This document shows positions 1-64,000 of a DNA stretch of 64,000 bases, piece after piece; within the stretch, counting starts at the first letter, position 1, and every line of letters begins with the position of its first letter. The stretch is from Streptomyces violaceoruber (GTDB lineage Bacteria > Actinomycetota > Actinomycetes > Streptomycetales > Streptomycetaceae). The stretch lies in NCBI GenBank assembly GCA_000720805.1, contig JODI01000014.1:124001-188000 (forward strand). Direction: 5' to 3'. Below the pieces are notes generated by a model. The model saw nothing but the letters and a program-made list of their open reading frames with translations. It was not told the origin of the DNA and did no database searches. Both the position numbers and the translations under genes were made by a program.

Positions 1-1
1 G

Positions 2-982
2 GGCGTCATCTTCCTCGACACCGACACCGCGCTGAAGGAGCACCCGGAGCTCTTCAAGGAGTACTTCGGGACCGTCATCCCCGTCGGTGACAACAAGTTC
101 GCCTCGCTGAACACCGCCGTGTGGTCCGGCGGCTCCTTCATCTACGTGCCGAAGGGCGTGCACGTGGAGATCCCGCTCCAGGCCTACTTCCGTATCAACA
201 CGGAGAACATGGGCCAGTTCGAGCGGACCCTGATCATCGTCGACGAGGGCGCCTACGTGCACTACGTCGAGGGTTGTACGGCCCCGATCTACAAGTCGGA
301 CTCGCTGCACAGCGCCGTGGTCGAGATCATCGTCAAGAAGAACGCCCGCTGCCGTTACACGACCATCCAGAACTGGTCGAACAACGTCTACAACCTGGTC
401 ACCAAGCGCGCCGTGGCGTACGAGGGCGCGACCATGGAGTGGATCGACGGCAACATCGGCTCCAAGGTGACGATGAAGTACCCGGCCGTCTACCTGATGG
501 GCGAGCACGCCAAGGGCGAGACCCTCTCCATCGCCTTCGCGGGCGAGGGACAGCACCAGGACGCCGGCTCCAAGATGGTCCACATGGCGCCGAACACCTC
601 CTCCAACATCGTCTCCAAGTCGGTGGCGCGTGGGGGCGGCCGTACGTCCTACCGCGGTCTCGTCGAGATCGGCGAGGGCGCGCACGGCTCGAAGTCCAAC
701 GTGCTGTGCGACGCGCTGCTCGTCGACACCATCTCCCGCTCCGACACGTACCCCTACGTGGACGTCCGCGAGGACGACGTGTCCATGGGCCACGAGGCGA
801 CCGTCTCCAAGGTCTCCGAGGACCAGCTCTTCTACCTGATGAGCCGTGGTCTGAGCGAGTTCGAGGCGATGGCGATGATCGTGCGCGGCTTCGTCGAGCC
901 GATCGCGAAGGAGCTCCCCATGGAGTACGCGCTGGAACTCAACCGGCTGATCGAGCTGCAGATGGAAGGCGCGGTCGGTTAG
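2..982 (+). CDS. sufB: SufB, Fe-S cluster scaffold subunit (5' end missing)
   Basis: This is the C-terminal 326 residues of SufB; the frame is open from base 2, so roughly the first 145 residues lie outside the window. SufB is the scaffold of the SufBCD complex, where sulfur from SufS/SufU and iron are assembled into clusters in the cytoplasm. The visible part is the right-handed beta-helix, with the family cysteines in EGCTAP and SNVLCDALL and the C-terminal [17 protein letters not shown] block. SufD follows after 62 bp, and the gene leads a seven-gene operon. There is no sign of damage inside the window. Confidence 0.97.
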
Positions 983-1044
983 GACCCGCCCCACCACGAC
1001 CAGCTAGCGAATTCCGACGCAGGAAAGAGAGCAGACCGACAGCC

Positions 1045-2226
1045 ATGGCTGAGGCTCAGAACATCCCCGTGGGCTCCACCACCGCGGGCCAGATCGCGGT
1101 GGCCGCCGAGTCGACCGTCGCCACGCGCATGAGCGCGCCCCCGTCCTTTGACGTGGCGGACTTCCCGGTCCCCCACGGCCGCGAGGAGGAGTGGCGGTTC
1201 ACGCCGCTGGAGCGGCTGCGCGGGCTGCACGACGGCACCGCGGTCGCCACCGGCGACGGCGTGAAGGTCGACATCGACGCCCCCGAGGGGGTCGTGATCG
1301 AGACCGTCGGCCGTGACGACGCCCGGATCGGCAGGGCCGGCACCCCGGTGGACCGCGTCGCCGCCCAGGCGTACTCGGCGTTCGAGAAGGCCGGCGTGGT
1401 CACCGTCCCCAAGGAGACGGTGCTCACCGAGCCGATCCGGATCGCCGTGCACGGCGAGGGCGGCACCGCCTACGCCCACCAGGTGATCGAGCTGGGAGCC
1501 TTCGCCGAGGCCGTCGTCGTCATCGACCACACCGGTGACGCCGTGCTCGCCGCCAACGTCGACTACGTCCTCGGGGACGGCGCGAAGCTGACCGTCGTCT
1601 CCGTCCAGGACTGGGACGACAAGGCCGTGCACGTGGGCCAGCACAACGCGCTGATCGGCCGGGACGCCACCTTCAAGTCGTTCGTGGTCACCTTCGGCGG
1701 CGACCTCGTACGCCTGCACCCGCGCGTCGCCTACGCCGGCACCGGCGGCGAGGCCGAGCTGTTCGGCCTCTACTTCACGGACGCCGGCCAGCACCAGGAG
1801 CACCGCCTCCTGGTCGACCACAACACCCCGCACTGCAAGTCGAACGTGGCCTACAAGGGCGCGCTCCAGGGTGACGGTGCCCACGCGGTGTGGATCGGCG
1901 ACGTCCTGATCGAGGCCAAGGCCGAGGGCACGGACACGTACGAGATGAACCGCAACCTGGTTCTGACCGACGGCGCCCGGGTCGACTCCGTGCCGAACCT
2001 GGAGATCGAGACCGGCGAGATCGTCGGCGCCGGTCACGCGAGTGCCACCGGCCGCTTCGACGACGAGCAGCTCTTCTACCTGATGGCCCGCGGCATCCCG
2101 GCCGACGAGGCACGCCGTCTGGTGGTGCGCGGCTTCTTCGCCGAACTGGTCCAGCAGATCGGCGTCGACGACATCGAGGAACGGCTTCTCGTGAAGATCG
2201 ACGAGGAGCTGGAGGCGTCGGTCTGA
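1045..2226 (+). CDS. sufD: SufD, Fe-S cluster assembly subunit
   Basis: The 393-residue protein is of normal length for SufD, the partner of SufB in the SufBC2D scaffold. The start is ATG 1045, preceded by the purine-rich AGGAAAGAGAGC. The open frame extends far upstream only as an out-of-frame reading of sufB. The beta-helix core ends in the family motif GHASATGRFDDEQLFYLMARGI, whose His matches the conserved SufD histidine needed for cluster assembly. The stop overlaps the ATG of the Rieske gene by one base, so translation is probably coupled. Confidence 0.96.
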   Translation: MAEAQNIPVGSTTAGQIAVAAESTVATRMSAPPSFDVADFPVPHGREEEWRFTPLERLRGLHDGTAVATGDGVKVDIDAPEGVVIETVGRDDARIGRAGTPVDRVAAQAYSAFEKAGVVTVPKETVLTEPIRIAVHGEGGTAYAHQVIELGAFAEAVVVIDHTGDAVLAANVDYVLGDGAKLTVVSVQDWDDKAVHVGQHNALIGRDATFKSFVVTFGGDLVRLHPRVAYAGTGGEAELFGLYFTDAGQHQEHRLLVDHNTPHCKSNVAYKGALQGDGAHAVWIGDVLIEAKAEGTDTYEMNRNLVLTDGARVDSVPNLEIETGEIVGAGHASATGRFDDEQLFYLMARGIPADEARRLVVRGFFAELVQQIGVDDIEERLLVKIDEELEASV

Positions 2227-2555
2227 TGACTGTCCCGTCGACTTTCGTGCGCGCCTGCGGGCTGAGCGAGCTGGAGGAGGACACCCCGAAACGGGTGGAA
2301 CTCGACGGCACGCCGGTCTCGGTCGTCCGGACCGAGGGGGAGGTGTTCGCCATTTACGACATCTGCTCCCACGCGAACGTCTCGCTCTCCGAGGGCGAGG
2401 TGGAGGACTGTCAGATCGAGTGCTGGCTGCACGGCTCCAGCTTCGACCTCCGCACCGGAAAGCCCTCCGGCCTGCCCGCGACGCGCCCCGTCCCCGTATA
2501 CCCCGTAAAGATCGAAGGGGACGACGTTCTCGTCTCCGTCACCCAGGAGTCCTGA
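2226..2555 (+). CDS. Rieske-type [2Fe-2S] ferredoxin, non-haem dioxygenase-like
   Basis: A 109-residue soluble Rieske protein. The two cluster-binding boxes are visible as CSHANVSL (C-x-H) and CWLHGSSFDL (C-x2-H), giving the Cys2His2 ligand set. It has no membrane anchor or signal peptide, so it resembles the ferredoxin components of dioxygenases rather than cytochrome bc1 Rieske proteins. It sits between sufD and sufC, as is usual in actinobacterial suf operons; an electron-supply role in cluster assembly is inferred from that position only. Its ATG overlaps the sufD stop, and sufC begins 7 bp after it. Confidence 0.95.
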   Translation: MTVPSTFVRACGLSELEEDTPKRVELDGTPVSVVRTEGEVFAIYDICSHANVSLSEGEVEDCQIECWLHGSSFDLRTGKPSGLPATRPVPVYPVKIEGDDVLVSVTQES

Positions 2556-2562
2556 GACACCC

Positions 2563-3327
2563 ATGGCAACGCTTGAAATCCGAGACCTGCACGTCACCGT
2601 CGAGGCCGACAACGCCACGAAGGAGATCCTCAAGGGCGTCGACCTCACCGTGAAGCAGGGCGAGACGCACGCCATCATGGGCCCCAACGGCTCCGGCAAG
2701 TCGACCCTCGCCTACTCGCTCGCGGGGCACCCGAAGTACACGATCACCGGCGGCACCGTCACCCTCGACGGCGAGGACGTCCTGGAGATGTCCGTCGACG
2801 AGCGCGCCCGCGCGGGCCTGTTCCTGGCGATGCAGTACCCGGTCGAGGTCCCCGGCGTCTCGGTCTCCAACTTCCTCCGCACGTCCGCCACGGCCATCCG
2901 CGGCGAGGCCCCCAAGCTGCGCACCTGGGTGAAGGAGGTCAAGGAGACCATGGAGCGTCTCCACATGGACCCGTCCTTCGCCGAGCGCAACGTCAACGAG
3001 GGCTTCTCCGGTGGTGAGAAGAAGCGCCACGAGATCCTCCAGCTGGAGCTGCTCAAGCCGAAGGTCGCGATCCTCGACGAGACGGACTCCGGGCTGGACG
3101 TCGACGCCCTGCGGGTGGTCTCCGAGGGCGTCAACCGCGTCCGCGAGACGGGCGAGGTCGGCACCCTGCTGATCACGCACTACACGCGCATTCTGCGCTA
3201 CATCAAGCCCGACTTCGTCCACGTCTTCTCCGGCGGCCGGATCGTCGAGTCCGGCGGCGCCGAACTCGCCGACAAGCTGGAGAACGAGGGCTACGAGGCA
3301 TACACGAAGGGTGGCGTATCCGCGTGA
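2563..3327 (+). CDS. sufC: SufC, ATPase of the Fe-S assembly complex
   Basis: A 254-residue ABC-type ATPase of standard SufC length. Walker A is GPNGSGKST at residues 40-48. The signature is SGGEKKR near residue 150, and Walker B is VAILDETDSGLD near residue 170. SufC dimerises on SufB-SufD and uses ATP to remodel the scaffold during cluster building; it is not a transporter. Its stop overlaps the GTG of sufS by four bases. Confidence 0.97.
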   Translation: MATLEIRDLHVTVEADNATKEILKGVDLTVKQGETHAIMGPNGSGKSTLAYSLAGHPKYTITGGTVTLDGEDVLEMSVDERARAGLFLAMQYPVEVPGVSVSNFLRTSATAIRGEAPKLRTWVKEVKETMERLHMDPSFAERNVNEGFSGGEKKRHEILQLELLKPKVAILDETDSGLDVDALRVVSEGVNRVRETGEVGTLLITHYTRILRYIKPDFVHVFSGGRIVESGGAELADKLENEGYEAYTKGGVSA

Positions 3328-4580
3328 CACAGCTGCCGGGACTCCTCGACACCGAGGCGCTCCGCAAGGACTTCCCCATCCTGGACCGTCAGGTCCACGA
3401 CGGCCGGAAGCTCGTGTACCTGGACAACGCGGCGACCTCGCAGAAGCCGCGCCAGGTGCTGGACGCCCTGAACGAGTACTACGAGCGCTACAACGCCAAC
3501 GTCCACCGCGGTGTGCATGTGCTCGCCGAGGAGGCCACGGCGCTGTACGAGGGCGCGCGCGACAAGGTCGCCGCCTTCATCAACGCGCCGAGCCGCGACG
3601 AGGTGATCTTCACCAAGAACGCCTCCGAGTCGCTCAACCTCGTGGCGAACATGCTCGGCTGGGCCGACGAGCCCTACCGGGTGGACCACGAGACCGAGAT
3701 CGTCATCACGGAGATGGAACACCACTCCAACATCGTGCCGTGGCAGCTGCTCGCGCAGCGCACGGGCGCGAAGCTGAAGTGGTTCGGTCTCACGGACGAC
3801 GGCCGGCTCGACCTGTCCAACATCGACGAGATCATCACGGAGAAGACGAAGATCGTCTCCTTCGTGCTGGTGTCCAACATCCTGGGCACGGTCAACCCGG
3901 TCGAGGCGATAGTGCGCCGCGCGCAGGAGGTCGGCGCGCTGGTCTGCATCGACGCCTCGCAGGCCGCGCCGCACATGCCGCTGGACGTCCAGGCCCTGCA
4001 GGCCGACTTCGTGGCTTTCACCGGCCACAAGATGTGCGGCCCGACCGGCATCGGCGTCCTCTGGGGCCGCCAGGAGCTGCTGGAGGACCTGCCCCCGTTC
4101 CTCGGCGGCGGCGAGATGATCGAGACCGTGTCGATGCACTCGTCGACGTACGCGCCCGCCCCGCACAAGTTCGAGGCGGGCACCCCGCCGATCGCGCAGG
4201 CGGTCGGACTGGGGGCGGCGATCGACTATCTCTCGGCGATCGGCATGGACAAGATCCTCGCCCACGAGCACGCGCTCACCGAGTACGCGGTGAAGAAGCT
4301 CGGCGAGGTCCCCGACCTGCGGATCATCGGCCCGACCACGGCCGAGGACCGGGGAGCGGCGATCTCCTTCACCCTCGGTGACATCCACCCGCACGACGTG
4401 GGCCAGGTCCTCGACGAGGAGGGCATCGCGGTGCGGGTGGGCCACCACTGCGCACGGCCGGTCTGCCTGCGGTACGGAATTCCTGCGACCACGCGAGCGT
4501 CGTTCTATCTGTACTCCACGCCGGCCGAGATCGACGCTCTGGTCGACGGCCTGGAGCACGTACGGAACTTCTTCGGCTGA
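3324..4580 (+). CDS. sufS: SufS, cysteine desulfurase
   Basis: A 418-residue PLP-dependent aminotransferase-fold enzyme that takes sulfur from cysteine as an enzyme-bound persulfide. The PLP lysine is in FTGHKMCGPTG and the persulfide cysteine in RVGHHCARPVC, which is the group II (SufS) form with a short catalytic loop. The GTG start overlaps the sufC stop by four bases. SufU, the expected sulfur acceptor, follows 19 bp later. Confidence 0.97.
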   Translation: MTQLPGLLDTEALRKDFPILDRQVHDGRKLVYLDNAATSQKPRQVLDALNEYYERYNANVHRGVHVLAEEATALYEGARDKVAAFINAPSRDEVIFTKNASESLNLVANMLGWADEPYRVDHETEIVITEMEHHSNIVPWQLLAQRTGAKLKWFGLTDDGRLDLSNIDEIITEKTKIVSFVLVSNILGTVNPVEAIVRRAQEVGALVCIDASQAAPHMPLDVQALQADFVAFTGHKMCGPTGIGVLWGRQELLEDLPPFLGGGEMIETVSMHSSTYAPAPHKFEAGTPPIAQAVGLGAAIDYLSAIGMDKILAHEHALTEYAVKKLGEVPDLRIIGPTTAEDRGAAISFTLGDIHPHDVGQVLDEEGIAVRVGHHCARPVCLRYGIPATTRASFYLYSTPAEIDALVDGLEHVRNFFG

Positions 4581-4599
4581 GGGGTTGGCGAGCGATCGG

Positions 4600-5067
4600 A
4601 TGAAGCTGGATTCGATGTACCAGGAAGTCATCCTGGACCACTACAAGCACCCGCACGGGCGTGGTCTCAGGGATGGCGACGCCGAGGTGCACCACGTCAA
4701 CCCGACGTGCGGTGATGAGATCACGCTGCGCGTGAAGTACGACGGCACGACGATCAGCGACGTCTCCTACGAGGGGCAGGGCTGCTCGATCAGCCAGGCC
4801 TCGGCCTCCGTGCTGAACGACCGCCTCGTCGGCAAGGACCTGGCGGACGCGCAGAAGATCCAGGAGACCTTCCTGGAGCTGATGCAGTCCAAGGGCCGGA
4901 TCGAGCCGGACGACACGATGGAGGAGGTGCTGGAGGACGCGGTCGCGTTCGCCGGCGTCTCCAAGTACCCGGCACGGGTGAAGTGCGCTCTCCTGAGCTG
5001 GATGGCGTGGAAGGACGCGACGGCCCAGGCCCTGGGCGGAGCCGACGCCGAAAGGAAGACCGCATGA
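4600..5067 (+). CDS. sufU: SufU, zinc-dependent sulfurtransferase partner of SufS
   Basis: A 155-residue IscU-fold protein. The three conserved cysteines lie in NPTCGDEI, GQGCSISQ and RVKCALLSW, with the intervening insert typical of SufU rather than IscU. SufU binds zinc and accepts sulfur from the SufS persulfide. ATG 4600 (MKLDSMYQEVILDHYKHP) is chosen because this N-terminus is characteristic; the frame extends upstream inside sufS only by chance. The stop overlaps the next ATG by four bases. Confidence 0.96.
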   Translation: MKLDSMYQEVILDHYKHPHGRGLRDGDAEVHHVNPTCGDEITLRVKYDGTTISDVSYEGQGCSISQASASVLNDRLVGKDLADAQKIQETFLELMQSKGRIEPDDTMEEVLEDAVAFAGVSKYPARVKCALLSWMAWKDATAQALGGADAERKTA

Positions 5068-5396
5068 GCGAGACAGTTGAGATGAAGCCCGCGTCGGAGG
5101 AAGAGCTCCGCGAGGCCCTGTACGACGTCGTGGACCCCGAGCTGGGCATCGACGTCGTCAACCTCGGCCTGATCTACGGCATCCACGTCGACGACGCGAA
5201 CATCGCGACGATCGACATGACCCTGACCTCGGCGGCCTGTCCGCTGACGGACGTCATCGAGGACCAGGCCAAGTCCGCCACGGACGGCCTCGTCAACGAG
5301 CTGCGCATCAACTGGGTCTGGATGCCGCCGTGGGGCCCCGACAAGATCACCGACGATGGGCGCGAGCAGCTTCGGGCGCTCGGGTTCAACGTCTGA
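5064..5396 (+). CDS. SufT-like metal-sulfur cluster assembly factor (MIP18/DUF59)
   Basis: A 110-residue MIP18-family (DUF59) protein with the typical DPELGIDVVNLGLIYGI core and a single conserved cysteine in SAACPLTDVI. Members of this family (SufT, and the PaaD-like domain) help mature Fe-S proteins. It is the last gene of the suf operon, overlaps the sufU stop by four bases, and is followed by a strong hairpin, so it marks the operon end. The symbol sufT would fit but is left blank because this family is often annotated only by its domain. Confidence 0.93.
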   Translation: MSETVEMKPASEEELREALYDVVDPELGIDVVNLGLIYGIHVDDANIATIDMTLTSAACPLTDVIEDQAKSATDGLVNELRINWVWMPPWGPDKITDDGREQLRALGFNV

Positions 5397-5411
5397 GATC
5401 CACTGATCCGA

Positions 5412-5446
5412 ACGAACGGCGACGCCCGCGGGGCGTCGCCGTTCGT
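5412..5446. terminator. Terminator of the suf operon
   Basis: A 16-bp perfect inverted repeat with the 3-base loop GCG starts 16 bp after the last suf stop. It lies before the convergent AbfB-domain gene and could stop transcription from both sides. There is no T-run, as is common in Streptomyces. Confidence 0.85.
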
Positions 5447-5497
5447 CGTGTCCGGGGTGTTCCACCGGCTCGGGCCCGTCAGCTCAGGCCGGCCGGC

Positions 5498-6340
5498 TCA
5501 CGCCAGCCCGCCCACCAGCCGGAACGCCGAGTCCGCCTGGTACGGGCCGCCGTACTGGTAGGGATCGAGGCGCAGCGTGAAGTCCTTGTGGCGCAGGAAG
5601 CGGCCCGGGTAGTTGACGGACTCCAGCATGATCGCGCCGGACACCGACGAGGCGCGCGAGCAGAACGTGGCGTCCTGCTTGAAGAGGGGCGAGCCGTCGT
5701 TCCGGTCGGCACGCAGGACGAAGTCGCGGTGGCGGAGGTAGCGGCCGTCGCTCGTGGCGAAGGAGGAGCAGGAGCCGTCGGCGAGACCCCGGACCACTTC
5801 GAAGGTGGAGTCCTCGCGGGATTCCGAGCCGCGCACCGGGTCGAGCCTCACCATGCCGCTGCTGAGATGCCAGTAGCGGTCCGGGTAGTTGGCCGAGCGG
5901 ACCGAACGCCAGGTGGACGACGGTGGGGAAGCCGGCGAACTGGCGGGTGGCGCGGGTGACTTGGTGGCAGGAGCCGGGGGAGCGGAGGCCGAGCCGTGTG
6001 GGACCGGGGCAGTCGTGACGGTGGGGCGGGTCGAGGGCGTACCGCTCTTCTCGCCCGGGCCCGGGCTGCCCGGTGTCGCCGCGCCGCTGGTCGAGGCGCT
6101 GGCGTAGGAGATCAGACCGGGGCCCGTCGCGTCCGCGCTCAGTGCCCCCTTCTTGACGGTTGACGTGGTGTCAGTCCGCTGGTCCGTCAGGGCGATCACC
6201 GTCACACAGGTGACGACGGTGGCGACGGCCAGCGCACCGGCCAGCCACAGCCGACGGGTTCCCGGTACCCGGGTGCTGTCCGGATCCCAACCGCTCTCCC
6301 ATGGCTCGTTCTGCGGGGACCGGGACTTTCTTACTGGCAT
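5498..6340 (-). CDS. Membrane-anchored AbfB (CBM42-like) domain protein
   Basis: A 280-residue protein with a short cytoplasmic N-terminus, one transmembrane helix (LWLAGALAVATVVTCVTVIAL, about residues 31-51), a Pro/Ser/Ala-rich spacer to about residue 140, and a C-terminal arabinose-binding AbfB domain. The AbfB beta-trefoil repeats are visible as SANYPDRYWHLSSG, RYLRHRDFVLRAD and NYPGRFLRHKDFTLRLDP. The family binds arabinofuranose side chains. No catalytic domain is present, so a surface sugar-binding role is inferred. It is monocistronic and convergent with the suf operon. Confidence 0.85.
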   Translation of the reverse strand: MPVRKSRSPQNEPWESGWDPDSTRVPGTRRLWLAGALAVATVVTCVTVIALTDQRTDTTSTVKKGALSADATGPGLISYASASTSGAATPGSPGPGEKSGTPSTRPTVTTAPVPHGSASAPPAPATKSPAPPASSPASPPSSTWRSVRSANYPDRYWHLSSGMVRLDPVRGSESREDSTFEVVRGLADGSCSSFATSDGRYLRHRDFVLRADRNDGSPLFKQDATFCSRASSVSGAIMLESVNYPGRFLRHKDFTLRLDPYQYGGPYQADSAFRLVGGLA

Positions 6341-6522
6341 GCGCGGGTTCCTCCAGCGGCGCCCGAGGCGACGACTGCGGCCGTGATGGGGAAGTTGATG
6401 AACGGTGAAACACTAGTGGAGCCGGTGAGTTCACGGCAGCCGTTTGAAGCGAGCGGTTTCCGGATCCTCGTGTGGCCGGTTTCCGCCCCTGGGGATGCGG
6501 GGGAGCGGTGCGGCGACTGTTA

Positions 6523-6536
6523 TGTACGCTCGTACA
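6523..6536. promoter_or_regulatory. Candidate TetR operator of the smr-tetR operon
   Basis: TGTACG-CT-CGTACA is a perfect 6-bp inverted repeat ending one base before the ATG at 6538. It also overlaps a possible -10 (TATGTA, 6521-6526). Such a site would let the co-transcribed TetR protein block initiation. That it binds this regulator is inferred from position and symmetry. Confidence 0.6.
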
Positions 6537-6537
6537 C

Positions 6538-6858
6538 ATGGGATACCTCCTGCTTGCCGCCGCCATCTCCGCGGAGGTCGCCGGGACGACGGCCATGAAG
6601 TACAGCGACGGGTTCAGCAGGCCGGTGCCGTCGCTGCTGACCGTCCTCGGCTACCTCGTCTCCTTCGCGCTGCTCGCGCAGACGCTCAAGACCGTGTCCG
6701 TCGGCACCGCGTACGCGATCTGGTCCGGTTTCGGCACGGCGGCCATCGCCGCCATCGGCATGGTGTTCCTGGGAGAGGGGATGACGCTCGCCAAGGCCGC
6801 CGGTATCGCGCTGATCATCGTCGGTGTGGTGGTGCTCAGCCTGGGCGGCGCGCACTGA
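6538..6858 (+). CDS. Small multidrug resistance (SMR) efflux protein
   Basis: A 106-residue, four-helix SMR protein (EmrE/SugE/QacE group). The conserved membrane glutamate is in helix 1 (ISAEVAGTTAMK, Glu14), and helix 3 carries the AYAIWSGFGTAAIA signature. It exports cationic compounds in exchange for protons as a dimer. ATG 6538 starts helix 1 directly; no clear Shine-Dalgarno precedes it, so the message may be leaderless. Its stop overlaps the ATG of a TetR regulator, making a self-regulated pair. Confidence 0.94.
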   Translation: MGYLLLAAAISAEVAGTTAMKYSDGFSRPVPSLLTVLGYLVSFALLAQTLKTVSVGTAYAIWSGFGTAAIAAIGMVFLGEGMTLAKAAGIALIIVGVVVLSLGGAH

Positions 6859-7412
6859 TGGCCCGGCGGTACGACCCCGAGCGGCGGCAGCGGATCATCG
6901 ACGCGGCGATCCGGGTCGTCGGACGCGCGGGCCTCGCCGGGCTGAGCCACCGCACCGCCGCCGCCGAGGCCGATGTGCCGCTCGGCTCCACGACGTACCA
7001 CTTCGGGACGCTCGACGAGCTGATGGTGGCCGCCCTGCGACAGGCGAACGAGGGCTTCGCCAAGGTGGTCGCCGCGCGCGGCGGTCCGGCCGGACCGGGC
7101 AACGACCTGGCCGCCGGACTCGCCGCGCTGCTGGGCGAGTGGCTGGCCGGCGACCGCACCGGCGTGGAGCTGGAGTACGAGCTCTACCTCGCGGCCCTGC
7201 GCCGCCCCGCCCTGCGCCCGGTCGCCGCCGAATGGGCCGACGACCTCGCCGACCGGCTCGCCCGCCACACCGACCCGGTCACCGCACGGGCGCTCGTCGC
7301 GCTGATGGACGGCATCTGCCTCCAGGTCCTGCTGACGGACACGCCGTACGACGAGGAGTACGCGCGGGAGGTGCTGGCGCGGGTGATCCCCCGGGACACG
7401 GGGCCGTCCTGA
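6858..7412 (+). CDS. TetR-family repressor paired with the SMR pump
   Basis: A 184-residue TetR protein. The N-terminal helix-turn-helix reads RTAAAEADVPLGSTTYHFGTLDELM (about residues 32-56), followed by an all-helical ligand domain. It overlaps the smr stop (TGATG) and so is co-transcribed with the pump. The likely target is the palindrome at 6523-6536. The ligand is unknown and is probably a pump substrate. Confidence 0.92.
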   Translation: MARRYDPERRQRIIDAAIRVVGRAGLAGLSHRTAAAEADVPLGSTTYHFGTLDELMVAALRQANEGFAKVVAARGGPAGPGNDLAAGLAALLGEWLAGDRTGVELEYELYLAALRRPALRPVAAEWADDLADRLARHTDPVTARALVALMDGICLQVLLTDTPYDEEYAREVLARVIPRDTGPS

Positions 7413-7544
7413 GCCGGTCCGGCACGCGACCCGAACCTTCCCGCCTCCGCCTGGGCCCTGCTGTACGCGGGCCTCCGGCCCGGCACCTGAGACGCTCCCT
7501 TCCCTGGTTGGCCTCCGTGACCGCCCGCCGGTTAGGTTGCCCTC

Positions 7545-8534
7545 ATGACCGACACGACTGCTCCTCGTTCCACCGGCGCTGTTGCCGCCGGGCTTGCCAC
7601 CCTCGCCGCCGACGGCACCGTTCTCGACACCTGGTTCCCCGCTCCCGAGCTGGTCGCGGAGTCCGGCCCCTCCGGTACGGAACGGCTGACCGCCGAGCAG
7701 GCCGCGCAGCTGCTCGGCGGCGGCGCGACCGCGGCGGTCGGGCCGGACGCCCGTCGGGGTGTCGAGGTGGTCGCGGTCCGTACGGTCGTCTCCTCGCTGG
7801 ACGAGAAGCCCATCGACGCGCACGACGTGTACCTGCGGCTGCATCTTCTGTCGCACCGGCTGGTCAAGCCACACGGGCAGAGCCTGGACGGCATGTTCGG
7901 CTTCCTCGCCAACGTCGCCTGGACCTCGCTCGGCCCGGTCGCCGTCGACGACCTCGAGAAGGTGCGGCTGAACGCCCGTGCCGAGGGGCTGCACCTCCAG
8001 GTGACGAGCATCGACAAGTTCCCCAGGATGACGGACTACGTGGCCCCGAAGGGCGTACGGATCGCCGACGCCGACCGGGTGCGGCTCGGCGCCCACCTCT
8101 CCGAGGGCACCACCGTCATGCACGAGGGCTTCGTCAACTTCAACGCGGGCACCCTCGGGACCTCCATGGTCGAGGGCCGGATCTCCGCGGGTGTGGTGGT
8201 CGGCGACGGATCCGACATCGGCGGCGGTGCCTCGACCATGGGCACACTGTCCGGCGGCGGCAACGTGATCATCTCCGTCGGCGAGCGCTGCCTGATCGGC
8301 GCCGAGGCGGGCGTCGGCATCGCGCTGGGCGACGAGTGCGTGGTCGAGGCCGGGCTGTACATCACCGCCGGGACCCGCGTGACCATGCCCGACGGGCAGA
8401 TCGTCAAGGCCCGTGACCTGTCCGGCGCCTCCAACATCCTCTTCCGCCGCAACTCGGTCACCGGAACGGTCGAGGCCCGCCCGAACAACGCGGTCTGGGG
8501 CGGCCTGAACGAGATCCTGCACAGCCACAACTGA
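7545..8534 (+). CDS. dapD: DapD, tetrahydrodipicolinate N-succinyltransferase
   Basis: A 329-residue actinobacterial-type DapD that succinylates 2,3,4,5-tetrahydrodipicolinate in the lysine/diaminopimelate pathway. The C-terminal half shows the left-handed beta-helix hexapeptide pattern (for example [35 protein letters not shown]) and ends with the family sequence [14 protein letters not shown]. It stands alone and is closed by a strong hairpin at 8565. Confidence 0.96.
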
Positions 8535-8564
8535 GGACCTCACCGCAGGCCGGCCGACGTCGCC

Positions 8565-8600
8565 GGGGCCCGTACCGCACACCAGTGCGGTACGGGCCCC
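8565..8600 (+). terminator. dapD terminator
   Basis: A perfect 16-bp stem with the tetraloop ACCA begins 30 bp after the dapD stop. The stem is about 75% GC and lacks a T-run. Confidence 0.85.
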
Positions 8601-8712
8601 GATGCGTTCCGCCGGAGAACTTTCCGGAGGGTGGCATAGCGAGGGGCCTCCGCACGCGTCACAAGGGGCACAGGGGCGGGGCACAGATGCCGCCGGGGAA
8701 GAGAAGGTGACG

Positions 8713-9282
8713 ATGGACGCCGCGGAGCTGGAGAGTTTCCGGGAGTTCGTGGACAACAGATCGTCGGCGCTGCTGAAGACGGCGGTGCTGCTGTGCGGGG
8801 GAGACCGGCACGCCGGTGAGGACCTGCTGCAGAACGCGCTGGCCAAGGCGGCCGGCAAGTGGCAGCGGATCGACGAGCCGGAGGCCTACGTACGACGGAT
8901 CCTCTACCGCCAGCAGGTCAGCCGCTGGCGGCTGAAGTGGCGCCGACGGGAGGTCACCGTCGCCGAGCCGCCCGAGTCGCCCCAAGAGCGTGCGGGTCGC
9001 TCCGACGCGGCCGCCGCGGCCGAACTGCGGGTCGTGATGCGAGAGGCGCTGTCCCGGCTCACCTCCCGCCAGCGCACTGTGCTGGTGCTGCGCTACTTCG
9101 AGGACCTGCCCGAGGCCGACGTGGCCCGGCTGCTGGGCTGCTCCGTCGGCACCGTACGGTCCACCACCCATCGCTCCCTCGCCCGGCTCCGCTCGATCGC
9201 GCCCGAACTGGCCGCCCTTCGCCCGGCGGACGCCGAGGCGCAGCCGTCCCGCGACTTCTCGCCTGTGGAGGTGCGTCGATGA
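8713..9282 (+). CDS. RNA polymerase sigma factor, SigE family (ECF-like)
   Basis: A protein of about 189 residues with sigma region 2 (EFVDNRSSALLKTAVLLCGGDRHAGEDLLQNALAKAAGKW) and region 4 (LSRLTSRQRTVLVLRYFEDLPEADVARLLGCSVGTVRSTTHRSLARL). It belongs to the SigE-family sigma-70 group common in Streptomyces. ATG 8713 is preferred because GGGGAAGAGAAGG lies just upstream; GTG 8707 is also possible, and the ATG at 8602 falls next to the dapD terminator and lacks support. The stop overlaps the next start by four bases. Confidence 0.9.
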   Translation: MDAAELESFREFVDNRSSALLKTAVLLCGGDRHAGEDLLQNALAKAAGKWQRIDEPEAYVRRILYRQQVSRWRLKWRRREVTVAEPPESPQERAGRSDAAAAAELRVVMREALSRLTSRQRTVLVLRYFEDLPEADVARLLGCSVGTVRSTTHRSLARLRSIAPELAALRPADAEAQPSRDFSPVEVRR

Positions 9283-10517
9283 ATGTCGAGGAACTCGTGC
9301 GCGAGGCCCTGCGGGAGCAGGCCGCCGACCAGAGGCCGACGGGGCCGGGGTTCGCCGACCGGGTGCTGTCGGCGCGCCGGCGCCGCCGCACCCGCACGTT
9401 CGCGACCGTCGCCGCGGCCGCGGCCGCCGTGGTCGCCGTCGCCGTGGGAGTACCGCTGCTGGACTCCGGCAAGGACGACGTGCGACCCGCCGGAGTTGTC
9501 CAGCAGGGCGGGATCCACGCCCATCCGGACCAGTCGCCGCCGCGCGACCTGATCGCGGCCGGGGACGCGGTGCTGGCCGCGTACTACACGGCGGACAACG
9601 TCGTGAAGAGCGACACCCGGGCCGTCTTCGAGCGCACGTACTCGCTCCTCGACCCGGACACCGGACGGTACGAGAAGGACACCCGCTGGTCCTACGTCGC
9701 CGTGGCCCCCGGGCTGAAGACGGCCGCCGTCCTGGAGCGGGAACTGCCCGCCCGCCGGATCGGCCTGCTCGACCTCGCGACGGGGGAGGTCGAGCGGTGG
9801 ATCCCGGTCGCGCACGCAGTGGGCGGGCTCGCGTTCTCGTACGACGGTGGCAGGCTCGTCGCGACGACGTACGACGAGGATCCCGACCTGCGGCACAAGG
9901 AGACGGCCTCCGCCGTCGAGAACGGGAAGACCGTCGAACGCCAGATGTGGGCCTCCTCGATGGGTTCGAGCCGGACCGGGTTCTCCGTCATCGACCTGGC
10001 CTCCACGCAGACCTCCTGGACGCCGGTCAAGGCCGAGCGTGACATCAGCGCACGCCAGGATTTCGCCTTCGGCCGCACCGGCGACACGGTGTACTCGCAG
10101 GTCATCGGCGGCAGGGACGGTCTCCAGCAGTTCTACGACCTCACGGGCGGGAAGATCAACGCGCCCGCGGACGAGCGGTATCTGCGCTCCGACGTCGCCG
10201 CGCGGCTGTCCCCGAACGGCAGGCTTGCCGCGCTCGGGCTGACGAAGGAGGTCGCCGGCTCCCCCGGCAGGTCGTACTCCTCGATCCGTGATCCCCGCAC
10301 CGGCGAGGAGATCACCAAGGTGCGCGGAGGGCACCTGCTCGCCTGGGTCGACGACAAGCGGCTCATCGCCTGGGAGCGGGTCACGAGCCTGGAGGAGGAG
10401 TACCGGCCCCAACTGGTGCTGGTCACGATCGGCAGCGACAAGGTCGTACCGCTGAGCGGCTCCCGGGAGGAGAGCCTCGAACGGCAGGCGTGGGAGCCCG
10501 TCTTCGCGCGCCGCTGA
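9279..10517 (+). CDS. Single-pass membrane protein with beta-propeller-like domain, sigma partner
   Basis: A 412-residue protein coupled to the sigma factor by an ATGA overlap. A short basic N-terminus (VEELVREALREQAADQRPTG) precedes one membrane helix (about residues 41-62). The rest would be outside the cell and shows repeated WD40/TolB-like blades such as GLAFSYDGGRLVATTYDE and ARLSPNGRLAALGL. Genes in this position after SigE-family sigma factors often modulate the sigma factor, but no zinc anti-sigma motif is visible, so that role is inferred only from context. Confidence 0.8.
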   Translation: MNVEELVREALREQAADQRPTGPGFADRVLSARRRRRTRTFATVAAAAAAVVAVAVGVPLLDSGKDDVRPAGVVQQGGIHAHPDQSPPRDLIAAGDAVLAAYYTADNVVKSDTRAVFERTYSLLDPDTGRYEKDTRWSYVAVAPGLKTAAVLERELPARRIGLLDLATGEVERWIPVAHAVGGLAFSYDGGRLVATTYDEDPDLRHKETASAVENGKTVERQMWASSMGSSRTGFSVIDLASTQTSWTPVKAERDISARQDFAFGRTGDTVYSQVIGGRDGLQQFYDLTGGKINAPADERYLRSDVAARLSPNGRLAALGLTKEVAGSPGRSYSSIRDPRTGEEITKVRGGHLLAWVDDKRLIAWERVTSLEEEYRPQLVLVTIGSDKVVPLSGSREESLERQAWEPVFARR

Positions 10518-11408
10518 TCAGCCCGTGCCGAGCGTCTCGTACGCCGCCATCAGCCCGTCGACCGTGTCACGGCCGGCGGGCCGCAGCGGGGCGCGGACCG
10601 GGCCCGCGGGCCGGTGCAGGGCGTTGAGGAGTCCCTTGACGGTGACCGTGCCGGGCAGGCCGGACGCCATCGTCAACTCGATGAGCGCAGTGGCGCGTTG
10701 CTGGAGGAGGGCGGCCCGGGCCGTGTCGCCCGCGTCGAACGCGTCCAGGACGGCGCGGAGGGGGCCCGGGGCCACGTTGGCGACCGTGCTGACGTAGCCC
10801 GCGCCGCCCACCGCGTACAGGGCGAGGTTGTGCTCGTCGCAGCCCGCGTAGTACGCCAACCCGGTGCGCGCGAGCACCTTCTGGGCGCCGAGGAAGTCGT
10901 AGGAGCAGTCCTTCACCGCGACGATCCTCGGGTGTTCGGCGAGGCGGATCAGGGTGTCGGGCTCGATGCGGGTGCCGGTGCGGGCGGGGATGTCGTAGAG
11001 GACGAGGGGCAGCCCGGACGCGTCGGCGATCTCCCGGAAATGAGCCTCCAACGCGTCCTGCGGGGGCCTGCTGTAGTACGGGCTGACCACCAACAGGCCG
11101 TCCGCGCCCGCCTTTTCGGCCGCCAGGGCCAGCTCGACGGTGTGCCGGGTGTCGAAGGTGCCCACGCCCGCGACGACGGCGGCCCGCCCGTCCACCGCCT
11201 CGCGCACGGCCGTGATCAACGCGGCCTTCTCGGCGCCCGTCGTGGTCGGCGACTCGCCCGTCGTGCCGGAGAGGACCAGTCCGTCACAGCCGTCCGTCAC
11301 CAGCCGGTCGGCCAGCGCCTGAGCGCCGTCGAGGTCGAGCGCACCGGCGTCGGTGAAGGGCGTGATCATGGCGCAGAGGGCGCGGCCGAAGGGGCGAGGT
11401 GTCGTCAT
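10518..11408 (-). CDS. dapA: DapA-family 4-hydroxy-tetrahydrodipicolinate synthase
   Basis: A 296-residue TIM barrel of the DapA/NAL family. The Schiff-base lysine is in RIVAVKDCSYD, the catalytic tyrosine in VLYDIPARTG, and the pyruvate-binding GTTGES is intact. It would condense pyruvate with aspartate semialdehyde in lysine synthesis. The nearby dapD fits, but the genes are not in one operon, and another dapA elsewhere is likely in such genomes. It stops head-on against the previous gene with no gap. A partly symmetric element lies 24 bp upstream of its start (11432-11445). Confidence 0.88.
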   Translation of the reverse strand: MTTPRPFGRALCAMITPFTDAGALDLDGAQALADRLVTDGCDGLVLSGTTGESPTTTGAEKAALITAVREAVDGRAAVVAGVGTFDTRHTVELALAAEKAGADGLLVVSPYYSRPPQDALEAHFREIADASGLPLVLYDIPARTGTRIEPDTLIRLAEHPRIVAVKDCSYDFLGAQKVLARTGLAYYAGCDEHNLALYAVGGAGYVSTVANVAPGPLRAVLDAFDAGDTARAALLQQRATALIELTMASGLPGTVTVKGLLNALHRPAGPVRAPLRPAGRDTVDGLMAAYETLGTG

Positions 11409-11431
11409 GGGGGTAGTGTCGGCACATCATC

Positions 11432-11445
11432 AGTGAAGCTCCACT
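11432..11445. promoter_or_regulatory. Candidate operator upstream of dapA-like gene
   Basis: AGTGAAGCTCCACT reads nearly the same on both strands (12 of 14 positions). It lies in an unusually A/T-rich stretch (11440-11475) upstream of the dapA start on the minus strand. GntR-type regulators often use such sites; the assignment is tentative. Confidence 0.35.
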
Positions 11446-11583
11446 TAATTCTCCTACGAGATATCCTTAAGCAATACTGACGAGATCGTGGTCATGCCGG
11501 GGCCGCAGGCCCTATGTGCAAGTCAGCCCCTCATGGGTCACCATGGCCAGGACGGTCATCGACCCCTGGTCATGGGAGGCGTC

Positions 11584-11718
11584 ATGAAGCTCGGCAAGGC
11601 ACTCGCCACCGGAGTCGCGGAAGAGCGACCGCAGGCCACCGTGGAAGAACCCGAACTCGAACTTCCCGAGGAGACCGAGGAGCTGAAGGCGCCCGAAGAG
11701 GTCCCGGCCGCCCGATGA
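11584..11718 (+). CDS. Small acidic peptide (44 aa), unknown
   Basis: ATG 11584 gives a 44-residue peptide starting MKLGKALATGVAEERPQ and continuing as a Glu/Pro-rich tail. It is preferred over upstream ATGs because it begins a coherent basic-then-acidic sequence, preceded by GGGAGGCG. It overlaps the next gene by ATGA, so the two are made together. No family with known function is recognised. Confidence 0.65.
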   Translation: MKLGKALATGVAEERPQATVEEPELELPEETEELKAPEEVPAAR

Positions 11719-12416
11719 GACTGCGGCTCCCCGAGGAACGCCCGACGGAGCCGCCGACCGGATACAAGATCGCCCACCCGGTGCTGTCCCAGGACGGCGC
11801 CCGGGCCGGGTTCACCGGTGTGTCGCTGGGCGGCGCGCTGCCGTACGGAGTCCTGGCCGACGCGTCCTGTGTGTACGGCCTGCGGCACCGGGCACCGCAC
11901 CGCCGCTGCGACTGCGGCTTCCACTGCGTGCACGACCGCACCGTGGCCGAGGCGCTGCTGTGCACGGCCGAGCACCGTACGGCGGTCCTGCTGGAGGTGT
12001 CCGTGCTGGGCCGCTACCTCCGCTTCGAGCGCGGCTTCCGGTACGCCCGCCAGCGCGTCCGCACGGCGACCGTGGGCCCCTGCGTCTGCGGCACGGTCGC
12101 CGCCGCCCTGGCCGACGCCGGCTGGGGCCGCCCGGGCTGGCGGGCGCTGGTCCCCTCCTGCGCGGGCTGCCTGCGCGGCCGTACGTCCCTCTCGCTCGCC
12201 GGGTTCGCCCGGCTGGCCGGAGAGGGCCTGCGGGTGGTGGCCGGGAGCGGGGCGCTGCTGCCGGCGGGCGACCTCGGCCCGCACACGGGCCCCGGTGGCC
12301 TCGGCGTGCCCGAACTCACCGCCGAGGCGGCTCTGTTGCAGGCACGGCTGGACTGGTTCCAGGCTCAGCTGGCCCGGCTCGGCGGATACGGCGGCGGCGC
12401 GGGACCGCAGGTGTAG
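11715..12416 (+). CDS. Cysteine-rich protein of unknown function
   Basis: A 233-residue protein coupled to the small acidic peptide. The centre is rich in Cys and His: RCDCGFHCVHD (residues about 59-69), LLCTAEH, GPCVCGT (near 121) and PSCAGCLRG (near 152). The spacing suggests one or two metal sites, probably zinc. The N-terminus contains GYKIAHPVLSQDGARAGFTGV. There is no signal peptide or membrane helix. The function is not known to me. Confidence 0.75.
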   Translation: MRLRLPEERPTEPPTGYKIAHPVLSQDGARAGFTGVSLGGALPYGVLADASCVYGLRHRAPHRRCDCGFHCVHDRTVAEALLCTAEHRTAVLLEVSVLGRYLRFERGFRYARQRVRTATVGPCVCGTVAAALADAGWGRPGWRALVPSCAGCLRGRTSLSLAGFARLAGEGLRVVAGSGALLPAGDLGPHTGPGGLGVPELTAEAALLQARLDWFQAQLARLGGYGGGAGPQV

Positions 12417-12502
12417 GGCAGCGGCAGGGAGGGTCCTGGCGCACGGGTACGGAGGGCAGGCCAGGGTACCCGGGGGGTCCGATACCGAGAGGAGGCGGAA
12501 CC

Positions 12503-12922
12503 GTGACCGGGACCACGGCCCAAAGGCCGGCACACGACGAACACCATTCGGTGGGCGAGCTCGTCGGACAGGCCACCGAACAGCTCTCCCGGCTCGTACG
12601 ACAGGAAGTCGCGCTCGCCAAGGAGGAACTGGCCGAGAAGGGCCGCCGGGCGGGCCGCGGGGGCGGGCTGCTGGGCGCGGCGGGCGCCGTCGGGTACGCC
12701 GGGCTGCTCGCGCTGGCCGCCACGGCCATCGCCGCGCTCTCGCTGGTGCTGCCCCTGTGGGCGGCGGCACTGATCGTGACGGGCGTGCTGTTCGCACTCG
12801 CGGGCCTGCTCGCGGTGACCGGCCGCGCCCAGCTGCGCCGGGTCGGCTCGCCGACCCCCGAGGAGGCCCTGGGCAGCGTGAAGGTCGACGTGGAGGAGAT
12901 CAGGGAGAGGGCGCACCGATGA
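12503..12922 (+). CDS. Holin-superfamily-III-like (DUF1469) membrane protein
   Basis: A 139-residue protein with an N-terminal amphipathic segment (VGELVGQATEQLSRLVRQEVALAKEELAEKGRR) and two membrane helices (AGLLALAATAIAALSLVLPL and LWAAALIVTGVLFALAGLLA). This is the layout of the actinobacterial phage-holin-like DUF1469 family; no lysis cassette is nearby, so it is not a phage holin here. The GTG start follows GAGGAGG by 6 bp. It overlaps the DUF3618 gene by ATGA, a very common pairing. Confidence 0.85.
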   Translation: MTGTTAQRPAHDEHHSVGELVGQATEQLSRLVRQEVALAKEELAEKGRRAGRGGGLLGAAGAVGYAGLLALAATAIAALSLVLPLWAAALIVTGVLFALAGLLAVTGRAQLRRVGSPTPEEALGSVKVDVEEIRERAHR

Positions 12923-13371
12923 CGGACATGGACGGGACGGCACACGAGCACGAGCCGGGCGGCGAGGCCCCGCGGGAGGTCGGCGCCAAGGGGCCCGACG
13001 AACTGCGCCGCCAGATCGAGCGGACCCGGGGCGAACTCGGCGACACCGTCGAGGAACTGGCCGGAAAGGTCGACGTCAAGGGCCGCGCCCGGGCCCGGGC
13101 GGCGGACCTCCGCGACAAGGCCGGCGCGATGACGATCCAGCTCCGCAGCACCGCGGCGCAGGCCGGCCACACGGTCCAGGACAAGGCCCACGCCGTGGAG
13201 CACACCTTCCAGCACCGGGCCCACACCGTGGAACACAACCTCCCCGACCCGGTCCGCAACGCGGTCGAGGCGGGCCGACGGCATCCGCGGCCGGTGCTCG
13301 TCGCCGGGGTGGCCGCGGGAGTGGGCGCGGTCGTGGCGGTGGAGGTGTGGCGGCGTCGTCACGGGCGGTGA
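12919..13371 (+). CDS. DUF3618 family membrane protein
   Basis: A 150-residue protein with the DUF3618 hallmark PDELRRQIERTRGELGDTVEELAGKVDVKGRAR (about residues 29-61), a long helical and probably coiled-coil middle with His-containing heptad-like repeats (HAVEHTFQHRAHTVEHNL), and a C-terminal membrane helix. It is translated with the DUF1469 protein. The pair is thought to sit at the membrane; the function is unknown. Confidence 0.85.
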   Translation: MTDMDGTAHEHEPGGEAPREVGAKGPDELRRQIERTRGELGDTVEELAGKVDVKGRARARAADLRDKAGAMTIQLRSTAAQAGHTVQDKAHAVEHTFQHRAHTVEHNLPDPVRNAVEAGRRHPRPVLVAGVAAGVGAVVAVEVWRRRHGR

Positions 13372-13390
13372 ACGCGAAGTAGGTACGGAC

Positions 13391-13444
13391 AAGGCGAGCG
13401 GCGCCGGAGTCGACCCTCAGGGCGACTCCGGCGCCGCTCGCCTT
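13391..13444. terminator. Bidirectional terminator with 22-bp stem
   Basis: Two 22-bp arms (13391-13412 and 13423-13444) are perfect inverted copies around a 10-base loop. The element lies between the converging DUF3618 and BrkB genes and would end both messages. Confidence 0.9.
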
Positions 13445-13494
13445 GCCCTGGGTGTGGGGCGGTGTGGGGCGCACCGGCTGGGCTCAGGCTGGGC

Positions 13495-14502
13495 TCAGGA
13501 CACCCTCGCCTGCTTCCCCCGCGCCGCCCGCAGCCGGGCCGGCCACTTGCGGGTGTCCCTGGGTTCCACGTACGGCTCCTCGGTCGGGGGCAGGCCGTCG
13601 CGGATGATCGCGCGCTCGCGGGCCAGTTCGGCGTCGAACTCCAGGCCCAGCAGGATCGCCAGATTGCTCAGCCAGAGCCAGACGAGGAAGACGATGGCGC
13701 CGGCGAGGGTGCCGTAGGTCTTGTTGTACGAGCCGAAGTTGGCGGCATAGAGGGCGAAGCCGGCCGACGCGGCGAGCCAGATGAGGGTGGCCAGGACACT
13801 GCCCGGGCTGATCCAGCTAAAGCCTCGGCCACGGACGTTGGGGGCCGCCCAGTACAGCAGGCCGATCATGATGATCACCAACAGCAGCAGCACCGGCCAC
13901 TTCGCGACGCCCCACACCGCGATCGCCGCGTCGCCGAGCCCGATCGTCTTGCCCGCCCGCTCCGCCAACGGCCCGGTGAACACCACGATCACCGCGCTCG
14001 CCGCCAGCATCAGCATCAGCGCCAGGGTCAACGCCAGCCTCAGCGGGGTCAGTTTCCACACCGGCCGGCCCTCCGGGAGGTCGTACACCGCGTTGGACGT
14101 ACGGATGAACGCGGCGACGTACCCGGAGGCCGACCACAGTGCGAAGAGCAGACCGAGGACGGCCAGCACACTGCCCGTGCCGCCGCTGTCGCCGAGTTGG
14201 ACCACCGCGTCCCGCAGGATGTCCCGGGCGGGCCCCGGCGCGAGGTCGCCGATGTTGTCGAGGATCTTGTCCGTCGCGTGCTGTCCCACCACTCCCAGCA
14301 GGGACACCAGCACCAGCAGCGCCGGGAACAGGGACAGGACGCCGTAGTACGTCAACGCGGCGGCCCGGTCGGAGAGTTCGTCGTCCAACAACTCCTTCGA
14401 CGTGCGCCACAGCACCGCCCTCCACGATCGGGCGGGCAACGCGGAGGGGCTGTCCTTCTCGTCCCTCACCGTCTTGTCGGCCTTCGTGGCCTTCTCCTCC
14501 AT
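13495..14502 (-). CDS. YihY/BrkB-family inner membrane protein
   Basis: A 335-residue membrane protein with about six helices and the family sequence LSDRAAALTYYGVLSLFPALLVLVSLLG. The conserved core continues as AGSVLATLIWLAASAGFALYAANFGSYNKTYGTLAGAIVFLVWLW. It was long mis-annotated as ribonuclease BN; the family is now treated as a membrane protein of unsettled function. It is monocistronic and convergent with the DUF3618 gene. Confidence 0.92.
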   Translation of the reverse strand: MEEKATKADKTVRDEKDSPSALPARSWRAVLWRTSKELLDDELSDRAAALTYYGVLSLFPALLVLVSLLGVVGQHATDKILDNIGDLAPGPARDILRDAVVQLGDSGGTGSVLAVLGLLFALWSASGYVAAFIRTSNAVYDLPEGRPVWKLTPLRLALTLALMLMLAASAVIVVFTGPLAERAGKTIGLGDAAIAVWGVAKWPVLLLLVIIMIGLLYWAAPNVRGRGFSWISPGSVLATLIWLAASAGFALYAANFGSYNKTYGTLAGAIVFLVWLWLSNLAILLGLEFDAELARERAIIRDGLPPTEEPYVEPRDTRKWPARLRAARGKQARVS

Positions 14503-14634
14503 GACCTGGCGGGTCTCCCGAATTCACCGCTCGAATCGGGGACTTGACCTGAATCTTGGTCGAGGTTGGAGGGTGGTCGGTGCGCACACCGTGCGCCCCT
14601 TGCCCCTTCCCCGCACCGATCGACGGAGGTTGCC

Positions 14635-15339
14635 ATGACCCGCCGTACCGACGCCCATCCCGGTCTCACGCGGCCCGACGTCGGCGCCCCTTTCTTCAGC
14701 ACCTGGCGGGTCGGCACGCCCGAGCGGCAGCGGCGGACCGTGGAGGCCATCGCCCGCACCTGGGAACGCCGGCCCTGGCCCGCCGCCGGCCTGCTCGGCT
14801 ACCACCTCTACACCGGGCATGACGGCAGCACTTTGCTGCACCACGTCCAGTGGGCGAGCGAGCAGGAGTACGAGGCCTTCACCAAGGTCCACCGGCAGGA
14901 ACGGGTGGACAAGATCGACACGGCCGTGCCGGGCATAGAGCGGGTGGGGCCGGGTCGCTACCGGCGCTACCGCAGCAGCGTCCGTGAGGGCGGGCCCGTC
15001 CGGGTGCCGGGATGCGTGGTGATCGTCGAGGTCGAGTTCGACGGGCCCGACCCGGAACGGCAGCGCGCCTGGGTCGACGCCGTCTTCGAGGCGCTGGAGA
15101 GCGAGCCGAACCAGCATCCCGGCGGTATCTCCGGGCACTTCCACCTCAGCACCGACGGCACCAGGGTCCTCAACTACGCCGAGTGGGAGAGCGCCCAGGC
15201 GCACATCGACGCCCTCGCCGCACCCGGTGACGGGATCGGCTCGGCCACGGCCCTGTGGCAGCGCGTACAGAGCTGGCCTGGGCTGAAGAGCAGCACGGTC
15301 AGCCGGTACGACCACGCCCTCGGGCTCGTGCCGGACTGA
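14635..15339 (+). CDS. Tandem ABM-type (dimeric alpha-beta barrel) protein
   Basis: A 234-residue protein with two ferredoxin-like halves of the antibiotic biosynthesis monooxygenase type: FSTWRVGTPERQRRTVEAIARTWE...LLHHVQWASEQEYEAF, then VVIVEVEFDGPDPERQRAWVDAVFEALE...VLNYAEWESAQAH. A single chain can thus form the barrel that usually needs a dimer. ATG 14635 follows GGAGGT by 4 bp. Despite the family name there is no biosynthetic cluster around it; a small-molecule oxidation or haem-related role is possible. Confidence 0.82.
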   Translation: MTRRTDAHPGLTRPDVGAPFFSTWRVGTPERQRRTVEAIARTWERRPWPAAGLLGYHLYTGHDGSTLLHHVQWASEQEYEAFTKVHRQERVDKIDTAVPGIERVGPGRYRRYRSSVREGGPVRVPGCVVIVEVEFDGPDPERQRAWVDAVFEALESEPNQHPGGISGHFHLSTDGTRVLNYAEWESAQAHIDALAAPGDGIGSATALWQRVQSWPGLKSSTVSRYDHALGLVPD

Positions 15340-15441
15340 TCACCGCCGTCGTCCACGTGACGCTTCGGCGCGTCGGCGCGCCACCACGCCGACAACTTGA
15401 ACGGTCTGGACAAAAAAAGTTTTCGGTGAGACGGTGGACCC

Positions 15442-16056
15442 ATGCTGGACGTGACCGTGATCGAGGACCCCGAGGCCGCAGCCGCCTCCCTGGACCCCAT
15501 AAGGGGGCGGCTGCTCGCCGAACTGGCGGCCGGACCCGCGTCGGCCGCCATGCTGGCCGGCAAGGTCGGACTGCCCCGGCAGAAGGTGAACTACCACCTC
15601 AAGTCGCTGGAGCGGCACGGCCTGGTCGAGCTGGCCGGGGAGCGCCGCAAGGGCAACGTCACCGAGCGGCTGATGCGCGCGACCGCCGCGTCGTACGTCA
15701 TCTCGCCGCTCGCCCTCGCCTCCGTGCAGCCGGACCCCGACCGCTTCCGGGACCAGCTGTCCGCGCGCTGGATGCTCGCGCTCGGCGCCCGTCTGGTGCG
15801 GGACGTCGGCTCGCTGATCACCGGCGCCACCAAGGCCCGCAAGCGACTGGCGACGTTCGCGCTCGACGGCGAGGTGCGGTTCGCCTCGGCCGCCGACCGG
15901 GCCGCGTTCGTCCAGGAGCTGACGGCCGGCGTGAGCGCGCTGATCCGCAAGTACGACGCCCCGGACAGCGAGGGCGGCCGCGACCACCGGATCGTCGTGG
16001 CCGTCCATCCCACCGTCAAGGACCAGCAGCCCACCCGGGAAATCGACGCACAGTAA
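15442..16056 (+). CDS. ArsR-like winged-helix regulator
   Basis: A 204-residue protein with an N-terminal winged helix (DPIRGRLLAELAAGPASAAMLAGKVGLPRQKVNYHLKSLERHGLVELAGERRKGNVTERLMRAT, about residues 14-76). A C-terminal domain without known motifs follows. The next gene, an SRPBCC protein 26 bp downstream, is the usual companion of such regulators, so the two likely form an operon. No metal-binding cysteines are present. Confidence 0.88.
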   Translation: MLDVTVIEDPEAAAASLDPIRGRLLAELAAGPASAAMLAGKVGLPRQKVNYHLKSLERHGLVELAGERRKGNVTERLMRATAASYVISPLALASVQPDPDRFRDQLSARWMLALGARLVRDVGSLITGATKARKRLATFALDGEVRFASAADRAAFVQELTAGVSALIRKYDAPDSEGGRDHRIVVAVHPTVKDQQPTREIDAQ

Positions 16057-16082
16057 GCACTCACGGCAAGCAGGAGACCGCC

Positions 16083-16820
16083 ATGTCCAAGGAATTCGAG
16101 ATCGTCCGCGAGTTTGAGGTCGACGCCCCTCCGGAGGAGGTCTGGGAGGCGGTCACGAACGGCACCGGTGGTTACCTGTGGCCGATGGAGGCCCCCGAAC
16201 CCCGCGTGGGCGGCACGGCGGCCTTCGGGTCCACGGTCACCGCCTGGGACCCGCCGCACCACCTGATCACCCGCAGCGAGAACGTCGGCTTCTCCGTCCA
16301 GAGCCTCAACCAGCTCGAGCACACCATCGAGCCCCGCGACGGCGGCCGGCGTGCCTGGGTGCGCTATGTGCACAGCGGGATCTTCACCGACGACTGGGAC
16401 AACCAGTACGACGGCGCGAGCAAGCACACCGACTTCTACCTGCACACCCTGCGCGAGTACCTGACCCACTTCGCGCCCCGGCCCGTGACGTTCGCGTCGC
16501 TGGACGGCCCCGGGAAGTCCACCGCCGGCGACGCCTTCGCCGCCGTCGGCAGGGCGCTGGGCCTGGCCGACGGCACCGCCCCGGGGGAGCGGGTGCGCGC
16601 CCAGGGGCCCGGCGGACGGGCGCTGGACGCCGTACTCGACTACCGGGACCCGTACTTCATCGGGCTGCGCACCGACCACGCGCTCATCCGGTTCTTCGGA
16701 CGCAACCACTGGGGCGCCCCGGTCGGCATCAGCGTGCACGACTTCGCGCCGGACGCCGACGCCAAGGCGAACGAACTCGCCTGGCAGGGCTGGCTGGACG
16801 GGGTGTTCAGCCAGCCCTGA
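16083..16820 (+). CDS. SRPBCC (START/AHSA1-like) domain protein
   Basis: A 245-residue protein whose N-terminal half is an SRPBCC fold: EIVREFEVDAPPEEVWEAVTNGTGGYLWPMEAPEPRVGG, then TAWDPPHHLITRSEN. It has a second, less clear C-terminal half (about residues 150-245). These proteins bind hydrophobic ligands in a deep pocket. It is co-directional with the ArsR-like gene 26 bp upstream, so ligand-linked regulation is a reasonable inference. Confidence 0.82.
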   Translation: MSKEFEIVREFEVDAPPEEVWEAVTNGTGGYLWPMEAPEPRVGGTAAFGSTVTAWDPPHHLITRSENVGFSVQSLNQLEHTIEPRDGGRRAWVRYVHSGIFTDDWDNQYDGASKHTDFYLHTLREYLTHFAPRPVTFASLDGPGKSTAGDAFAAVGRALGLADGTAPGERVRAQGPGGRALDAVLDYRDPYFIGLRTDHALIRFFGRNHWGAPVGISVHDFAPDADAKANELAWQGWLDGVFSQP

Positions 16821-16847
16821 GGCGCCTTGCCGCCTCGCCGGGAAGCG

Positions 16848-18674
16848 TTACGGCTGGAACCGCAGCACCTGCGGGTCGTGGTCGCTGATCTGGTCGTGGA
16901 ACTCCGAGTTGATGTGCACGCTGTCGTACTCGAAGTCGCAGCCGCGCCGGATCGACGGGCTCACCAGGATCTGGTCCAGGACCTGGCTGTTGCCCTGGTA
17001 GTCATAGGTGTACCGCTCGCTCTTCGGCAGCGACTTGATCGCCGACCACAGCTCACCGTCACCCTCGAGGATCTCGGCGGTGTCGGAGAACTCGAAGTCG
17101 TTGATGTCGCCGAGGGCGATGACGTCCGCGTTCTTCTGGGTGTCGAGGATGTCCTTGACGAATCCGTTCACCAGCGCCGCCTGCTGGTGGCGCTGCGTCT
17201 CGGAGCTGCGCACCGGCGGCTGGTACTGCGCGGTCAGCCCCTGGTCGCCGCCCTTGGAGTTGAAGTGGTTGGCGATCACGAAGACCGTCCGGCCACGGAA
17301 GACGAACTCGCCGGCCAGCGGCTTGCGGCTGCTGGTCCAGGCGGCGTTCGCCGGGTCGATCCGGCCGGGGGAGAGGGTCAGCGCGGCCTTGCCGTGGTCC
17401 CTGGTGACGCCGACGGCGGTCGTGGCGTCGCCGCCCGCGCGGTCCGTGAAGGACACCCGCTCCGGGTTGAACAGGAACACCTGGCGGATGTTGCCGCCCG
17501 GCTCGCCGCCGTCCGCGTTGTTCACCGGGTCGATGGACCGGTACGCGTACTTCGGGCCGCCCGCCGCGACGATCGCGTCGATCAGCTTGGTCACCGTCCG
17601 GTCGGCGGCCACCGTCCCGTCGTTCGTCGCGCCGTTGTCGTCCTGGATCTCCTCCAGCGACACGATGTCGGGCGACTGGAGGTTGTGCACGATCGCGGCG
17701 GCGTGCTCCTCGAAGGTGGCGTCCGCCGGGTCGAGGTTCTCGACGTTGTACGTCGCGACCGCCAGCTCGCCCCTCTTCTGCTTCTCGGTGGTCTCGCGCT
17801 CCAGACCGGCGCTCTTCAGCGTGCCGATCTGGTTCGCGACCAGGGTGTAGCCGCCGAACTGGTTGTAGTCCAGCGGGCCCGTGGTGGTGCCGGCCAGGGT
17901 GTCACCGACGTTCGCGACCGGGAAGGCGGCCGTCGAGCCCAGTGACTGGATCTGCAGCCGGCCCGTGTTCTGGGAGTCGTACGAGCCGTAGACCGTGCCG
18001 CCGCGGCGGTCTCGGTTCTCGTAGGGCTTCACCGTGACCCACAGCTCGGTGTACGGGTCGGTGGCGGTGACCACGCGGGCGTCGGCGACCTGGACGTTCA
18101 TGCCCTCCAGGGACTCGTAGTAGTCCAGGGCGTATCTTGAGGGCCGCAGCGGCAGGGCGTTGACCGAGCCGTTCGCGGCCGCGTCGCCGGCCGGAGCGTA
18201 GGCGCCCGGCACCGACCTCGCGGAGACGACGGTGGCGGCCGGGACCGTGTTGCCGCCGGAGACGACGGTGACCGTCGGCTTGGTGATCTCGGTCACCGTC
18301 TGGTTGCCGGAGGAGGTGCCGCCGGGGACGTACTCCGACACCGTGCCGGAGACGGTCACCGCGTCACCGGCGGCGACCTTCGGCGTGGAGCTGGTGAAGA
18401 CGAAGACGCCCTCGCTGGTGGCCGGGTCGGCGTCCGGGTTCGGGTCCTGCATCCAGAAGCCCTTGGACGAGCCGTACGTGCGCACACCGGTGACGATGCC
18501 GGTCACGTCCGTGACCTGCTGGCCGGCGTACGGCGATATCCGGGTGGTGCCCTGGATGTCATGGATGCGCACGGAGTCGGCGTGCGCGGGCGAGGTGAGG
18601 ACGACGGTCGAGGCCGCGGAACAGACGGCGGCGACGGTGAGCGCGGCGAGACGCGCGGAAGACTTGCTCGGCAA
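16848..18674 (-). CDS. Secreted endonuclease/exonuclease/phosphatase-family nuclease
   Basis: A protein of about 608 residues with a Sec signal peptide (cleavage near SPAHA-DS). An OB-fold-like YhcR domain follows (VRIHDIQGTTRISPYAGQQVTDVTGIVTG), then an EEP nuclease domain with ATYNVENLD, SLEEIQDDNG, ANHFNSKGG, ALGDINDF and SDHDP, the metal and catalytic residues of DNase I-like enzymes. This is the ExeM/NucH type of extracellular DNase. TTG 18674 is chosen because GGAGGG lies six bases upstream; ATG 18698 in the same frame has no ribosome site. Two copies of a 14-bp motif lie upstream. Confidence 0.88.
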   Translation of the reverse strand: MPSKSSARLAALTVAAVCSAASTVVLTSPAHADSVRIHDIQGTTRISPYAGQQVTDVTGIVTGVRTYGSSKGFWMQDPNPDADPATSEGVFVFTSSTPKVAAGDAVTVSGTVSEYVPGGTSSGNQTVTEITKPTVTVVSGGNTVPAATVVSARSVPGAYAPAGDAAANGSVNALPLRPSRYALDYYESLEGMNVQVADARVVTATDPYTELWVTVKPYENRDRRGGTVYGSYDSQNTGRLQIQSLGSTAAFPVANVGDTLAGTTTGPLDYNQFGGYTLVANQIGTLKSAGLERETTEKQKRGELAVATYNVENLDPADATFEEHAAAIVHNLQSPDIVSLEEIQDDNGATNDGTVAADRTVTKLIDAIVAAGGPKYAYRSIDPVNNADGGEPGGNIRQVFLFNPERVSFTDRAGGDATTAVGVTRDHGKAALTLSPGRIDPANAAWTSSRKPLAGEFVFRGRTVFVIANHFNSKGGDQGLTAQYQPPVRSSETQRHQQAALVNGFVKDILDTQKNADVIALGDINDFEFSDTAEILEGDGELWSAIKSLPKSERYTYDYQGNSQVLDQILVSPSIRRGCDFEYDSVHINSEFHDQISDHDPQVLRFQP

Positions 18675-18756
18675 CGGGATCCCTCCGGGGACGTACATGG
18701 GCGCCGGGACGAGGGTGGTGCGTGGAACGACGGAGCGCTACCGGTGGGGCGGTGGC

Positions 18757-18809
18757 GACGCGCGTAGAAAATACAGTGAACAGGTGTCCAGCAGGTTTCT
18801 ACGCGCGTC
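18757..18809. promoter_or_regulatory. Inverted pair of GACGCGCGTAGAAA motifs
   Basis: GACGCGCGTAGAAA occurs at 18757-18770 and, inverted, at 18796-18809, 25 bases apart, between the divergent nuclease and 18951 genes. On the minus strand the second copy extends to the 19-mer TGACGCGCGTAGAAACCTG (18810 down to 18792), which recurs exactly at 63355-63373 in front of a secreted phosphatase. It is probably a binding site or part of a promoter; the protein that recognises it is not known to me. Confidence 0.6.
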
Positions 18810-18950
18810 AATCTCCTGCCGTGCCAGGCCACTTGTCAAGGTTTCAGCCATGTCCGGGCCATGACCGGCAGATGGACCGGGCGACATGGGTGGAAATCCG
18901 TCTAGGCTGAGCGGCTGAGTGGTAGGACGCGTCCCTAGGAGAATCAGCCG

Positions 18951-20387
18951 ATGTCAGACAGCTCCCCCTTGCCGCCGGTACTGCTGCGCCCCGAAGCGGA
19001 GCTGGCGCGGGACGCGCTGTCCACGCCACTGCTGTCCCGGGCCGCGCGGCTCGCCCGCTGGGCCGGCCCGGACACCCGCGTCGACGCCGGGGGCGAGCTC
19101 GTCGACGAGCAACTGCCCGCCGCGGCCGAGGTCCTCGGGCTGAGCGGGGACGAGGCTGCGGCGTACGCGAGCGAGGCCTGGCGGGTCGCCTTCGACACCG
19201 GGCTCGTCGAGGTCGTCGACGAGGAGGCCGGCACCGTCACGACCGGCGAGGACCTGGACCTGCTCACCGCGGGCTCCCCGCACGACGTGCTCAGCGTGTG
19301 GCTCGGGGCGCTGGAGACCGTCCTGGCCGACGCGAGCGTGCCGGACCTGGACGACCTGGTCGACGCGATGAACTCCGAACGAGGGGACGGCGAGATCGAC
19401 TTCTCCGCCCTGGACTGGGACCCCGAGGCCGAGGCGGAGTTCCTGGACGGCGTGCTCGGCAACCTGTACCTGCTCACCGTCTCGGGCGACGGGACCGGCG
19501 ACAGTCCCGTGCCGCTGCCCGCGCTGGCCGCCTCGGTGATCGTGCCCAGCGACATGGGGGAGCCCACCAACGCCGTGCTGGAACAGGTCTCCGACGCGAT
19601 GATGCGGCTGGACGACCAGTTCCGCCTCCTCGAACCGGCCGGACTCGTGGAGTACCAGCCCGTCGACGAGGCGCTGATGGCGGACACCGAGGAGGAGCCC
19701 CCGGCCCCCCTCGACGAGACCGACGTCGCGCGCTACGGCATGGTCCGGCTGACCCCGCTCGGCCTGTACGGACTGCGGGCCCGGCTGCTGGAGGCCGGCG
19801 TGGAGGTGCCCGCGGTCGGCGACCTCGCGGACAAGGGCGCCGACGCCCTGCTCGACGGCACGGCGACCTTCCCCCCGACGGCGGCCCGGGCCGAGACGGA
19901 ACAGTGGCTGGCCCGCCGCGAACCCCTCGCCGCGGCACGGGAGTTGCTGGCGGCGGCGCGCGGCCTGGACGCGGGCGGCCCGCTGCGGCGCCTGCTGTGC
20001 CAGCAGGCGCTGTCCCTGGTGGGCACCGAGGCCGAACCGGCCCTGCGGGAGGTCCTCGACGACCCCGAACTGGGCGGGCTGGCCCGCGTCTGGCTCACCG
20101 AGCGCGGCGCCCCGGACGTCCCCGCGCCCTCCGAGGACCTGGTCTTCTGGCTGACCGTCGACACGGTCGCCGCCCAGCTGGCCGCCGAGGGCAACTCCGA
20201 CGAGCTGAGGGACCTCGTCGCGGGCCTCGCCCAGCAGCACGGCGGCTTCTTCGCGGCGGCCTGGCGGGTCGACCACCCGGCCACGGCGGACGTGCTGGAG
20301 GCGATGGGACGGCTGCATCCGGACAAGCGGATCGCCAAGGAGGCCCGCAAGGCCGCGTTCAAGGCGCGGTCACAGCAAGGGGGTTGA
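18951..20387 (+). CDS. Conserved acidic cytoplasmic protein, unknown
   Basis: A 478-residue, strongly acidic, Leu/Ala-rich protein without signal peptide, membrane helix or recognisable motif. The first 300 residues contain repeated helical stretches (AEVLGLSGDEAAAYASEAWRVAFDTGLVEVVDEEAG and similar); the C-terminus ends basic (KRIAKEARKAAFKARSQQGG). AGGAG precedes the ATG. Sequences like this are common in Streptomyces without an assigned role, and I do not recognise a function. Confidence 0.75.
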   Translation: MSDSSPLPPVLLRPEAELARDALSTPLLSRAARLARWAGPDTRVDAGGELVDEQLPAAAEVLGLSGDEAAAYASEAWRVAFDTGLVEVVDEEAGTVTTGEDLDLLTAGSPHDVLSVWLGALETVLADASVPDLDDLVDAMNSERGDGEIDFSALDWDPEAEAEFLDGVLGNLYLLTVSGDGTGDSPVPLPALAASVIVPSDMGEPTNAVLEQVSDAMMRLDDQFRLLEPAGLVEYQPVDEALMADTEEEPPAPLDETDVARYGMVRLTPLGLYGLRARLLEAGVEVPAVGDLADKGADALLDGTATFPPTAARAETEQWLARREPLAAARELLAAARGLDAGGPLRRLLCQQALSLVGTEAEPALREVLDDPELGGLARVWLTERGAPDVPAPSEDLVFWLTVDTVAAQLAAEGNSDELRDLVAGLAQQHGGFFAAAWRVDHPATADVLEAMGRLHPDKRIAKEARKAAFKARSQQGG

Positions 20388-20548
20388 GGCGCAGCGGGCT
20401 CGGTCGAGGCGGGGAGGGCTCGCGCGCGGTGCGTGCGGCCCCGGCCCCTGCCGCCGGGTGCGCTTTGTCCTGCCGAGGCAAGCCCGTTTGGTTCTCTTGG
20501 GGCTGTGCGTACGGATTCATGGAAGCGCATCCCCTGACGTCGCCCGGT

Positions 20549-20570
20549 GTTCAACCGGCGTTCAGGCGTG
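20549..20570 (+). promoter_or_regulatory. PHO-box-like direct repeat (PhoP site)
   Basis: Two 11-base units, GTTCAACCGGC and GTTCAGGCGTG, lie head to tail with the GTTCA cores exactly 11 bases apart. Streptomyces PhoP binds 11-base direct repeat units with a GTTCA-type core. The site is 68 bp upstream of the PhoX-type phosphatase start, so phosphate control is likely. Confidence 0.6.
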
Positions 20571-20637
20571 GGCGGGACGGTGGCGCGGACCGAGGTCCGC
20601 CACCCTCCACGGCACATCCACCGTCACAGGAGACACC

Positions 20638-22095
20638 ATGTCGCTCACCCGCAGGGACTTCGCCAGAAACTCCGCGATCACCGGTGCCGGTGTCGCGCTG
20701 GCGGGCAGCGTCGGCGCCCTCGCCACCGCACCCAACGCCCTCGCGTCCACGGACACCGCCCCGCAGGCCGGGTCCGCCGCAGAGGAATCGGCCGCGCACG
20801 GAGGTGTCGGGTACGGACCCCTGCTCCCCGACCCCAAGGGCCTGCTCGCGCTGCCCGCCGGGTTCACGTACCGCGTCATCACCTACAGCGGCAGGACCAA
20901 GCTGGAGTCGGGTGAGTTCACCCCCTCCAACCACGACGGCACGGCCACCTTCGACGGCCCGCGCGGCACCACCCTCCTCGTCAACAACCACGAGCTCAAG
21001 GGTCCGCGCGCCAACTGGCCCCACCCCGTGCCGCTCACCGAGGGCCTCGTCTACGACCCGGCCGCCTCCGGCGGCTGCACGGTCGTCGAGGTCCGCCCCG
21101 GCGGACGCGTCGCGGAGTGGGTCGGCATCGCCGGCACCTCCACCAACTGCGCGGGCGGCAGCACTCCTTGGGGCACCTGGCTCACCGGCGAGGAGACCGA
21201 GGACAAGGCCGGTCAGAACGGCATGACCAAGGACCACGGCTACATCTTCGAGGTCGACCCGGAGGACCGCCGCGCCAACCGCGACCCCAAGCCCGTCAAG
21301 GCGTTCGGCCGGTACGCCCACGAGGCGGTCGTCATCGACCCCAGGCGCGGCCACGCCTACCTCACCGAGGACGCCTCCGGCCCCAACGGCCTGCTCTTCC
21401 GCTGGACCCCGCCGGCGGGCTTCCACCACGGCCGCGGCAAGCTGCGCGCCCTCGCCGACAACGCGGGGGTCCTGCAGGCCTTCAAGTGCTTCGACTCCGG
21501 CGGCAAGTTCGTCGACGACCTCTCCCGCGCCACCAGGATCGGCACGGTGTACGGCGTCGACTGGGTCGACGTCCCCGACCGCGACGCCAAGACGGTCTCC
21601 GTCCGCAAGCAGTTCACCGACGGCCAGGTCACCCGCGCCCGCAAGCTCGAGGGCATGTGGTGGGGCGACGGCGGCGCGTACGTCGTCTCCTCGTACGCCC
21701 GCGAGGAGAGCCCCGTCCAGCACGACGGCCAGGTCTGGTTCTACGACCCCAGGCGCCGCACCCTGACCCTGAAGGTCCTGCTCGGCGTCAACCCGGACCC
21801 GTCCGTCGACGGCGCCTTCGACGGCCCCGACAACATCACCGTCTCCCCCTACGGCGGCCTCGTCATCGCCGAGGACGGCGAGGGCGTCCAGCACCTGTTC
21901 GGCGCCACCGACAGCGGCCGCACCTACCCCATCGCCCGGAACGAACTCAACATCGGTACCGAAGAAGAGCCGGAATACAGCGAGTTCACCGGCGTCACCT
22001 TCTCGCCCGACGGCCGCACCCTGTACGCCAACATCCAGACGCCGGGCATCATGCTGGCCATTACCGGCCCCTGGAAGCGGCAGAAGCGCGGCTGA
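20638..22095 (+). CDS. Tat-exported PhoX-type alkaline phosphatase (DUF839)
   Basis: A 485-residue protein with a twin-arginine signal (SLTRRDFARNSAITGAGVALAG) and the PhoX/DUF839 beta-propeller. Family landmarks include TFDGPRGTTLLVNNHELKGP, NCAGGSTPWGTWLTGEETE, FGRYAHEAVVIDP and PDNITVSPYGGLVIAEDGEG. PhoX enzymes use calcium and iron and release phosphate outside the cell. ATG 20638 follows AGGAGACACC. Regulation by PhoP is suggested by the repeat at 20549-20570. It could instead be a PhoX-like protein with another ester as substrate. Confidence 0.88.
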   Translation: MSLTRRDFARNSAITGAGVALAGSVGALATAPNALASTDTAPQAGSAAEESAAHGGVGYGPLLPDPKGLLALPAGFTYRVITYSGRTKLESGEFTPSNHDGTATFDGPRGTTLLVNNHELKGPRANWPHPVPLTEGLVYDPAASGGCTVVEVRPGGRVAEWVGIAGTSTNCAGGSTPWGTWLTGEETEDKAGQNGMTKDHGYIFEVDPEDRRANRDPKPVKAFGRYAHEAVVIDPRRGHAYLTEDASGPNGLLFRWTPPAGFHHGRGKLRALADNAGVLQAFKCFDSGGKFVDDLSRATRIGTVYGVDWVDVPDRDAKTVSVRKQFTDGQVTRARKLEGMWWGDGGAYVVSSYAREESPVQHDGQVWFYDPRRRTLTLKVLLGVNPDPSVDGAFDGPDNITVSPYGGLVIAEDGEGVQHLFGATDSGRTYPIARNELNIGTEEEPEYSEFTGVTFSPDGRTLYANIQTPGIMLAITGPWKRQKRG

Positions 22096-22154
22096 CACTC
22101 TCCCTGAATAAATTCGCTCGCCCGACCCGAGGCCGTTCTCCTAAGGTTATGCAC

Positions 22155-22292
22155 GTCCAGGTGCGAAGGCAGGACCTACTTCCACTGATAATGGGGCGGC
22201 CGCGGGTTCGAGTCCCGCCACCGGTACAACAGGCCGGTGTAGCTCAGGGGTCAGAGCACCTACGTCGGTTCCGCCGACTTCGATCTCTGGAC
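22155..22292 (+). ncRNA. Y-RNA-like ncRNA A with permuted tRNA-like module
   Basis: The ends pair as GTCCAG (22155-22160) with CTGGAC (22287-22292). An internal loop GTG/ATCT follows, then CGAA/TTCG (22164-22167/22279-22282) and GGCAGGAC/GTTCCGCC (22168-22175/22268-22275). Inside, read 5' to 3', are a T-arm GCGGG-TTCGAGT-CCCGC (22202-22218), an acceptor-like stem closed on itself (CACCGGT 22219-22225 with GCCGGTG 22233-22239), TA at tRNA positions 8-9, and a D-arm GCTC-AGGGGTCA-GAGC (22242-22257). This is tRNA order cut at the anticodon. A possible -10 (TAAGGT) lies at 22142. Bacterial Y RNAs encoded beside Ro genes are known to mimic tRNA. Confidence 0.82.
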
Positions 22293-22310
22293 ACCACAAC
22301 TTCATCGCAC

Positions 22311-22382
22311 CTCCCGGTGCGCAGGCTGCGGCTACTTCCCTTGCACAGTGAATCAGTGCCGCAGCCGATCCGATCTCGGGAG
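22311..22382 (+). ncRNA. Y-RNA-like ncRNA B, simple hairpin without tRNA module
   Basis: The same stem plan as RNA A but only 72 bases. CTCCCG pairs with CGGGAG (22311-22316/22377-22382), with the internal loop GTG/ATCT. CG/CG follows, then CA/GATC, then a 9-bp helix GGCTGCGGC/GCCGCAGCC (22324-22332/22358-22366). The 25-base terminal loop starts TACTTC. The shared 5' block GGTGCGCAGGCTG and 3' block GATCTCGGGA match RNAs A and C. It may be a minimal Ro-binding RNA, or a processed segment of one long transcript, since only 18 and 14 bases separate it from its neighbours. Confidence 0.7.
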
Positions 22383-22396
22383 GCGCGGCAGATGGT

Positions 22397-22548
22397 GGGT
22401 GCCCGGTGCGCAGGCAGCGGATACTTCAGGGGCCTGGTCAAGAAATTGGTGCGGGTTCGAATCCCGTCATCGGCCCGGGGCCGATGTGGCGAAAAACGGA
22501 AGACGCGCCAGGTGTAAGCCCGTCGCCGACCCCTGACCTCGGACACCC
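22397..22548 (+). ncRNA. Y-RNA-like ncRNA C with permuted tRNA-like module
   Basis: The outer stem is GGGTG-C-CCG/CGG-A-CACCC (22397-22405/22540-22548), with loop GTGCGCA against a GACCT-containing strand and a helix GGCAGCGG/CCGTCGCC (22413-22420/22520-22527). Inside are an anticodon-stem equivalent CCTGG/CCAGG (22433-22437/22508-22512), a T-arm GCGGG-TTCGAAT-CCCGT (22451-22467), and a perfect 7-bp acceptor-like stem CATCGGC/GCCGATG (22468-22474/22480-22486) closed by CCGGG. TG at positions 8-9 and a D-arm-like GCG/CGC (22489-22491/22504-22506) with GG in its loop complete it. It ends about 50 bases before the rsr ATG. Confidence 0.8.
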
Positions 22549-22600
22549 TCCATTTGTCGCGCCTCCCTCCGAAACAGCAAAGAATTCGGGGGAATTCATC

Positions 22601-24181
22601 ATGGCGCGGTTCAACTCCAAGGCGGCCCGGGCTCAGCCCACTTCGCGTGTCACCTCCACGGGGCGTGTGCTCCGTACCTACGAGGGCGGCCGCGGCCGCG
22701 AGCGCGACACACGTTCCGAGCTCTTCCTTCTGGCGGTCGCCAACTTCGTCTCGCAGCAGACCTTCTACGAGAGCGGCGCGGACCGCGACGACCGGTTCGC
22801 GAAGCTCGTACGCCGGCTCGCCGTCGAGGACCCGGCCTGGACCGCCGGCCTGCTCGGCTGGCTGCGCGGCGAGGGAAACCTCCGTACGGCCTCCCTCGTG
22901 GGCGCCGCCGAGTACGTGAAGGCACGCCTCGACGCGGGCGCCACCGACGGCCCGGCCAACCGGCAGGTCGTGGCGTCCGTTCTGCAGCGCCCCGACGAGC
23001 CGGGAGAGCTGCTCGCGTACTGGACGGCGACGTACGGTCGCAGCGTTCCCAAGCCCGTCAAGCGCGGGATCGCCGACGCCGTACGCCGCCTGTACCACGG
23101 CAAGTCGCTGCTGAAGTACGACACCGCGTCCAAGGGCTACCGCTTCGGCGACATCCTCAACCTGGTGCACGCGGCCCCGGACCCGGACAAGCCGTGGCAG
23201 GGCGAGCTGTTCCAGTACGCCCTCGACCGCCGGCACCACCCGGACACGGCGGTGCCGCCCGCGTCGAACCGCGTGCTCACCGCGCACCGCGAGCTCATGG
23301 CGCTGCCGGTGGCGGAGCGGCGCGCGGTCGTCACCTCGGAGGCAGGCGCCGAGCGGCTCGCGGCGGCGGGGATGACGTGGGAGGCGCTGGCGGGCTGGCT
23401 CCAGGGGCCGATGGACAAGGAGGCCTGGGAGGCCGTGATTCCGTCCATGGGACCGATGGCGCTCGTCCGCAACCTGCGCAACTTCGACGAGGCCGGGGTC
23501 TGCGACGAGGTCGCGGCGCGGGTGGCGGCCCGGATCAGCGACCCGGCGGAGGTCGCGCGCTCGCGGCAGTTCCCGTTCCGCTACCTCGCCGCGTACCAGC
23601 ACGCCCCGTCGCTGCGCTGGTCGTACCCGCTGGAGCAGGCGCTCGGCCACTCGCTGGCCAACGTGCCCGCACTGCCCGGCCGGACGCTGGTACTGGTCGA
23701 CCGGTCGGGCTCGATGTGGGCGCCGCTGTCCGACCGCTCGGAGCTGAAGCGGGCCGACGCGGCGGCGATCTTCGGCACGGCGCTCGCGCTGCGGGCTGCG
23801 GACGCGGACCTCGTCGAGTTCGGCACCGGCAGCAACAAGATCAAGTACCGCCGGGGGGAGTCCGTGCTGAAGATCCTCGGCCGCTTCGGCGACCTGGGCG
23901 GCACCGACACCACCAAGGCCGTGCGCCGCCACTACAAGAAGCACGACCGGGTGCTGATCGTCACCGACGAGCAGTACGCCTTCAGCCACCACGGTGACCC
24001 GACCGAACAGGTCCCGGCGAACGTGCCGGTCTACACCTGGAACCTCGCCGGATACCGGGCGGGCCACGGCCCGTCGGGCAAGGCGAACCGGCACACCTTC
24101 GGGGGGCTTTCGGACGCGGCCTTCCGGATGGTCCCGCTGCTCGAAGCGGCACGGGACGCCGACTGGCCCTGGGCTGCCTGA
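22601..24181 (+). CDS. rsr: Ro60 ortholog (TROVE + vWA domain), Y-RNA-binding protein
   Basis: A 526-residue Ro protein of normal length. The N-terminal two thirds are the helical TROVE ring (TRSELFLLAVANFVSQQTFYESGADRDDRFAKLVRRLAVEDPAWTAGLLGWLRGEGNLRTAS). From about residue 360 comes a von Willebrand A domain with an intact MIDAS: DRSGS at 367-371 and GGTDT later. Ro rings bind Y RNA on the outside and misfolded RNA ends in the cavity; in Deinococcus the Y RNA tethers Ro to PNPase. ATG 22601 has GGGGGAA upstream. The three Y-RNA-like genes directly upstream are its likely partners, and a UUCG-loop terminator follows. Confidence 0.96.
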   Translation: MARFNSKAARAQPTSRVTSTGRVLRTYEGGRGRERDTRSELFLLAVANFVSQQTFYESGADRDDRFAKLVRRLAVEDPAWTAGLLGWLRGEGNLRTASLVGAAEYVKARLDAGATDGPANRQVVASVLQRPDEPGELLAYWTATYGRSVPKPVKRGIADAVRRLYHGKSLLKYDTASKGYRFGDILNLVHAAPDPDKPWQGELFQYALDRRHHPDTAVPPASNRVLTAHRELMALPVAERRAVVTSEAGAERLAAAGMTWEALAGWLQGPMDKEAWEAVIPSMGPMALVRNLRNFDEAGVCDEVAARVAARISDPAEVARSRQFPFRYLAAYQHAPSLRWSYPLEQALGHSLANVPALPGRTLVLVDRSGSMWAPLSDRSELKRADAAAIFGTALALRAADADLVEFGTGSNKIKYRRGESVLKILGRFGDLGGTDTTKAVRRHYKKHDRVLIVTDEQYAFSHHGDPTEQVPANVPVYTWNLAGYRAGHGPSGKANRHTFGGLSDAAFRMVPLLEAARDADWPWAA

Positions 24182-24188
24182 ACCGGCT

Positions 24189-24214
24189 GTGGCCCGCACT
24201 TCGGTGCGGGCCAC
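24189..24214 (+). terminator. rsr terminator with UUCG tetraloop
   Basis: An 11-bp perfect stem (GTGGCCCGCAC and its complement) is closed by TTCG seven bases after the rsr stop. A diverged copy recurs at 24649-24674 after the partial rsr duplicate. Confidence 0.85.
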
Positions 24215-24299
24215 ATGCGCGGAGGCTCCAGGGTGCCGTGAACCCCGGTCGGCACATCCCGAAGCGTGGGGGCGGTCCGCGCCCGACCGCACGCCGTCG

Positions 24300-24632
24300 C
24301 CCGGGCTCGTGGAGCTGGAGAAGGTCCTGGAGCGCTTCGGTGACCTGGGCGGCACCGACACGAGCGGGGCCGTGCGCCGGCGCTACCGCGGGTGCGGCCG
24401 TGTGCTGATCGTCACCGACGAGCAGTGCGCCGCCGGCCGTCACGGCGGGCCGACCGGGCAGGTTCCGGCCGGCGTGCCGGTCTGCACCTGGAACCTGGCC
24501 GGTCACCGGGCGGGCCACGGCTCGTCGGGCCAGGGCAACCGGCGCACCTTCGGAGGTCTGTCGGACGCGGCGTTCCGGACGGTCCCGCCCCTCGAGGCCG
24601 CTCGGGACGCCGGCTGGCCGTGGGCTGCCTGA
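24300..24632 (+). pseudogene. Truncated tandem copy of the rsr 3' end
   Basis: The frame ending at 24632 repeats the last ~110 residues of the Ro vWA domain: RFGDLGGTD, RVLIVTDEQ, VPVCTWNLAGHRAGHG and FGGLSDAAFRTVPPLEAARD, closely matching the upstream gene. The TROVE ring and the DxSxS half of the MIDAS are absent. No start codon with a ribosome site opens this frame; upstream codons in it are an out-of-frame reading of rsr. Both the stop context and the hairpin after it are duplicated, so this looks like a tandem duplication of the gene end followed by decay. A short standalone protein cannot be excluded. Confidence 0.8.
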
Positions 24633-24648
24633 CCGGCTGCCATGATCG

Positions 24649-24674
24649 GGGGCCCGCACTTCAGTGTGGGCCCC
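24649..24674 (+). terminator. Duplicated rsr-type terminator with T-rich tail
   Basis: An 11-bp stem GGGGCCCGCAC/GTGTGGGCCCC with one G-T pair is closed by TTCA and followed by TCTTCTCTTT. It is the diverged copy of the hairpin at 24189. Confidence 0.8.
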
Positions 24675-24713
24675 TCTTCTCTTTCCGAAGATTGACATCT
24701 AACATTTCAGTTC

Positions 24714-25352
24714 ATGGAACCCGTTCCGCGCACCCTGCTCAGGGACCGCGCCTACACAGCGATCAGGGACGCCATCGTGACCGGGGAGATCGACCCCGGT
24801 GCCGTGGTGCGGGACGCCGATCTCGCCGAGCGGCTCGGGTTGTCCCGGGCGCCGGTGCGCGAGGCGTTCGCGCGGCTGGTCGACGAGGGGCTGCTGGAGA
24901 GCAAGCCGCAGAGCTACACCCGGGTGACTCCCGTCGTGGCCGCCGATGTGCGGGACGCGGCGGCCGTGGTCGGGGCCATGCACGAACTGGTCACCCGGGT
25001 CGCGGTGCCCCGGCTGTTCGCCGCCGACGTCGAAGCGATGCGCGCGGCCAACGAGCGGTTCACGGCGGCCGTCCGGGCGGGGGACGTGGACAGCGCCCTG
25101 CATGCCGACGACCAGCTCCATGACGTCCTGGTCCGCGTCAGCGGCAACCGCGCGGCCGCCGCCACCGCCGCCCGCTACACCCCCCTCATCCGCCGGCTGG
25201 AGCGCCGGCGCTTCGGCGAGGGCGGCAGCTGCCGCTCGGCCGGGATGCACGAACGCCTCATCGAGGCCTGCGCGGCCGGTGACGTGGCCGAGGCCGTCCG
25301 CGTCACCGCGGAGATCTGGCGGGGCCTGGCCGAACTCGCCGACGACGACTGA
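24714..25352 (+). CDS. GntR-family (FadR/FCD) regulator, probably of ACC deaminase
   Basis: A 212-residue regulator with the GntR winged helix ([59 protein letters not shown], about residues 11-69) and a C-terminal helical FCD domain with metal-type histidines ([18 protein letters not shown]). There is no Shine-Dalgarno before ATG 24714, but TAACAT at 24700-24705 is a good -10, so the mRNA may start at or near the ATG. It lies 14 bp upstream of acdS and probably senses a related amino acid. Confidence 0.9.
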
Positions 25353-25366
25353 CACCAGGAGGACCC

Positions 25367-26389
25367 ATGTCCCTTTCCTCGTACGAGCGTTACCCGCTGC
25401 TCTTCGGCCCCTCGCCGGTGCACCCGCTCCAGCGGTTGACCGAACATCTCGGCGGCGCCGCCCTGTGGGCCAAGCGGGAGGACTGCAACTCCGGTGTCGC
25501 GTACGGCGGCAACAAGACCCGCAAGCTGGAGTACCTGGTCGCCGACGCCCTCGCCCAGGGCTGCGACACCCTCGTCTCCATCGGCGGCGTGCAGTCGAAC
25601 CACACCCGCCAGGTCGCCGCCTGCGCAGCCCGCGCCGGGCTCAAGTGTGTGCTGGTGCAGGAGAGTTGGGTCGAGTGGCCGGACTCCGTGTACGACAAGG
25701 TCGGCAACATCCTGATCAGCCGGCTCGCCGGCGCCGACGTGCGGCTGGTGCGGGCCGGCTTCGGCATCGGGTTCAAGGAGAGCTGGGAACAGGCGCTCCG
25801 GGAGGTCGAGGAGGGCGGCGGGAAGCCGTACGCCATTCCCGCCGGGGCCTCGGACCATCCGCTCGGCGGCCTCGGGTTCGCCGGATGGGCGTACGAAGTG
25901 GCCGAGCAGGAGCGGGAGTCGGGGGTCTTCTTCGACACCGTCGTGGTGTGCTCGGTCACCGGGTCCACCCAGGCCGGGATGGTCGCCGGGTTCCGCGCGC
26001 TGGAGGAGGCCGGAGGACGGCCACGGCGGGTGCTCGGCATCGACGCGTCGGCCGCGCCCGCCCGCACCCGGGAGCAGATCGCGCGGATCGCCCAGCGCAC
26101 CGGTCAACTCATCGGTGTGGAGAAAGAGTTGACGGAGTCGGACGTCGAGCTCGACGAGCGGTACCACGCGGGGACGTACGGCATCCCGGACGAGGCCACC
26201 CTGGAGGCGATGCGGCTCGCCGCGCGGACCGAGGGCATGGTCACCGACCCCGTCTACGAGGGCAAGTCGATGGCCGGGATGATCGACCTGGTCCGGCGCG
26301 GGGAGATCGACCGGGACTCCACCGTCCTCTACGCCCACCTGGGCGGCCAGCCCGCGCTGAACGGATACAGCGCGCTGTTCCCGGCCTAG
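25367..26389 (+). CDS. acdS: 1-aminocyclopropane-1-carboxylate (ACC) deaminase
   Basis: A 340-residue PLP enzyme that opens the cyclopropane ring of ACC to give 2-oxobutanoate and ammonia. The PLP lysine is Lys50 in [12 protein letters not shown]. Hallmarks of true ACC deaminase are present: [41 protein letters not shown] (with the catalytic Tyr-Glu) and [14 protein letters not shown]. These separate it from D-cysteine desulfhydrases of the same fold. AGGAGG precedes the ATG. The enzyme lowers plant ethylene precursor levels, which suits a root-associated life. The stop overlaps the convergent next gene by four bases. Confidence 0.94.
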
Positions 26390-26871
26390 GGACCTTCTGG
26401 CGGATCTCCGCGGCCCTGGCCGAGCAGGGCTGTCACCGCGGGGAGCCGGCCCATGGCGTGGGCCACTGCCAAGCCGTCCATGTAGTCGCGTACGTGCACG
26501 ATCTCTCCGTCGCGGACCCGCATCACGAGCAGGCCCGGGAGCCGGAAGGGCGCACCGGTGGTGGTCACGGTTCCGGTGACCACCTGCTCGACGGTGATCA
26601 CCTCGGGGTCGGTGGACTCGTGGACCGCGATCTCGTCGATGCGTCCCGGCCGCGCGGGGCTCGTCCGCCAGGCTGCCCGGTATCCCGCGCGGATCTCCTC
26701 CCGCCCCTGATGGCGTGCGGGCATGCCCGGGAAGAGGAACGGGAACTCGTGGACCGCGTCGATCGCGTACAGGTCGGCCAGCTCGTCCGCGGATTTGTGG
26801 AGCATCGCCTGGCGGTAGTGGTCCAGTATGGCGCGAGGACCGAGAGCGGCCGAGGGAATGACGGAGGGCAT
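26386..26871 (-). CDS. SnoaL-like / NTF2-fold protein
   Basis: A 161-residue protein with the NTF2-like cone fold typical of SnoaL-like proteins: [51 protein letters not shown] in the first half, and [28 protein letters not shown] at the end. Such proteins are isomerases, hydrolases or simple binding proteins; which one is not clear here. It is divergent from a TetR gene, and two inverted repeats in the gap suggest that regulator controls it. Confidence 0.85.
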
Positions 26872-26937
26872 GCGGCCGGAGTCCCTTCGGTCGGGGTTCG
26901 GGCGGACGGCTCACCGGATGACCGAGCCCGACGGGCA

Positions 26938-26956
26938 ACCGGGGGTAGTCCCCGGT
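26938..26956. promoter_or_regulatory. Candidate TetR operator 1
   Basis: ACCGGGG-GTAGT-CCCCGGT is a perfect 7-bp inverted repeat in the divergent SnoaL-like/tetR gap. It shares GGGGnnnGTCCCCGGT-type sequence with the site at 26976. Confidence 0.6.
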
Positions 26957-26975
26957 AAGCCTGCCGCCCAAAATA

Positions 26976-26990
26976 CGGGGACGGTCCCCG
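26976..26990. promoter_or_regulatory. Candidate TetR operator 2
   Basis: CGGGGACGGTCCCCG contains the perfect palindrome GGGGAC-G-GTCCCC and lies 20 bp before the tetR ATG. With the 26938 site it forms a pair of similar boxes, as expected for autoregulation of a divergent unit. Confidence 0.6.
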
Positions 26991-27009
26991 GTTCGCAAGG
27001 AGTGACTGG

Positions 27010-27588
27010 ATGACGCAGGTCAGGCCCATGCGCGCGGACGCTCGGCGCAACTACGAGCGGTTGCTGAAGGCGGCGGTGGAGGCTTTCGCGGAGCATGGGG
27101 AAGGGGCGTCCCTCGACGACATCGCCAAGCGCGCGGGGGTCGGCTCCGGCACGCTCTACCGGCACTTCCCGACACGTCAGGCACTGCTGGAGGCCGCGTA
27201 CGTCGACCGGATCGAGGCACTCGCGGCGCGGGCCGACGAGATCACCGAGAGGCTGCCGCCGGGCGAGGCGCTGTCGGAGTGGCTGAACGAGCTGAGCACG
27301 GGGATGATCCAGGTCCGCGGGCTCAAGGCGCTCCTGGGCCCGGCCGTCACGGAGGGAAGCCCGGCCGTGGTCACGGCCTGCGGCGACGGTCTGAAGGGCG
27401 CGGCCGCTCGGCTGGTCCGTGCGGCACAGCGGGAGGGGACGCTACGGCGGGACGTCGAGCCGGTCGACATCCTGCGCCTGGCCCACGGGGTGGCCACGGC
27501 ATCCGAGCTGGCGGACGCGGAGGGGAAGCACATTCGCCGGTACCTGGCGTTGCTGACGGAGGGACTGCGGCCGCCTCCCGGACGGTGA
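27010..27588 (+). CDS. TetR-family regulator
   Basis: A 192-residue TetR protein with the N-terminal HTH (ERLLKAAVEAFAEHGEGASLDDIAKRAGVGSGTLYRHFPTRQALLEAAYVDRIEALAARA) and a C-terminal helical domain of the type often labelled SbtR-like. AAGGAGTG precedes the ATG. It is divergent from the SnoaL-like gene, which is its likely target together with itself. The ligand is unknown. Confidence 0.92.
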   Translation: MTQVRPMRADARRNYERLLKAAVEAFAEHGEGASLDDIAKRAGVGSGTLYRHFPTRQALLEAAYVDRIEALAARADEITERLPPGEALSEWLNELSTGMIQVRGLKALLGPAVTEGSPAVVTACGDGLKGAAARLVRAAQREGTLRRDVEPVDILRLAHGVATASELADAEGKHIRRYLALLTEGLRPPPGR

Positions 27589-27595
27589 GTGACCG

Positions 27596-27625
27596 CCGGG
27601 TGCCCCCGGACCGGGGGCACCCCGG
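27596..27625. terminator. Bidirectional terminator between tetR and terD-like gene
   Basis: GGGTGCCCCC and its exact complement (27598-27607/27613-27622) form a 10-bp stem with a 5-base loop, extended by two flanking C-G pairs around a bulge. It lies between the converging genes. Confidence 0.75.
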
Positions 27626-27639
27626 AGTCGTCCCTACCG

Positions 27640-28872
27640 CTACAGCGCCTGGGCCCCCGGCTTGACCATGTTCCGGACCGTGCGGGCCTTGACGAAGTCG
27701 CCGATGGCCGTCATCTCCCACTCGCCGGAGAACTGCTTGATCATCTTGGCCATCAGCACGCCCGTCTGCGCCTCGGCGCTGGTGAGGTCGAAGCGGACGA
27801 GTTCCTCGCCGGTCGCGGCGTCCAGGAGGCGGCAGTAGGCCTTGGCGACCTCGGTGAACTTCTGGCCGGAGAACGAGTTCACCGTGAAGACCAGGCCGGT
27901 GACCTCCTGCGGGAGGCGGCCGAGGTCGACCACGATCACCTCGTCGTCACCGCCGCCCTCGCCCGTGAGGTTGTCGCCGGAGTGCTTGATCGCGCCGCCG
28001 ACGATGGACAGCTTGCCGAAGTAGCAGCTGTCGATGTGGTTGCGCTGCGGACCGTAGGCGATGACCGAGGCGTCGAGGTCGATGTCCTTGCCGCGGTACG
28101 CCGGCTCCCAGCCGAGGCCCATCTTGACCTGGGACAGCAGCGGGCGGCCGCCCTTGACCAGGGACACGGTCTGGTTCTTCTGCAGGCTGACCCGGCCCTT
28201 GTCGAGGTTGATCTTCCCGGCGCCCGGGACGGGGGCGGGCAGGGCCGGGGGTGCGGCGGGCGCCGGGGGTGCGGCGACCCGCGGGTCCTGCGGCGGAGCC
28301 ACGGGGGGCTGCACGGCCGGCGGGGGAGGGGCCACCGGCTGGGCGGCGGGAGCGGCGGCGGCCGGGGCCGGCTCCTCCACGCTGACCCCGAAGTCGGTGG
28401 CGATGCCCGCGAGGCCGTTGGCGTATCCCTGGCCGACCGCGCGGGCCTTCCAGGCACCGTTGCGGAGATAGATCTCCACGATCACCAGGGCCGTCTCGGT
28501 GCCGAGCTGCGGGGGCGTGAACGTGGCCAGGACGCTGTTGTCGTCCGCGTTGCGGATGGTGGCCGTCGGTTCGATGCCCTGGAAGGTCTGGCCGGCGGCG
28601 TCCGGGCTCGCGGTGACGACGATCTTCTCGATGCCCGGCGGGACGGCGCCGGTGTCGACCGTGATCGCGTCGGGGGCGGTGCCGCCGCCGGAGCGGTACG
28701 TCACGCCCGGCCCCGTGGGCTGGTTGTAGAAGATGAAGTCGTCGTCGGAGCGCACCTTGCCGTCGGCGGTGAGCAGCAGGCCCGATACGTCGAGCCGCAC
28801 CGGGGCGGCGACGTCCACCGTCACGCGGGCGGCGGGGAGAGGGATGTTCGAGCCGGGGGTCATAGCTGTCAT
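27640..28872 (-). CDS. Two-domain TerD-family stress protein
   Basis: A 410-residue protein with two TerD domains joined by a Pro/Ala-rich linker (about residues 168-225). Domain 1 shows DDDFIFYNQP and ETALVIVEIYLRNGAWKARAVGQGYANGLAGIATDFGV. Domain 2 has the Ca-binding-type GWEP...DLDASVIAYG, DNLTGEGGGDDEVIVVDL and KMIKQFSGEWEMTAIGD. TerD proteins belong to tellurite/stress-response membrane complexes and bind calcium. In domain 1 the acidic loop is partly changed, so the two halves may differ in metal binding. It stands alone; ATG 28863 is an alternative start. Confidence 0.9.
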   Translation of the reverse strand: MTAMTPGSNIPLPAARVTVDVAAPVRLDVSGLLLTADGKVRSDDDFIFYNQPTGPGVTYRSGGGTAPDAITVDTGAVPPGIEKIVVTASPDAAGQTFQGIEPTATIRNADDNSVLATFTPPQLGTETALVIVEIYLRNGAWKARAVGQGYANGLAGIATDFGVSVEEPAPAAAAPAAQPVAPPPPAVQPPVAPPQDPRVAAPPAPAAPPALPAPVPGAGKINLDKGRVSLQKNQTVSLVKGGRPLLSQVKMGLGWEPAYRGKDIDLDASVIAYGPQRNHIDSCYFGKLSIVGGAIKHSGDNLTGEGGGDDEVIVVDLGRLPQEVTGLVFTVNSFSGQKFTEVAKAYCRLLDAATGEELVRFDLTSAEAQTGVLMAKMIKQFSGEWEMTAIGDFVKARTVRNMVKPGAQAL

Positions 28873-28952
28873 GCTCGGTTGAACGAGCGAGGGCGTTTTA
28901 CCGTTCCCTTACCGAAGGCCGAACGGGTCGGTTTCCGAGAGTGAAGGATCCC

Positions 28953-29309
28953 ATGAGTCCCAGCCCCCTCCTGGTCGTCCCCGCGGCGCTGTGGACGGTG
29001 GTCGCCGGTGCCGCGGTGATCGCGGCGATCGTGCTCGCCGGGCGCCGGGAGCCGGCGTCCGCCGGCTGGAACCCCTTCGGCAGGGACTTCCCGGTCGGCG
29101 CGTCGGCGGCGGTCGCCGGATATGTGGTCGCCGCCGCCGTCCGTGGCCAGTTCTCTCTCCGGGACGCCGCTCTCGGCTTCCTGTGGCCGGCGATGGCGGC
29201 CTCGGCCCTCGTGTACGTGGCGGGACGGCACGACCGCCCCCTGCCCCGGTGGGCCGGTCCGGTCTTCGCCGCCGCGGGTGCCGCGCTGTACGGTGCGCTG
29301 CCCATATGA
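28953..29309 (+). CDS. Small membrane protein, unknown
   Basis: A 118-residue protein with three or four hydrophobic segments (LLVVPAALWTVVAGAAVIAAIVLAG, VGASAAVAGYVVAAAV, ALGFLWPAMAASALVYVAG and a last short helix). ATG 28953 is preferred because AAGGAT lies five bases upstream; GTG 28941 is in frame but unsupported. It is divergent from the TerD gene. I recognise no family. Confidence 0.65.
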   Translation: MSPSPLLVVPAALWTVVAGAAVIAAIVLAGRREPASAGWNPFGRDFPVGASAAVAGYVVAAAVRGQFSLRDAALGFLWPAMAASALVYVAGRHDRPLPRWAGPVFAAAGAALYGALPI

Positions 29310-29311
29310 CC

Positions 29312-29342
29312 GCCTGCCCGACGACCCTACCGTCGGGCAGGC
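29312..29342. terminator. Bidirectional terminator
   Basis: A 12-bp perfect stem (GCCTGCCCGACG and its complement) has a 7-base loop. It starts three bases after the membrane-protein stop and precedes the end of the convergent ABC/ADH operon. Confidence 0.85.
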
Positions 29343-29355
29343 CCGGCACCGTCCG

Positions 29356-30345
29356 CTACGGCACCACGACGATCTTCCGGCCCACCCCGGCCGCGAACTG
29401 CTCCAGTGCCTGCGGGTACCGCTCCAGCGGGATGCGGTCGCTGATGAACACGTCCGGGTCGAGCACTCCGTTCGCGAACAGCTCGGCCGCCCGCTCGAAG
29501 CTGTGCAGTACCGCCATCGAGCCGGTGATGGTGATCTCCTGGTTGTAGATGCGGTACGGGTCGATCGTCACGCGGGTCGCGTAGTCGGCCACGCCGAACT
29601 GGAGGAACGTCCCGGCCTTCGCGACCCGCCCCAGGCCGTCCTGGATCGCCGCCGCGTTGCCCGTCGCGTCGACCACGACGTCCCAGCCCTGCGGCCGGTC
29701 CAGCTCGTCGGCGTTCGCCGCGGACCCGGAGACGCCCAGCCGCCGCGCGGTCTCCAGCCGGGCGGGGTTCAGGTCCACGACGTCCACGCTCGCCGCACCC
29801 GTCCGCTTGGCGAGCTCCAGCATCATCAGGCCCATCGTGCCGGAGCCGTAGATCAGGACGTGGGCGCCGAGGCGGGACTGGAGGACGTCGTAGCCGCGGA
29901 CCGCGCAGGACAGGGGTTCCACCAGGGCCGCGTCCTGGGTGCGCACATGCTCGGGCAGCTTCACGCAGTTGGCCACCGGGGCCACGGCGAACTGCGCCGC
30001 GCCCCCGGCCGTGGTGACCCCGATCGCGGCCCACCGCTCGCAGAGGTTGTTGTGGCCGGTGCGGCAGTAGCGGCATTCGTAGCAGTACAGCGACGGGTCC
30101 ACCGCGACCCGGTCGCCGACCGCGACCTCCGTGACCTGGGTGCCGACCCCGACCACCTCGCCCGCGAACTCGTGCCCGGGGACGATGGGCAGCTTGGGCG
30201 CGAACTCCCCCTGCAGGATGTGCAGGTCGGTGCCGCACAGACCGCAGGCGGCGACCTCGACGACGACCTCGCGGGGTCCCGGCGTCGGGTCCGGGACCTC
30301 GGTGACGACGGCACGGCCCACGGACTCGATGACGGCGGCCTTCAT
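29356..30345 (-). CDS. Zinc-dependent medium-chain alcohol/polyol dehydrogenase
   Basis: A 329-residue MDR dehydrogenase. The catalytic zinc site includes Cys in ACGLCGTDLH and GHEFAGEVVGVG. The structural zinc cysteines are in CYECRYCRTGHNNLC, and the nucleotide fold in VLIYGSGTMGLMMLELAKRTGA. ATG 30345 is chosen because it opens the true N-terminus (MKAAVIESVG) and overlaps the stop of the permease gene by four bases. As the last gene of a sugar ABC operon it probably oxidises the imported polyol or sugar. Confidence 0.92.
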   Translation of the reverse strand: MKAAVIESVGRAVVTEVPDPTPGPREVVVEVAACGLCGTDLHILQGEFAPKLPIVPGHEFAGEVVGVGTQVTEVAVGDRVAVDPSLYCYECRYCRTGHNNLCERWAAIGVTTAGGAAQFAVAPVANCVKLPEHVRTQDAALVEPLSCAVRGYDVLQSRLGAHVLIYGSGTMGLMMLELAKRTGAASVDVVDLNPARLETARRLGVSGSAANADELDRPQGWDVVVDATGNAAAIQDGLGRVAKAGTFLQFGVADYATRVTIDPYRIYNQEITITGSMAVLHSFERAAELFANGVLDPDVFISDRIPLERYPQALEQFAAGVGRKIVVVP

Positions 30346-31193
30346 TTCACGGCTCCAAGCGACAGGCCCTGGACCAGTTTGTCCTGGGCGGCGAACCCCG
30401 CGGCGAGCACCGGCAGGGAGATGACGAGCGACGCGGCGCACACCTTCGCCAGGAACAGGCCCTGGCTGGTGATGAAGCCGGTCAGGAAGACGGGGGCCGT
30501 CTCGGCCACCACGCCGGTCAGCACACGGGCGAAGAGCAGCTCGTTCCAGCTGAAGATGAAGCAGATCAGGGCGGTGGCGGCGATGCCGGGCAGGGCGATC
30601 GGGGCGACGACGCGCGCGAGGATCGTCGGCAGGCGGGCCCCGTCCACCTTCGCCGCCTCGATCACCGCGACCGGGACCTCGGCGAGGAAGGACTGCATCA
30701 TCCACACCGCGATCGGCAGGTTCATCGAGGTGTAGAGGATGACCAGCAGCCAGATGTTGTCGAGCATCCCGGTGTTCTTCGCGAACAGGTAGATCGGCAG
30801 CAGGCCCGCCACGGCCGGGAGCATCTTCGTCGACAGGAAGAAGAACAGGACGTCGGTCCACTTCTTCACCGGGCGGATCGACAGCGCGTAGGCCGCCGGG
30901 AAGGCCAGCAGCAGGACGAACAGCGTGGAGGCGACCGACGCCACCGTGGAGTTGATCAGCGCCGGCCAGGGGCTCGCGCCGCCGCCCGTGCCGAAGAACT
31001 CGCGGTAGCCGTCGAGGGTCAGGGCCGCTCCGAAGGAGGGCGGGTTGGTGGCCGCGTCCTGTTCGGAGTGGAAGGACGTCAGCGCCATCCAGGCGATGGG
31101 AAGGAAGAACAGGACGCCCAGGAGCCAGGCCACCAGGCCGAGCCCCGCGCCCTTGCGGCGGTCACTGCGCGGTCGTACGGCGACGGTGCTCAT
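30342..31193 (-). CDS. Sugar ABC transporter permease, MalG type
   Basis: A 283-residue, six-helix permease of the carbohydrate CUT1 family. The cytoplasmic EAA loop that contacts the ATPase reads EAAKVDGARLPTILARVVAPIALPG (near residue 190). It overlaps its neighbours by four bases on each side. No ATPase gene is in this operon; in Streptomyces a shared ATPase (MsiK) powers many such transporters. Confidence 0.93.
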   Translation of the reverse strand: MSTVAVRPRSDRRKGAGLGLVAWLLGVLFFLPIAWMALTSFHSEQDAATNPPSFGAALTLDGYREFFGTGGGASPWPALINSTVASVASTLFVLLLAFPAAYALSIRPVKKWTDVLFFFLSTKMLPAVAGLLPIYLFAKNTGMLDNIWLLVILYTSMNLPIAVWMMQSFLAEVPVAVIEAAKVDGARLPTILARVVAPIALPGIAATALICFIFSWNELLFARVLTGVVAETAPVFLTGFITSQGLFLAKVCAASLVISLPVLAAGFAAQDKLVQGLSLGAVK

Positions 31194-32128
31194 GCCCGGC
31201 CCGCCTCCTCTCGGAACAGGGACGACACCACGCGCAGGGCGAAGGTCGCGATGATGATCGAGCCGATGACCACCAGGACGCCGGCGGCCGAGGCGAGGCC
31301 GTTCTCGTGGGCCTGGTAGAAGCTCTGGTAGACGGTGTAGGGCAGGTTGGCGGTGCCCAGGCCGCCGGAGGTGATCGTGAAGACGGCGTCGAAGTTCTGG
31401 ACGATGTAGATCGAGCCGAGCAGGGCGCCGAGTTCGAGATAGCGGCGCAGGTGCGGGAGCGTCAGATAGCGGAAGATCTGCCAGTCGCTCGCGCCGTCGA
31501 CGCGGGCGGCCTCCATCTGCTGCTGGTCGCGGCTCTGCAGGCCGGCCAGCAGGATCAGCATCATGAACGGGGTCCACTGCCAGACCAGGGACGCCTCGAC
31601 CGCGAGCAGCGGGGTGGTGGAGATCCAGTCGGGCTGTGGGCCGCCCACATAGTGCAAGAGCCCGTTGAACAGGCCGTACTCAGGGTTGTAGAGCACATGC
31701 TTCCAGAGCAGGGCGGCGGCCACCGGGACCACCAGGAAGGGGGCGATGAGGAGCGTGCGGACCACGCCCCGGCCCCGGAACCTCCGGTCGAGGAGCAGCG
31801 CCAGGACCAGCCCCAGCACCAGGCTGGCCAGCACCACCGCGACCGTCAGCAGGACCGTCGTCCACACGGAGTGGCGCAGGTCGGCGTCGCTCAGCACCTG
31901 CTGGTAGTTGTCGAGGCCGGTGAACTGGCGGGCCTTGGGATAGAGGGCGTTCCAGTCGAAGAAGGAGATCACCAGCGTGGCCACGAACGGGAGCTGGGTG
32001 ACCGCGATCATGAAGATCAGGGCGGGCAGCAGGGGGGCCCTGGTGGCCCAGGCCCGCAGGCGGGCGGAGGGCTGCGGTGCGGTGCGCGGGGGAGTGGTGG
32101 CCATCGGAGCCGTTGTCGTCGCGGTCAT
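31190..32128 (-). CDS. Sugar ABC transporter permease, MalF type
   Basis: A 312-residue membrane permease, partner of the MalG-type protein. The EAA loop is EAARVDGASDWQIFRYLTLPHLRRY. ATG 32128 is chosen because it overlaps the stop of the binding-protein gene, as is usual in this operon type. A Pro/Ala/Thr-rich cytoplasmic N-terminus precedes the first helix at about residue 33. Confidence 0.93.
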   Translation of the reverse strand: MTATTTAPMATTPPRTAPQPSARLRAWATRAPLLPALIFMIAVTQLPFVATLVISFFDWNALYPKARQFTGLDNYQQVLSDADLRHSVWTTVLLTVAVVLASLVLGLVLALLLDRRFRGRGVVRTLLIAPFLVVPVAAALLWKHVLYNPEYGLFNGLLHYVGGPQPDWISTTPLLAVEASLVWQWTPFMMLILLAGLQSRDQQQMEAARVDGASDWQIFRYLTLPHLRRYLELGALLGSIYIVQNFDAVFTITSGGLGTANLPYTVYQSFYQAHENGLASAAGVLVVIGSIIIATFALRVVSSLFREEAGRA

Positions 32129-33498
32129 CGTCCCTCGTACTCCTCGGAGATCCGCTCGGCGAGCTGCTGGGACTTCTTCAGGGCCGACTCGACGGACTGG
32201 CGTCCGGCGATGGCCGCGCTGATCTCCTGGGAGACCTTGGTGCCGAGATCGGTGAACTCGGGGATGCCGACGAACTGGATGCCGGGCGCGGGGCGCGGCT
32301 GCACGCCGGGGTCGCTCGGGCGGGCGCCCTCGATGGCCTGTTTGGTCATCTCCTGGAAGGCGGCGGCCTCCTTGGCGTAGGCGGGGTTCGTGTACGTCGA
32401 GGCGCGCTTGCCGGCCGGGACGTTGGACCAGCCGATCTGGTCGCCGACCAGCTGCTCGTACTCCTTGCTGGACGCCCAGGAGACGAACTTCCAGGCTTTG
32501 TCGGGGTTGCGGGAGGCGTCCTGGATGCCCCAGGCCCAGGTGTAGAGCCAGCCTGCGGACTTCGTCTTCTCCACGGGGGCGGGGGCGTAGCCGAGCTTGC
32601 CCTTGACCGGCGAGTTCGCCGCCTCCAGGGAACCGGCGGCGGAGGTGGCGTCGTACCACATGGCGACCTTGCCCTGGGTCATGTTGTTGAGGCACTCGGC
32701 GAAGCCGGACTGGGCGGCGCCGGACTCGCCGTGATCCCGGACCAGGTCGACATAGAACTTCGTCGCCTTCTCGAACCCGGGGGAGTCCAGCCGTGCCTTC
32801 CAGTCCTTGTCGAACCAGGTGCCGCCGAAGGTGTTCACGACGGTGGTCAGGGGAGCCATCACCTCGCCCCAGCCGGGCAGGCCGCGCAGACAGATGCCCT
32901 TCATGCCCGGCTCGGCCCCGTCCACCTTGGCGGCCAGGTCCGCGACCTGGGTCCAGGTCGGGTGCGCGGGCATCGTCAGGCCCTTCTTGCCGAAGACGTC
33001 CTTGCGGTACATCAGGAAGGACGACTCGCCGTAGAAGGGCTGCCCGTAGAGCTTGCCGTCGTCGCCGGTCAGGGACTGGCGCATCGGCTTGAGGACGTCC
33101 TGTTCGTCGTACGCCGGGTCCTTGGCGACGTAGGTGTTCATCTCGTGCAGCCAGCCGTTGCGGGCGTAGATCGGGATCTCGTAGTTGGACAGGGTGGCCA
33201 CGTCGTACTGGCCCGCCTGGTTGGCGAAGTCCTGGCTGATCTTGTCGCGGACGTCGTTCTCGGGCAGGACGGTGAAGTTGACCTTGATGCCGGTCTCTTT
33301 GGTGAAGTGGGCGGCGGTGAGCTTCTGCAGCTCGACCATCTGGGGGTTGTTGACCATCAGGACGTTGATCGAGTTTCCGCCCGATCCTGCCCCGCCCGCT
33401 CCGACCCAGCAGCCGGAGAGCAGCGGGGCGAGCAGCGTCCCTGCGGCGGCCATGGCGAGCGTGGCTCGCGGGGGCCGCCGTCGGCTCTGGGTTCGCAT
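32125..33498 (-). CDS. Extracellular sugar-binding lipoprotein
   Basis: A 457-residue substrate-binding protein with a lipoprotein signal and lipobox LLSGC (Cys about residue 29), followed by a Gly/Ser spacer and the type 1 sugar-binding fold (KLTAAHFTKETGIKVNFTVLPENDVRDKISQDFANQAGQYDVATLSNYEIPIYARNGWLHEM). ATG 33498 follows AGGAG by 6 bp. Its substrate is likely a polyol or monosaccharide, judging from the dehydrogenase at the end of the operon. Confidence 0.93.
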   Translation of the reverse strand: MRTQSRRRPPRATLAMAAAGTLLAPLLSGCWVGAGGAGSGGNSINVLMVNNPQMVELQKLTAAHFTKETGIKVNFTVLPENDVRDKISQDFANQAGQYDVATLSNYEIPIYARNGWLHEMNTYVAKDPAYDEQDVLKPMRQSLTGDDGKLYGQPFYGESSFLMYRKDVFGKKGLTMPAHPTWTQVADLAAKVDGAEPGMKGICLRGLPGWGEVMAPLTTVVNTFGGTWFDKDWKARLDSPGFEKATKFYVDLVRDHGESGAAQSGFAECLNNMTQGKVAMWYDATSAAGSLEAANSPVKGKLGYAPAPVEKTKSAGWLYTWAWGIQDASRNPDKAWKFVSWASSKEYEQLVGDQIGWSNVPAGKRASTYTNPAYAKEAAAFQEMTKQAIEGARPSDPGVQPRPAPGIQFVGIPEFTDLGTKVSQEISAAIAGRQSVESALKKSQQLAERISEEYEGR

Positions 33499-33575
33499 GG
33501 ATCGCTCCTGGACGTATGGGGAGATAAAGGGCAACACAGGGTGAGGTATGCCCGCCTGGCTGGTGCGGCGGTTGT

Positions 33576-34355
33576 TCAGACGCGGATGACCTGCGGTCCC
33601 AGCAGTGAGTAGCGGTGGGCCTCGGCCGTGGGCAGGAGGGTGCTCGTGACGATCGCCTCCAGGACGCCGATCTCGGCGAACCGGCAGAAGCTGACCGCTC
33701 CGAACTTGGTGTGCACGCCCGCGAACACCGTGCGGCGCGCGGCCCGGACGGCCTGTGCCTTGACCTCGCTGACCGCGGGGTCGGGGGTGGTCAGGCCGTG
33801 TTCGCGGGAGATGCCGTTGGCGCCGATGTAGGCGAGGTCGACGACGAAGCCGGACAGCATCTTGGTGGTCCAGTGGTCGACCGTGGCGAGGGTACCGGAG
33901 CGGACCCGGCCGCCCAGCAGCAGGACGGAGGTGTTCTCGGTCTCGGCGAGCGCGCCCGCGACCGGCAGGGACGCGGTGACCACGGTCAGCGGCCGGTCCC
34001 TGGGCAGTGCCTCGGCGATGAGCTGCGGGGTGAAGCCCTCGTCGACGAAGACCGTCTCGGCGTCCCCGAGCAGATCTGCCGCGGCGGCCGCGATCCGGCG
34101 CTTCTCGGGGACGTGACTGGTGGCGCGGAAGGCGAGCGTCGTCTCGAAGCCGGCGCTCTCCACCGGATAGGCCCCGCCGTGGGTGCGGCGGACCAGGCCG
34201 TGGTCCTCCAGGGCGCGCAGATCCCGCCGTACGGTCTCCTTGGCCACGCCCAGTTCGGCGGCGAGGGCGCTGACGTCGACCGAGCCGGTGGCGCGGGCGA
34301 CCCGTACGATCTCCCGCTGGCGTTCCTCTGCCGACTTGATGTGCATGGCCGACAC
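33576..34355 (-). CDS. DeoR/GlpR-family sugar operon regulator
   Basis: A 259-residue DeoR-type regulator. The HTH lies in IVRVARATGSVDVSALAAELGVAKETVRRDLRALEDHGLVRRTHGG (about residues 17-62), and the C-terminal phosphosugar sensor has VFVDEGFTPQLIAEAL and DLAYIGANGISREHGLTTPDPAVSEVK. It sits 77 bp upstream of the ABC operon on the same strand and is its likely repressor. The start is GTG 34355; ATG 34346 fits nearly as well, since GGAGG is 3 and 12 bases away from them. Confidence 0.92.
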   Translation of the reverse strand: MSAMHIKSAEERQREIVRVARATGSVDVSALAAELGVAKETVRRDLRALEDHGLVRRTHGGAYPVESAGFETTLAFRATSHVPEKRRIAAAAADLLGDAETVFVDEGFTPQLIAEALPRDRPLTVVTASLPVAGALAETENTSVLLLGGRVRSGTLATVDHWTTKMLSGFVVDLAYIGANGISREHGLTTPDPAVSEVKAQAVRAARRTVFAGVHTKFGAVSFCRFAEIGVLEAIVTSTLLPTAEAHRYSLLGPQVIRV

Positions 34356-34636
34356 CTGCCTCCGCGCTTCCTTGCCCGTTCGGGCCCGGTGAGGCCCATG
34401 GGGGAAGTTCTACAGGGGGGAAGCGGCACTGACCAGGCTTGTTGTCCGCCCGATACTGCCCGCATGTGCCCGTTCGCGCCGGGTCATGACCGTCTCGGAC
34501 CTGGGCTCCTGCGTGCCGACGCGTGAGATCGGGCAGTGCGGATGCCCGAATACGGCGGCGGGCGGGCCCGTTCGGTGCCCGCCCGCCCCAGGAGTGCGCT
34601 CGCTACGCGCGCGCACGTGTCCGTTCCGCGTGCGTG

Positions 34637-35446
34637 TCAGTACGGCCAGATCGGCGGGTCGCTGACGAAGTGGCCGCCCAGGTAGGCGTGCGCCACGTTC
34701 TCCGGGTCCAGCTCGCCCTGCTCCGCGATGAGCTTCTCGGCGAACTCCTCCGAGTCGTCCTGCGGCTCGTAGCCGAGGGCGCGCGCGGTGGACAGGTCCC
34801 ACCACAGCCGCGTGTTGGCGGAGGAGCCGTAGACGACGGTGTGCTTGACGTCCTCGGCGGTCAGGGCCGCGTGGAAGAGACGGGCGCCGTCGGCGGGGCT
34901 CATCCACACCGAGAGCATGCGCACGCTGGTCGGCTGGGGGAAGCAGGAGCCGATGCGCACCGAGACGGTCTCCAGGCCGTACTTGTCCCAGTAGAGCTGG
35001 GCCAGGTCCTCGCCGAAGCACTTGGACAGGCCGTAGAAGGTGTCCGGGCGGCGCGGGGTGTCGATCGGGATGAGGGGGTCGTCGCCCTGGGGGCGGGGGG
35101 TGAAGCCGACCGCGTGGTTGGAGGAGGCGAAGACGATGCGCCGTACGCCCTCCTCGCGGGCGGCCTCGTACAGGTTGTACGTGCCCTCGATGTTGGCCTG
35201 GAGGATCTTCTCGAAGGGGGCTTCCAGGGAGATGCCCGCCAGGTGGATGATCGCGTCGACGCCCCGCACGGCCGACCGCAGGGCGTCCCGGTCGGCGAGG
35301 TCCGCGGTGACCGCGTCCGGGTCGCCCTCGATCGGGCGCACGTCGAGCAGGCGCAGTTCGTACCCGAAGGCCGGGAGCAGGTTCCGCATCAGGGTGCCGA
35401 GCCCGCCGGCGGCGCCGGTGAGCAGAACGGTGCGGGGAGCGGGCAT
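34637..35446 (-). CDS. udh: Uronate dehydrogenase
   Basis: A 269-residue short-chain/epimerase-fold enzyme that oxidises D-galacturonate or D-glucuronate to the aldaro-lactone with NAD. Visible landmarks are GAAGGLGTLMRNLL (NAD site, near residue 12), VRRIVFASSNHAVGF, the catalytic YGLSKCFGEDLA with Tyr-x3-Lys, and VRIGSCFPQPTSVRMLSVW, all characteristic of Udh rather than sugar-nucleotide epimerases. ATG 35446 has GGAG upstream. The 281 bp between its regulator-side neighbour and its own stop show nothing notable. It works with the dehydratase at 35691 on products of the pectin island. Confidence 0.9.
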   Translation of the reverse strand: MPAPRTVLLTGAAGGLGTLMRNLLPAFGYELRLLDVRPIEGDPDAVTADLADRDALRSAVRGVDAIIHLAGISLEAPFEKILQANIEGTYNLYEAAREEGVRRIVFASSNHAVGFTPRPQGDDPLIPIDTPRRPDTFYGLSKCFGEDLAQLYWDKYGLETVSVRIGSCFPQPTSVRMLSVWMSPADGARLFHAALTAEDVKHTVVYGSSANTRLWWDLSTARALGYEPQDDSEEFAEKLIAEQGELDPENVAHAYLGGHFVSDPPIWPY

Positions 35447-35471
35447 CCTCGGGTCTCCTTGAGTCGGCGGC

Positions 35472-35498
35472 CGCATGTGTGGATCCCATTCACATGCG
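35472..35498. promoter_or_regulatory. Candidate udh operator
   Basis: CGCATGTG (35472-35479) and CACATGCG (35491-35498) form a perfect 8-bp inverted repeat with an 11-base spacer, about 26 bp upstream of the udh start. The dimension suits a dimeric repressor. Confidence 0.55.
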
Positions 35499-35638
35499 TG
35501 GACACGCTATGGATCGTGGGTGTTCTCCGTCAAGTGTGTCGTGAGCCGGGGAAATCCGCTCGCCCGATGGCGGTTTGTGTGCTTGACCGGCCCCGAAGGG
35601 GCTCCTTAGGGTGGTGTCGTTCATGAATATGGATGTAA

Positions 35639-35671
35639 GTCAGAAACATGAGCGAGTCAGAGACATGAGCG
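35639..35671 (+). promoter_or_regulatory. Direct repeat upstream of the glucarate pathway dehydratase
   Basis: GTCAGAAACATGAGCG (35639-35654) and GTCAGAGACATGAGCG (35656-35671) differ at one base and repeat every 17 bases, ending 19 bp before the GTG start at 35691. It may be a regulator site or a short local duplication. Confidence 0.5.
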
Positions 35672-35690
35672 CCTGATCTAGGGAGAGCCC

Positions 35691-36632
35691 GTGACGTCAG
35701 CCCCCCTCGCCGCTCGACTCGGCATTCCCGGCGGGCCGCTGTTCTTCCCCGTCACCGCCTACGGCCCCGACGGCTCCGTCGACCTCGACGCCTACCGCGC
35801 CCATGTGCGCCGCGGGGTGGAGGCAGGGGCCGCCGCCGTCTTCGCCTGCTGCGGCACCGGGGAGTTCCACGCGCTCGCACCGGAGGAGTTCGAGGACTGC
35901 GTCCGGGCGGCCGTCGAGGAGACGGCGGGCCGGGTACCGGTCGTGGCCGGCGCCGGATACGGCACCGCGCTCGCCGTACGGTACGCGCGCATGGCCGAGG
36001 CGGCCGGGGCGGACGGCCTGCTCGCCATGCCGCCGTACCTCGTCGTCGCCGCGCAGGAGGGACTGCTGCGGCACTACCGGGAGGTGGCCGCGGCGACCGG
36101 GCTGCCCGTCGTCGTCTACCAGCGCGACAACGCCGTGTTCACGCCGGAGACCGTCGTGGAGCTGGCCCGCACCGACGGGATCATCGGCTTCAAGGACGGC
36201 CTCGGCGACCTCGACCTGTTGCAGCGGATCGTCAGCGCCGTCCGCACCGAGGGCCTGGACGACTTCCTCTACTTCAACGGCCTGCCGACCGCCGAACAGA
36301 CCCAGCTCGCCTACCGCGGCCTCGGCGTCACCCTCTACTCCTCCGCGGTGTTCTGCTTCGCCCCCGAGATCGCCCTCGCCTTCTACGAGGCCCACAAGAC
36401 CGGCGACGACACCACCGCCCACCGCCTCCTCGACGGCTTCTACCGCCCCTTCGTCGAACTGCGGGCCCAGGGCCGCGGCTACGCCGTCGCCCTCGTCAAG
36501 GCCGGCGTACGGCTGCGCGGGCTGGACGTGGGGGAGGTGCGGCCCCCGCTGCACGAGCCGAGCGAGGATCATGTCAAGCAGCTCGCGCAGATCATCGAAC
36601 GCGGGTACGCGCTGCTGGACGAGGGCAAGTGA
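35691..36632 (+). CDS. kdgD: 5-dehydro-4-deoxyglucarate dehydratase
   Basis: A 313-residue DapA-fold lyase that converts 5-dehydro-4-deoxyglucarate to 2-oxoglutarate semialdehyde, water and CO2. The Schiff-base lysine is in GIIGFKDGLGDLDLLQRI, and the family tyrosine in VVYQRDNAVFTPET. FFPVTAY and CCGTGEFHAL replace the usual GTTGE motif, as in true KdgD. It follows Udh logically: uronate, aldarate, deoxy-keto-aldarate, then this step. The aldarate dehydratase and semialdehyde dehydrogenase are not in the window. Confidence 0.92.
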   Translation: MTSAPLAARLGIPGGPLFFPVTAYGPDGSVDLDAYRAHVRRGVEAGAAAVFACCGTGEFHALAPEEFEDCVRAAVEETAGRVPVVAGAGYGTALAVRYARMAEAAGADGLLAMPPYLVVAAQEGLLRHYREVAAATGLPVVVYQRDNAVFTPETVVELARTDGIIGFKDGLGDLDLLQRIVSAVRTEGLDDFLYFNGLPTAEQTQLAYRGLGVTLYSSAVFCFAPEIALAFYEAHKTGDDTTAHRLLDGFYRPFVELRAQGRGYAVALVKAGVRLRGLDVGEVRPPLHEPSEDHVKQLAQIIERGYALLDEGK

Positions 36633-36695
36633 ACGTCGAGCCGTGCGACGGCAAGTGAACGCAGAGAACGAACAGCACGTGAAGGCGGAGGACAA

Positions 36696-37859
36696 GTGAA
36701 GGCGTCGACGTTCGTCTACCCCTGGGATGTCAACGGCGACCCGGAGGCGCCGGGACGCATCGCCGCGCTCGGCGTGCGGCAGGTCACCCTCGCCTCCGCC
36801 TACCACTCCACCCGGGCCCTGACCCCCCGCCACCCCCGCCACCGCGTCGTCACCGCCGAGCACGCGGCCGTGCTGTACCCCACCGACGACCGTTGGACGG
36901 GCCGGGAGCTGCGCCCGTACGCGGCCGGCGACTGGGCCCCCGGGGACGCCTTCGGCGAGGCGGCCACCGCGCTCGCGGACGCCGGCCTCGACGTGCACAC
37001 CTGGGTCGTCCTCGCGCACAACTCCCGCCTGGGCGCCGAGCACCCGGACACCTCGGTCGTCAACGCCTACGGCGACCGCTACCCGTGGGCCCCGTGCATC
37101 GCACAGCCCGCCACGCGCGCGTACCTCGTCGATCTGGCCGCCGAGGCCGCCGTCCGCCCCGGAGCGCGGGGCACCGAACTGGAGTCCCTCGGCTGGTACG
37201 GCTTCCAGCACCTGCACGCCCACGACAAGACCGGCGGGGTCGGGCTCGGTGACGCAGGGATGTACCTCATGGCGCTCTGCTTCTGTCCGGCCTGCCGGGA
37301 GGGATACGGCCGGCAGGGCCTGGACGCCGACGCGCTGGCGGCCGCCGTACGCGAGGCGCTGGAGCCGCTGTGGCGGGGCGCGCCCGACGACGGGGGCTGG
37401 GCGGGGGTCGAGAAGCTGCTCGGCGAGGCGAACGCGGCCGCCACGCGCGCGTGGCGCGACGAAACGGCCCGCACCCTCCAGGAAGCGGCCGTCGCCGCGG
37501 TCCGCGCCGCCGCTCCCGAGGGCTTCCAGGTCCTGCTGCACGCCGACCCCGTGACCTACCGCGTCGGCGCCAACCCGGGCGTCGACCCCGCGCACATCCT
37601 GTCCGTCGCGGACGGCGTCGTCGTCCCGTGCGCGGGCGGTCCCGGACCACTGACGCCGTTCGCGGAGCAGCGGCGGGCGGGCGCCGTGGTCGCCGCCAAC
37701 TTCGGTGTGGTCTCCGGCATGGGCGGCAGCCCCGGCACGCTCGCGGCGGACGCGGGGCGGGCCCGGGAGCTGGGGGCCACGGAACTGCGGCTGTATCACG
37801 CCGGGTTGGCGTCGGACGCAGACCTGGAGGCGGTGCGGGAGGCGCTCGCCGCCTTCTGA
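36696..37859 (+). CDS. TIM-barrel-like protein of unknown function next to kdgD
   Basis: A 387-residue soluble protein from GTG 36696 (AAGGCGGAGGACAA upstream). The N-terminus (STFVYPWDVNGDPEAPGRIAALGVRQVTLASAYHSTRAL) and later strands (LDVHTWVVLAHNSRLG, GFQVLLHADPVTYRVG, ATELRLYHAGLASDADLEAV) suggest a TIM barrel like those of hypothetical glycosyl hydrolases. LCFCPACREGYG contains a CxxC pair. It lies 64 bp after kdgD on the same strand, so a role in sugar handling is inferred. Its last 64 bp overlap the end of the convergent MFS gene. Confidence 0.75.
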   Translation: MKASTFVYPWDVNGDPEAPGRIAALGVRQVTLASAYHSTRALTPRHPRHRVVTAEHAAVLYPTDDRWTGRELRPYAAGDWAPGDAFGEAATALADAGLDVHTWVVLAHNSRLGAEHPDTSVVNAYGDRYPWAPCIAQPATRAYLVDLAAEAAVRPGARGTELESLGWYGFQHLHAHDKTGGVGLGDAGMYLMALCFCPACREGYGRQGLDADALAAAVREALEPLWRGAPDDGGWAGVEKLLGEANAAATRAWRDETARTLQEAAVAAVRAAAPEGFQVLLHADPVTYRVGANPGVDPAHILSVADGVVVPCAGGPGPLTPFAEQRRAGAVVAANFGVVSGMGGSPGTLAADAGRARELGATELRLYHAGLASDADLEAVREALAAF

Positions 37860-39025
37860 GACAGCGGCAGCGCGGTCAGCAGCCACACCAGGCCCAGGAC
37901 GGCCGACAGGGGCCTCTGGTCGAGGAGTTCCACCAGCACGGCGCCCGCGGCCAGCCCGGCGACGTTCGGTGCGAACAGCAGGGTGTTCGCCGTGGCGGCG
38001 GTACGGCCCAGCAGCGCGTCCGGCGTCTCCCGCTGTACGGCGGTGAGCGCGGCGATCAGCACACAGGGCAGGCCCGCGCCGGTCGCCGCGCTGCACACCA
38101 CGGCCACGGCGTCCGACGGCACGGCCCGCAGGCCCGCCGCGACGGCGGTGACCGCGATGCCGTACGCGGCGAAGCGGCGCTCGCCCAGGCGCCGCAGGGC
38201 GGGGCCGGACAGGAGCCCGACCGCCACGGACCCGGCGCCCTGGACGGCGTACAGCACGCCGGCGTACGCCGGGGAGTGACCGAGGTTGTCGATGACGGCG
38301 TAGATCAGGGCCCCGTTCAGGCCCGCGAAGAGCATGGTGGTGCCGCCGGCCAGGACGAGGGGACGCAGCAGGGGGTGCGCCCGGAGGTGGCGGGCACCCT
38401 CGGCCATCCGCGCCCACGGCCCGGTCGTGGGCGGCTCGGGCTTGCTCTCGTGGACGCGGACGCCGGCGTACAGCCCGGCGGCGAGGACGAAGGTGGCCGC
38501 GTCCAGCAGGGCGACGCCCGGGCCGCCGTACGCCGCGTAGAGGCCGGCGCCCGCCAGCGGGGCCACGAGTTTCATGCCCTCGGTGGCCGTCATCCGCAGT
38601 CCGTTGAAGTCGCCGAGCAGGGACGGGTCGACGGCGGCCGCGACCAGGGCCGACTCCGCCGCGTCGTGGACGACGCCCGCGGCGCCGTACGCGAACAGGA
38701 CCGTGTACAGCAGCCACAGCCCGCGCGCGGAGTCGACGGTGAAGAGGCTGAGGAGGAGGGCGGCCAGCAGCAGGTTCACGCCGATCAGCAGCGGACCTCG
38801 GCGGACCCGGTCGGCGAGGGTGCCCAGCAGCGGCCCGGCCAGGGTGGGCGCCCACAGGGCGAGCAGGCACAGCGCGGCCAGCCCGTCCGATCCGGTGAGC
38901 TCCTTGACCCAGATGCCCGAGACCAGCCACAGCGCGGAGGTGCCGAAGCCGGAGACCACGACCGAGGCGAGGTAGAGGCCGGCGTTGCGGTCGCGCAGGA
39001 CGCGCCGCACTGTCCATGTCGTCAT
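37796..39025 (-). CDS. Major facilitator superfamily transporter
   Basis: A 409-residue MFS protein with about twelve helices. The loop 2-3 motif is GTLADRVRRGPLL, followed by paired halves around a central loop (ESKPEPPTTGPWARMAEGARHLRAHPLL). It resembles the enterobactin-exporter-like/MFS-3 group of drug or siderophore exporters; the substrate is unknown. It is monocistronic, and its 3' end overlaps the convergent kdgD-linked gene by 64 bp. Confidence 0.9.
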   Translation of the reverse strand: MTTWTVRRVLRDRNAGLYLASVVVSGFGTSALWLVSGIWVKELTGSDGLAALCLLALWAPTLAGPLLGTLADRVRRGPLLIGVNLLLAALLLSLFTVDSARGLWLLYTVLFAYGAAGVVHDAAESALVAAAVDPSLLGDFNGLRMTATEGMKLVAPLAGAGLYAAYGGPGVALLDAATFVLAAGLYAGVRVHESKPEPPTTGPWARMAEGARHLRAHPLLRPLVLAGGTTMLFAGLNGALIYAVIDNLGHSPAYAGVLYAVQGAGSVAVGLLSGPALRRLGERRFAAYGIAVTAVAAGLRAVPSDAVAVVCSAATGAGLPCVLIAALTAVQRETPDALLGRTAATANTLLFAPNVAGLAAGAVLVELLDQRPLSAVLGLVWLLTALPLSQKAASASRTASRSASDANPA

Positions 39026-39156
39026 GCCTGGCCATCGTGCGGCTAAGGCACCCGCGCCGGGATCGGGCAGGTGCCTTGGAAGGTGGCGGGGAACCCGGGG
39101 GAACCCGTCGGTAATACCGCTGGGGAGCGTACGGCGGCGACCGTAGCGTCCAGACC

Positions 39157-39588
39157 ATGAGCTACATCGCCCCGATCTTCGTCGGACTCCTCTACGTCCT
39201 GCTGATGTCCCTGCTCGCAGAGCCGCACCGGCGCCGTCTGAACGCCGTCATGGTCGCCGGAGCGGGCGCCGCCTACCTCAGCGGGGGCGGTCTCGGCGGC
39301 TGGGAGTTCGCGTTCACCGCGCTGGCCACCTACGTCGCCTACCGGGGACTGGACTCCTGGGCGTTCATCGGCGTCGGCTGGCTGCTGCACACCGCGTGGG
39401 ACGCCGTCCACCACCTCAAGCGCAACCCGATCATCCCCTTCGCCCACGACTCCTCGCTGGGCTGCGCGATCTGCGACCCGGTCATCGCGGTGTGGTGCCT
39501 GGGCGGTGGGCTCTCGCCGCGGGAGATGTGGCGTGGGGCGAGGCGGGCGCGAGTGGAAGGCGGTGCCCTCCGGCCCGGGGCGCGATGA
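39157..39588 (+). CDS. DUF6010-like small membrane protein
   Basis: A 143-residue protein with four hydrophobic segments (APIFVGLLYVLLMSLLAE, AVMVAGAGAAYLSGGGLGGWEFAFTALATYVAYRGL, WAFIGVGWLLHTAWDAVHH) and a conserved-looking IPFAHDSSLGCAICDPVIAVWCLGGG near the end. It matches the DUF6010 family as I recall it. The role is unknown. It is divergent from the MFS gene. Confidence 0.78.
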   Translation: MSYIAPIFVGLLYVLLMSLLAEPHRRRLNAVMVAGAGAAYLSGGGLGGWEFAFTALATYVAYRGLDSWAFIGVGWLLHTAWDAVHHLKRNPIIPFAHDSSLGCAICDPVIAVWCLGGGLSPREMWRGARRARVEGGALRPGAR

Positions 39589-39641
39589 GTTCCCGGCCCG
39601 TTGCCGGTCCACCCTCCAGACCACCGTGTGGAGGAGCAACC

Positions 39642-40232
39642 ATGACCGACCAGATCCTCGACCTCGGGCCCCAGACCCGGATCGTCGCCCGGCTCGTCGA
39701 CGGCGTCGCCGACGAGCGGCTCCGGGACCCGACGCCGTGCCCGGACCTCGCGGTGCGCAACCTGCTGGGGCACCTCCTCGGCCTGGCCGTGGCCTTCCGC
39801 GACGCCGCCCGCAAGGACCTTGGTCCCACGACGGACACCAGCCCGGACTCCGCCGTGCCGGACATCGACCCCGGCTGGCGCGAGGAACTCTCCAAGGCGC
39901 TCGATGAACTCGCCGACGCCTGGCGCGACCCGGCGGCATGGACCGGCATGACCCGGGCGGGCGGCGTCGACCTGCCCGGCGCGGTCGCCGCCGCCGTCGT
40001 GATCGACGAGCTGGTCATCCACGGCTGGGACCTGGCCCGGGCCACCGGACAGCCGTACGTACCGGACCCGGCTGCGCTGCAGGCCACGTACGCGTTCCTC
40101 CTCGCCTCGGCCGACGACCCCGCCCGCGGCGACATCTTCGGCCCGATCGTCCCCGTCCCGTCCCAGGCCCCGCTGCTGGACCGGGCGGTGGGACTGAGCG
40201 GACGCGATCCGGGCCGGCCGGCGAGGCCGTAA
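39642..40232 (+). CDS. TIGR03086-family metal-binding (mycothiol maleylpyruvate isomerase-like) protein
   Basis: A 196-residue DinB/MDMPI-fold protein. It has DPTPCPDLAVRNLLGHLLGLAVAF with one metal His and a second cluster AAAVVIDELVIHGWDLARATGQPYVPD, the TIGR03086 hallmark. Relatives use mycothiol or bind zinc or nickel. GGAGGAGC precedes ATG 39642. The substrate is not known. Confidence 0.87.
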   Translation: MTDQILDLGPQTRIVARLVDGVADERLRDPTPCPDLAVRNLLGHLLGLAVAFRDAARKDLGPTTDTSPDSAVPDIDPGWREELSKALDELADAWRDPAAWTGMTRAGGVDLPGAVAAAVVIDELVIHGWDLARATGQPYVPDPAALQATYAFLLASADDPARGDIFGPIVPVPSQAPLLDRAVGLSGRDPGRPARP

Positions 40233-40272
40233 TCGGGAGGCGTGCGGTCCGGCGCGACCGTACGCTCCCCGC

Positions 40273-41039
40273 ATGTCCGCCACCCTCACCCTCACCGTCC
40301 TCGGCACCGCCTCCCCCCACCCCCGGCCGGACCGGCCGTGCTCCGGACACCTGGTGCGCGGGCCGGGCGCCGAGGTGTGGGTGTACGCCGGCCCCGGGAG
40401 CTTCGCGGAGTTGCAGTGGCACACGGACCCGGCGAGGCTGAGCGCGGTCTGGATCTCGCACGCGCACGCCGACCACAGCGCGGATCTGCTCTCCGCCTTC
40501 TACGCGCTCGCGTACGGCGGACTCACTCCGCCCGCGCCCCTTCCCGTCTACGCCCCGGCCGACTGCGCCCAGCGCCTGGCCGGGTTCCTCGGGCGGGCCG
40601 GCACCGACTTCCTGAGCGGCGTCCTCGACTTCCGTCCCTTGTACGACGGCCACACCGCCCGGCACGGCGGCCTCGCTCTCACCGCGCGCGCGGTCGTGCA
40701 CGACGTCTAGGGCCCTAGGCCTACGGGCTGCGAGCCGAGGCCGGCGGGCGGGTCCTCGCGTACTCCGGGGACAGCGGGCCCTGCGCCGCGCTCACCGCGC
40801 TCGCCGAGCGTGCCGACCTGTTCCTGTGCGAGGCCGACATCGCCACGCATCGCGAAGGCGAACGGGTCCATCTGACCCCCGAGGACGCCGGCGAGGCGGC
40901 CCGCGCGGCCGCGGTACGGCATCTGCTCGTCACACACGTGGGGCCCACGCTCACCCCCACCGCGGCCACCGCCCGGGCCGCCGCCGTCTTCGGCGGGCCG
41001 ACGGCCACCGCGCGCGTGGGCGCGACCACCGTCGTCTGA
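40273..41039 (+). pseudogene. Broken metallo-beta-lactamase-fold hydrolase
   Basis: The first 144 codons encode the MBL start: TVLGTASPHPRPDRPCSGHLV and the metal motif ISHAHADHSADLL. They stop at TAG 40708-40710. The second half continues in another frame from about 40719 (AYGLRAEAGGRVLAYSGDSGP, LFLCEADIATHREGERVHLTPEDAGEAARAAAVRHLLVTHVGP) to TGA 41037. Between them stands CTAGGGCCCTAG (40707-40718), a perfect 12-bp palindrome that adds both a stop and a frameshift. Rejoined, the protein would be about 250 residues, normal for the family. A sequencing error is possible but would have to create a palindrome. Confidence 0.85.
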
Positions 41040-41066
41040 CCGCTCTTCGCGGAAACTCCACCTTCG

Positions 41067-41108
41067 TTCGTCAGAAGCATTGACGAAACACGGCGCCCCT
41101 CCTACCTT
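41067..41108 (+). promoter_or_regulatory. Promoter with overlapping operator upstream of GntR gene
   Basis: TTGACG (41080-41085) and TACCTT (41103-41108) are 17 bases apart, a good -35/-10 pair. The -35 overlaps an inverted repeat TTCGTCA/TGACGAA (41067-41073/41081-41087). It would drive the GntR gene and the sugar-acid genes behind it. Confidence 0.55.
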
Positions 41109-41130
41109 CAACCGGGTCGTACTTCGTACG

Positions 41131-41140
41131 TCATATATGA
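41131..41140. promoter_or_regulatory. Palindrome TCATATATGA, possible GntR site
   Basis: A perfect 10-bp A/T-rich palindrome lies downstream of the predicted -10 and 44 bp before the GntR start. A/T-rich palindromes here stand out against the GC-rich background. Binding by the adjacent GntR regulator is inferred. Confidence 0.45.
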
Positions 41141-41184
41141 GACGCGATATGTGAGATCCGATCCGCGAGATCCGAGAGGCGCGC

Positions 41185-41853
41185 ATGACCTCTGTGCCCA
41201 CGCCGATCCCCTCCCGCACGCAGTACGTGCTGGAAGGGATCAAACACCGCATCCTCACCGGGCAGTTGACGCCAGGTCAGGCCCTCGTCGAGACCGAACT
41301 CGCCGCACAGTTCGGGGTGTCCAAGACCCCGGTGCGCGAGGCGCTCAAGACGCTGGCCGGTACCGGGCTCGTCGTGATGAGCCAGTACAAGGGCGTCACG
41401 GTGCGCATGGTGGACGCGGACATGGCGCGCGAGGTCTACGACGTGCGGCTGCTCCTGGAGCCCGAGGCGCTGAAGCGGGCGGTGCGGCGAGGGGCCTCCC
41501 TCGACGCCGCGCGGGAGGCGCTGACCCGGGCCGACGACGCCACGGACACCGCCGAACGCTCCCTCGCCAACCGGGAGTTCCACCGCGCCCTGTATCTCCC
41601 GTGCGGCAACCCGCTGCTCGGCCGGATGCTCGACGAGGTCCGCGACCAGGCGGCCCTGGTCTCCGCCGTCGCCTGGGCGGCCTCGCCGTCCTGGGACCGG
41701 GAGGCCGGCGAGCACCGGGAGATCCTGCGGCTCGCGCTGGCCGGTGACGCCGACGGCGCCGGACGAGCCCTGCACGCGCACATCGCGTCCTTCGTCGAAC
41801 GGGCCTTCCCGCAAGCGGAGTCCAAGGCCCAGGGAGAGGACGGTCAGGCATGA
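41185..41853 (+). CDS. GntR-family (FCD) regulator of the sugar-acid genes
   Basis: A 222-residue regulator. The winged helix is at about residues 10-70 (IKHRILTGQLTPGQALVETELAAQFGVSKTPVREALKTLAGTGLVVMSQYKGVTVRMV), with an FCD ligand domain after it (NREFHRALYLPCGNPLLGRMLDEV, EHREILRLALAGDADGAGRALHAHI). FCD regulators commonly sense hexuronates and other sugar acids. It overlaps the next gene by ATGA, so it is co-transcribed with the aldolase/dehydratase pair that begins the pectin island. Confidence 0.92.
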   Translation: MTSVPTPIPSRTQYVLEGIKHRILTGQLTPGQALVETELAAQFGVSKTPVREALKTLAGTGLVVMSQYKGVTVRMVDADMAREVYDVRLLLEPEALKRAVRRGASLDAAREALTRADDATDTAERSLANREFHRALYLPCGNPLLGRMLDEVRDQAALVSAVAWAASPSWDREAGEHREILRLALAGDADGAGRALHAHIASFVERAFPQAESKAQGEDGQA

Positions 41854-42758
41854 CAACGACGTTCGAGACCCAGCGGGCGGCCCTGGCCGACGTGGTGGCG
41901 ATCCCGGTGACACCGTTCGCCGAGGACGGCTCCGTCGACCAGGACACCCATCGGGCCCTGCTGCGTCGTCTGCTCGACGGCGGGGTCAGGACCCTGACCC
42001 CGAACGGCAACACCGGCGAGTTCTACGCCCTGACGCCCCAGGAGCGGCAGCTCGTCACGGAGCTGACCGTCGACGAGGCGGGGGAACGGGCCGTCATCCT
42101 GGTCGGTGTCGGCCATGACATCCCCACCGCGATCGCCTCCGCGCGGCACGCCCGCGAACTCGGGGCGCAGATGGTCATGGTGCACCAGCCGGTCCACCCG
42201 TACGTCTCGCAGAGCGGGTGGGTCGACTACCACCGCGCCATCGCCGAGGCGGTGCCCGAGCTGGGCGTCGTCCCGTACATCCGCAACGCGCAGCTGCACG
42301 GCGTGCGGCTCGCCGAACTCGCCGACGCCTGCCCCAACGTGATCGGCGTGAAGTACGCGGTCCCGGACGCGGCCAGGTTCGCGGCGTTCGCCCGCGACGC
42401 GGGCCTCGACCGGTTCGTGTGGATCGCAGGTCTCGCCGAGCCGTATGCCCCCTCGTACTTCTCCGCGGGCGCCACCGGCTTCACCTCCGGACTGGTGAAC
42501 GTCTCCCCGTCCGTATCGCTGAACATGATCGAAGCGCTTCGATCCGGTGACTACCCGGCCGCCATGAAGGTCTGGGAGCAGATCCGCCGCTTCGAGGAGC
42601 TCCGCGCGGCCAACGGCTCCGCGAACAACGTGACCGTCGTCAAGGAGGCCCTCGCCTCCCTCGGCCTGTGCCGCCGCGACGTGCGCCCGCCGAGCAGTCT
42701 GCTGTCCGAGGACGTGCGGGCCGAGGTCGCCGCCATAGCATCCGGATGGTCGGTATGA
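41850..42758 (+). CDS. DapA-family sugar-acid aldolase or dehydratase
   Basis: A 302-residue TIM barrel of the dihydrodipicolinate synthase/NAL family. The Schiff-base lysine is in NVIGVKYAVPD, the tyrosine in VVPYIRNAQLHG, and GNTGEFYAL replaces GTTGE. Members next to IlvD/Edd dehydratases act on 2-keto-3-deoxy sugar acids, either cleaving them or dehydrating them (as for L-2-keto-3-deoxyarabonate). The exact reaction cannot be read from the sequence. It overlaps genes on both sides by four bases. An 18-bp palindrome lies inside it at 42527. Confidence 0.88.
   Translation: MTTTFETQRAALADVVAIPVTPFAEDGSVDQDTHRALLRRLLDGGVRTLTPNGNTGEFYALTPQERQLVTELTVDEAGERAVILVGVGHDIPTAIASARHARELGAQMVMVHQPVHPYVSQSGWVDYHRAIAEAVPELGVVPYIRNAQLHGVRLAELADACPNVIGVKYAVPDAARFAAFARDAGLDRFVWIAGLAEPYAPSYFSAGATGFTSGLVNVSPSVSLNMIEALRSGDYPAAMKVWEQIRRFEELRAANGSANNVTVVKEALASLGLCRRDVRPPSSLLSEDVRAEVAAIASGWSV
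42527..42544. promoter_or_regulatory. 18-bp perfect palindrome with AAGCGCTT core (intragenic)
   Basis: GATCGAAGCGCTTCGATC is perfectly symmetric and lies inside the DapA-family gene. The AAGCGCTT core with central CG is typical of LacI-family operators and recurs at 44595 and 51340. Confidence 0.5.
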
Positions 42759-44491
42759 ACGAGCCCGTCAAGAAGCGCCCCGAAGAGCTCAGAAGCCATC
42801 AGTGGTACGGCACCGAGGGCCTGCGCTCCTTCAGCCACCGAGCCCGCACCCGCCAGCTCGGCTACCTCCCCGAGGAGCACCTGGGCAAGCCGGTCATCGC
42901 GATCCTCAACACCTGGTCGGACATCAACCCGTGCCATGTGCACCTGCGCGACCGCGCGCAGGCCGTGAAGCGCGGGGTGTGGCAGGCGGGGGGCTTCCCG
43001 CTCGAGTTCCCGGTCTCCACGCTCAGCGAGACCTTCCAGAAGCCGACCCCGATGCTCTACCGCAACATGCTCGCGATGGAGACCGAGGAACTGCTGCGGT
43101 CGTACCCGGTCGACGGCGCCGTGCTGATGGGCGGCTGCGACAAGTCCACGCCCGCCCTGCTCATGGGGGCCGCGAGCGTCGACCTGCCGGCCGTCTTCGT
43201 GCCCGCCGGGCCCATGCTGCCGGGCCACTGGCGCAACGAGGTCCTCGGCTCCGGCACCGACATGTGGAAGTACTGGGACGACAAGCGCGCCGGCCTCATC
43301 GGTGACTGCGAGATGACCGAGCTGGAGAGCGGCCTGGCCCGTTCGCCCGGTCACTGCATGACGATGGGTACGGCGTCCACGCTGACCGCCGCCGCGGAAG
43401 CCCTCGGGGTGACCGTGCCGGGCGCGTCCAGCATCCCGGCCGTCGACTCGGGGCACGACCGGATGGCCGCCAAGGCCGGTCTGACGATCGTCGACCTCGT
43501 CCACAAGGACCGGAAGCTGTCGAGCATCCTCACCGCGGACGCCTTCGAGGACGCCGTCACCACGGTCCTCGGCCTCGGCGGCTCCACCAACGCGGTGATC
43601 CACCTGATCGCGATGGCGGGCCGGGCGGGCGTCAGGCTCACGCTCGACGACTTCGACCGCATCGCCCGTACCGTCCCGGTGCTGGCCAACGTGCGGCCCG
43701 GCGGACAGACGTACCTGATGGAGGACTTCCACTTCGCGGGCGGTCTGCCCGGGTTCCTCTCCCGGATCCCGGACCTGCTCCACCTGGAGAGGCCGACCGT
43801 CTCGTACGACACGATGCGCGAGCAGATCACCGGCGCGCAGGTGCACAACGACGACGTCATCAGGACCCGGGACAACCCCGTGGCGAGCGAGGGCGGGGTG
43901 GCCGTCCTGCGCGGCAACCTCTGCCCGGACGGCGCGGTCATCAAGCACATCGCCGCCGAGCCGCACCTGCTCAAGCACACCGGCCCCGCGGTCGTCTTCG
44001 ACGACTACAGGACCATGCAGCGCACCATCAACGACCCGTCGCTGAACATCACCGCCGAGAGCGTGCTGGTGCTGCGCAACGCCGGACCCAAGGGCGGCCC
44101 GGGCATGCCCGAGTACGGGATGCTGCCGATCCCCGACCACCTGCTCAAGCAGGGCGTGCGGGACATGGTCCGCATCTCCGACGCCCGGATGAGCGGCACG
44201 AGCTACGGCGCCTGTGTGCTGCACGTGGCCCCCGAGTCGTACATCGGCGGACCGCTCGCCCTGGTCCGCACCGGGGACGCCATCACCCTCGACGTCGAGG
44301 CACGCAGCCTTCAACTCCATGTGGACGACGAGGAGTTGGAGCGGCGTCGGGCGGAGTGGACGCCGCCGCCCGTGCGGTACGAGCGTGGATACGGCGCGCT
44401 CTACAACGAGCAGATCACGCAGGCCGACACCGGCTGCGACTTCGAGTTCCTGGCCCGCCCGGGCAAGGTGCAGGACCCGTACGCCGGCTGA
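42755..44491 (+). CDS. IlvD/Edd-family sugar-acid dehydratase (L-arabinonate dehydratase-like)
   Basis: A 578-residue Fe-S dehydratase. Cluster-binding and active-site segments are visible: NTWSDINPCHVHLRD, MGGCDKSTPALLMGAASVDLP, SPGHCMTMGTASTL, GGSTNAVIHLIAMAGRAG and RISDARMSGTSYGACVLH. It is closer to pentonate/hexonate dehydratases than to the amino-acid enzyme IlvD, to judge from REL-type N-terminal RSHQWYGTEG and the C-terminal ADTGCDFEFL. ATG 42755 overlaps the previous stop; ATG 42746 is three codons upstream. It would dehydrate an aldonate from arabinan or galactan side chains for the preceding enzyme to process. Its cluster needs the suf system. Confidence 0.88.
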   Translation: MNEPVKKRPEELRSHQWYGTEGLRSFSHRARTRQLGYLPEEHLGKPVIAILNTWSDINPCHVHLRDRAQAVKRGVWQAGGFPLEFPVSTLSETFQKPTPMLYRNMLAMETEELLRSYPVDGAVLMGGCDKSTPALLMGAASVDLPAVFVPAGPMLPGHWRNEVLGSGTDMWKYWDDKRAGLIGDCEMTELESGLARSPGHCMTMGTASTLTAAAEALGVTVPGASSIPAVDSGHDRMAAKAGLTIVDLVHKDRKLSSILTADAFEDAVTTVLGLGGSTNAVIHLIAMAGRAGVRLTLDDFDRIARTVPVLANVRPGGQTYLMEDFHFAGGLPGFLSRIPDLLHLERPTVSYDTMREQITGAQVHNDDVIRTRDNPVASEGGVAVLRGNLCPDGAVIKHIAAEPHLLKHTGPAVVFDDYRTMQRTINDPSLNITAESVLVLRNAGPKGGPGMPEYGMLPIPDHLLKQGVRDMVRISDARMSGTSYGACVLHVAPESYIGGPLALVRTGDAITLDVEARSLQLHVDDEELERRRAEWTPPPVRYERGYGALYNEQITQADTGCDFEFLARPGKVQDPYAG

Positions 44492-44592
44492 ACCGCCGCA
44501 GCACGACCTCGCACGATCCGCACGACCGCGCACGCTGAACGACGCGCACACCCCGCACGCCCCGCACGACCTGGCACTTTGCTGCACAGAGA

Positions 44593-44604
44593 GAAAGCGC
44601 TTCC
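44593..44604. promoter_or_regulatory. LacI-type operator candidate upstream of the ABC permease operon
   Basis: GAAAGCGCTTCC, with the symmetric core AAGCGCTT at 44595-44602, lies 50 bp before the ATG of the first permease in the 163-bp gap after the dehydratase. It is the best placed of the three AAGCGCTT sites to control the transport and pectinase operon. Confidence 0.55.
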
Positions 44605-44654
44605 CGTACGACGCAAGTACCCGGTACGACGCCGTACCAGAACGGAGAACAGTC

Positions 44655-45590
44655 ATGGCCCAAGCCGCAGCCGTGGCGAAACCGCCCGCGCCACCCCGGC
44701 GGCGCCGTGCCTCCGCCACGCCGCGCAGACTGCCGTACCTGCTGATCGCCCCTGCGGCCCTGCTCATGCTGGGCTTCATCGCCTACCCGGTGATCAGCGT
44801 CTTCTACTACAGCCTGCAGAACTACAACCCCACCAAGCCGTGGCGGAACGGCTACGCGGGCTTCGACAACTTCGTTCACGCCTTCACCGACGACCCGGTG
44901 TTCTGGGACACGCTGACCTTCAGCGCCAAGTGGGTCGTCGTCGAGGTCGGGCTGCAGCTGCTGTTCGGTCTGGCGCTGGCGCTGATCGTCAACCAGACCT
45001 TCGTCGGGCGGGGACTGGGCCGCGCGATGGTCTTCTCCCCGTGGGCCGTCTCCGGCGTGCTGACCTCCGCGATCTGGGTGCTGCTCTACAACTCCCAGAC
45101 GGGCATCACCCGTTACCTCGCGGACATGGGCATCGGCAGCTACGGCACCAGCTGGCTGTCGGACACCTCGACCGTGTTCCCGGCGGCGGTCGTCGCCGAC
45201 CTGTGGCGCGGTGTCCCCTTCTTCGCGATCCTCATCCTCGCCGACCTGCAGTCCGTCTCGAAGGACCTGTACGAGGCCGCCGAGGTCGACGGGGCCAGCC
45301 GCTTCAAGCAGTTCTGGCACATCACGCTGCCCCATCTGAAGGACGCGATCATCCTGTCCACGCTGCTGCGCGCCGTGTGGGAGTTCAACAACGTCGACCT
45401 GCTCTACACACTGACCGGCGGCGGCCCGGCGGGTGAGACCACCACCCTCCCGCTCTACATCGCCAACACCAGCGTCGACGCCCACAACTTCGGCTACGCC
45501 TCCGCCCTGACCACGGTGGCCTTCGTGATTCTGCTCTTCTGCTCGATGGTCTATCTGCGCCTGAGCAAGTTCGGAGGTGGGGACAAGTGA
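44655..45590 (+). CDS. Sugar ABC transporter permease, MalF type (pectin island)
   Basis: A 311-residue permease with six helices. The EAA loop reads YEAAEVDGASRFKQFWHITLPHLKDAI (near residue 210). ATG 44655 has GGAGAAC upstream. It probably imports oligogalacturonides or rhamnogalacturonan fragments together with the next gene. Its likely binding protein is encoded 8 kb downstream at 53400, and there is no ATPase gene in the island. Confidence 0.93.
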   Translation: MAQAAAVAKPPAPPRRRRASATPRRLPYLLIAPAALLMLGFIAYPVISVFYYSLQNYNPTKPWRNGYAGFDNFVHAFTDDPVFWDTLTFSAKWVVVEVGLQLLFGLALALIVNQTFVGRGLGRAMVFSPWAVSGVLTSAIWVLLYNSQTGITRYLADMGIGSYGTSWLSDTSTVFPAAVVADLWRGVPFFAILILADLQSVSKDLYEAAEVDGASRFKQFWHITLPHLKDAIILSTLLRAVWEFNNVDLLYTLTGGGPAGETTTLPLYIANTSVDAHNFGYASALTTVAFVILLFCSMVYLRLSKFGGGDK

Positions 45591-46483
45591 TCACCAAGGA
45601 AGCCACCGAGACGGCGCCCGCTCCCGCACGGGTGATCGCCGACCCGCCACGGCCCCTCAAGGCCGGCCGCAACTGGGACGAGGTCCCGCGCTGGCAGGTC
45701 TATCTGCCGCTGTCGATCTACCTCGTCTTCACCCTGATCCCGTTCTACTGGATCCTGCTCTTCGCGCTCCGCCCGGCCGGCTCGACCTCGCTCGTGCCCT
45801 GGCCGATCACCTTCGACCACTTCGAGAAGGTCTGGACGGACCGTGCCTTCGGCACCTACTTCCAGAACAGCCTCCTCGTCGGTGTCGCCACCCTGGTGAT
45901 GACGACCCTGGTGGCGCTGGCCGGCGGCTACGCGCTCGCCCGGTTCAACTTCAAGATCAAGCAGGGCTTCATGCTGGCCCTGTTGTGCTCCCAGTTCGTG
46001 CCGGGCGCGCTGCTGCTGGTCCCGCTGTTCGAGATCTTCGCCAAGCTGCAGATGATCAACTCGCTGGGCAGCGTCATCATCGCGGAGACCGTCTTCCAGC
46101 TGCCGCTGTCGATCATCCTGATCAGCAACTTCATCAAGAACGTGCCGTACTCCCTGGAAGAGGCGGCCTGGGTCGACGGCTGCAACCGGTTCACCGCGTT
46201 CCGGATCGTCGTCCTGCCGCTGCTGCGGCCCGGTCTGATCGCCGTCGGCTCCTTCGCCTTCGTGCACTCCTGGAACCACTTCCTGTTCGCCCTGATGTTC
46301 CTGAACAACCAGAGCAAGCAGACCATCCCGGTCGGCCTGAACACCCTGATGAGCGCGGACAGCGTCGACCTCGGCGCCCTCGCCGCGGGCGGCATCATCG
46401 CGGCCGTCCCCGTCGTGATCGTGTTCGCCTTCATCCAGAAGTGGCTGATCACCGGCTTCAGCGCGGGGGCGGTGAAGGGATGA
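45587..46483 (+). CDS. Sugar ABC transporter permease, MalG type (pectin island)
   Basis: A 298-residue permease with the EAA loop EEAAWVDGCNRFTAFRIVVLPLLRPG. It overlaps its partner by four bases. It also overlaps the following pectate lyase by four bases, so transport and secreted lyase are translated from one message. Confidence 0.93.
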   Translation: MITKEATETAPAPARVIADPPRPLKAGRNWDEVPRWQVYLPLSIYLVFTLIPFYWILLFALRPAGSTSLVPWPITFDHFEKVWTDRAFGTYFQNSLLVGVATLVMTTLVALAGGYALARFNFKIKQGFMLALLCSQFVPGALLLVPLFEIFAKLQMINSLGSVIIAETVFQLPLSIILISNFIKNVPYSLEEAAWVDGCNRFTAFRIVVLPLLRPGLIAVGSFAFVHSWNHFLFALMFLNNQSKQTIPVGLNTLMSADSVDLGALAAGGIIAAVPVVIVFAFIQKWLITGFSAGAVKG

Positions 46484-47781
46484 CGGCGAAAAGGGCTCTT
46501 CAACTCACCGCGGCCGTAAGTCTGTTGGCCGTACTGAGCACCCCCGCGGATGCCGACACCCGCGACATCAGCCGCGACACCCTGCCCGCCAACGACGGCT
46601 GGGCGTCCTTGGGCACCGGCACCACCGGCGGGGCGGCCGCCGACGACGCCCACGTGTACACGGTCACCGACCGGGCCGGCCTGGTCCGCGCCCTCGACGG
46701 GGGCAGCGACACCCCGAAGATCATCAAGATCGCCGGGACCGTCGACGCCAACACCGACGACGACGGCGACCACCTGGACTGCGCCGACTACGCCACCGGC
46801 GGGTACGGCCTGAAGAAGTACCTGGCCGCCTACGACCCCCGCACCTGGGGGTCGGCCCCGCCCAGCGGCCCGCAGGAGGAGGCCCGTCAGGCGTCGGCGG
46901 CCAGACAGGCCGAGCGGGTCGTCCTCCCCGTCGGCTCCAACACCACGATCGTCGGCCTCGGCTCCAAGGCCCTCATCAAGGGCGGCAGCCTCCAGGTCAC
47001 CGACGCGGACAACGTGATCGTCCGCAACCTCGAACTGCGCGATGCCTACGACTGCTTCCCCGTCTGGCAGCCCAACAAGGGCGGCCTCGGCGACTGGAAG
47101 ACGGCGTACGACACACTCTGGGTGCGCGGCTCCACCCACGTCTGGGTCGACCACGTCACGGCCTCCGACAAGGGCCACCCGGACGAGGAGGAACCCACCT
47201 ACTTCGGCCGCAACTTCCTGCGCCACGACGGCCTGCTGGACATCACCGGCGGCTCCGACCTGGTCACCGTCTCCTGGAGCCGGTTCGCCGACCACGACAA
47301 GGCGATGCTGATCGGCAACAGCGACACGGCCACCGGCGACCGCGGCAAGCTCCGGGTCACCCTGCACCACAACGAGTTCGAGTCCGTCGTGCAGCGCGCC
47401 CCGCGCGTCCGCTTCGGCCAGGTGCACGTCTACAACAACCGGTACGTCGTCCCGGAGGGCGTCCACGACTACCGCTACTCCATCGGTGTGTCCACCGAGT
47501 CGGCGATCCACGCCGAGAACAACTCCTTCACCACCCCCGGGTACGTCGAGGCCGCCGACCTGGTCAAGAGCTGGAACGGCACCGCCCTGGCCACGAGCGG
47601 CAACGTGTTCAACGGCTATCCGGTGGATCTCCTGACCATCTACGACGCCTACAACTCGGCCAGTGAGCGCGACCTCACGGCGGACGTCGGCTGGACACCT
47701 ACCCTGCACACGAAGATCGACAGCGCCGCCACGGCCGACCGAGAGGTGGCACGCGGCGCCGGCGCAGGGAGGATTCCGTGA
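46480..47781 (+). CDS. Secreted pectate lyase, PL1 family (copy 1)
   Basis: A 433-residue secreted lyase with a short signal peptide (cut near ADA-DT). It has the PL1 parallel beta-helix, with WVDHVTASDKGHPDEEEPTYFGRNFLRHDGLLDI, SWSRFADHDKAMLIGNSD and the catalytic Arg region VQRAPRVRFGQVHVYNN. It cleaves polygalacturonate by beta-elimination with calcium. It shares the N-terminal layout DTLPANDGWASLGTGTTGGAAADDAHVYTVT with the copies at 55704 and 59519, so these arose by duplication. Confidence 0.93.
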   Translation: MTAKRALQLTAAVSLLAVLSTPADADTRDISRDTLPANDGWASLGTGTTGGAAADDAHVYTVTDRAGLVRALDGGSDTPKIIKIAGTVDANTDDDGDHLDCADYATGGYGLKKYLAAYDPRTWGSAPPSGPQEEARQASAARQAERVVLPVGSNTTIVGLGSKALIKGGSLQVTDADNVIVRNLELRDAYDCFPVWQPNKGGLGDWKTAYDTLWVRGSTHVWVDHVTASDKGHPDEEEPTYFGRNFLRHDGLLDITGGSDLVTVSWSRFADHDKAMLIGNSDTATGDRGKLRVTLHHNEFESVVQRAPRVRFGQVHVYNNRYVVPEGVHDYRYSIGVSTESAIHAENNSFTTPGYVEAADLVKSWNGTALATSGNVFNGYPVDLLTIYDAYNSASERDLTADVGWTPTLHTKIDSAATADREVARGAGAGRIP

Positions 47782-48929
47782 CGGAGATGAACGTTCCGAT
47801 CGTTCTCGCGGGCGCGCGCGGCCACGGCCGCTGGCACCTCGACAACATCCGCGGGCTCCAGGACAAGGGCATCGTCCGGCTGGCGGGGATCTGCGAGCTG
47901 ACCCCGCTGACCGCGGACGAGATCCCCGAGGGCCTCGGCACGCCCGAGCAGTCCGCCGACTTCGGCGCCCTGCTCGACTCCACCGGCGCCCGGATCGCGG
48001 TGATCTGCACCCCGATCCCGACCCACACCGACCTGGCGCTGACGGCCGCCGGCAAGGGCGTGCACCTGCTGCTGGAGAAGCCGCCCGCGCCGTCGTACGC
48101 CGAGTTCCGCCGGATGGCCGACGGGGTCGCCGCGGCCGGTGTCGTGTGCCAGATCGGCTTCCAGTCCCTGGGCTCGCACGCGGTGCCCGCGATCCGCACG
48201 ATGATCGACGAGGGCGCCATCGGCGAGATCGCCGGGATCGGCGGCGCCGGCGCCTGGGCCCGCCCCGAGTCGTACTACCGGCGCGCCCCCTGGGCGGGGC
48301 GGCGGCGGCTGAACGGCGTCGACGTGATCGACGGGGTGCTGACCAACCCCCTCGCGCACGCCGTCGCCACCGCCCTGGCGCTGGCCGGCGCCCCGAGCGC
48401 CGGGGACGTCGCCACGATCGAGACCGAGCTGGTGCGCGCCAACGACATCGAGTCCGACGACACCTCGTGCGTCCGCGTCACCACCGCTGAGGGCCTGCCG
48501 GTGACCGTCGCCGCCACCCTGTGCGCGGAGGACCCCGACGAACCGTACGTCGTCGTCCACGGCAGCCGCGGCCGGATCACCTTCTGGTACAAGCAGGACC
48601 GCGTCCTGCTCCAGCGCGCCGACCACGGTCCCGAGGAGTACGAGTACGGCCGCACCGACCTGCTCGAAAACCTCGTCGACCACCTCACCGACGGCACCGA
48701 ACTGGTGGTCACGCCGGAGGCGACCGGTTCCTTCATGAAGGTCGTCGAGGCGATCCGCGAGGCCCCCGACCCGGCCGCGCTGCCGGAAGGCGTCTGGCAG
48801 CTGCTCCCCGGCGAGCAGCGCCGGGTGGTCCCCGGCATCGACGGACTGGTCGCGGCCGCCGCCGACACCCTCGCCCTCTACTCGGAGCTGGGCGCCCCCT
48901 GGGCCCCGGCGAAAGAGGTGAGCACCTGA
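47778..48929 (+). CDS. Gfo/Idh/MocA-family oxidoreductase
   Basis: A 383-residue NAD(P)-dependent oxidoreductase. The N-terminal Rossmann fold has VLAGARGHGRWHLDNIRGL, RIAVICTPIPTHTDLALTAAGKGVHLLLEKPPA with the conserved EKP, and a C-terminal sheet domain. GTG 47778 overlaps the lyase stop by four bases. It probably oxidises a sugar released from pectin. It is paired with the DUF6807 gene, as in many saccharide clusters. Confidence 0.88.
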   Translation: MTEMNVPIVLAGARGHGRWHLDNIRGLQDKGIVRLAGICELTPLTADEIPEGLGTPEQSADFGALLDSTGARIAVICTPIPTHTDLALTAAGKGVHLLLEKPPAPSYAEFRRMADGVAAAGVVCQIGFQSLGSHAVPAIRTMIDEGAIGEIAGIGGAGAWARPESYYRRAPWAGRRRLNGVDVIDGVLTNPLAHAVATALALAGAPSAGDVATIETELVRANDIESDDTSCVRVTTAEGLPVTVAATLCAEDPDEPYVVVHGSRGRITFWYKQDRVLLQRADHGPEEYEYGRTDLLENLVDHLTDGTELVVTPEATGSFMKVVEAIREAPDPAALPEGVWQLLPGEQRRVVPGIDGLVAAAADTLALYSELGAPWAPAKEVST

Positions 48930-49774
48930 TGACCACGAACGACTCCCCGGTCCTGCGCGTCGGGGGCCGCCCGGTCGGCCGGTACGTCACCCGGCCCGAG
49001 CTGCCCGCCCGGCTCTCCCCGCGCCCGTACCTGCACCCCGTCACCACCCTGGCCGGCACGGCGGTCACCGAACTGAGCCCCGCCGACCACACCCACCACC
49101 TCGGCGTCGGTGTCGCCGTTCCCGACGTCGAGGGGATCAACTTCTGGGGCGGCCGCACCTACGTCCGCGACCAGGGCCCCACCGAGCTCGACAACCACGG
49201 CGCCCAACGCCACACCACGTTCCAGCTGCGCGACCCCGACGGCTTCGTGGAGGAGCTGCGCTGGGTCGCCTCGGGAGCCGAGCTGCTGCGCGAGCGCCGC
49301 ACCGTCGCGGTCACCGAACTCACCGACGCCGCCTGGGCGCTGGACTTCACCTTCTCCCTCACCAACGTCACCGCGAACCCGCTGTCCATCGGCAGCCCGG
49401 CGACCAACGGGCGCCCCGGCGCGGCCTACGGCGGCTTCTTCTGGCGGGCCCGCAAGGAGCAGGAGGCCCCGCAGGTCTTCACCGCCGGCACCGAGGGCGA
49501 GGCCGAGGTGCACGGCGCCCGCGCCGACTGGCTCGCCCTGGCCGGCTCCACCTGGACCCTGGTCTTCGCCGGTGCCACCGACCGGACCCGCCGCGACCCC
49601 TGGTTCGTACGCACCGCCGAGTACCCGGGCGTCGGCTCCTCGCTGGCGTACGACGAACGGCTGCCGATCCCGCCCGGCGACACCGTCGTACGGCGGATCG
49701 TCACCGTGGTCGCGGACGGCCGCCTGGACCGGGACGAGTCGGCGGCCCTGGTCAGAAAGGCGGTCAGCCAGTGA
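48929..49774 (+). CDS. DUF6807 (PmoA-like) family protein
   Basis: A 281-residue beta-rich protein with HTHHLGVGVAVPDVEGINFWGGRTYVRDQGPT (His-rich, near residue 51) and ATNGRPGAAYGGFFWRARKE. The family was once mislabelled methane oxygenase PmoA; there is no membrane or copper-oxygenase signature here. It is coupled to the Gfo/Idh/MocA gene by one-base overlap. The function is unknown; sugar processing is inferred from context. Confidence 0.82.
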   Translation: MTTNDSPVLRVGGRPVGRYVTRPELPARLSPRPYLHPVTTLAGTAVTELSPADHTHHLGVGVAVPDVEGINFWGGRTYVRDQGPTELDNHGAQRHTTFQLRDPDGFVEELRWVASGAELLRERRTVAVTELTDAAWALDFTFSLTNVTANPLSIGSPATNGRPGAAYGGFFWRARKEQEAPQVFTAGTEGEAEVHGARADWLALAGSTWTLVFAGATDRTRRDPWFVRTAEYPGVGSSLAYDERLPIPPGDTVVRRIVTVVADGRLDRDESAALVRKAVSQ

Positions 49775-51270
49775 CGTACCGCAATCCGGTCCTCGACGCC
49801 GACTGGTCCGACCCGGACGTCGTCCGCGTCGGCGACGACTTCTACCTCACCGCATCCAGCTTCGGCCGCGCCCCCGGCCTGCCGCTGCTGCACTCCCGCG
49901 ACCTGGTGAACTGGACCCTGATCGGCCACGCCCTCGAACGGCTGGAACCGGCGGCCGAGTTCCGGACTCCGCGCCACGACTGCGGAGTCTGGGCCCCCTC
50001 CATCCGCCACCACGACGACCGCTTCTGGATCTTCTGGGGCGACCCAGACCAGGGCATCTTCCAGATCAACGCGCCTGATGCCCGCGGCCCGTGGACCCGC
50101 CCGCACCTGGTGAAGGAGGGCAAGGGTCTGATCGACCCGTGTCCCCTGTGGGACGACGAGAGCGGCGAGGCCTACCTCGTGCACGCCTGGGCCAAGTCCC
50201 GCTCCGGCATCAAGAACCGCCTCACCGGCCACCGTATGCACCCCGACGGCACGTCACTCCTCGACGAGGGCAAGGTGATCGTCGACGGGGACCGCATCCC
50301 CGGCTGGTTCACCCTCGAGGGCCCCAAGCTCTACCGGCACGACGGCTGGTTCTGGATCCTCGCCCCCGCCGGGAGCGTGGAGACCGGCTGGCAGGGCGCG
50401 TTCCGCTCGCGCGGCTTCTTCGGGCCGTACGAGGAGAAGATCGTCCTGGAACAGAAGGACACCGACGTCAACGGGCCCCACCAGGGCGGCTGGGTGCGCA
50501 CCCCGTCCGGCGAGGACTGGTTCCTGCACTTCCAGCAGCGGGGTGCCTACGGGCGTGTGGTCCACCTCCAGCCGATGCGATGGAGCTCGGACGGCTGGCC
50601 GGTGATCGGTGCCGACGGTGCCCCCGTCGCCGTGCACGACGAGCCCGACCTGCCACCGCAGCCGGCCGCCGCCCCGGCCACCGACGACGACTTCCCCGGC
50701 GGACGCTTCGGCCGCCAGTGGTCGTGGACCGCCAACCCGCAGGACGGCTGGGCCACCCAGCACTCCGGTGACGGCCTCAGGCTGTCCTGCGTCCGCTCGG
50801 CAGACGCGCACGACCTGCGCAAACTGCCGAACGTCCTCACCCAGCGGCTGCCGGGCACCCCGGCCGCCGTCGAGGTGGACCTGACCCTGCACGGCGAGGA
50901 GCCGGGAGCGCGGGCCGGACTCGCGGTCCTCGGGGACGCCTTCAGCTGGATCGGACTCCAGCGGGGCGCCGACGGCACGGTCCACCTCGTCCACCGGTTC
51001 GCCGAAGCCGTCGCGGAGCGGGAACGCGACGCCGACCACCCGCGTCTCGCACCCGAGGGCCGGGCCCGGCTCCGTATCGAGATCGGCGCGGGAGCGCGCT
51101 GCCGCTTCCTCTACGACGTCGGCGAGGGCTTCAGGCCGTCGGGTCCCGTCTTCGCCGCCACCCCCTGGCGCTGGGTGGGCGCCCTGCTCGGACTGTTCGC
51201 CCTCGCCCCCACCGGACCGGGCCACGCCGGCGCGGCGAGCTTCGAGACATTCCGGATCACCCCTTCCTGA
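49771..51270 (+). CDS. GH43-family glycoside hydrolase (arabinofuranosidase/xylosidase type)
   Basis: A 499-residue five-bladed propeller enzyme plus a C-terminal beta-sandwich (from about residue 305). The GH43 triad is visible: base Asp14 in WSDPDVVRVGDDFYL, pKa Asp in GLIDPCPLWDD, and acid Glu in FTLEGPKLYRHDGWFWI. There is no signal peptide, so it acts inside the cell on imported oligosaccharides, such as arabinose side chains of rhamnogalacturonan. The GTG start overlaps the DUF6807 stop. Confidence 0.9.
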   Translation: MTYRNPVLDADWSDPDVVRVGDDFYLTASSFGRAPGLPLLHSRDLVNWTLIGHALERLEPAAEFRTPRHDCGVWAPSIRHHDDRFWIFWGDPDQGIFQINAPDARGPWTRPHLVKEGKGLIDPCPLWDDESGEAYLVHAWAKSRSGIKNRLTGHRMHPDGTSLLDEGKVIVDGDRIPGWFTLEGPKLYRHDGWFWILAPAGSVETGWQGAFRSRGFFGPYEEKIVLEQKDTDVNGPHQGGWVRTPSGEDWFLHFQQRGAYGRVVHLQPMRWSSDGWPVIGADGAPVAVHDEPDLPPQPAAAPATDDDFPGGRFGRQWSWTANPQDGWATQHSGDGLRLSCVRSADAHDLRKLPNVLTQRLPGTPAAVEVDLTLHGEEPGARAGLAVLGDAFSWIGLQRGADGTVHLVHRFAEAVAERERDADHPRLAPEGRARLRIEIGAGARCRFLYDVGEGFRPSGPVFAATPWRWVGALLGLFALAPTGPGHAGAASFETFRITPS

Positions 51271-51321
51271 CCCACGTCGACCCACGCACCGCACGACACC
51301 CGTACGCCTTTGGGAGCCGCA

Positions 51322-53328
51322 ATGACGCACCTCCATGGCAAGCGCTTGCCGAGCCTTGGTCCCGGCAGAGTCCTGGCCACCGTCGTGGGCCTGGTCGCCG
51401 CCCTCGCCCTCGGGGCGATCGGGGAAGCGAGGGCCGTACCCGCCTTCCAGCCCCGGACGCCGGCCGCCGAGCAGACCCCGACCGTGGCCGCGGACCGCTG
51501 GACCGACCGGCCGCACGGTTTCGCCTCCCTCGACGGCGGCACCACCGGCGGCGCGGCAGGCAAGGTCGTGACGGTCACCGACCAGGCCGCGCTCGCGACG
51601 TACGCGGCGGCCGAGGAGCCGTACGTCATCCGGGTGGCGGGCTCGATCGCCGTCGAGCCGTTCGGCTCGGACATCGTCGTGGCCTCGGACAAGACCATCA
51701 TCGGCGTGGGCGACACCGGTGAGATCGTGCACGGGGAACTCCACCTGAACCCCGGCACCCACAACGTGATCATCCGCAATCTGACGATCCGGGACTCGGC
51801 GATCGCGGGCAACTGGGACTGCAAGGACACCGACTTCGACGGCATCCAGATGGACACCGTCCACCACGTGTGGGTCGACCACAACCGCTTCTCGAACATC
51901 TGCGACGGGCAGCTGGACGTCCGCAAGGACAGCGAGTACGTGACCGTCTCGTACAACCGCTTCGAGAACAACAACAAGACCTTCGGCCTCGGTTGGACGA
52001 CCAACGTCAAGACGCAGATCACGATCGACCACAACTGGTTCGCGCACACCAAACAGCGCAACCCCTCGGTCGACAACGCCGCCTACGCGCACCTCTACAA
52101 CAACTACCTGACCGCCCAGGTCGACCCCGGCGATCCGGTGTGGACGTACGGCAACTGGTCGCGCGGCAGAACCAAGATGGTCATCGAGAACAGCTACTAC
52201 CAGGACGTCCAGCACCCTTACCAGGCCGACGCCACCGCGGAGCTGGTGCAGCGCGGATCGATCCTGAGGAACACGACCGGCCGGCACGACGAGTGGGGCA
52301 CCGCCTTCGACCCGCGGGACTTCTACGCCTACCGGCTGGATCCGGCGGCCGCCGTCCCGGCGCTGGTCCGGCGGTTCTCCGGGCCGCAGCAGCGGATCGG
52401 GGTGACCCTGCACGTCCCGGGCGACCACCCCACCGTGCAGGCCGCCGTGGACGCCGTGCCGGACCAGAACTCCGAGACGGTGACGATCGCCGTCGCGCCG
52501 GGCACGTACCGCGCCAAGGTCCACATCCCCGCGACCAAGCCGAACATCGTGCTGCAGGGGACCGGACACGACCGGTCCGACACCGTCATCGTCCACGACA
52601 CGCCGGCCGAGTACGGCGGTTCGACGGGGAGCGCGACCGTGCGGATCGCGGCGAACGACGTCACCGCCCGCAACCTCACCTTCAGCAACGACTTCGACGA
52701 GGCCGCGGTCGAGCTGAAGGGCGAGCAGGCCCTCGCCATGAAGACGACCGGCGACCGGATCGTCTTCGAGGACACCGCCTTCCTGGGCAACCAGGACACG
52801 CTGATGACCGACAGCCCCAAGCTGGACGTGATCAGCCGGGTCTACATCCGCGACTCGTACATCGAGGGCGATGTCGACTTCGTCTACGGACGCGCGACCA
52901 CCGTCGTCGAGCGGTCCGTCATCCGCGCGCTGAGCCGCGGCTCGGCCACCAACAACGGGTACATCACGGCGGCCTCGACGTGGACGGGCAACCCGTACGG
53001 GTTCCTGATCACCCGGTCGAGGATCGTCAGCGACGCGCCCGCCGGGTCCTTCCACCTCGGCCGGCCCTGGCATCCGGGCGGTGAACCGGAGGCCGTCGCC
53101 CAGGTGCTGATCCGGGACACCGCACTGCCCGCCGCGATCAAGTCCTCCCCGTGGACCGACATGGGCGGCTTCTCGTGGCACGACGCGCGGTTCGCCGAGT
53201 ACCGCAACTACGGGCCGGGCGCGGCCGTGACCGCGGACCGGCCGCAGATGAGCCCTTCGGAGGCGACATCGCACACCGTCGCCGACTACCTCGAAGGCAC
53301 CGACGGCTGGGCGCCGTACGCCCGCTGA
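51322..53328 (+). CDS. Bifunctional pectate lyase (PL1) - pectin methylesterase (CE8) fusion
   Basis: A 668-residue secreted protein with two enzymes in one chain. After a signal peptide comes a PL1 lyase (about residues 60-350): DGIQMDTVHHVWVDHNRFSNICDGQLDVRKDSEYVTVSYN and HNWFAHTKQRNPSVDNAAYAHLYNNY. A CE8 esterase follows (about 370-668): DHPTVQAAVDAVPDQ, FLGNQDTLM, YIEGDVDFVYGRATTVV with the catalytic Asp, and LGRPWHPGG. CE8 removes methyl groups so that PL1 can cut the same chain. ATG 51322 follows GGGAG. Confidence 0.93.
   Translation: MTHLHGKRLPSLGPGRVLATVVGLVAALALGAIGEARAVPAFQPRTPAAEQTPTVAADRWTDRPHGFASLDGGTTGGAAGKVVTVTDQAALATYAAAEEPYVIRVAGSIAVEPFGSDIVVASDKTIIGVGDTGEIVHGELHLNPGTHNVIIRNLTIRDSAIAGNWDCKDTDFDGIQMDTVHHVWVDHNRFSNICDGQLDVRKDSEYVTVSYNRFENNNKTFGLGWTTNVKTQITIDHNWFAHTKQRNPSVDNAAYAHLYNNYLTAQVDPGDPVWTYGNWSRGRTKMVIENSYYQDVQHPYQADATAELVQRGSILRNTTGRHDEWGTAFDPRDFYAYRLDPAAAVPALVRRFSGPQQRIGVTLHVPGDHPTVQAAVDAVPDQNSETVTIAVAPGTYRAKVHIPATKPNIVLQGTGHDRSDTVIVHDTPAEYGGSTGSATVRIAANDVTARNLTFSNDFDEAAVELKGEQALAMKTTGDRIVFEDTAFLGNQDTLMTDSPKLDVISRVYIRDSYIEGDVDFVYGRATTVVERSVIRALSRGSATNNGYITAASTWTGNPYGFLITRSRIVSDAPAGSFHLGRPWHPGGEPEAVAQVLIRDTALPAAIKSSPWTDMGGFSWHDARFAEYRNYGPGAAVTADRPQMSPSEATSHTVADYLEGTDGWAPYAR
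51337..51350. promoter_or_regulatory. Perfect palindrome GGCAAGCGCTTGCC in the lyase-esterase start
   Basis: This 14-bp palindrome lies 15 bases after the ATG at 51322 and has the same AAGCGCTT core as the sites at 42527 and 44593. A repressor bound here would block early elongation or a nearby promoter. The coding constraint makes the role uncertain. Confidence 0.45.
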
Positions 53329-53399
53329 GTCCGGTGCCGGAACCACAGACCCCCCACAACTTCACAGCTCAGCAGGATCCAGAAGAAGAGAGCCGACCA

Positions 53400-54749
53400 A
53401 TGAAGATCAGCATCCGCAGAAGCAGGCGCGCTGCCATAGCCGTCGCCCTGGGCTCCGTCCTCGCGCTGACCGCCACCGCCTGCGGTGACGACGGCAGCGG
53501 CACGGGCGGCGACAAGGGCGCCGAGGGCAGCGGCAAGGGCAAGATCGTCTTCTGGGACAACAACGGCGGTGTGCGCACCGACATCTGGAAGGAGGTCATC
53601 GCCGACTTCGAGAAGGCGAACCCGGACATCAAGGTCGAGTACGTCGGGATCGCCTCCACCGAGTACCAGTCGAAGGTCGACACCGCCATCCAGGGCGGCG
53701 GCCTGCCGGACGTCGGCGGTGTCGGCGCCGCGATGATCGCGTCGATCGCCGCGCAGAACGCGCTGGAGCCGCTGGACGACCGGCTGTCCAAGTCCTCCCT
53801 GAACGGCAAGCTCAACGAGGACATGGTCAAGTCGCTCAAGGCGGCCGGCGGCCGGGACGACACGCTCTACTCGATCCCGACCTCCGCCAACAACGGTGTC
53901 CTCTACTACCGGACCGACCTGTTCAAGAGGGCCGGCCTGGACGCGCCGACCACCTGGGACAAGTTCTACGACGCCGCGAACAAACTGACCAAGGCGAACA
54001 AGAACGAGTTCGGCTACACCATCCGCGGCGGTGCCGGTTCCATCGCCCAGGCACTGGACGCGATGTACGGGCAGTCCGGCATCACGTCGTTCTGGGACGC
54101 GAGCGGTGAGAAGACCACCGTCAACGACGTGAAGAACGTGGCGGGGCTGGAGAAGTACGCGGCCCTCTACAAGAAGGTCACTCCGGCCGCCGACCTGAAC
54201 AACGACTTCACGAAGATGGTCGCCCAGTGGGATTCCGGCACGATCGGAATGCTGAACCACAACCTGGGCTCCTACCAGGACCATGTGAAGGCGCTCGGCG
54301 TCGACAAGTTCCGCGGTATTCCGCAGCCTACGGGGCCGGGCGGAAAGCGCGTCCAGGTGTCCAACCCGGTCGACGGGCTCGGGCTGTTCAAGGCCTCCAA
54401 GAACAAGGAGGCCGCCTGGAAGTTCATCGAGTTCGCCACGTCGCACGAGGAGAGCTCGAAGTTCAACGAGTCGGCGGGGCAGGTGCCGTCGAACACCGAC
54501 GCGGCGAAGGACGCGTGGATTTCGAAGGCGGAGCCCACGAAGCTGGCGGCGGACGCGCTGAGCGACGGGTCGACCTCGATTGTGCAGCTGCCGTACTACC
54601 TGCCTGACTGGGGCACCATCTCCAAGTCGGACAACGAGCCGAACTTCCAGAAGGTGCTGCTCGGAAAGATGAGCGCGAAGGACTTCCTGGACACGCTCGC
54701 CGAGCAGCTGAACAAGGCGCAGGCGGAGTGGAAGGAACAGAAGAGCTAA
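53400..54749 (+). CDS. Extracellular sugar-binding lipoprotein (pectin island)
   Basis: A 449-residue ABC substrate-binding protein with a lipobox ending in TATAC (Cys about residue 28) and a Gly/Ser/Lys-rich spacer. The type 1 fold starts KIVFWDNNGGVRTDIWKEVIADFEKANPDIKVEYVGIASTEYQSKVDTAI. ATG 53400 follows AGAAGAAGAG. It probably delivers pectin oligosaccharides to the permeases at 44655-46483. It is separated from them by five genes, and a terminator-like hairpin follows. Confidence 0.92.
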   Translation: MKISIRRSRRAAIAVALGSVLALTATACGDDGSGTGGDKGAEGSGKGKIVFWDNNGGVRTDIWKEVIADFEKANPDIKVEYVGIASTEYQSKVDTAIQGGGLPDVGGVGAAMIASIAAQNALEPLDDRLSKSSLNGKLNEDMVKSLKAAGGRDDTLYSIPTSANNGVLYYRTDLFKRAGLDAPTTWDKFYDAANKLTKANKNEFGYTIRGGAGSIAQALDAMYGQSGITSFWDASGEKTTVNDVKNVAGLEKYAALYKKVTPAADLNNDFTKMVAQWDSGTIGMLNHNLGSYQDHVKALGVDKFRGIPQPTGPGGKRVQVSNPVDGLGLFKASKNKEAAWKFIEFATSHEESSKFNESAGQVPSNTDAAKDAWISKAEPTKLAADALSDGSTSIVQLPYYLPDWGTISKSDNEPNFQKVLLGKMSAKDFLDTLAEQLNKAQAEWKEQKS

Positions 54750-54781
54750 GAGCTCTCCTCTGGTCGGCACATCAAGCACAG

Positions 54782-54806
54782 CCCCGCGCCCCTTTGGGGC
54801 GCGGGG
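54782..54806. terminator. Terminator / Streptomyces-type GC palindromic repeat
   Basis: CCCCGCGCCCC and its exact complement form an 11-bp stem with loop TTT, 32 bp after the binding-protein stop. Near-identical palindromes are scattered through Streptomyces intergenic regions, so this may be both a repeat element and a terminator. Confidence 0.75.
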
Positions 54807-54865
54807 GGCACCATCCATGTGAAAGGCCCTCTATCTCGCACCACCATTGAGAAAGGCACACCGTC

Positions 54866-55672
54866 GTGTCACTCACCCGCAGACAGGTCACCACCGCGGC
54901 TCTTGCCGCTGTTCCGCTGGCCGTCGGTTCGACGGCACCCGCGTTCGCGACGTCGGGAAAGCGTCGCAGGATCAGCACGGTCTATATCGCCGGTGACTCC
55001 ACCGCCGCCCAGAAGTACGCCGACGCCGCCCCCGAAACCGGCTGGGGCATGGCACTTCCGTTCTTTCTGCAGCCGGACCGGCCCGTTGCCAACCACGCGG
55101 TGAACGGCAGGAGTTCGAAGAGCTTCATCGACGAGGGCCGGCTCGACGCCATTCTCGGCGCCATTCGACCGGGTGACTTCCTGGTCATCCAGTTCGGGCA
55201 CAACGACGAGAAGGCGGAAGACCCCACTCGTTACACGGAGCCCTGGACGACGTACCAGGAACACCTGCGCCAGTACATCGAGGGCGCGCGGGCCCGTGGC
55301 GCCCGGCCGGTGCTCGCCACCTCCGTCGAGCGCAGGAAGTTCGACACGAGCGGCAACGCCGTGCCGACCCACGGCGACTATCCGGCGGCAATGCGTGCGC
55401 TCGCCCGGGAGGAAGGCGTCGCTCTGCTCGACATCCAGGCCCTGTCGCTCGCGCTGTGGCAGGAGCTGGGGGTCGAGAAGACGAAGACATACTTCAACTG
55501 GACCGCGACCGAGCAGGACAACACGCACTTCAACCCGCCGGGCGCGATCGCGGTGGCCCGGCTGGTGGCTCAGGAACTGTTGCGCACGCGGGTACTGGCC
55601 CCGCGGGACGTCCGTCGGCTGTACGACGAGATCCCCGAGTCCTGGATCACCTGGCCGCAGGCCGCCGCGTAA
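54866..55672 (+). CDS. Rhamnogalacturonan acetylesterase (SGNH, CE12 type)
   Basis: A 268-residue secreted SGNH hydrolase with a Tat-like signal (SLTRRQVTTAALAAVPLAVG). Block I is YIAGDSTAAQKY (catalytic Ser), block II has NHAVNGRSSKSF, block III is IQFGHNDEK, and block V is DNTHFNPPGA with the catalytic Asp-x-x-His. The GDST and GHND forms are typical of CE12 enzymes, which strip acetyl groups from rhamnogalacturonan backbones. GTG 54866 follows GAAAGG. Confidence 0.92.
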   Translation: MSLTRRQVTTAALAAVPLAVGSTAPAFATSGKRRRISTVYIAGDSTAAQKYADAAPETGWGMALPFFLQPDRPVANHAVNGRSSKSFIDEGRLDAILGAIRPGDFLVIQFGHNDEKAEDPTRYTEPWTTYQEHLRQYIEGARARGARPVLATSVERRKFDTSGNAVPTHGDYPAAMRALAREEGVALLDIQALSLALWQELGVEKTKTYFNWTATEQDNTHFNPPGAIAVARLVAQELLRTRVLAPRDVRRLYDEIPESWITWPQAAA

Positions 55673-55703
55673 CCATCCGCCGATCCGAAAAGAGAGCCGC
55701 ACC

Positions 55704-57020
55704 ATGAACACACACAAATGGCATGGGCATGCCACAAGAATCGCCCTGGTGGGCTGCACCGCCCTCGCCCTGACGGCCGTCGGCCCCGCCGCCGCCCAGG
55801 CCCAGCCCCGCGACCTGGCCCGGCAGACCCTCGCCGCGAACGACGGCTGGGCCTCGTACGGGACGGGAACCACGGGCGGTGCCGCAGCCGACGCCCAGCA
55901 CGTCTACACCGTGACCACCTGGGCCGAGTTCAAGGCCGCCCTCGCCGCCGGCGGCAGCGCACCGAAGATCATCAAGGTGAAGGGGACGATCGACGCCGTC
56001 TCGGAGGGCTGCGACGCGTTCGCCGCGCCGGGCTACGACTTCGACGCCTACCTGGAGAAGTACTCGCCCGAGAAGTGGGGCCTCGACACCGACCTGAGCG
56101 CCGAGCCCGACGACAGTCCCGAGGGGCTGCGACGGACCTCGGCCGCCGCTCAGGACCAGGCCATCAAGGCGAACATCCCCGCCAACACCACCATCATCGG
56201 CATCGGCAGGAACGCCGGCTTCAAGGGAGCCAGCCTCCAGATCAAGGCCGTGGACAACGTGATCGTCCGCAACCTCGCCTTCGAGAGCCCGATCGACTGC
56301 TTCCCGCAGTGGGACCCCACCGACGGTGCGAACGGCAACTGGAACTCCGAGTACGACACCGCCGTCGTCTACGGCTCGACGCATGTGTGGCTGGACCACA
56401 ACACCTTCACCGACGGCAGCCACCCCGACAGCGCGGCCCCGACGTACTTCGGGATGCTCTACCAGCAGCACGACGGCGAACTGGACGTCGTCCGCGGCGC
56501 CGACTACGTCACCGCCTCCTGGAACGTCTTCACCGAGCACGACAAGACGATCCTCATCGGCAACAGCGACAGCGAGTCCACGGCGGCGGGCGACCGGGGC
56601 CACCTCAAGGTCACCTTCCACCACAACCTGTTCTCGAACCTGGTCGAGCGCGCGCCCAGGGTCCGCTTCGGGCAGGTCGACTCGTACAACAACCACTTCG
56701 TGGCCGGTGACGGCTACTCCTACAGCTACGGCATCGGCAAGGAGTCCCGACTCGTCGCCGAGCACAACGCGTTCACGCTGCCCGCCTCGGCCAGCGCGGC
56801 GAAGGTGCTGAAGAAGTGGAGCGAGGCGCCCGTCACCGCCGCCGACAACCAGGTCAACGGCAAGCCCGTCGACCTGATCGCCGTGCACAACGCGGAGATC
56901 CCCGCCGAGACCCTCCAGTCGGGCGCGGGCTGGACGCCGACCCTGCGCACCAAGGTCGACCGGACGACGTGCGTCCCGGCGATCGTCGACCAGGGCGCGG
57001 GCGCCGGCCGACTGCGCTGA
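55704..57020 (+). CDS. Secreted pectate lyase, PL1 family (copy 2)
   Basis: A 438-residue secreted lyase, a close relative of the 46480 enzyme. It has the shared start LAANDGWASYGTGTTGGAAADAQHVYTVTTW, then WLDHNTFTDGSHPDSAAPTYFGMLYQQHDGELDVVRG, VFTEHDKTILIGNSD and ERAPRVRFGQVDSYNNHF. The signal peptide ends near AQAQP. It is followed by a repeat-rich spacer, not a simple terminator. Confidence 0.93.
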   Translation: MNTHKWHGHATRIALVGCTALALTAVGPAAAQAQPRDLARQTLAANDGWASYGTGTTGGAAADAQHVYTVTTWAEFKAALAAGGSAPKIIKVKGTIDAVSEGCDAFAAPGYDFDAYLEKYSPEKWGLDTDLSAEPDDSPEGLRRTSAAAQDQAIKANIPANTTIIGIGRNAGFKGASLQIKAVDNVIVRNLAFESPIDCFPQWDPTDGANGNWNSEYDTAVVYGSTHVWLDHNTFTDGSHPDSAAPTYFGMLYQQHDGELDVVRGADYVTASWNVFTEHDKTILIGNSDSESTAAGDRGHLKVTFHHNLFSNLVERAPRVRFGQVDSYNNHFVAGDGYSYSYGIGKESRLVAEHNAFTLPASASAAKVLKKWSEAPVTAADNQVNGKPVDLIAVHNAEIPAETLQSGAGWTPTLRTKVDRTTCVPAIVDQGAGAGRLR

Positions 57021-57065
57021 CGCCCTTGTGCATCGGGCCGGGGCGGACGGGCCGCCCCCCCACGC

Positions 57066-57170
57066 GAGGAACCACCGCCCCGGCCCCCTGCACGTGAGGA
57101 ACGACTGCCCCGGCCCCCGCGCGAGGAACCGCCGCCCCGGCCCCCCACACGAGGAACCATCGCCTCTGGC
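57066..57170 (+). repeat. Degenerate ~28-bp tandem repeats
   Basis: GAGGAAC starts units at 57066, 57096 (changed to GAGGAACG), 57123 and 57151, each followed by a C/G-rich tract resembling CACCGCCCCGGCCCC. The unit length drifts between 27 and 30 bp, so no protein frame is kept. It lies between the lyase and the next esterase. Confidence 0.75.
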
Positions 57171-57180
57171 CCGCGCCCCC

Positions 57181-57304
57181 ACGCAAGGGCCCCGGCTCTT
57201 TCACCCCTGCACGCGAGGAACCACCGCCCGAGCCGTATCCCCACGCAAGGGCCCCGGCCCTTTCACTCCTGCACGCGAGGAACCACCGCCCGAGCCGTAC
57301 CCCC
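57181..57304 (+). repeat. Two 62-bp tandem repeats before the pectinesterase gene
   Basis: 57181-57242 and 57243-57304 are nearly identical 62-bp units starting ACGCAAGGGCCCCGGC, and each contains CACGCGAGGAACCACCGCCC. They differ at only a few bases, so the duplication is recent. The second ends 13 bp before the ATG at 57318. Confidence 0.85.
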
Positions 57305-57317
57305 AAGGAGCACCCGC

Positions 57318-58457
57318 ATGCCCTCGCCCCACCCTCAACTCCCCTTGTCGAGAAGGGGGTTTCTGCTCGCGAGCGCCGGTCTCGGTGTCGGTGCCGCGCT
57401 CGCCGTCGGGTCCCCGGCGTCCGCCCTGGCCGCCGGCCGGCCGCGCCCCTTCGGCCGGTACGGGTCGCCCGCTGCCCGTCTCGGCCCGCAGACCCTCTAC
57501 GTCGACCCGCACGGCCACGGCGACTTCACCTCCGTCCAGGCCGCCGTGACGGCCGCGACCGGCAGCGGGTGGACGCTGGTCCTCGCCCCGGGCGTGTACC
57601 GGGAGACGGTGGCCGTCGACGTCACCCGGACCGAGGCGACCTGGATCGGCGCCTCGGAGGACCCCCGGGACGTAGTGATCGTGTACGACAACGCGGCCGG
57701 CACCCCCAAGCCCGGCGGCGGCACCTACGGCACCACCGGATCGGCCACCACGACCGTGCAGGCCGCCGGCTTCACCGCCCGCTGGATCACCTTCGCCAAC
57801 GACTGGCTGCGCGCCGACCACCCCGGCATCAGCGGCACCCAGGCCGTCGCCATCAAGGTCCAGGGCGACCGCTCGGCCTTCCACCACTGCCGCTTCCTCG
57901 GCCACCAGGACACCCTGTACGCCGACTCGACGGCGCTCACCGCCTTCGCCCGCCAGTACTACTCCCACTGCTACGTCGAGGGCGACGTCGACTTCGTCTT
58001 CGGCCGGGCGACCGCCGTCTACGAGAACTGCCACTTCCGCACCCTGAACCGCACCGACCTGACCGCCGCCCCCTACGGCTTCGTCTTCGCGCCCTCGACG
58101 GCGGGCGCCAACCCGCGCGGCTACCTGGTCGTCCGGGGCCGGATCAGCAGCGAGGCACCCGACGGCTTCTACAAGCTCGCCCGCCCCTGGGTGCCCAGCT
58201 CCGACACCACCGCCCGCCCGATGCTGACCGTCCGCGACACCTGGATGGGCCCCGGCATCGACGCGACCGCGCCCTACACCAACATGTCGGACACCTTCCC
58301 GTGGCAGAACCAGCGGTTCGCCGAGTACCGCGACACCGGGCCGGGAGCACGGATCACGGTTCCGGAGAACCGCCCCCAACTCACGCCCGAACAGGCGAAG
58401 TCGGCGACCCGGGCGGCCTACCTGGGGGACTGGACTCCCTGGAAGGGGGCGCACTGA
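57318..58457 (+). CDS. Secreted pectin methylesterase, CE8 family (copy 1)
   Basis: A 379-residue protein with a twin-arginine signal (SRRGFLLASAGLGVGAALAVG). The CE8 beta-helix motifs are GDFTSVQAAV, GTQAVAIKVQGDRSAFHHCRFLGHQDTLYAD (oxyanion Gln), YVEGDVDFVFGRATAVYE (catalytic Asp) and FYKLARPWVPSSD (the Arg/Trp of LxRPW). It demethylates homogalacturonan. AAGGAG lies 9 bp before the ATG. It is a close paralogue of the next gene. Confidence 0.93.
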   Translation: MPSPHPQLPLSRRGFLLASAGLGVGAALAVGSPASALAAGRPRPFGRYGSPAARLGPQTLYVDPHGHGDFTSVQAAVTAATGSGWTLVLAPGVYRETVAVDVTRTEATWIGASEDPRDVVIVYDNAAGTPKPGGGTYGTTGSATTTVQAAGFTARWITFANDWLRADHPGISGTQAVAIKVQGDRSAFHHCRFLGHQDTLYADSTALTAFARQYYSHCYVEGDVDFVFGRATAVYENCHFRTLNRTDLTAAPYGFVFAPSTAGANPRGYLVVRGRISSEAPDGFYKLARPWVPSSDTTARPMLTVRDTWMGPGIDATAPYTNMSDTFPWQNQRFAEYRDTGPGARITVPENRPQLTPEQAKSATRAAYLGDWTPWKGAH

Positions 58458-58458
58458 G

Positions 58459-59526
58459 ATGCGCAGGCGCACCCTCCTCGCGGGCATCACCGCCGGACTC
58501 GTGGCGACCGGTGCGGGCGCCGGCCCGGCTCTGGCCACCGGCGCGGCTCCCGCCACCAGCTCATCTCCCGCCACCGGCCGCCGTGTCCTGCACGTCCGCC
58601 CGGGCGACTCCGTGCAGGCGGCCGTGGACGCGGTGACCGGGCCGGGCTGGACGATCGTCGTGCACCCGGGGACATACCGAGAGGTCGTCGACGTCCCGCC
58701 CGCCACGGCCGAGTTGACCCTGCGCGGCGCCACCCGTGACCCGCGTGACGCCGTCATCGTCTACAACAACGCCAACGGCACCCAGAAGCCCGACGGTTCG
58801 GGAACGTACGGCACGGCCGGCTCGGCCACCTTCACCTCGGCGGCGCCCGGACTGACCGTCCGCGACCTCACCCTCGCCAACGACTGGCTGCGCGCCGACC
58901 ACCCCGAGATCACCGGAACCCAGGCGGTGGCCGCGTACACCTACGGCGACCGCACCCACTTCGAGAACGTGCGGCTGCTGGCCCACCAGGACACCCTCTT
59001 CGTCGAGACGACCGCGCTGGACGTCTTCGACCGGCAGTACTTCCACGGCTGCTACATCGAGGGGGACGTCGACTTCGTCTTCGGCCGGGCCACCGCCGTC
59101 TTCGAGGACTGCCACTTCCACACCCTGCGACGGGACGTGGCCTTCACGCCCAAGGGCATGGTCTTCGCCCCGTCCACGGCCCGCGCCAACCCGCACGGCA
59201 TCCTCGCCCTCCGCTGCCGGATCACCTCCGGCGCCGAGGACGGGGCGTACAAGCTGGCCCGGCCGTGGGTGCCGACGTACGAGACGACCGCCTGGCCGTC
59301 CCTCGTCGTGCGCGAGACACGGATCGGGCCGGGGATCGACGCGGTGACGCCGTACACCAACATGCGGGAGGCGTATCCCTGGCAGACCATGCGGTTCAGG
59401 GAGTACCGCAACACCGGGCCCGGAGCCGCGATCACGGTCCCGGAGAACCGGCCGCAACTGACCGCCGCCGAAGCCGGGTCGCACACCAAGCGCACCTACC
59501 TGGGCGACTGGCGGCCCCATGCGTAA
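58459..59526 (+). CDS. Secreted pectin methylesterase, CE8 family (copy 2)
   Basis: A 355-residue secreted esterase (signal MRRRTLLAGITAGLVATGAGAGPALA), tandem paralogue of the previous gene and separated from it by one base. The shared motifs are SVQAAVDAVTGPG, LLAHQDTLFVE, YIEGDVDFVFGRATAVFED and YKLARPWVPTYE. The two enzymes may differ in preference for blocks of methyl groups or secretion route, since the first uses Tat. Confidence 0.92.
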   Translation: MRRRTLLAGITAGLVATGAGAGPALATGAAPATSSSPATGRRVLHVRPGDSVQAAVDAVTGPGWTIVVHPGTYREVVDVPPATAELTLRGATRDPRDAVIVYNNANGTQKPDGSGTYGTAGSATFTSAAPGLTVRDLTLANDWLRADHPEITGTQAVAAYTYGDRTHFENVRLLAHQDTLFVETTALDVFDRQYFHGCYIEGDVDFVFGRATAVFEDCHFHTLRRDVAFTPKGMVFAPSTARANPHGILALRCRITSGAEDGAYKLARPWVPTYETTAWPSLVVRETRIGPGIDAVTPYTNMREAYPWQTMRFREYRNTGPGAAITVPENRPQLTAAEAGSHTKRTYLGDWRPHA

Positions 59527-60820
59527 GGTCATCGCTCTCCTGGCGTGCGCCTGCCTGGGCCTGCTCCTCCCGGCTCCGGCCTCCGCCGCCGGGCGCGCCC
59601 CCGTCGGCTGGGCCGCCCCCGCCGAGCGCGCCCCCGTCGGCTGGGCCGCCACCGGCACCGGCACCACCGGAGGCGCCGGCGGCACGATCTGGACGGTGCA
59701 CACCCGCGCCGAACTGAAGGAGGCCCTGGCCAACGGGGGCGACCCCACCGCACCCAAGGTGATCCGGGTCGTCGGCGCGGTCAACGGCCATGAGGCGGAC
59801 GACGGTTCCCTGCTCGGCGAGCAGGACTACGCGCCCGGATACGACCTGGCCCGGTACCTGTCCTGTTTCGGCGAGGACGGCTCGACCTGGTCCGACACCC
59901 GCTACGACTACTGCAAGCAGCAGCGCGCCCTGCGCCAGACCGGGTCGAACAAGGAGAAGGCGCAGATCCAGCTGACGGTGCCGAGCAACACCACGCTCGT
60001 CGGCGTCGGCGGCGACGCCCGGCTCCTCGGGGTGTTCCTGACGGTCAACACCGGTACGAACATCATCGTCCGGAACCTCCGACTGGAGGCGCCCGTCGAC
60101 CACTTCACCAGCTGGTCCCCGGACGACGGCACCCAGGGCAGCTGGAACGCCCGCTTCGACGCGATGACCGTGATCACCGGGAAGAACATCTGGGTCGACC
60201 ACTGCACCTTCACCGACGGCCGCTTCCCGGACCGCGAGGCGCCCCTCGGCTTCCACGGGAAGCACGTCCAGCGGCACGACGGACTGCTGGACATCGAGGA
60301 CGGCTCCGACTTCGTCACCGTCTCCGACAGCCGGTTCGCCGACCACGACAAGGCGCTCCTCATCGGCTCGGGGGACGGGCGCGGCGACCGCGACCGCGGG
60401 CACCTCAAGGTGACCTTCGTCCGCAACCTCTTCACCGGCATCGTGCAGCGCGGCCCCCGGGTCCGCTTCGGACAGGTGCACGTCGTCAACAACGTCTACC
60501 GGGGGCGGGCCGCCGACACTCTCTACGCGCTCGGCGTCGGCGTGGAGTCGTCGATCTACTCCGAGCGCAACGTCTTCACCTATCCGAAGGGCTCCCCGTC
60601 CCTCGCGATCGCGGCCTACGGCGGTGCGCACGTCCGGGACACCGGCTCCTGGTTCAACGGCCGCCCCGCCCGCCTGAACGCCGTCGCCGGCGGACTCGGC
60701 CTGAGCACGGAGGTCGGCTGGGACCCCGCCGACGCCTACGCCTACCGGCCGCTCACGTCCCGGTCGGCGGTCGAGCACTACGTCCTCAGCCACGCCGGAA
60801 CCGGGAGGCAGTATGACTGA
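59519..60820 (+). CDS. Secreted pectate lyase, PL1 family (copy 3)
   Basis: A 433-residue secreted PL1 lyase (signal peptide to about residue 22, ASA-AG). It overlaps the previous esterase by eight bases. Motifs are WVDHCTFTDGRFPDREAPLGFHGKHVQRHDGLLDIEDGSDFVTVS, FADHDKALLIGSGDGR and VQRGPRVRFGQVHVVNNVY. A short duplicated phrase RAPVGWAAP/RAPVGWAA occurs just after the signal. It is coupled to the following hydrolase. Confidence 0.92.
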   Translation: MRKVIALLACACLGLLLPAPASAAGRAPVGWAAPAERAPVGWAATGTGTTGGAGGTIWTVHTRAELKEALANGGDPTAPKVIRVVGAVNGHEADDGSLLGEQDYAPGYDLARYLSCFGEDGSTWSDTRYDYCKQQRALRQTGSNKEKAQIQLTVPSNTTLVGVGGDARLLGVFLTVNTGTNIIVRNLRLEAPVDHFTSWSPDDGTQGSWNARFDAMTVITGKNIWVDHCTFTDGRFPDREAPLGFHGKHVQRHDGLLDIEDGSDFVTVSDSRFADHDKALLIGSGDGRGDRDRGHLKVTFVRNLFTGIVQRGPRVRFGQVHVVNNVYRGRAADTLYALGVGVESSIYSERNVFTYPKGSPSLAIAAYGGAHVRDTGSWFNGRPARLNAVAGGLGLSTEVGWDPADAYAYRPLTSRSAVEHYVLSHAGTGRQYD

Positions 60821-62072
60821 GTTGGGCCGTCGGACCTTCGTCGCGTCAGCCGCGGCCGCCGCGTTCCTCACCGGCGCCGGGGGAAGCGCCGAAGCGGCGG
60901 GGACCTCCGAGGCCGCGGGAGACTCCGGAACTGCGGGCATCTCCGAATCCGCAGGCATCTCCGGATCCGCAGGCATCTCCGGATCCGCAGGCACCTCCGA
61001 CGCCGCAGACCTCGTGGGCGGCAACCTCCCCGACTTCCACCCGGCCCTGAAGGCCGAGCTGACCTTCCCCCTCGCCTGGGGCACCTCACCCGTCCGGGAC
61101 TTCCGCGCCTGGCGCCGTGCCGCCCGTTCCACGGTCGAGGAGCACCTCCTCGTCGACCGGCAGCACGGGACGCCGCACGCGCCGCAGTTCACCGCGGGGC
61201 CCCAGGGCGAGGGATACACACGGCAGTTGGTGACCCTCTCCCTCACCCGCTACGAACGCGTCCGCGGGACCCTGCTCACCCCGGATGGCCCCGGCCCCTT
61301 CCCGGCCGTACTGCTCCTCCACGACCACGGGGCCAAGTTCGACATCGGCAAGGAGAAACTCGTCCGCCCCTGGTACGACGACACCCGGCTCGCCTCCGCG
61401 CAGGTCTGGGCGGACAAGTACTTCAGCGGACGTTTCGTCGGCGACGAACTCGCCCGGCGCGGCTACGTCGTCCTGTGCCTGGACGCGCCCGGCTGGGGCG
61501 ACCGCGGGCCCGTCACCTACGACCAGCAGCAGGCCCTCGCCTCCAACTTCTACAACCTGGGCTCCTCCCTCGCCGGTCTCATGGCCCGCGAGGACGCCCG
61601 CGCCGCCGGGTTCCTGGCCGGCCTCGACCGGGTGGACGCACGCCGGGTCGCCGCCGTCGGGTTCTCCATGGGCGCCTACCGCGCCTGGCAGACGGCCGCG
61701 CTGACCGACGACATCGCGGCGGCCGCCTCCGTCTGCTGGATGACCGGCCTGAAGGAAATGATGGTGCCCGGCAACAACACGCTGCGCGGGCAGTCGTCGT
61801 ACTACATGCTCCACCCCGGGCTCGCCCGGCACCTCGACATCCCCGACGTGGCGAGCATCGCCGCCCCCAGGCCGATGCTCTTCTTCAACGGCGCGCTGGA
61901 CACCCTCTTCCCCGCCGACGGCGTACGGACGGCCCACGACAAGCTGCGCGCCGTCTGGCGCTCGCGCCACGCCGAGGAGCGGTTGCACCTAAAGACCTGG
62001 CCCGACCTCGGCCACGTCTTCGTCGACCGCATGCAGGACGAGGTCTTCACCTGGCTGGACCGCGTCCTCTGA
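60813..62072 (+). CDS. Tat-exported alpha/beta hydrolase (acetyl esterase/dienelactone hydrolase-like)
   Basis: A 419-residue alpha/beta hydrolase with a Tat-type signal (ELGRRTFVASAAAAAFL) and a low-complexity stretch of AGIS-type repeats (about residues 40-66). The nucleophile elbow is GFSMGAYRAW, the acid lies in NGALDTLFP, and the His in DLGHVFVD. LLHDHGAKFDIGKEKLVRPW and LDAPGWGDRGP match esterases of saccharide clusters that are often labelled acetylxylan esterase. It likely removes acyl groups from pectin side chains. It overlaps the lyase by eight bases. Confidence 0.83.
   Translation: MTELGRRTFVASAAAAAFLTGAGGSAEAAGTSEAAGDSGTAGISESAGISGSAGISGSAGTSDAADLVGGNLPDFHPALKAELTFPLAWGTSPVRDFRAWRRAARSTVEEHLLVDRQHGTPHAPQFTAGPQGEGYTRQLVTLSLTRYERVRGTLLTPDGPGPFPAVLLLHDHGAKFDIGKEKLVRPWYDDTRLASAQVWADKYFSGRFVGDELARRGYVVLCLDAPGWGDRGPVTYDQQQALASNFYNLGSSLAGLMAREDARAAGFLAGLDRVDARRVAAVGFSMGAYRAWQTAALTDDIAAAASVCWMTGLKEMMVPGNNTLRGQSSYYMLHPGLARHLDIPDVASIAAPRPMLFFNGALDTLFPADGVRTAHDKLRAVWRSRHAEERLHLKTWPDLGHVFVDRMQDEVFTWLDRVL
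60933..61004 (+). repeat. Four 18-bp in-frame tandem repeats inside the hydrolase gene
   Basis: Units GCAGGCATCTCCGGATCC at 60951-60968 and 60969-60986 are identical; flanking units at 60933 and 60987 differ at a few bases. They encode the AGISGS linker between signal and enzyme and keep frame. Confidence 0.85.
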
Positions 62073-62134
62073 CCCCCACAACACACCCCACAACACATCC
62101 CCACAACACACCCCCACGACACACCCCCACGACG
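62073..62134 (+). repeat. CCCCACAACACA-type short tandem repeats in the PL9 leader
   Basis: Five units of 12-15 bp built on CCCCCACAACACA, later CCCCCACGACACA, fill the gap between the hydrolase stop and the PL9 gene. The top strand lacks G in long stretches, unlike the surrounding DNA. Confidence 0.8.
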
Positions 62135-62150
62135 TAAAGGACCGCACTCC

Positions 62151-63266
62151 ATGTCTCGTCGTACCGCTCTCACCACCCTCGGCACGGCCCTCGCCCTCGG
62201 CGCCGGCCTCGCGTTGCTCCCCACCCAGGCCCAGGCCGCGACCGTGGTCGTCAGCAACTCGACCGACCTGTCCAACGCCCTCAAGAACGCCACCGCCGGC
62301 ACCGTCATCCAGGTCCGGGGCGGCACCTACTACCCGACCGCCACGCTCCAGTCCACGGCCAACGGCACCTCCTCGGCGCCGATCACGCTCACCGCGTACG
62401 GCTCGGAGACCGTGAAGATCGACGGCTCGTCGCTGCCCGACGGCGACTGGATCTTCAAGCTGACCGCCGACTACTGGAACGTCTCCAACATCACCTTCCA
62501 GAACTCCCCGGACAGCGCGGTCGTCTGCCAGTCCTGCACCGGAACGGTGTGGAACAACATCAAGACCATCAACGGCGGCGACTCCGGCTTCACGCTCACC
62601 GGGGACGGCACGGTCAACAACACCGTGAAGAACATCGACAGTTACGGCCACTACGACGCCGCCAACCACGGCGAGAACGCCGACGGCATCGCCGTGAAGT
62701 TCGGCTCCGGCACCGGCAACCTCATCACCGGGGCCCGCCTCTACAACAACTCGGACGACGGTCTGGACTTCTGGTCCTTCTCCTCGCCCGTCACCGTCGA
62801 GCACACCTGGGCCATGGGCAACGGCAAGAACCGCTGGTCCGACTCGGCCTTCGCGGGCGACGGCAACGGCTACAAGCTGGGCGGCGACGGCGAGGTCGTC
62901 GCGCACGTCATCAACAACTCGGCGGCCTGGGACAACGCGGGCAACGGCTTCACCGAGAACTCCAACAAGGGCGCGATCGTCATCAACCGCACCACCGCCT
63001 ACGCCAACGCCAAGTGGGGCTACTACTTCGCCACCGGCGTGGCCAAGCTGGGCAAGAACCTCGCCGTGAGCAACGGCGGCGGCTCCGTCAGCAAGAACTC
63101 CTCGGTCGCCTCCTCCGGCAACAACTGGGACAGCGGCATCAGCACGCCCGCCTTCAAGTCGACGGACGCGAGCAGCACGTACAACGCCCGCAGTTCGAGC
63201 GGCACATTGCCCGCGACCACGTTCCTGACCACGGGCTCGACCACCATCGGCGCGACGATGAACTGA
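62151..63266 (+). CDS. Secreted pectate lyase, PL9 family
   Basis: A 371-residue secreted beta-helix enzyme (signal to TQAQA-AT) with PL9 landmarks: TVIQVRGGTYYPTATLQ, HYDAANHGENADGIAVKFGSGTGNLI (calcium-site Asp residues), NNSDDGLDFWSFSSPVTVEHTWAMGNGKNRW with catalytic-region Lys, and GDGNGYKLGGDGEVVAHVINNS. PL9 enzymes cut polygalacturonate or rhamnogalacturonan with an endo or exo mode different from PL1. AAAGGA lies upstream of ATG 62151. It is the last enzyme of the island; TTTTTT at 63300 follows. Confidence 0.93.
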   Translation: MSRRTALTTLGTALALGAGLALLPTQAQAATVVVSNSTDLSNALKNATAGTVIQVRGGTYYPTATLQSTANGTSSAPITLTAYGSETVKIDGSSLPDGDWIFKLTADYWNVSNITFQNSPDSAVVCQSCTGTVWNNIKTINGGDSGFTLTGDGTVNNTVKNIDSYGHYDAANHGENADGIAVKFGSGTGNLITGARLYNNSDDGLDFWSFSSPVTVEHTWAMGNGKNRWSDSAFAGDGNGYKLGGDGEVVAHVINNSAAWDNAGNGFTENSNKGAIVINRTTAYANAKWGYYFATGVAKLGKNLAVSNGGGSVSKNSSVASSGNNWDSGISTPAFKSTDASSTYNARSSSGTLPATTFLTTGSTTIGATMN

Positions 63267-63354
63267 CGACGGACCGTCCCGCTCAGGGCGCTTGACCCGT
63301 TTTTTGCCTGTGAGAGAGGTATCGATCGGGCAACGGGTCTCGCGTCCACCGGGG

Positions 63355-63373
63355 TGACGCGCGTAGAAACCTG
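63355..63373 (+). promoter_or_regulatory. 19-mer TGACGCGCGTAGAAACCTG before the acid phosphatase
   Basis: This 19-mer is identical to the minus-strand sequence at 18810-18792 upstream of the secreted nuclease. Here it ends two bases before the ATG at 63376, so transcription probably starts within or near it. Confidence 0.65.
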
Positions 63374-63375
63374 TC

Positions 63376-64000
63376 ATGCATAAGCCACTGCGTATCGCGG
63401 CCATCGCCGCCGCCTGTGCCCTCGCCGGCGGTGCCCTCTACGGCGCCGGTGCGGCCACCGCCGGTCAGTCCACGGCGAACTCCACGCACGAGCCCTACAA
63501 CATCGGGCTCCTGGTGAAGGACATCGACACCTACTACGGCACCGCCGCCGACGCGAACGGCGTGTACCAGGCGTCCCCGGACAGCCCGTACGCCAAGGAC
63601 CTCGCGCGGATCGACTCCGCCGCGAAGAAGTACATCGACCAGGCGGCCCGCAAGGCCCACCACAGGGGAGAGAAGCCCGCGGTCGTCTTCGACATCGACG
63701 ACACGCTCCTGCTCAGCCTCGACTACGAGAAGCGCTACAACTACACGTACAACGCCACCACGTGGGCCGACTACGTCAACAGGGCCGACCGCCCGGGGGT
63801 CTTCGGCAGTGCCGAGCTGGTGAAGTACGCCGACGAGAAGGGCGTCGAGGTCTTCTACAACTCCGGCCTGAGCGAGGCGCAGCGCTCCGCCGCGGTCGAG
63901 AACCTGAAGAAGATCGGCGCCGATGTGAACCTCGACGCCGACCACGTGTTCCTCAAGGACAAGGCCAACCCGCCGTCCTACCTGAGCGCCTGCGCCACCC
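63376..64000 (+). CDS. Secreted HAD-family acid phosphatase (3' end missing)
   Basis: The frame from ATG 63376 is open to the window end (208 codons). A signal peptide (HKPLRIAAIAAACALAGGALYGAGAATA) precedes an acid phosphatase domain of the HAD class B/plant VSP type. Motif I is VVFDIDDTLLLS (nucleophile Asp, acid Asp) and motif II lies in VFYNSGLSEAQR, where Ser replaces the more usual Thr/Asn neighbour. It releases phosphate from organic esters outside the cell. It shares its upstream 19-mer with the secreted nuclease, suggesting joint regulation of phosphate or nucleotide scavenging. Confidence 0.9.
   Translation, partial: MHKPLRIAAIAAACALAGGALYGAGAATAGQSTANSTHEPYNIGLLVKDIDTYYGTAADANGVYQASPDSPYAKDLARIDSAAKKYIDQAARKAHHRGEKPAVVFDIDDTLLLSLDYEKRYNYTYNATTWADYVNRADRPGVFGSAELVKYADEKGVEVFYNSGLSEAQRSAAVENLKKIGADVNLDADHVFLKDKANPPSYLSACAT

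Follow-up and report, generated by a model that had tools for sequence, protein, structure and literature searches.

Organization of the ro60 locus

The window, i.e. the whole stretch of 64,000 nucleotides of Streptomyces violaceoruber DNA that was analysed, contains a ro60 (rsr) gene flanked by phoX upstream and a GntR-type regulator gene downstream, and three Y-RNA-like units lie in tandem directly in front of ro60. The features of this region are the following:

22142..22147, forward: TAAGGT, a -10-like hexamer upstream of the array and the predicted cluster promoter, from the hexamer position in relatives
22154..22293, forward: unit 1, Y-RNA-like gene with a four-arm circularly permuted tRNA module (model R2, 165.2 bits; covariation reached by 0 of 500 shuffles)
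22180..22196, forward: unit 1, anticodon-like arm UUCCA-CUGAUAA-UGGGG with a 7-nt loop (conservation and covariation)
22197..22201, forward: unit 1, variable region of 5 nt, tRNA positions 44-48 (5 nt in 74 of 74 parsed modules)
22202..22218, forward: unit 1, T arm GCGGG-TTCGAGT-CCCGC (Rfam YrlA match, alignment and covariation)
22219..22239, forward: unit 1, acceptor stem of 7 bp, CACCGGT / GCCGGTG, closed by the loop ACAACAG, no free CCA end
22240..22257, forward: unit 1, U8-A9 and D arm, GCTC-AGGGGTCA-GAGC
22310..22383, forward: unit 2, minimal Y-RNA-like unit made of a Ro-type stem and an upper hairpin, no tRNA module (model R1, 81.7 bits)
22378..22567, forward: long helix of 22 pairs around unit 3 (22378-22400 with 22545-22567), predicted processing stem (duplex -46.9 kcal/mol)
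22399..22546, forward: unit 3, Y-RNA-like gene with a permuted tRNA-Leu-like module (model R3, 121.6 bits; covariation 0 of 500)
22438..22449, forward: unit 3, predicted variable-arm hairpin UCAA-GAAA-UUGG, weak in the window genome (longer linker in Leu-type relatives)
22451..22467, forward: unit 3, T arm (Rfam YrlA match, alignment and covariation)
22468..22486, forward: unit 3, acceptor stem CATCGGC / GCCGATG with the loop CCGGG (from the sequence)
22487..22506, forward: unit 3, U8 and tRNA-Leu-like D arm, GCG ... CGC (fixed letters of two tRNA-Leu D arms)
22601..24181, forward: ro60 (rsr), 526 aa, TROVE domain and vWA-like C-terminal part (Pfam, AlphaFold2 model, PDB matches)

The original prediction of three end-paired units with shared blocks ahead of a Ro60 gene was borne out. 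The 5' blocks were found at the predicted places in units 1, 2 and 3 (GGTGCGAAGGCAG, GGTGCGCAGGCTG and GGTGCGCAGGCAG, respectively), TACTTC was present in all three alike, and the 3' blocks read GATCTCTGGA, GATCTCGGGA and GACCTCGGAC; the 3' consensus proposed earlier fits units 1 and 2, and the block of unit 3 is one G short of it. With boundaries taken from the covariance models, the gaps between the units are 16 nt (units 1-2) and 15 nt (units 2-3), and unit 3 ends 54 nt before the ro60 start codon. In each unit the 5' and 3' ends pair into a conserved and irregular lower stem, as judged by alignment and covariation, and the upper parts differ (a four-arm permuted tRNA, none, and a Leu-like permuted module), in keeping with the small RNA family that had been proposed.

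The TROVE domain of the ro60 product scored 47.5 bits against a Pfam cut-off of 23, its AlphaFold2 model had a pLDDT of 84.5, and all 13 PDB chains matched at E <=0.001 were TROVE/Ro60/Rsr proteins, including 1yvp and 2nvo. The identification of the downstream gene as Ro thus stood: the gene is intact and encodes a Ro60 orthologue. NCBIfam gave no name for any of the three proteins tried. Further downstream, positions 24318-24629 hold a partial second ro60 3' end, 75% identical to residues 423-526, which looks like the remnant of a tandem duplication; a Pfam search of 24309-24629 gave no match.

Comparative analysis of the three folds

Covariance models were built from 31 unit 1s (R2), 32 unit 2s (R1) and 33 unit 3s (R3); rows L001, L005, L060, L065 and L067 had been dropped from one alignment before counting. 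The copies of the window genome scored 165, 82 and 122 bits for units 1, 2 and 3, respectively, these copies being part of the training sets. For covariation, each alignment was compared with 500 column shuffles by five measures. In unit 1, with 37 consensus pairs and 99.4% of the cells paired, 18 of the 37 pairs had changed on both sides (shuffled mean 2.9) and none of the 500 shuffles reached any measure; columns 31-41, for example, pair as CG in 25 sequences and as GC in six. In unit 3 (23 pairs, 97.7% paired) both-side changes were found in 12 of 23 pairs (shuffled mean 4.8; 0/500). In unit 2 (18 pairs, 97.6% paired) they were found in four of 18 (shuffled mean 1.6; 0/500), and the alignment exceeded all 500 shuffles on four of the five measures, 'further pair types' being reached by 451 of 500. 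The covariation therefore backs the folds predicted for all three units, that of unit 2 least, and the stems, whose lack of conservation would have spoken against the original prediction, are conserved.

Folding of single sequences by minimum free energy did not produce the full cloverleaf of units 1 and 3, so the cloverleaf in these units rests on comparison. Nothing in the window reached the Rfam gathering score, and ARAGORN called no tRNA in the window as written, i.e. no cloverleaf in linear order with a free 3' end. The search with the YrlA model (RF02553), which had been suggested as a check, gave nothing at its cut-off of 69 and two matches below it, with 30.6 bits (E 1e-4) for unit 1 and 13.8 bits (E 8.2) for unit 3; no match to unit 2 was listed. 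The YrlA plan, consisting of a permuted T arm, a closed acceptor stem and a D arm, is seen in units 1 and 3 and not in unit 2. Sub-threshold Rfam matches to tRNA-Sec, tmRNA, MIR1437 and CC3513 were set aside as weak or spurious.

Unit 1, a complete permuted tRNA

The arms of unit 1 follow each other in the order anticodon-like arm, variable region, T arm, acceptor 3' half, loop, acceptor 5' half, U8-A9 and D arm. Both-side changes were found in six of the seven acceptor pairs, and all four pairs of the D arm are formed in 31 of 31 aligned sequences, where they are invariant and hence without covariation. A set of 77 distinct unit-1-type modules was collected, 69 of them assigned by position and eight by the loop pattern itself. 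All but three (L034, L037 and L044) could be parsed, and each of the 74 parsed modules had a 7-nt loop, five stem pairs and a 5-nt variable region. Among the 69 assigned by position, 66 were parsed, and all 66 had five of five anticodon-stem pairs and U33. The loop letters are nearly fixed across the 74 modules (U33 and A38 in 74, C32 in 73, A37 in 68), and positions 34-36 read CAU in 35, GAU in 19 (as in the window), CUU in nine, GUU in six, GCU in two, and CCU, CGG and GGU in one each. Since positions 34-35 vary across species and U33, A38 and the 7-nt loop are fixed, the arm is more likely a mimic of shape than a decoder, and with its acceptor ends joined by a loop and no CCA end the module should not be charged like a tRNA.

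After rotation in silico, ARAGORN called a tRNA in 61 of 61 distinct unit-1 cores, and in none of the 61 when the cores were left unrotated or when their anticodon-variable-T segment was shuffled. These cores are a non-random sample, since the selection pattern required a T arm, a D arm with TAGCTCA, six or more acceptor pairs and an anticodon-like signature in the loop, and the controls were drawn by the same choice; modules with fewer than six of the seven acceptor pairs were left out of the rotation tests of units 1 and 3. The calls comprised 24 Met-CAU, 15 Ile-GAU, nine Lys-CUU, six Asn-GUU and seven others, the window's core being called tRNA-Ile(GAU); these names refer to the triplet only and imply no charging. 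A further 14 of 14 rotated modules were called tRNA, namely eight orphan Y RNAs and six units from other actinomycetes, the latter picked from 13 units at three loci. Unit 1 has at its core all the arms of a tRNA, the anticodon arm among them, in a complete circular permutation.

A tertiary contact, which lies outside the secondary-structure models, was followed in 185 distinct modules of units 1 and 3: positions 15 and 48 read G-C in 91, A-U in 90 and otherwise in four. When unit 3 was placed on the Ro60 tree, five of six independent pairs agreed with this pairing and none opposed it (p 0.06), so that part of the signal is shared descent. The tree itself resolves little, as seen from the change counts, which were 20 for D-arm type (40 shuffles: mean 27.7, minimum 23) and eight for 15-48 (mean 9.7, minimum 8); a Fisher value obtained from the modules is accordingly not treated as free of the effect of descent.

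The unit-1 model also gave a partial match (model positions 27-105, 78-79 nt) at a second place in many of the 101 Streptomyces genomes. Two such places, in the window genome and in G080, were opened, and each was the junction between two tRNA-Asn(GTT) genes separated by 4-5 nt; the idea that these matches are free-standing copies of the module was consequently rejected, and the tally of 97 of 101 genomes with unit-1-model matches includes such junctions and is not a count of Y RNAs. The arm order across the junction is exactly that of the unit-1 module, which suggests, without proving it, that the permuted module arose from a tandem-tRNA junction.

Unit 3, a partial tRNA mimic with Leu-like features

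Unit 3 carries D, T and acceptor arms and no clear anticodon arm, and is thus a partial mimic. All seven acceptor pairs are formed in 91 of 108 distinct modules. Sorted by D arm, these 108 comprise 64 of the class-I kind (GCTC/GAGC), 38 of the Leu kind (GCGG or GCGA), to which the window's unit 3 belongs, and six others. A Leu D-arm pattern searched with at most one mismatch in the window genome found tRNA-Leu(CAG), tRNA-Leu(TAA) and one non-tRNA place; its loop is one base shorter than the D loop of the window's unit 3, which is itself not matched. At up to two mismatches there were 18 matches versus 41 for the backward control, so only the best matches carry weight.

The kind of D arm goes together with the length of the linker before the T arm, which was 20 nt or more in 33 of 38 Leu-kind and in none of 64 class-I-kind unit 3s. 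The two features changed together in 11 of 12 phylogenetically independent pairs (p 0.001). The inserts folded with a mean of -6.5 kcal/mol versus -2.8 kcal/mol after shuffling; in the window the linker folded alone gives a structure other than the predicted hairpin. We take unit 3s of this kind to mimic a long-variable-arm tRNA. After rotation, 79 of 103 unit 3s were called tRNA by ARAGORN, at least 14 of these without a defined anticodon, a figure that stands without a shuffled control; the window's own unit 3 gave no call when rotated.

Two further forms of unit 3 were observed. At L016 (1684-1866) the start of the D arm (GATGTGTCAGAATTC-like) is repeated several times, and at L058 and L059 the unit-3 core equals the unit-1 core (TTCCACTGTTAATGGGG...), a sign of module exchange between units.

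Unit 2 and its reduced form

Unit 2 keeps the irregular lower-stem sequence of units 1 and 3 (CCCGGUGCG ... GAUCUCGGG), even where it is reduced to a mini-hairpin. The reduced form (for example CCTCCCGGTGCGA...TGATCTCGGGAGG) replaces unit 2 in 13 of the 80 named Streptomyces loci; by eye, it occupies the middle place in 13 of the 14 loci that have units 1 and 3 only, and the remaining one, L167, has a divergent longer form there. At L070 (4820-4919) a unit-2-type RNA with an extra hairpin, GCGGGGATCGAACCCCGC, which is T-arm-like when read from the other strand, adjoins a four-arm unit; no Ro60 match was found in this 10-kb locus.

Promoter and processing signals

A sigma-70 consensus scan of the window found no promoter at this place, so a standard -35 box is missing and the promoter is put forward from the hexamer. 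In 135 regions upstream of the first stem (L067 being unusable for these counts), TANNNT was found at -15 in 84 and at -28 in 27, double counting being possible, and only three of 192 internal units had it in the 45 nt before them. The unit spacing and the presence of a -10-like hexamer almost only before the first unit point to one precursor RNA. Among the loci with units 2 and 3 only, 12 were inspected, and in 11 of them unit 2 is immediately preceded by TACAGT (in L111 another stretch was inspected), so that unit 1 behaves as a cassette between the promoter and unit 2.

The helix around unit 3 was evaluated in 117 loci, where the mean energy was -36.7 kcal/mol (sd 5.0) for the locus' own flanks, -32.2 (sd 6.7) with those of other species and -20.1 for shuffled flanks, the means being compared by value with no significance figure. 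The 5' strand of this helix overlaps the 3' strand of unit 2, which makes the hairpin of unit 2 and the long helix mutually exclusive. From these predicted elements one transcript is likely cut into three, and we infer that the precursor is processed, perhaps by RNase III.

Distribution and co-occurrence with ro60

A Ro60 protein search gave a match in 68 of 101 genomes of the genus, some of them short and partial, and the locus samples comprised the DNA around 66 places and 80 named Streptomyces loci. With score limits set by eye at the gap in the scores, 51 of the 80 named loci had unit 1, 65 had unit 2 and 76 had unit 3. All three units were present in 34, units 2 and 3 in 28, units 1 and 3 in 14 (13 of these being the loci with units 1 and 3 around a mini-hairpin), units 1 and 2 in three, and none in one, L171, which begins inside the gene. 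S. coelicoflavus NBRC 15399 (L122) is an example of a full set, and S. lincolnensis L4 (L130) of units 1 and 3 with the mini form of unit 2. A closely spaced set of three had been expected to be unusual, which these counts contradict, as do three Ro60 loci of family f17 (L225, L226 and L227), where five, four and four units, respectively, recognised by the motif GGTGCG...TACTTC, adjoin ro60. When rotated, the modules of a single array resemble tRNAs of more than one kind, for example Glu-CTC and Asn-GTT in L226. Within the class, families f14, f17, f18, f19 and f26 had full-length R2 matches scoring at least 60 bits. The Rfam YrlA model reached its cut-off in none of 118 genomes of the class and gave a weaker match in 25; among 14 control genomes seven had a weak match and none exceeded the cut-off.

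At the level of the order, TROVE was found in 111 of 197 genomes. Full-length unit-1-model matches were listed for 102 of the 111 TROVE-positive versus two of the 86 TROVE-negative genomes, with a threshold of about 63 bits and weaker full-length matches uncounted in both groups; among the matches listed, nine TROVE-positive genomes had no full-length one. The two TROVE-negative genomes were G360, with a remnant, and G276, with an orphan-type RNA. In the G360 remnant (L204), by eye, the 5' half of unit 1 and the 3' half of unit 3 are fused at the T arm, and ro60 is deleted except for its last codons, into which the fused remnant runs. G289 (L221), marked as the same species as the window, has no array and only the C-terminal end of ro60 (residues 437-526), with an unrelated stretch of about 350 bp between phoX and the ro60 3' end and further insertions downstream.

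Orphan Y RNAs lie away from ro60 in eight genomes (L071-L078). They have a tRNA-Glu-type D arm (GTCGTCCAGCGGCC...) in a four-arm permuted module and, by eye, a TANNNT hexamer just upstream in all eight. No neighbour gene shared across the eight loci was found, apart from one weak pair with 31% identity.

Discussion

Comparison with known systems

The closest known relative is YrlA (RF02553; Salmonella YrlA, PDB 6CU1), which likewise lies beside Ro60/Rsr, ends in a long paired stem and carries a tRNA-like module whose T arm, closed acceptor stem and D arm come in permuted order. In the parts of the sources consulted, 6CU1 is described as superposable on tRNA when circularly permuted (PMC11472068), for YrlA no arms other than D, T and acceptor are named, as in the Rfam consensus, which has no anticodon hairpin, and the module is reported to be modified by DusA and TruB (PMC8394870). 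Compared to YrlA, unit 1 adds a full anticodon-like arm and a 5-nt variable region, unit 3 has a Leu-type D arm and an insert in the variable region, unit 2 is without a module, and no unit reaches the Rfam cut-off.

In the Ro60-Y RNA-PNPase complex (RYPER) of Deinococcus radiodurans a Ro60 orthologue is likewise encoded beside Y RNAs, and a function as tether and gate is suggested by analogy; the locus described here differs in having three tandem RNAs of three kinds, and a contact with PNPase is putative, by analogy alone. The available parts of two papers describe a bacterial Y RNA as the tether of Rsr to PNPase (PMC8394870; PMC4726728). The Salmonella operon rsr-yrlBA-rtcBA, by its description, also holds rsr together with more than one Y RNA; there, according to the part of the source seen, the Y RNAs follow rsr, and competition with an anticodon nuclease, i.e. 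a decoy role, has been suggested for YrlA (PMC7790460). In the array described here, by contrast, the Y RNAs precede ro60 and the neighbours are phoX and the GntR-type regulator gene.

The permuted order of tRNA arms is also seen in circularly permuted tRNA genes, which are processed to working tRNAs; here, in contrast, a loop within a Y-type stem connects the two acceptor ends. The occurrence of Y RNAs in tandem is not in itself novel: Chen et al. reportedly described in 2014 that some species have several Y RNAs, with a tRNA-like domain in at least one per species. The portions of the literature consulted contained no mention of a four-arm module, a Leu-like unit or the gain and loss of modules, and the four-arm form may already be in print; among the papers covered by the search there was nothing on Y RNAs of Streptomyces.

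Possible function and alternative explanations

The original prediction had missed the permuted-tRNA nature of the modules and the pointer to a single precursor given by the spacing and the first-unit hexamer. Taking as a basis what was observed in the sequences, i.e. the units, their covarying stems, the permuted order, the tRNA tertiary signals, the first-unit hexamer and the co-occurrence with ro60, we consider it probable that the locus comprises three tandem Y-RNA-like genes, one with a permuted tRNA, one a bare stem and one Leu-like, which would be made as one transcript, dock on Ro60 and act as recruiters or decoys of tRNA enzymes. The array would be transcribed as a unit and cut into three RNAs, with the long helix around unit 3 as a candidate site for a double-strand RNase. 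By analogy with known Y RNAs, the shared lower stem of each unit would dock on Ro60 and the tRNA shapes would bring in, or block as decoys, enzymes that recognise tRNA; unit 2, having no module, may gate the Ro60 ring and bring no effector. The anticodon arm of unit 1 fits a role as decoy for an anticodon nuclease better than would a module without such an arm. That each RNA tethers a different effector, as had been surmised originally, is possible.

A somewhat unlikely alternative is that the units are ordinary YrlA-type tethers linking PNPase to Ro60 as in Deinococcus, with the anticodon arm and the Leu-like features as tRNA leftovers without a role. Such a function is known for Rsr, Y RNA and PNPase (PMC8394870; PMC4726728, both as far as seen), and the module mostly matches the YrlA plan; a leftover would, however, be expected to decay, and the anticodon-like arm is intact in all 66 position-assigned parsed modules and shows compensatory changes in the unit-1 alignment, and in 11 of 12 independent pairs the insert of unit 3 goes with the type of D arm.

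The preferred reading of recruiters or decoys can also be extended: an actinomycete Ro60 may carry a set of decoy tRNAs, complete, uncharged, permuted and of several kinds (Asn/Ile/Met-like, Leu-like with a variable arm, and Glu-like), captured from a tandem-tRNA junction and serving to bait enzymes of tRNA cleavage, repair or modification, those dependent on the anticodon arm among them. This extension is tentative, and we hold it to be rather unlikely in its full form.

Unit 2 could be a processing stem between units 1 and 3, leaving two Y RNAs only. Its replacement by a mini-hairpin in 13 of 80 named loci and the ability of its 3' strand to pair instead downstream of unit 3 would fit such a role, but a mere RNase site would have no need of the irregular lower stem of units 1 and 3, which unit 2 retains even in its mini form, and we regard the proposal as unlikely. 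Still less probable is that the array serves the ro60 mRNA as a structured 5' leader, which Ro60 would bind to regulate its own production, making separate RNAs unneeded. The -10-like hexamer ahead of the array, with almost none ahead of the internal units, and the 54 nt between unit 3 and the ro60 start codon speak for a leader; against it stand the orphan Y RNAs, which are built alike, lie away from ro60 and have their own TANNNT (eight of eight, by eye), and the Salmonella Y RNAs, which follow rsr in the part of PMC7790460 seen. The leader and the reading of three Y-RNA-like genes are not mutually exclusive. An origin as decayed tRNA genes that lie near ro60 by chance, suggested by the tRNA-like arms and by the absence of an ARAGORN tRNA call in the window as written, was rejected as having practically no likelihood, being contradicted by the covariation, the genus-wide conservation, the joined acceptor ends, the Ro-type stems and the co-occurrence with ro60.

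Implications

Because none of the 118 genomes of the class reaches the cut-off of the Rfam model, RNAs of this group are probably absent from genome annotations. The natural variation among the loci, in the presence of unit 1, the size of unit 2 (full or mini) and the kind of unit 3 (class-I or Leu-like), provides ready comparisons. Bacterial Y RNAs have been described, in the part of the source available, as mimics of part of a tRNA (PMC8394870); a Y-type RNA with every tRNA arm in permuted order, next to a sibling resembling a long-variable-arm tRNA, suggests that one Ro60 may receive different tRNA-handling enzymes through different Y RNAs.
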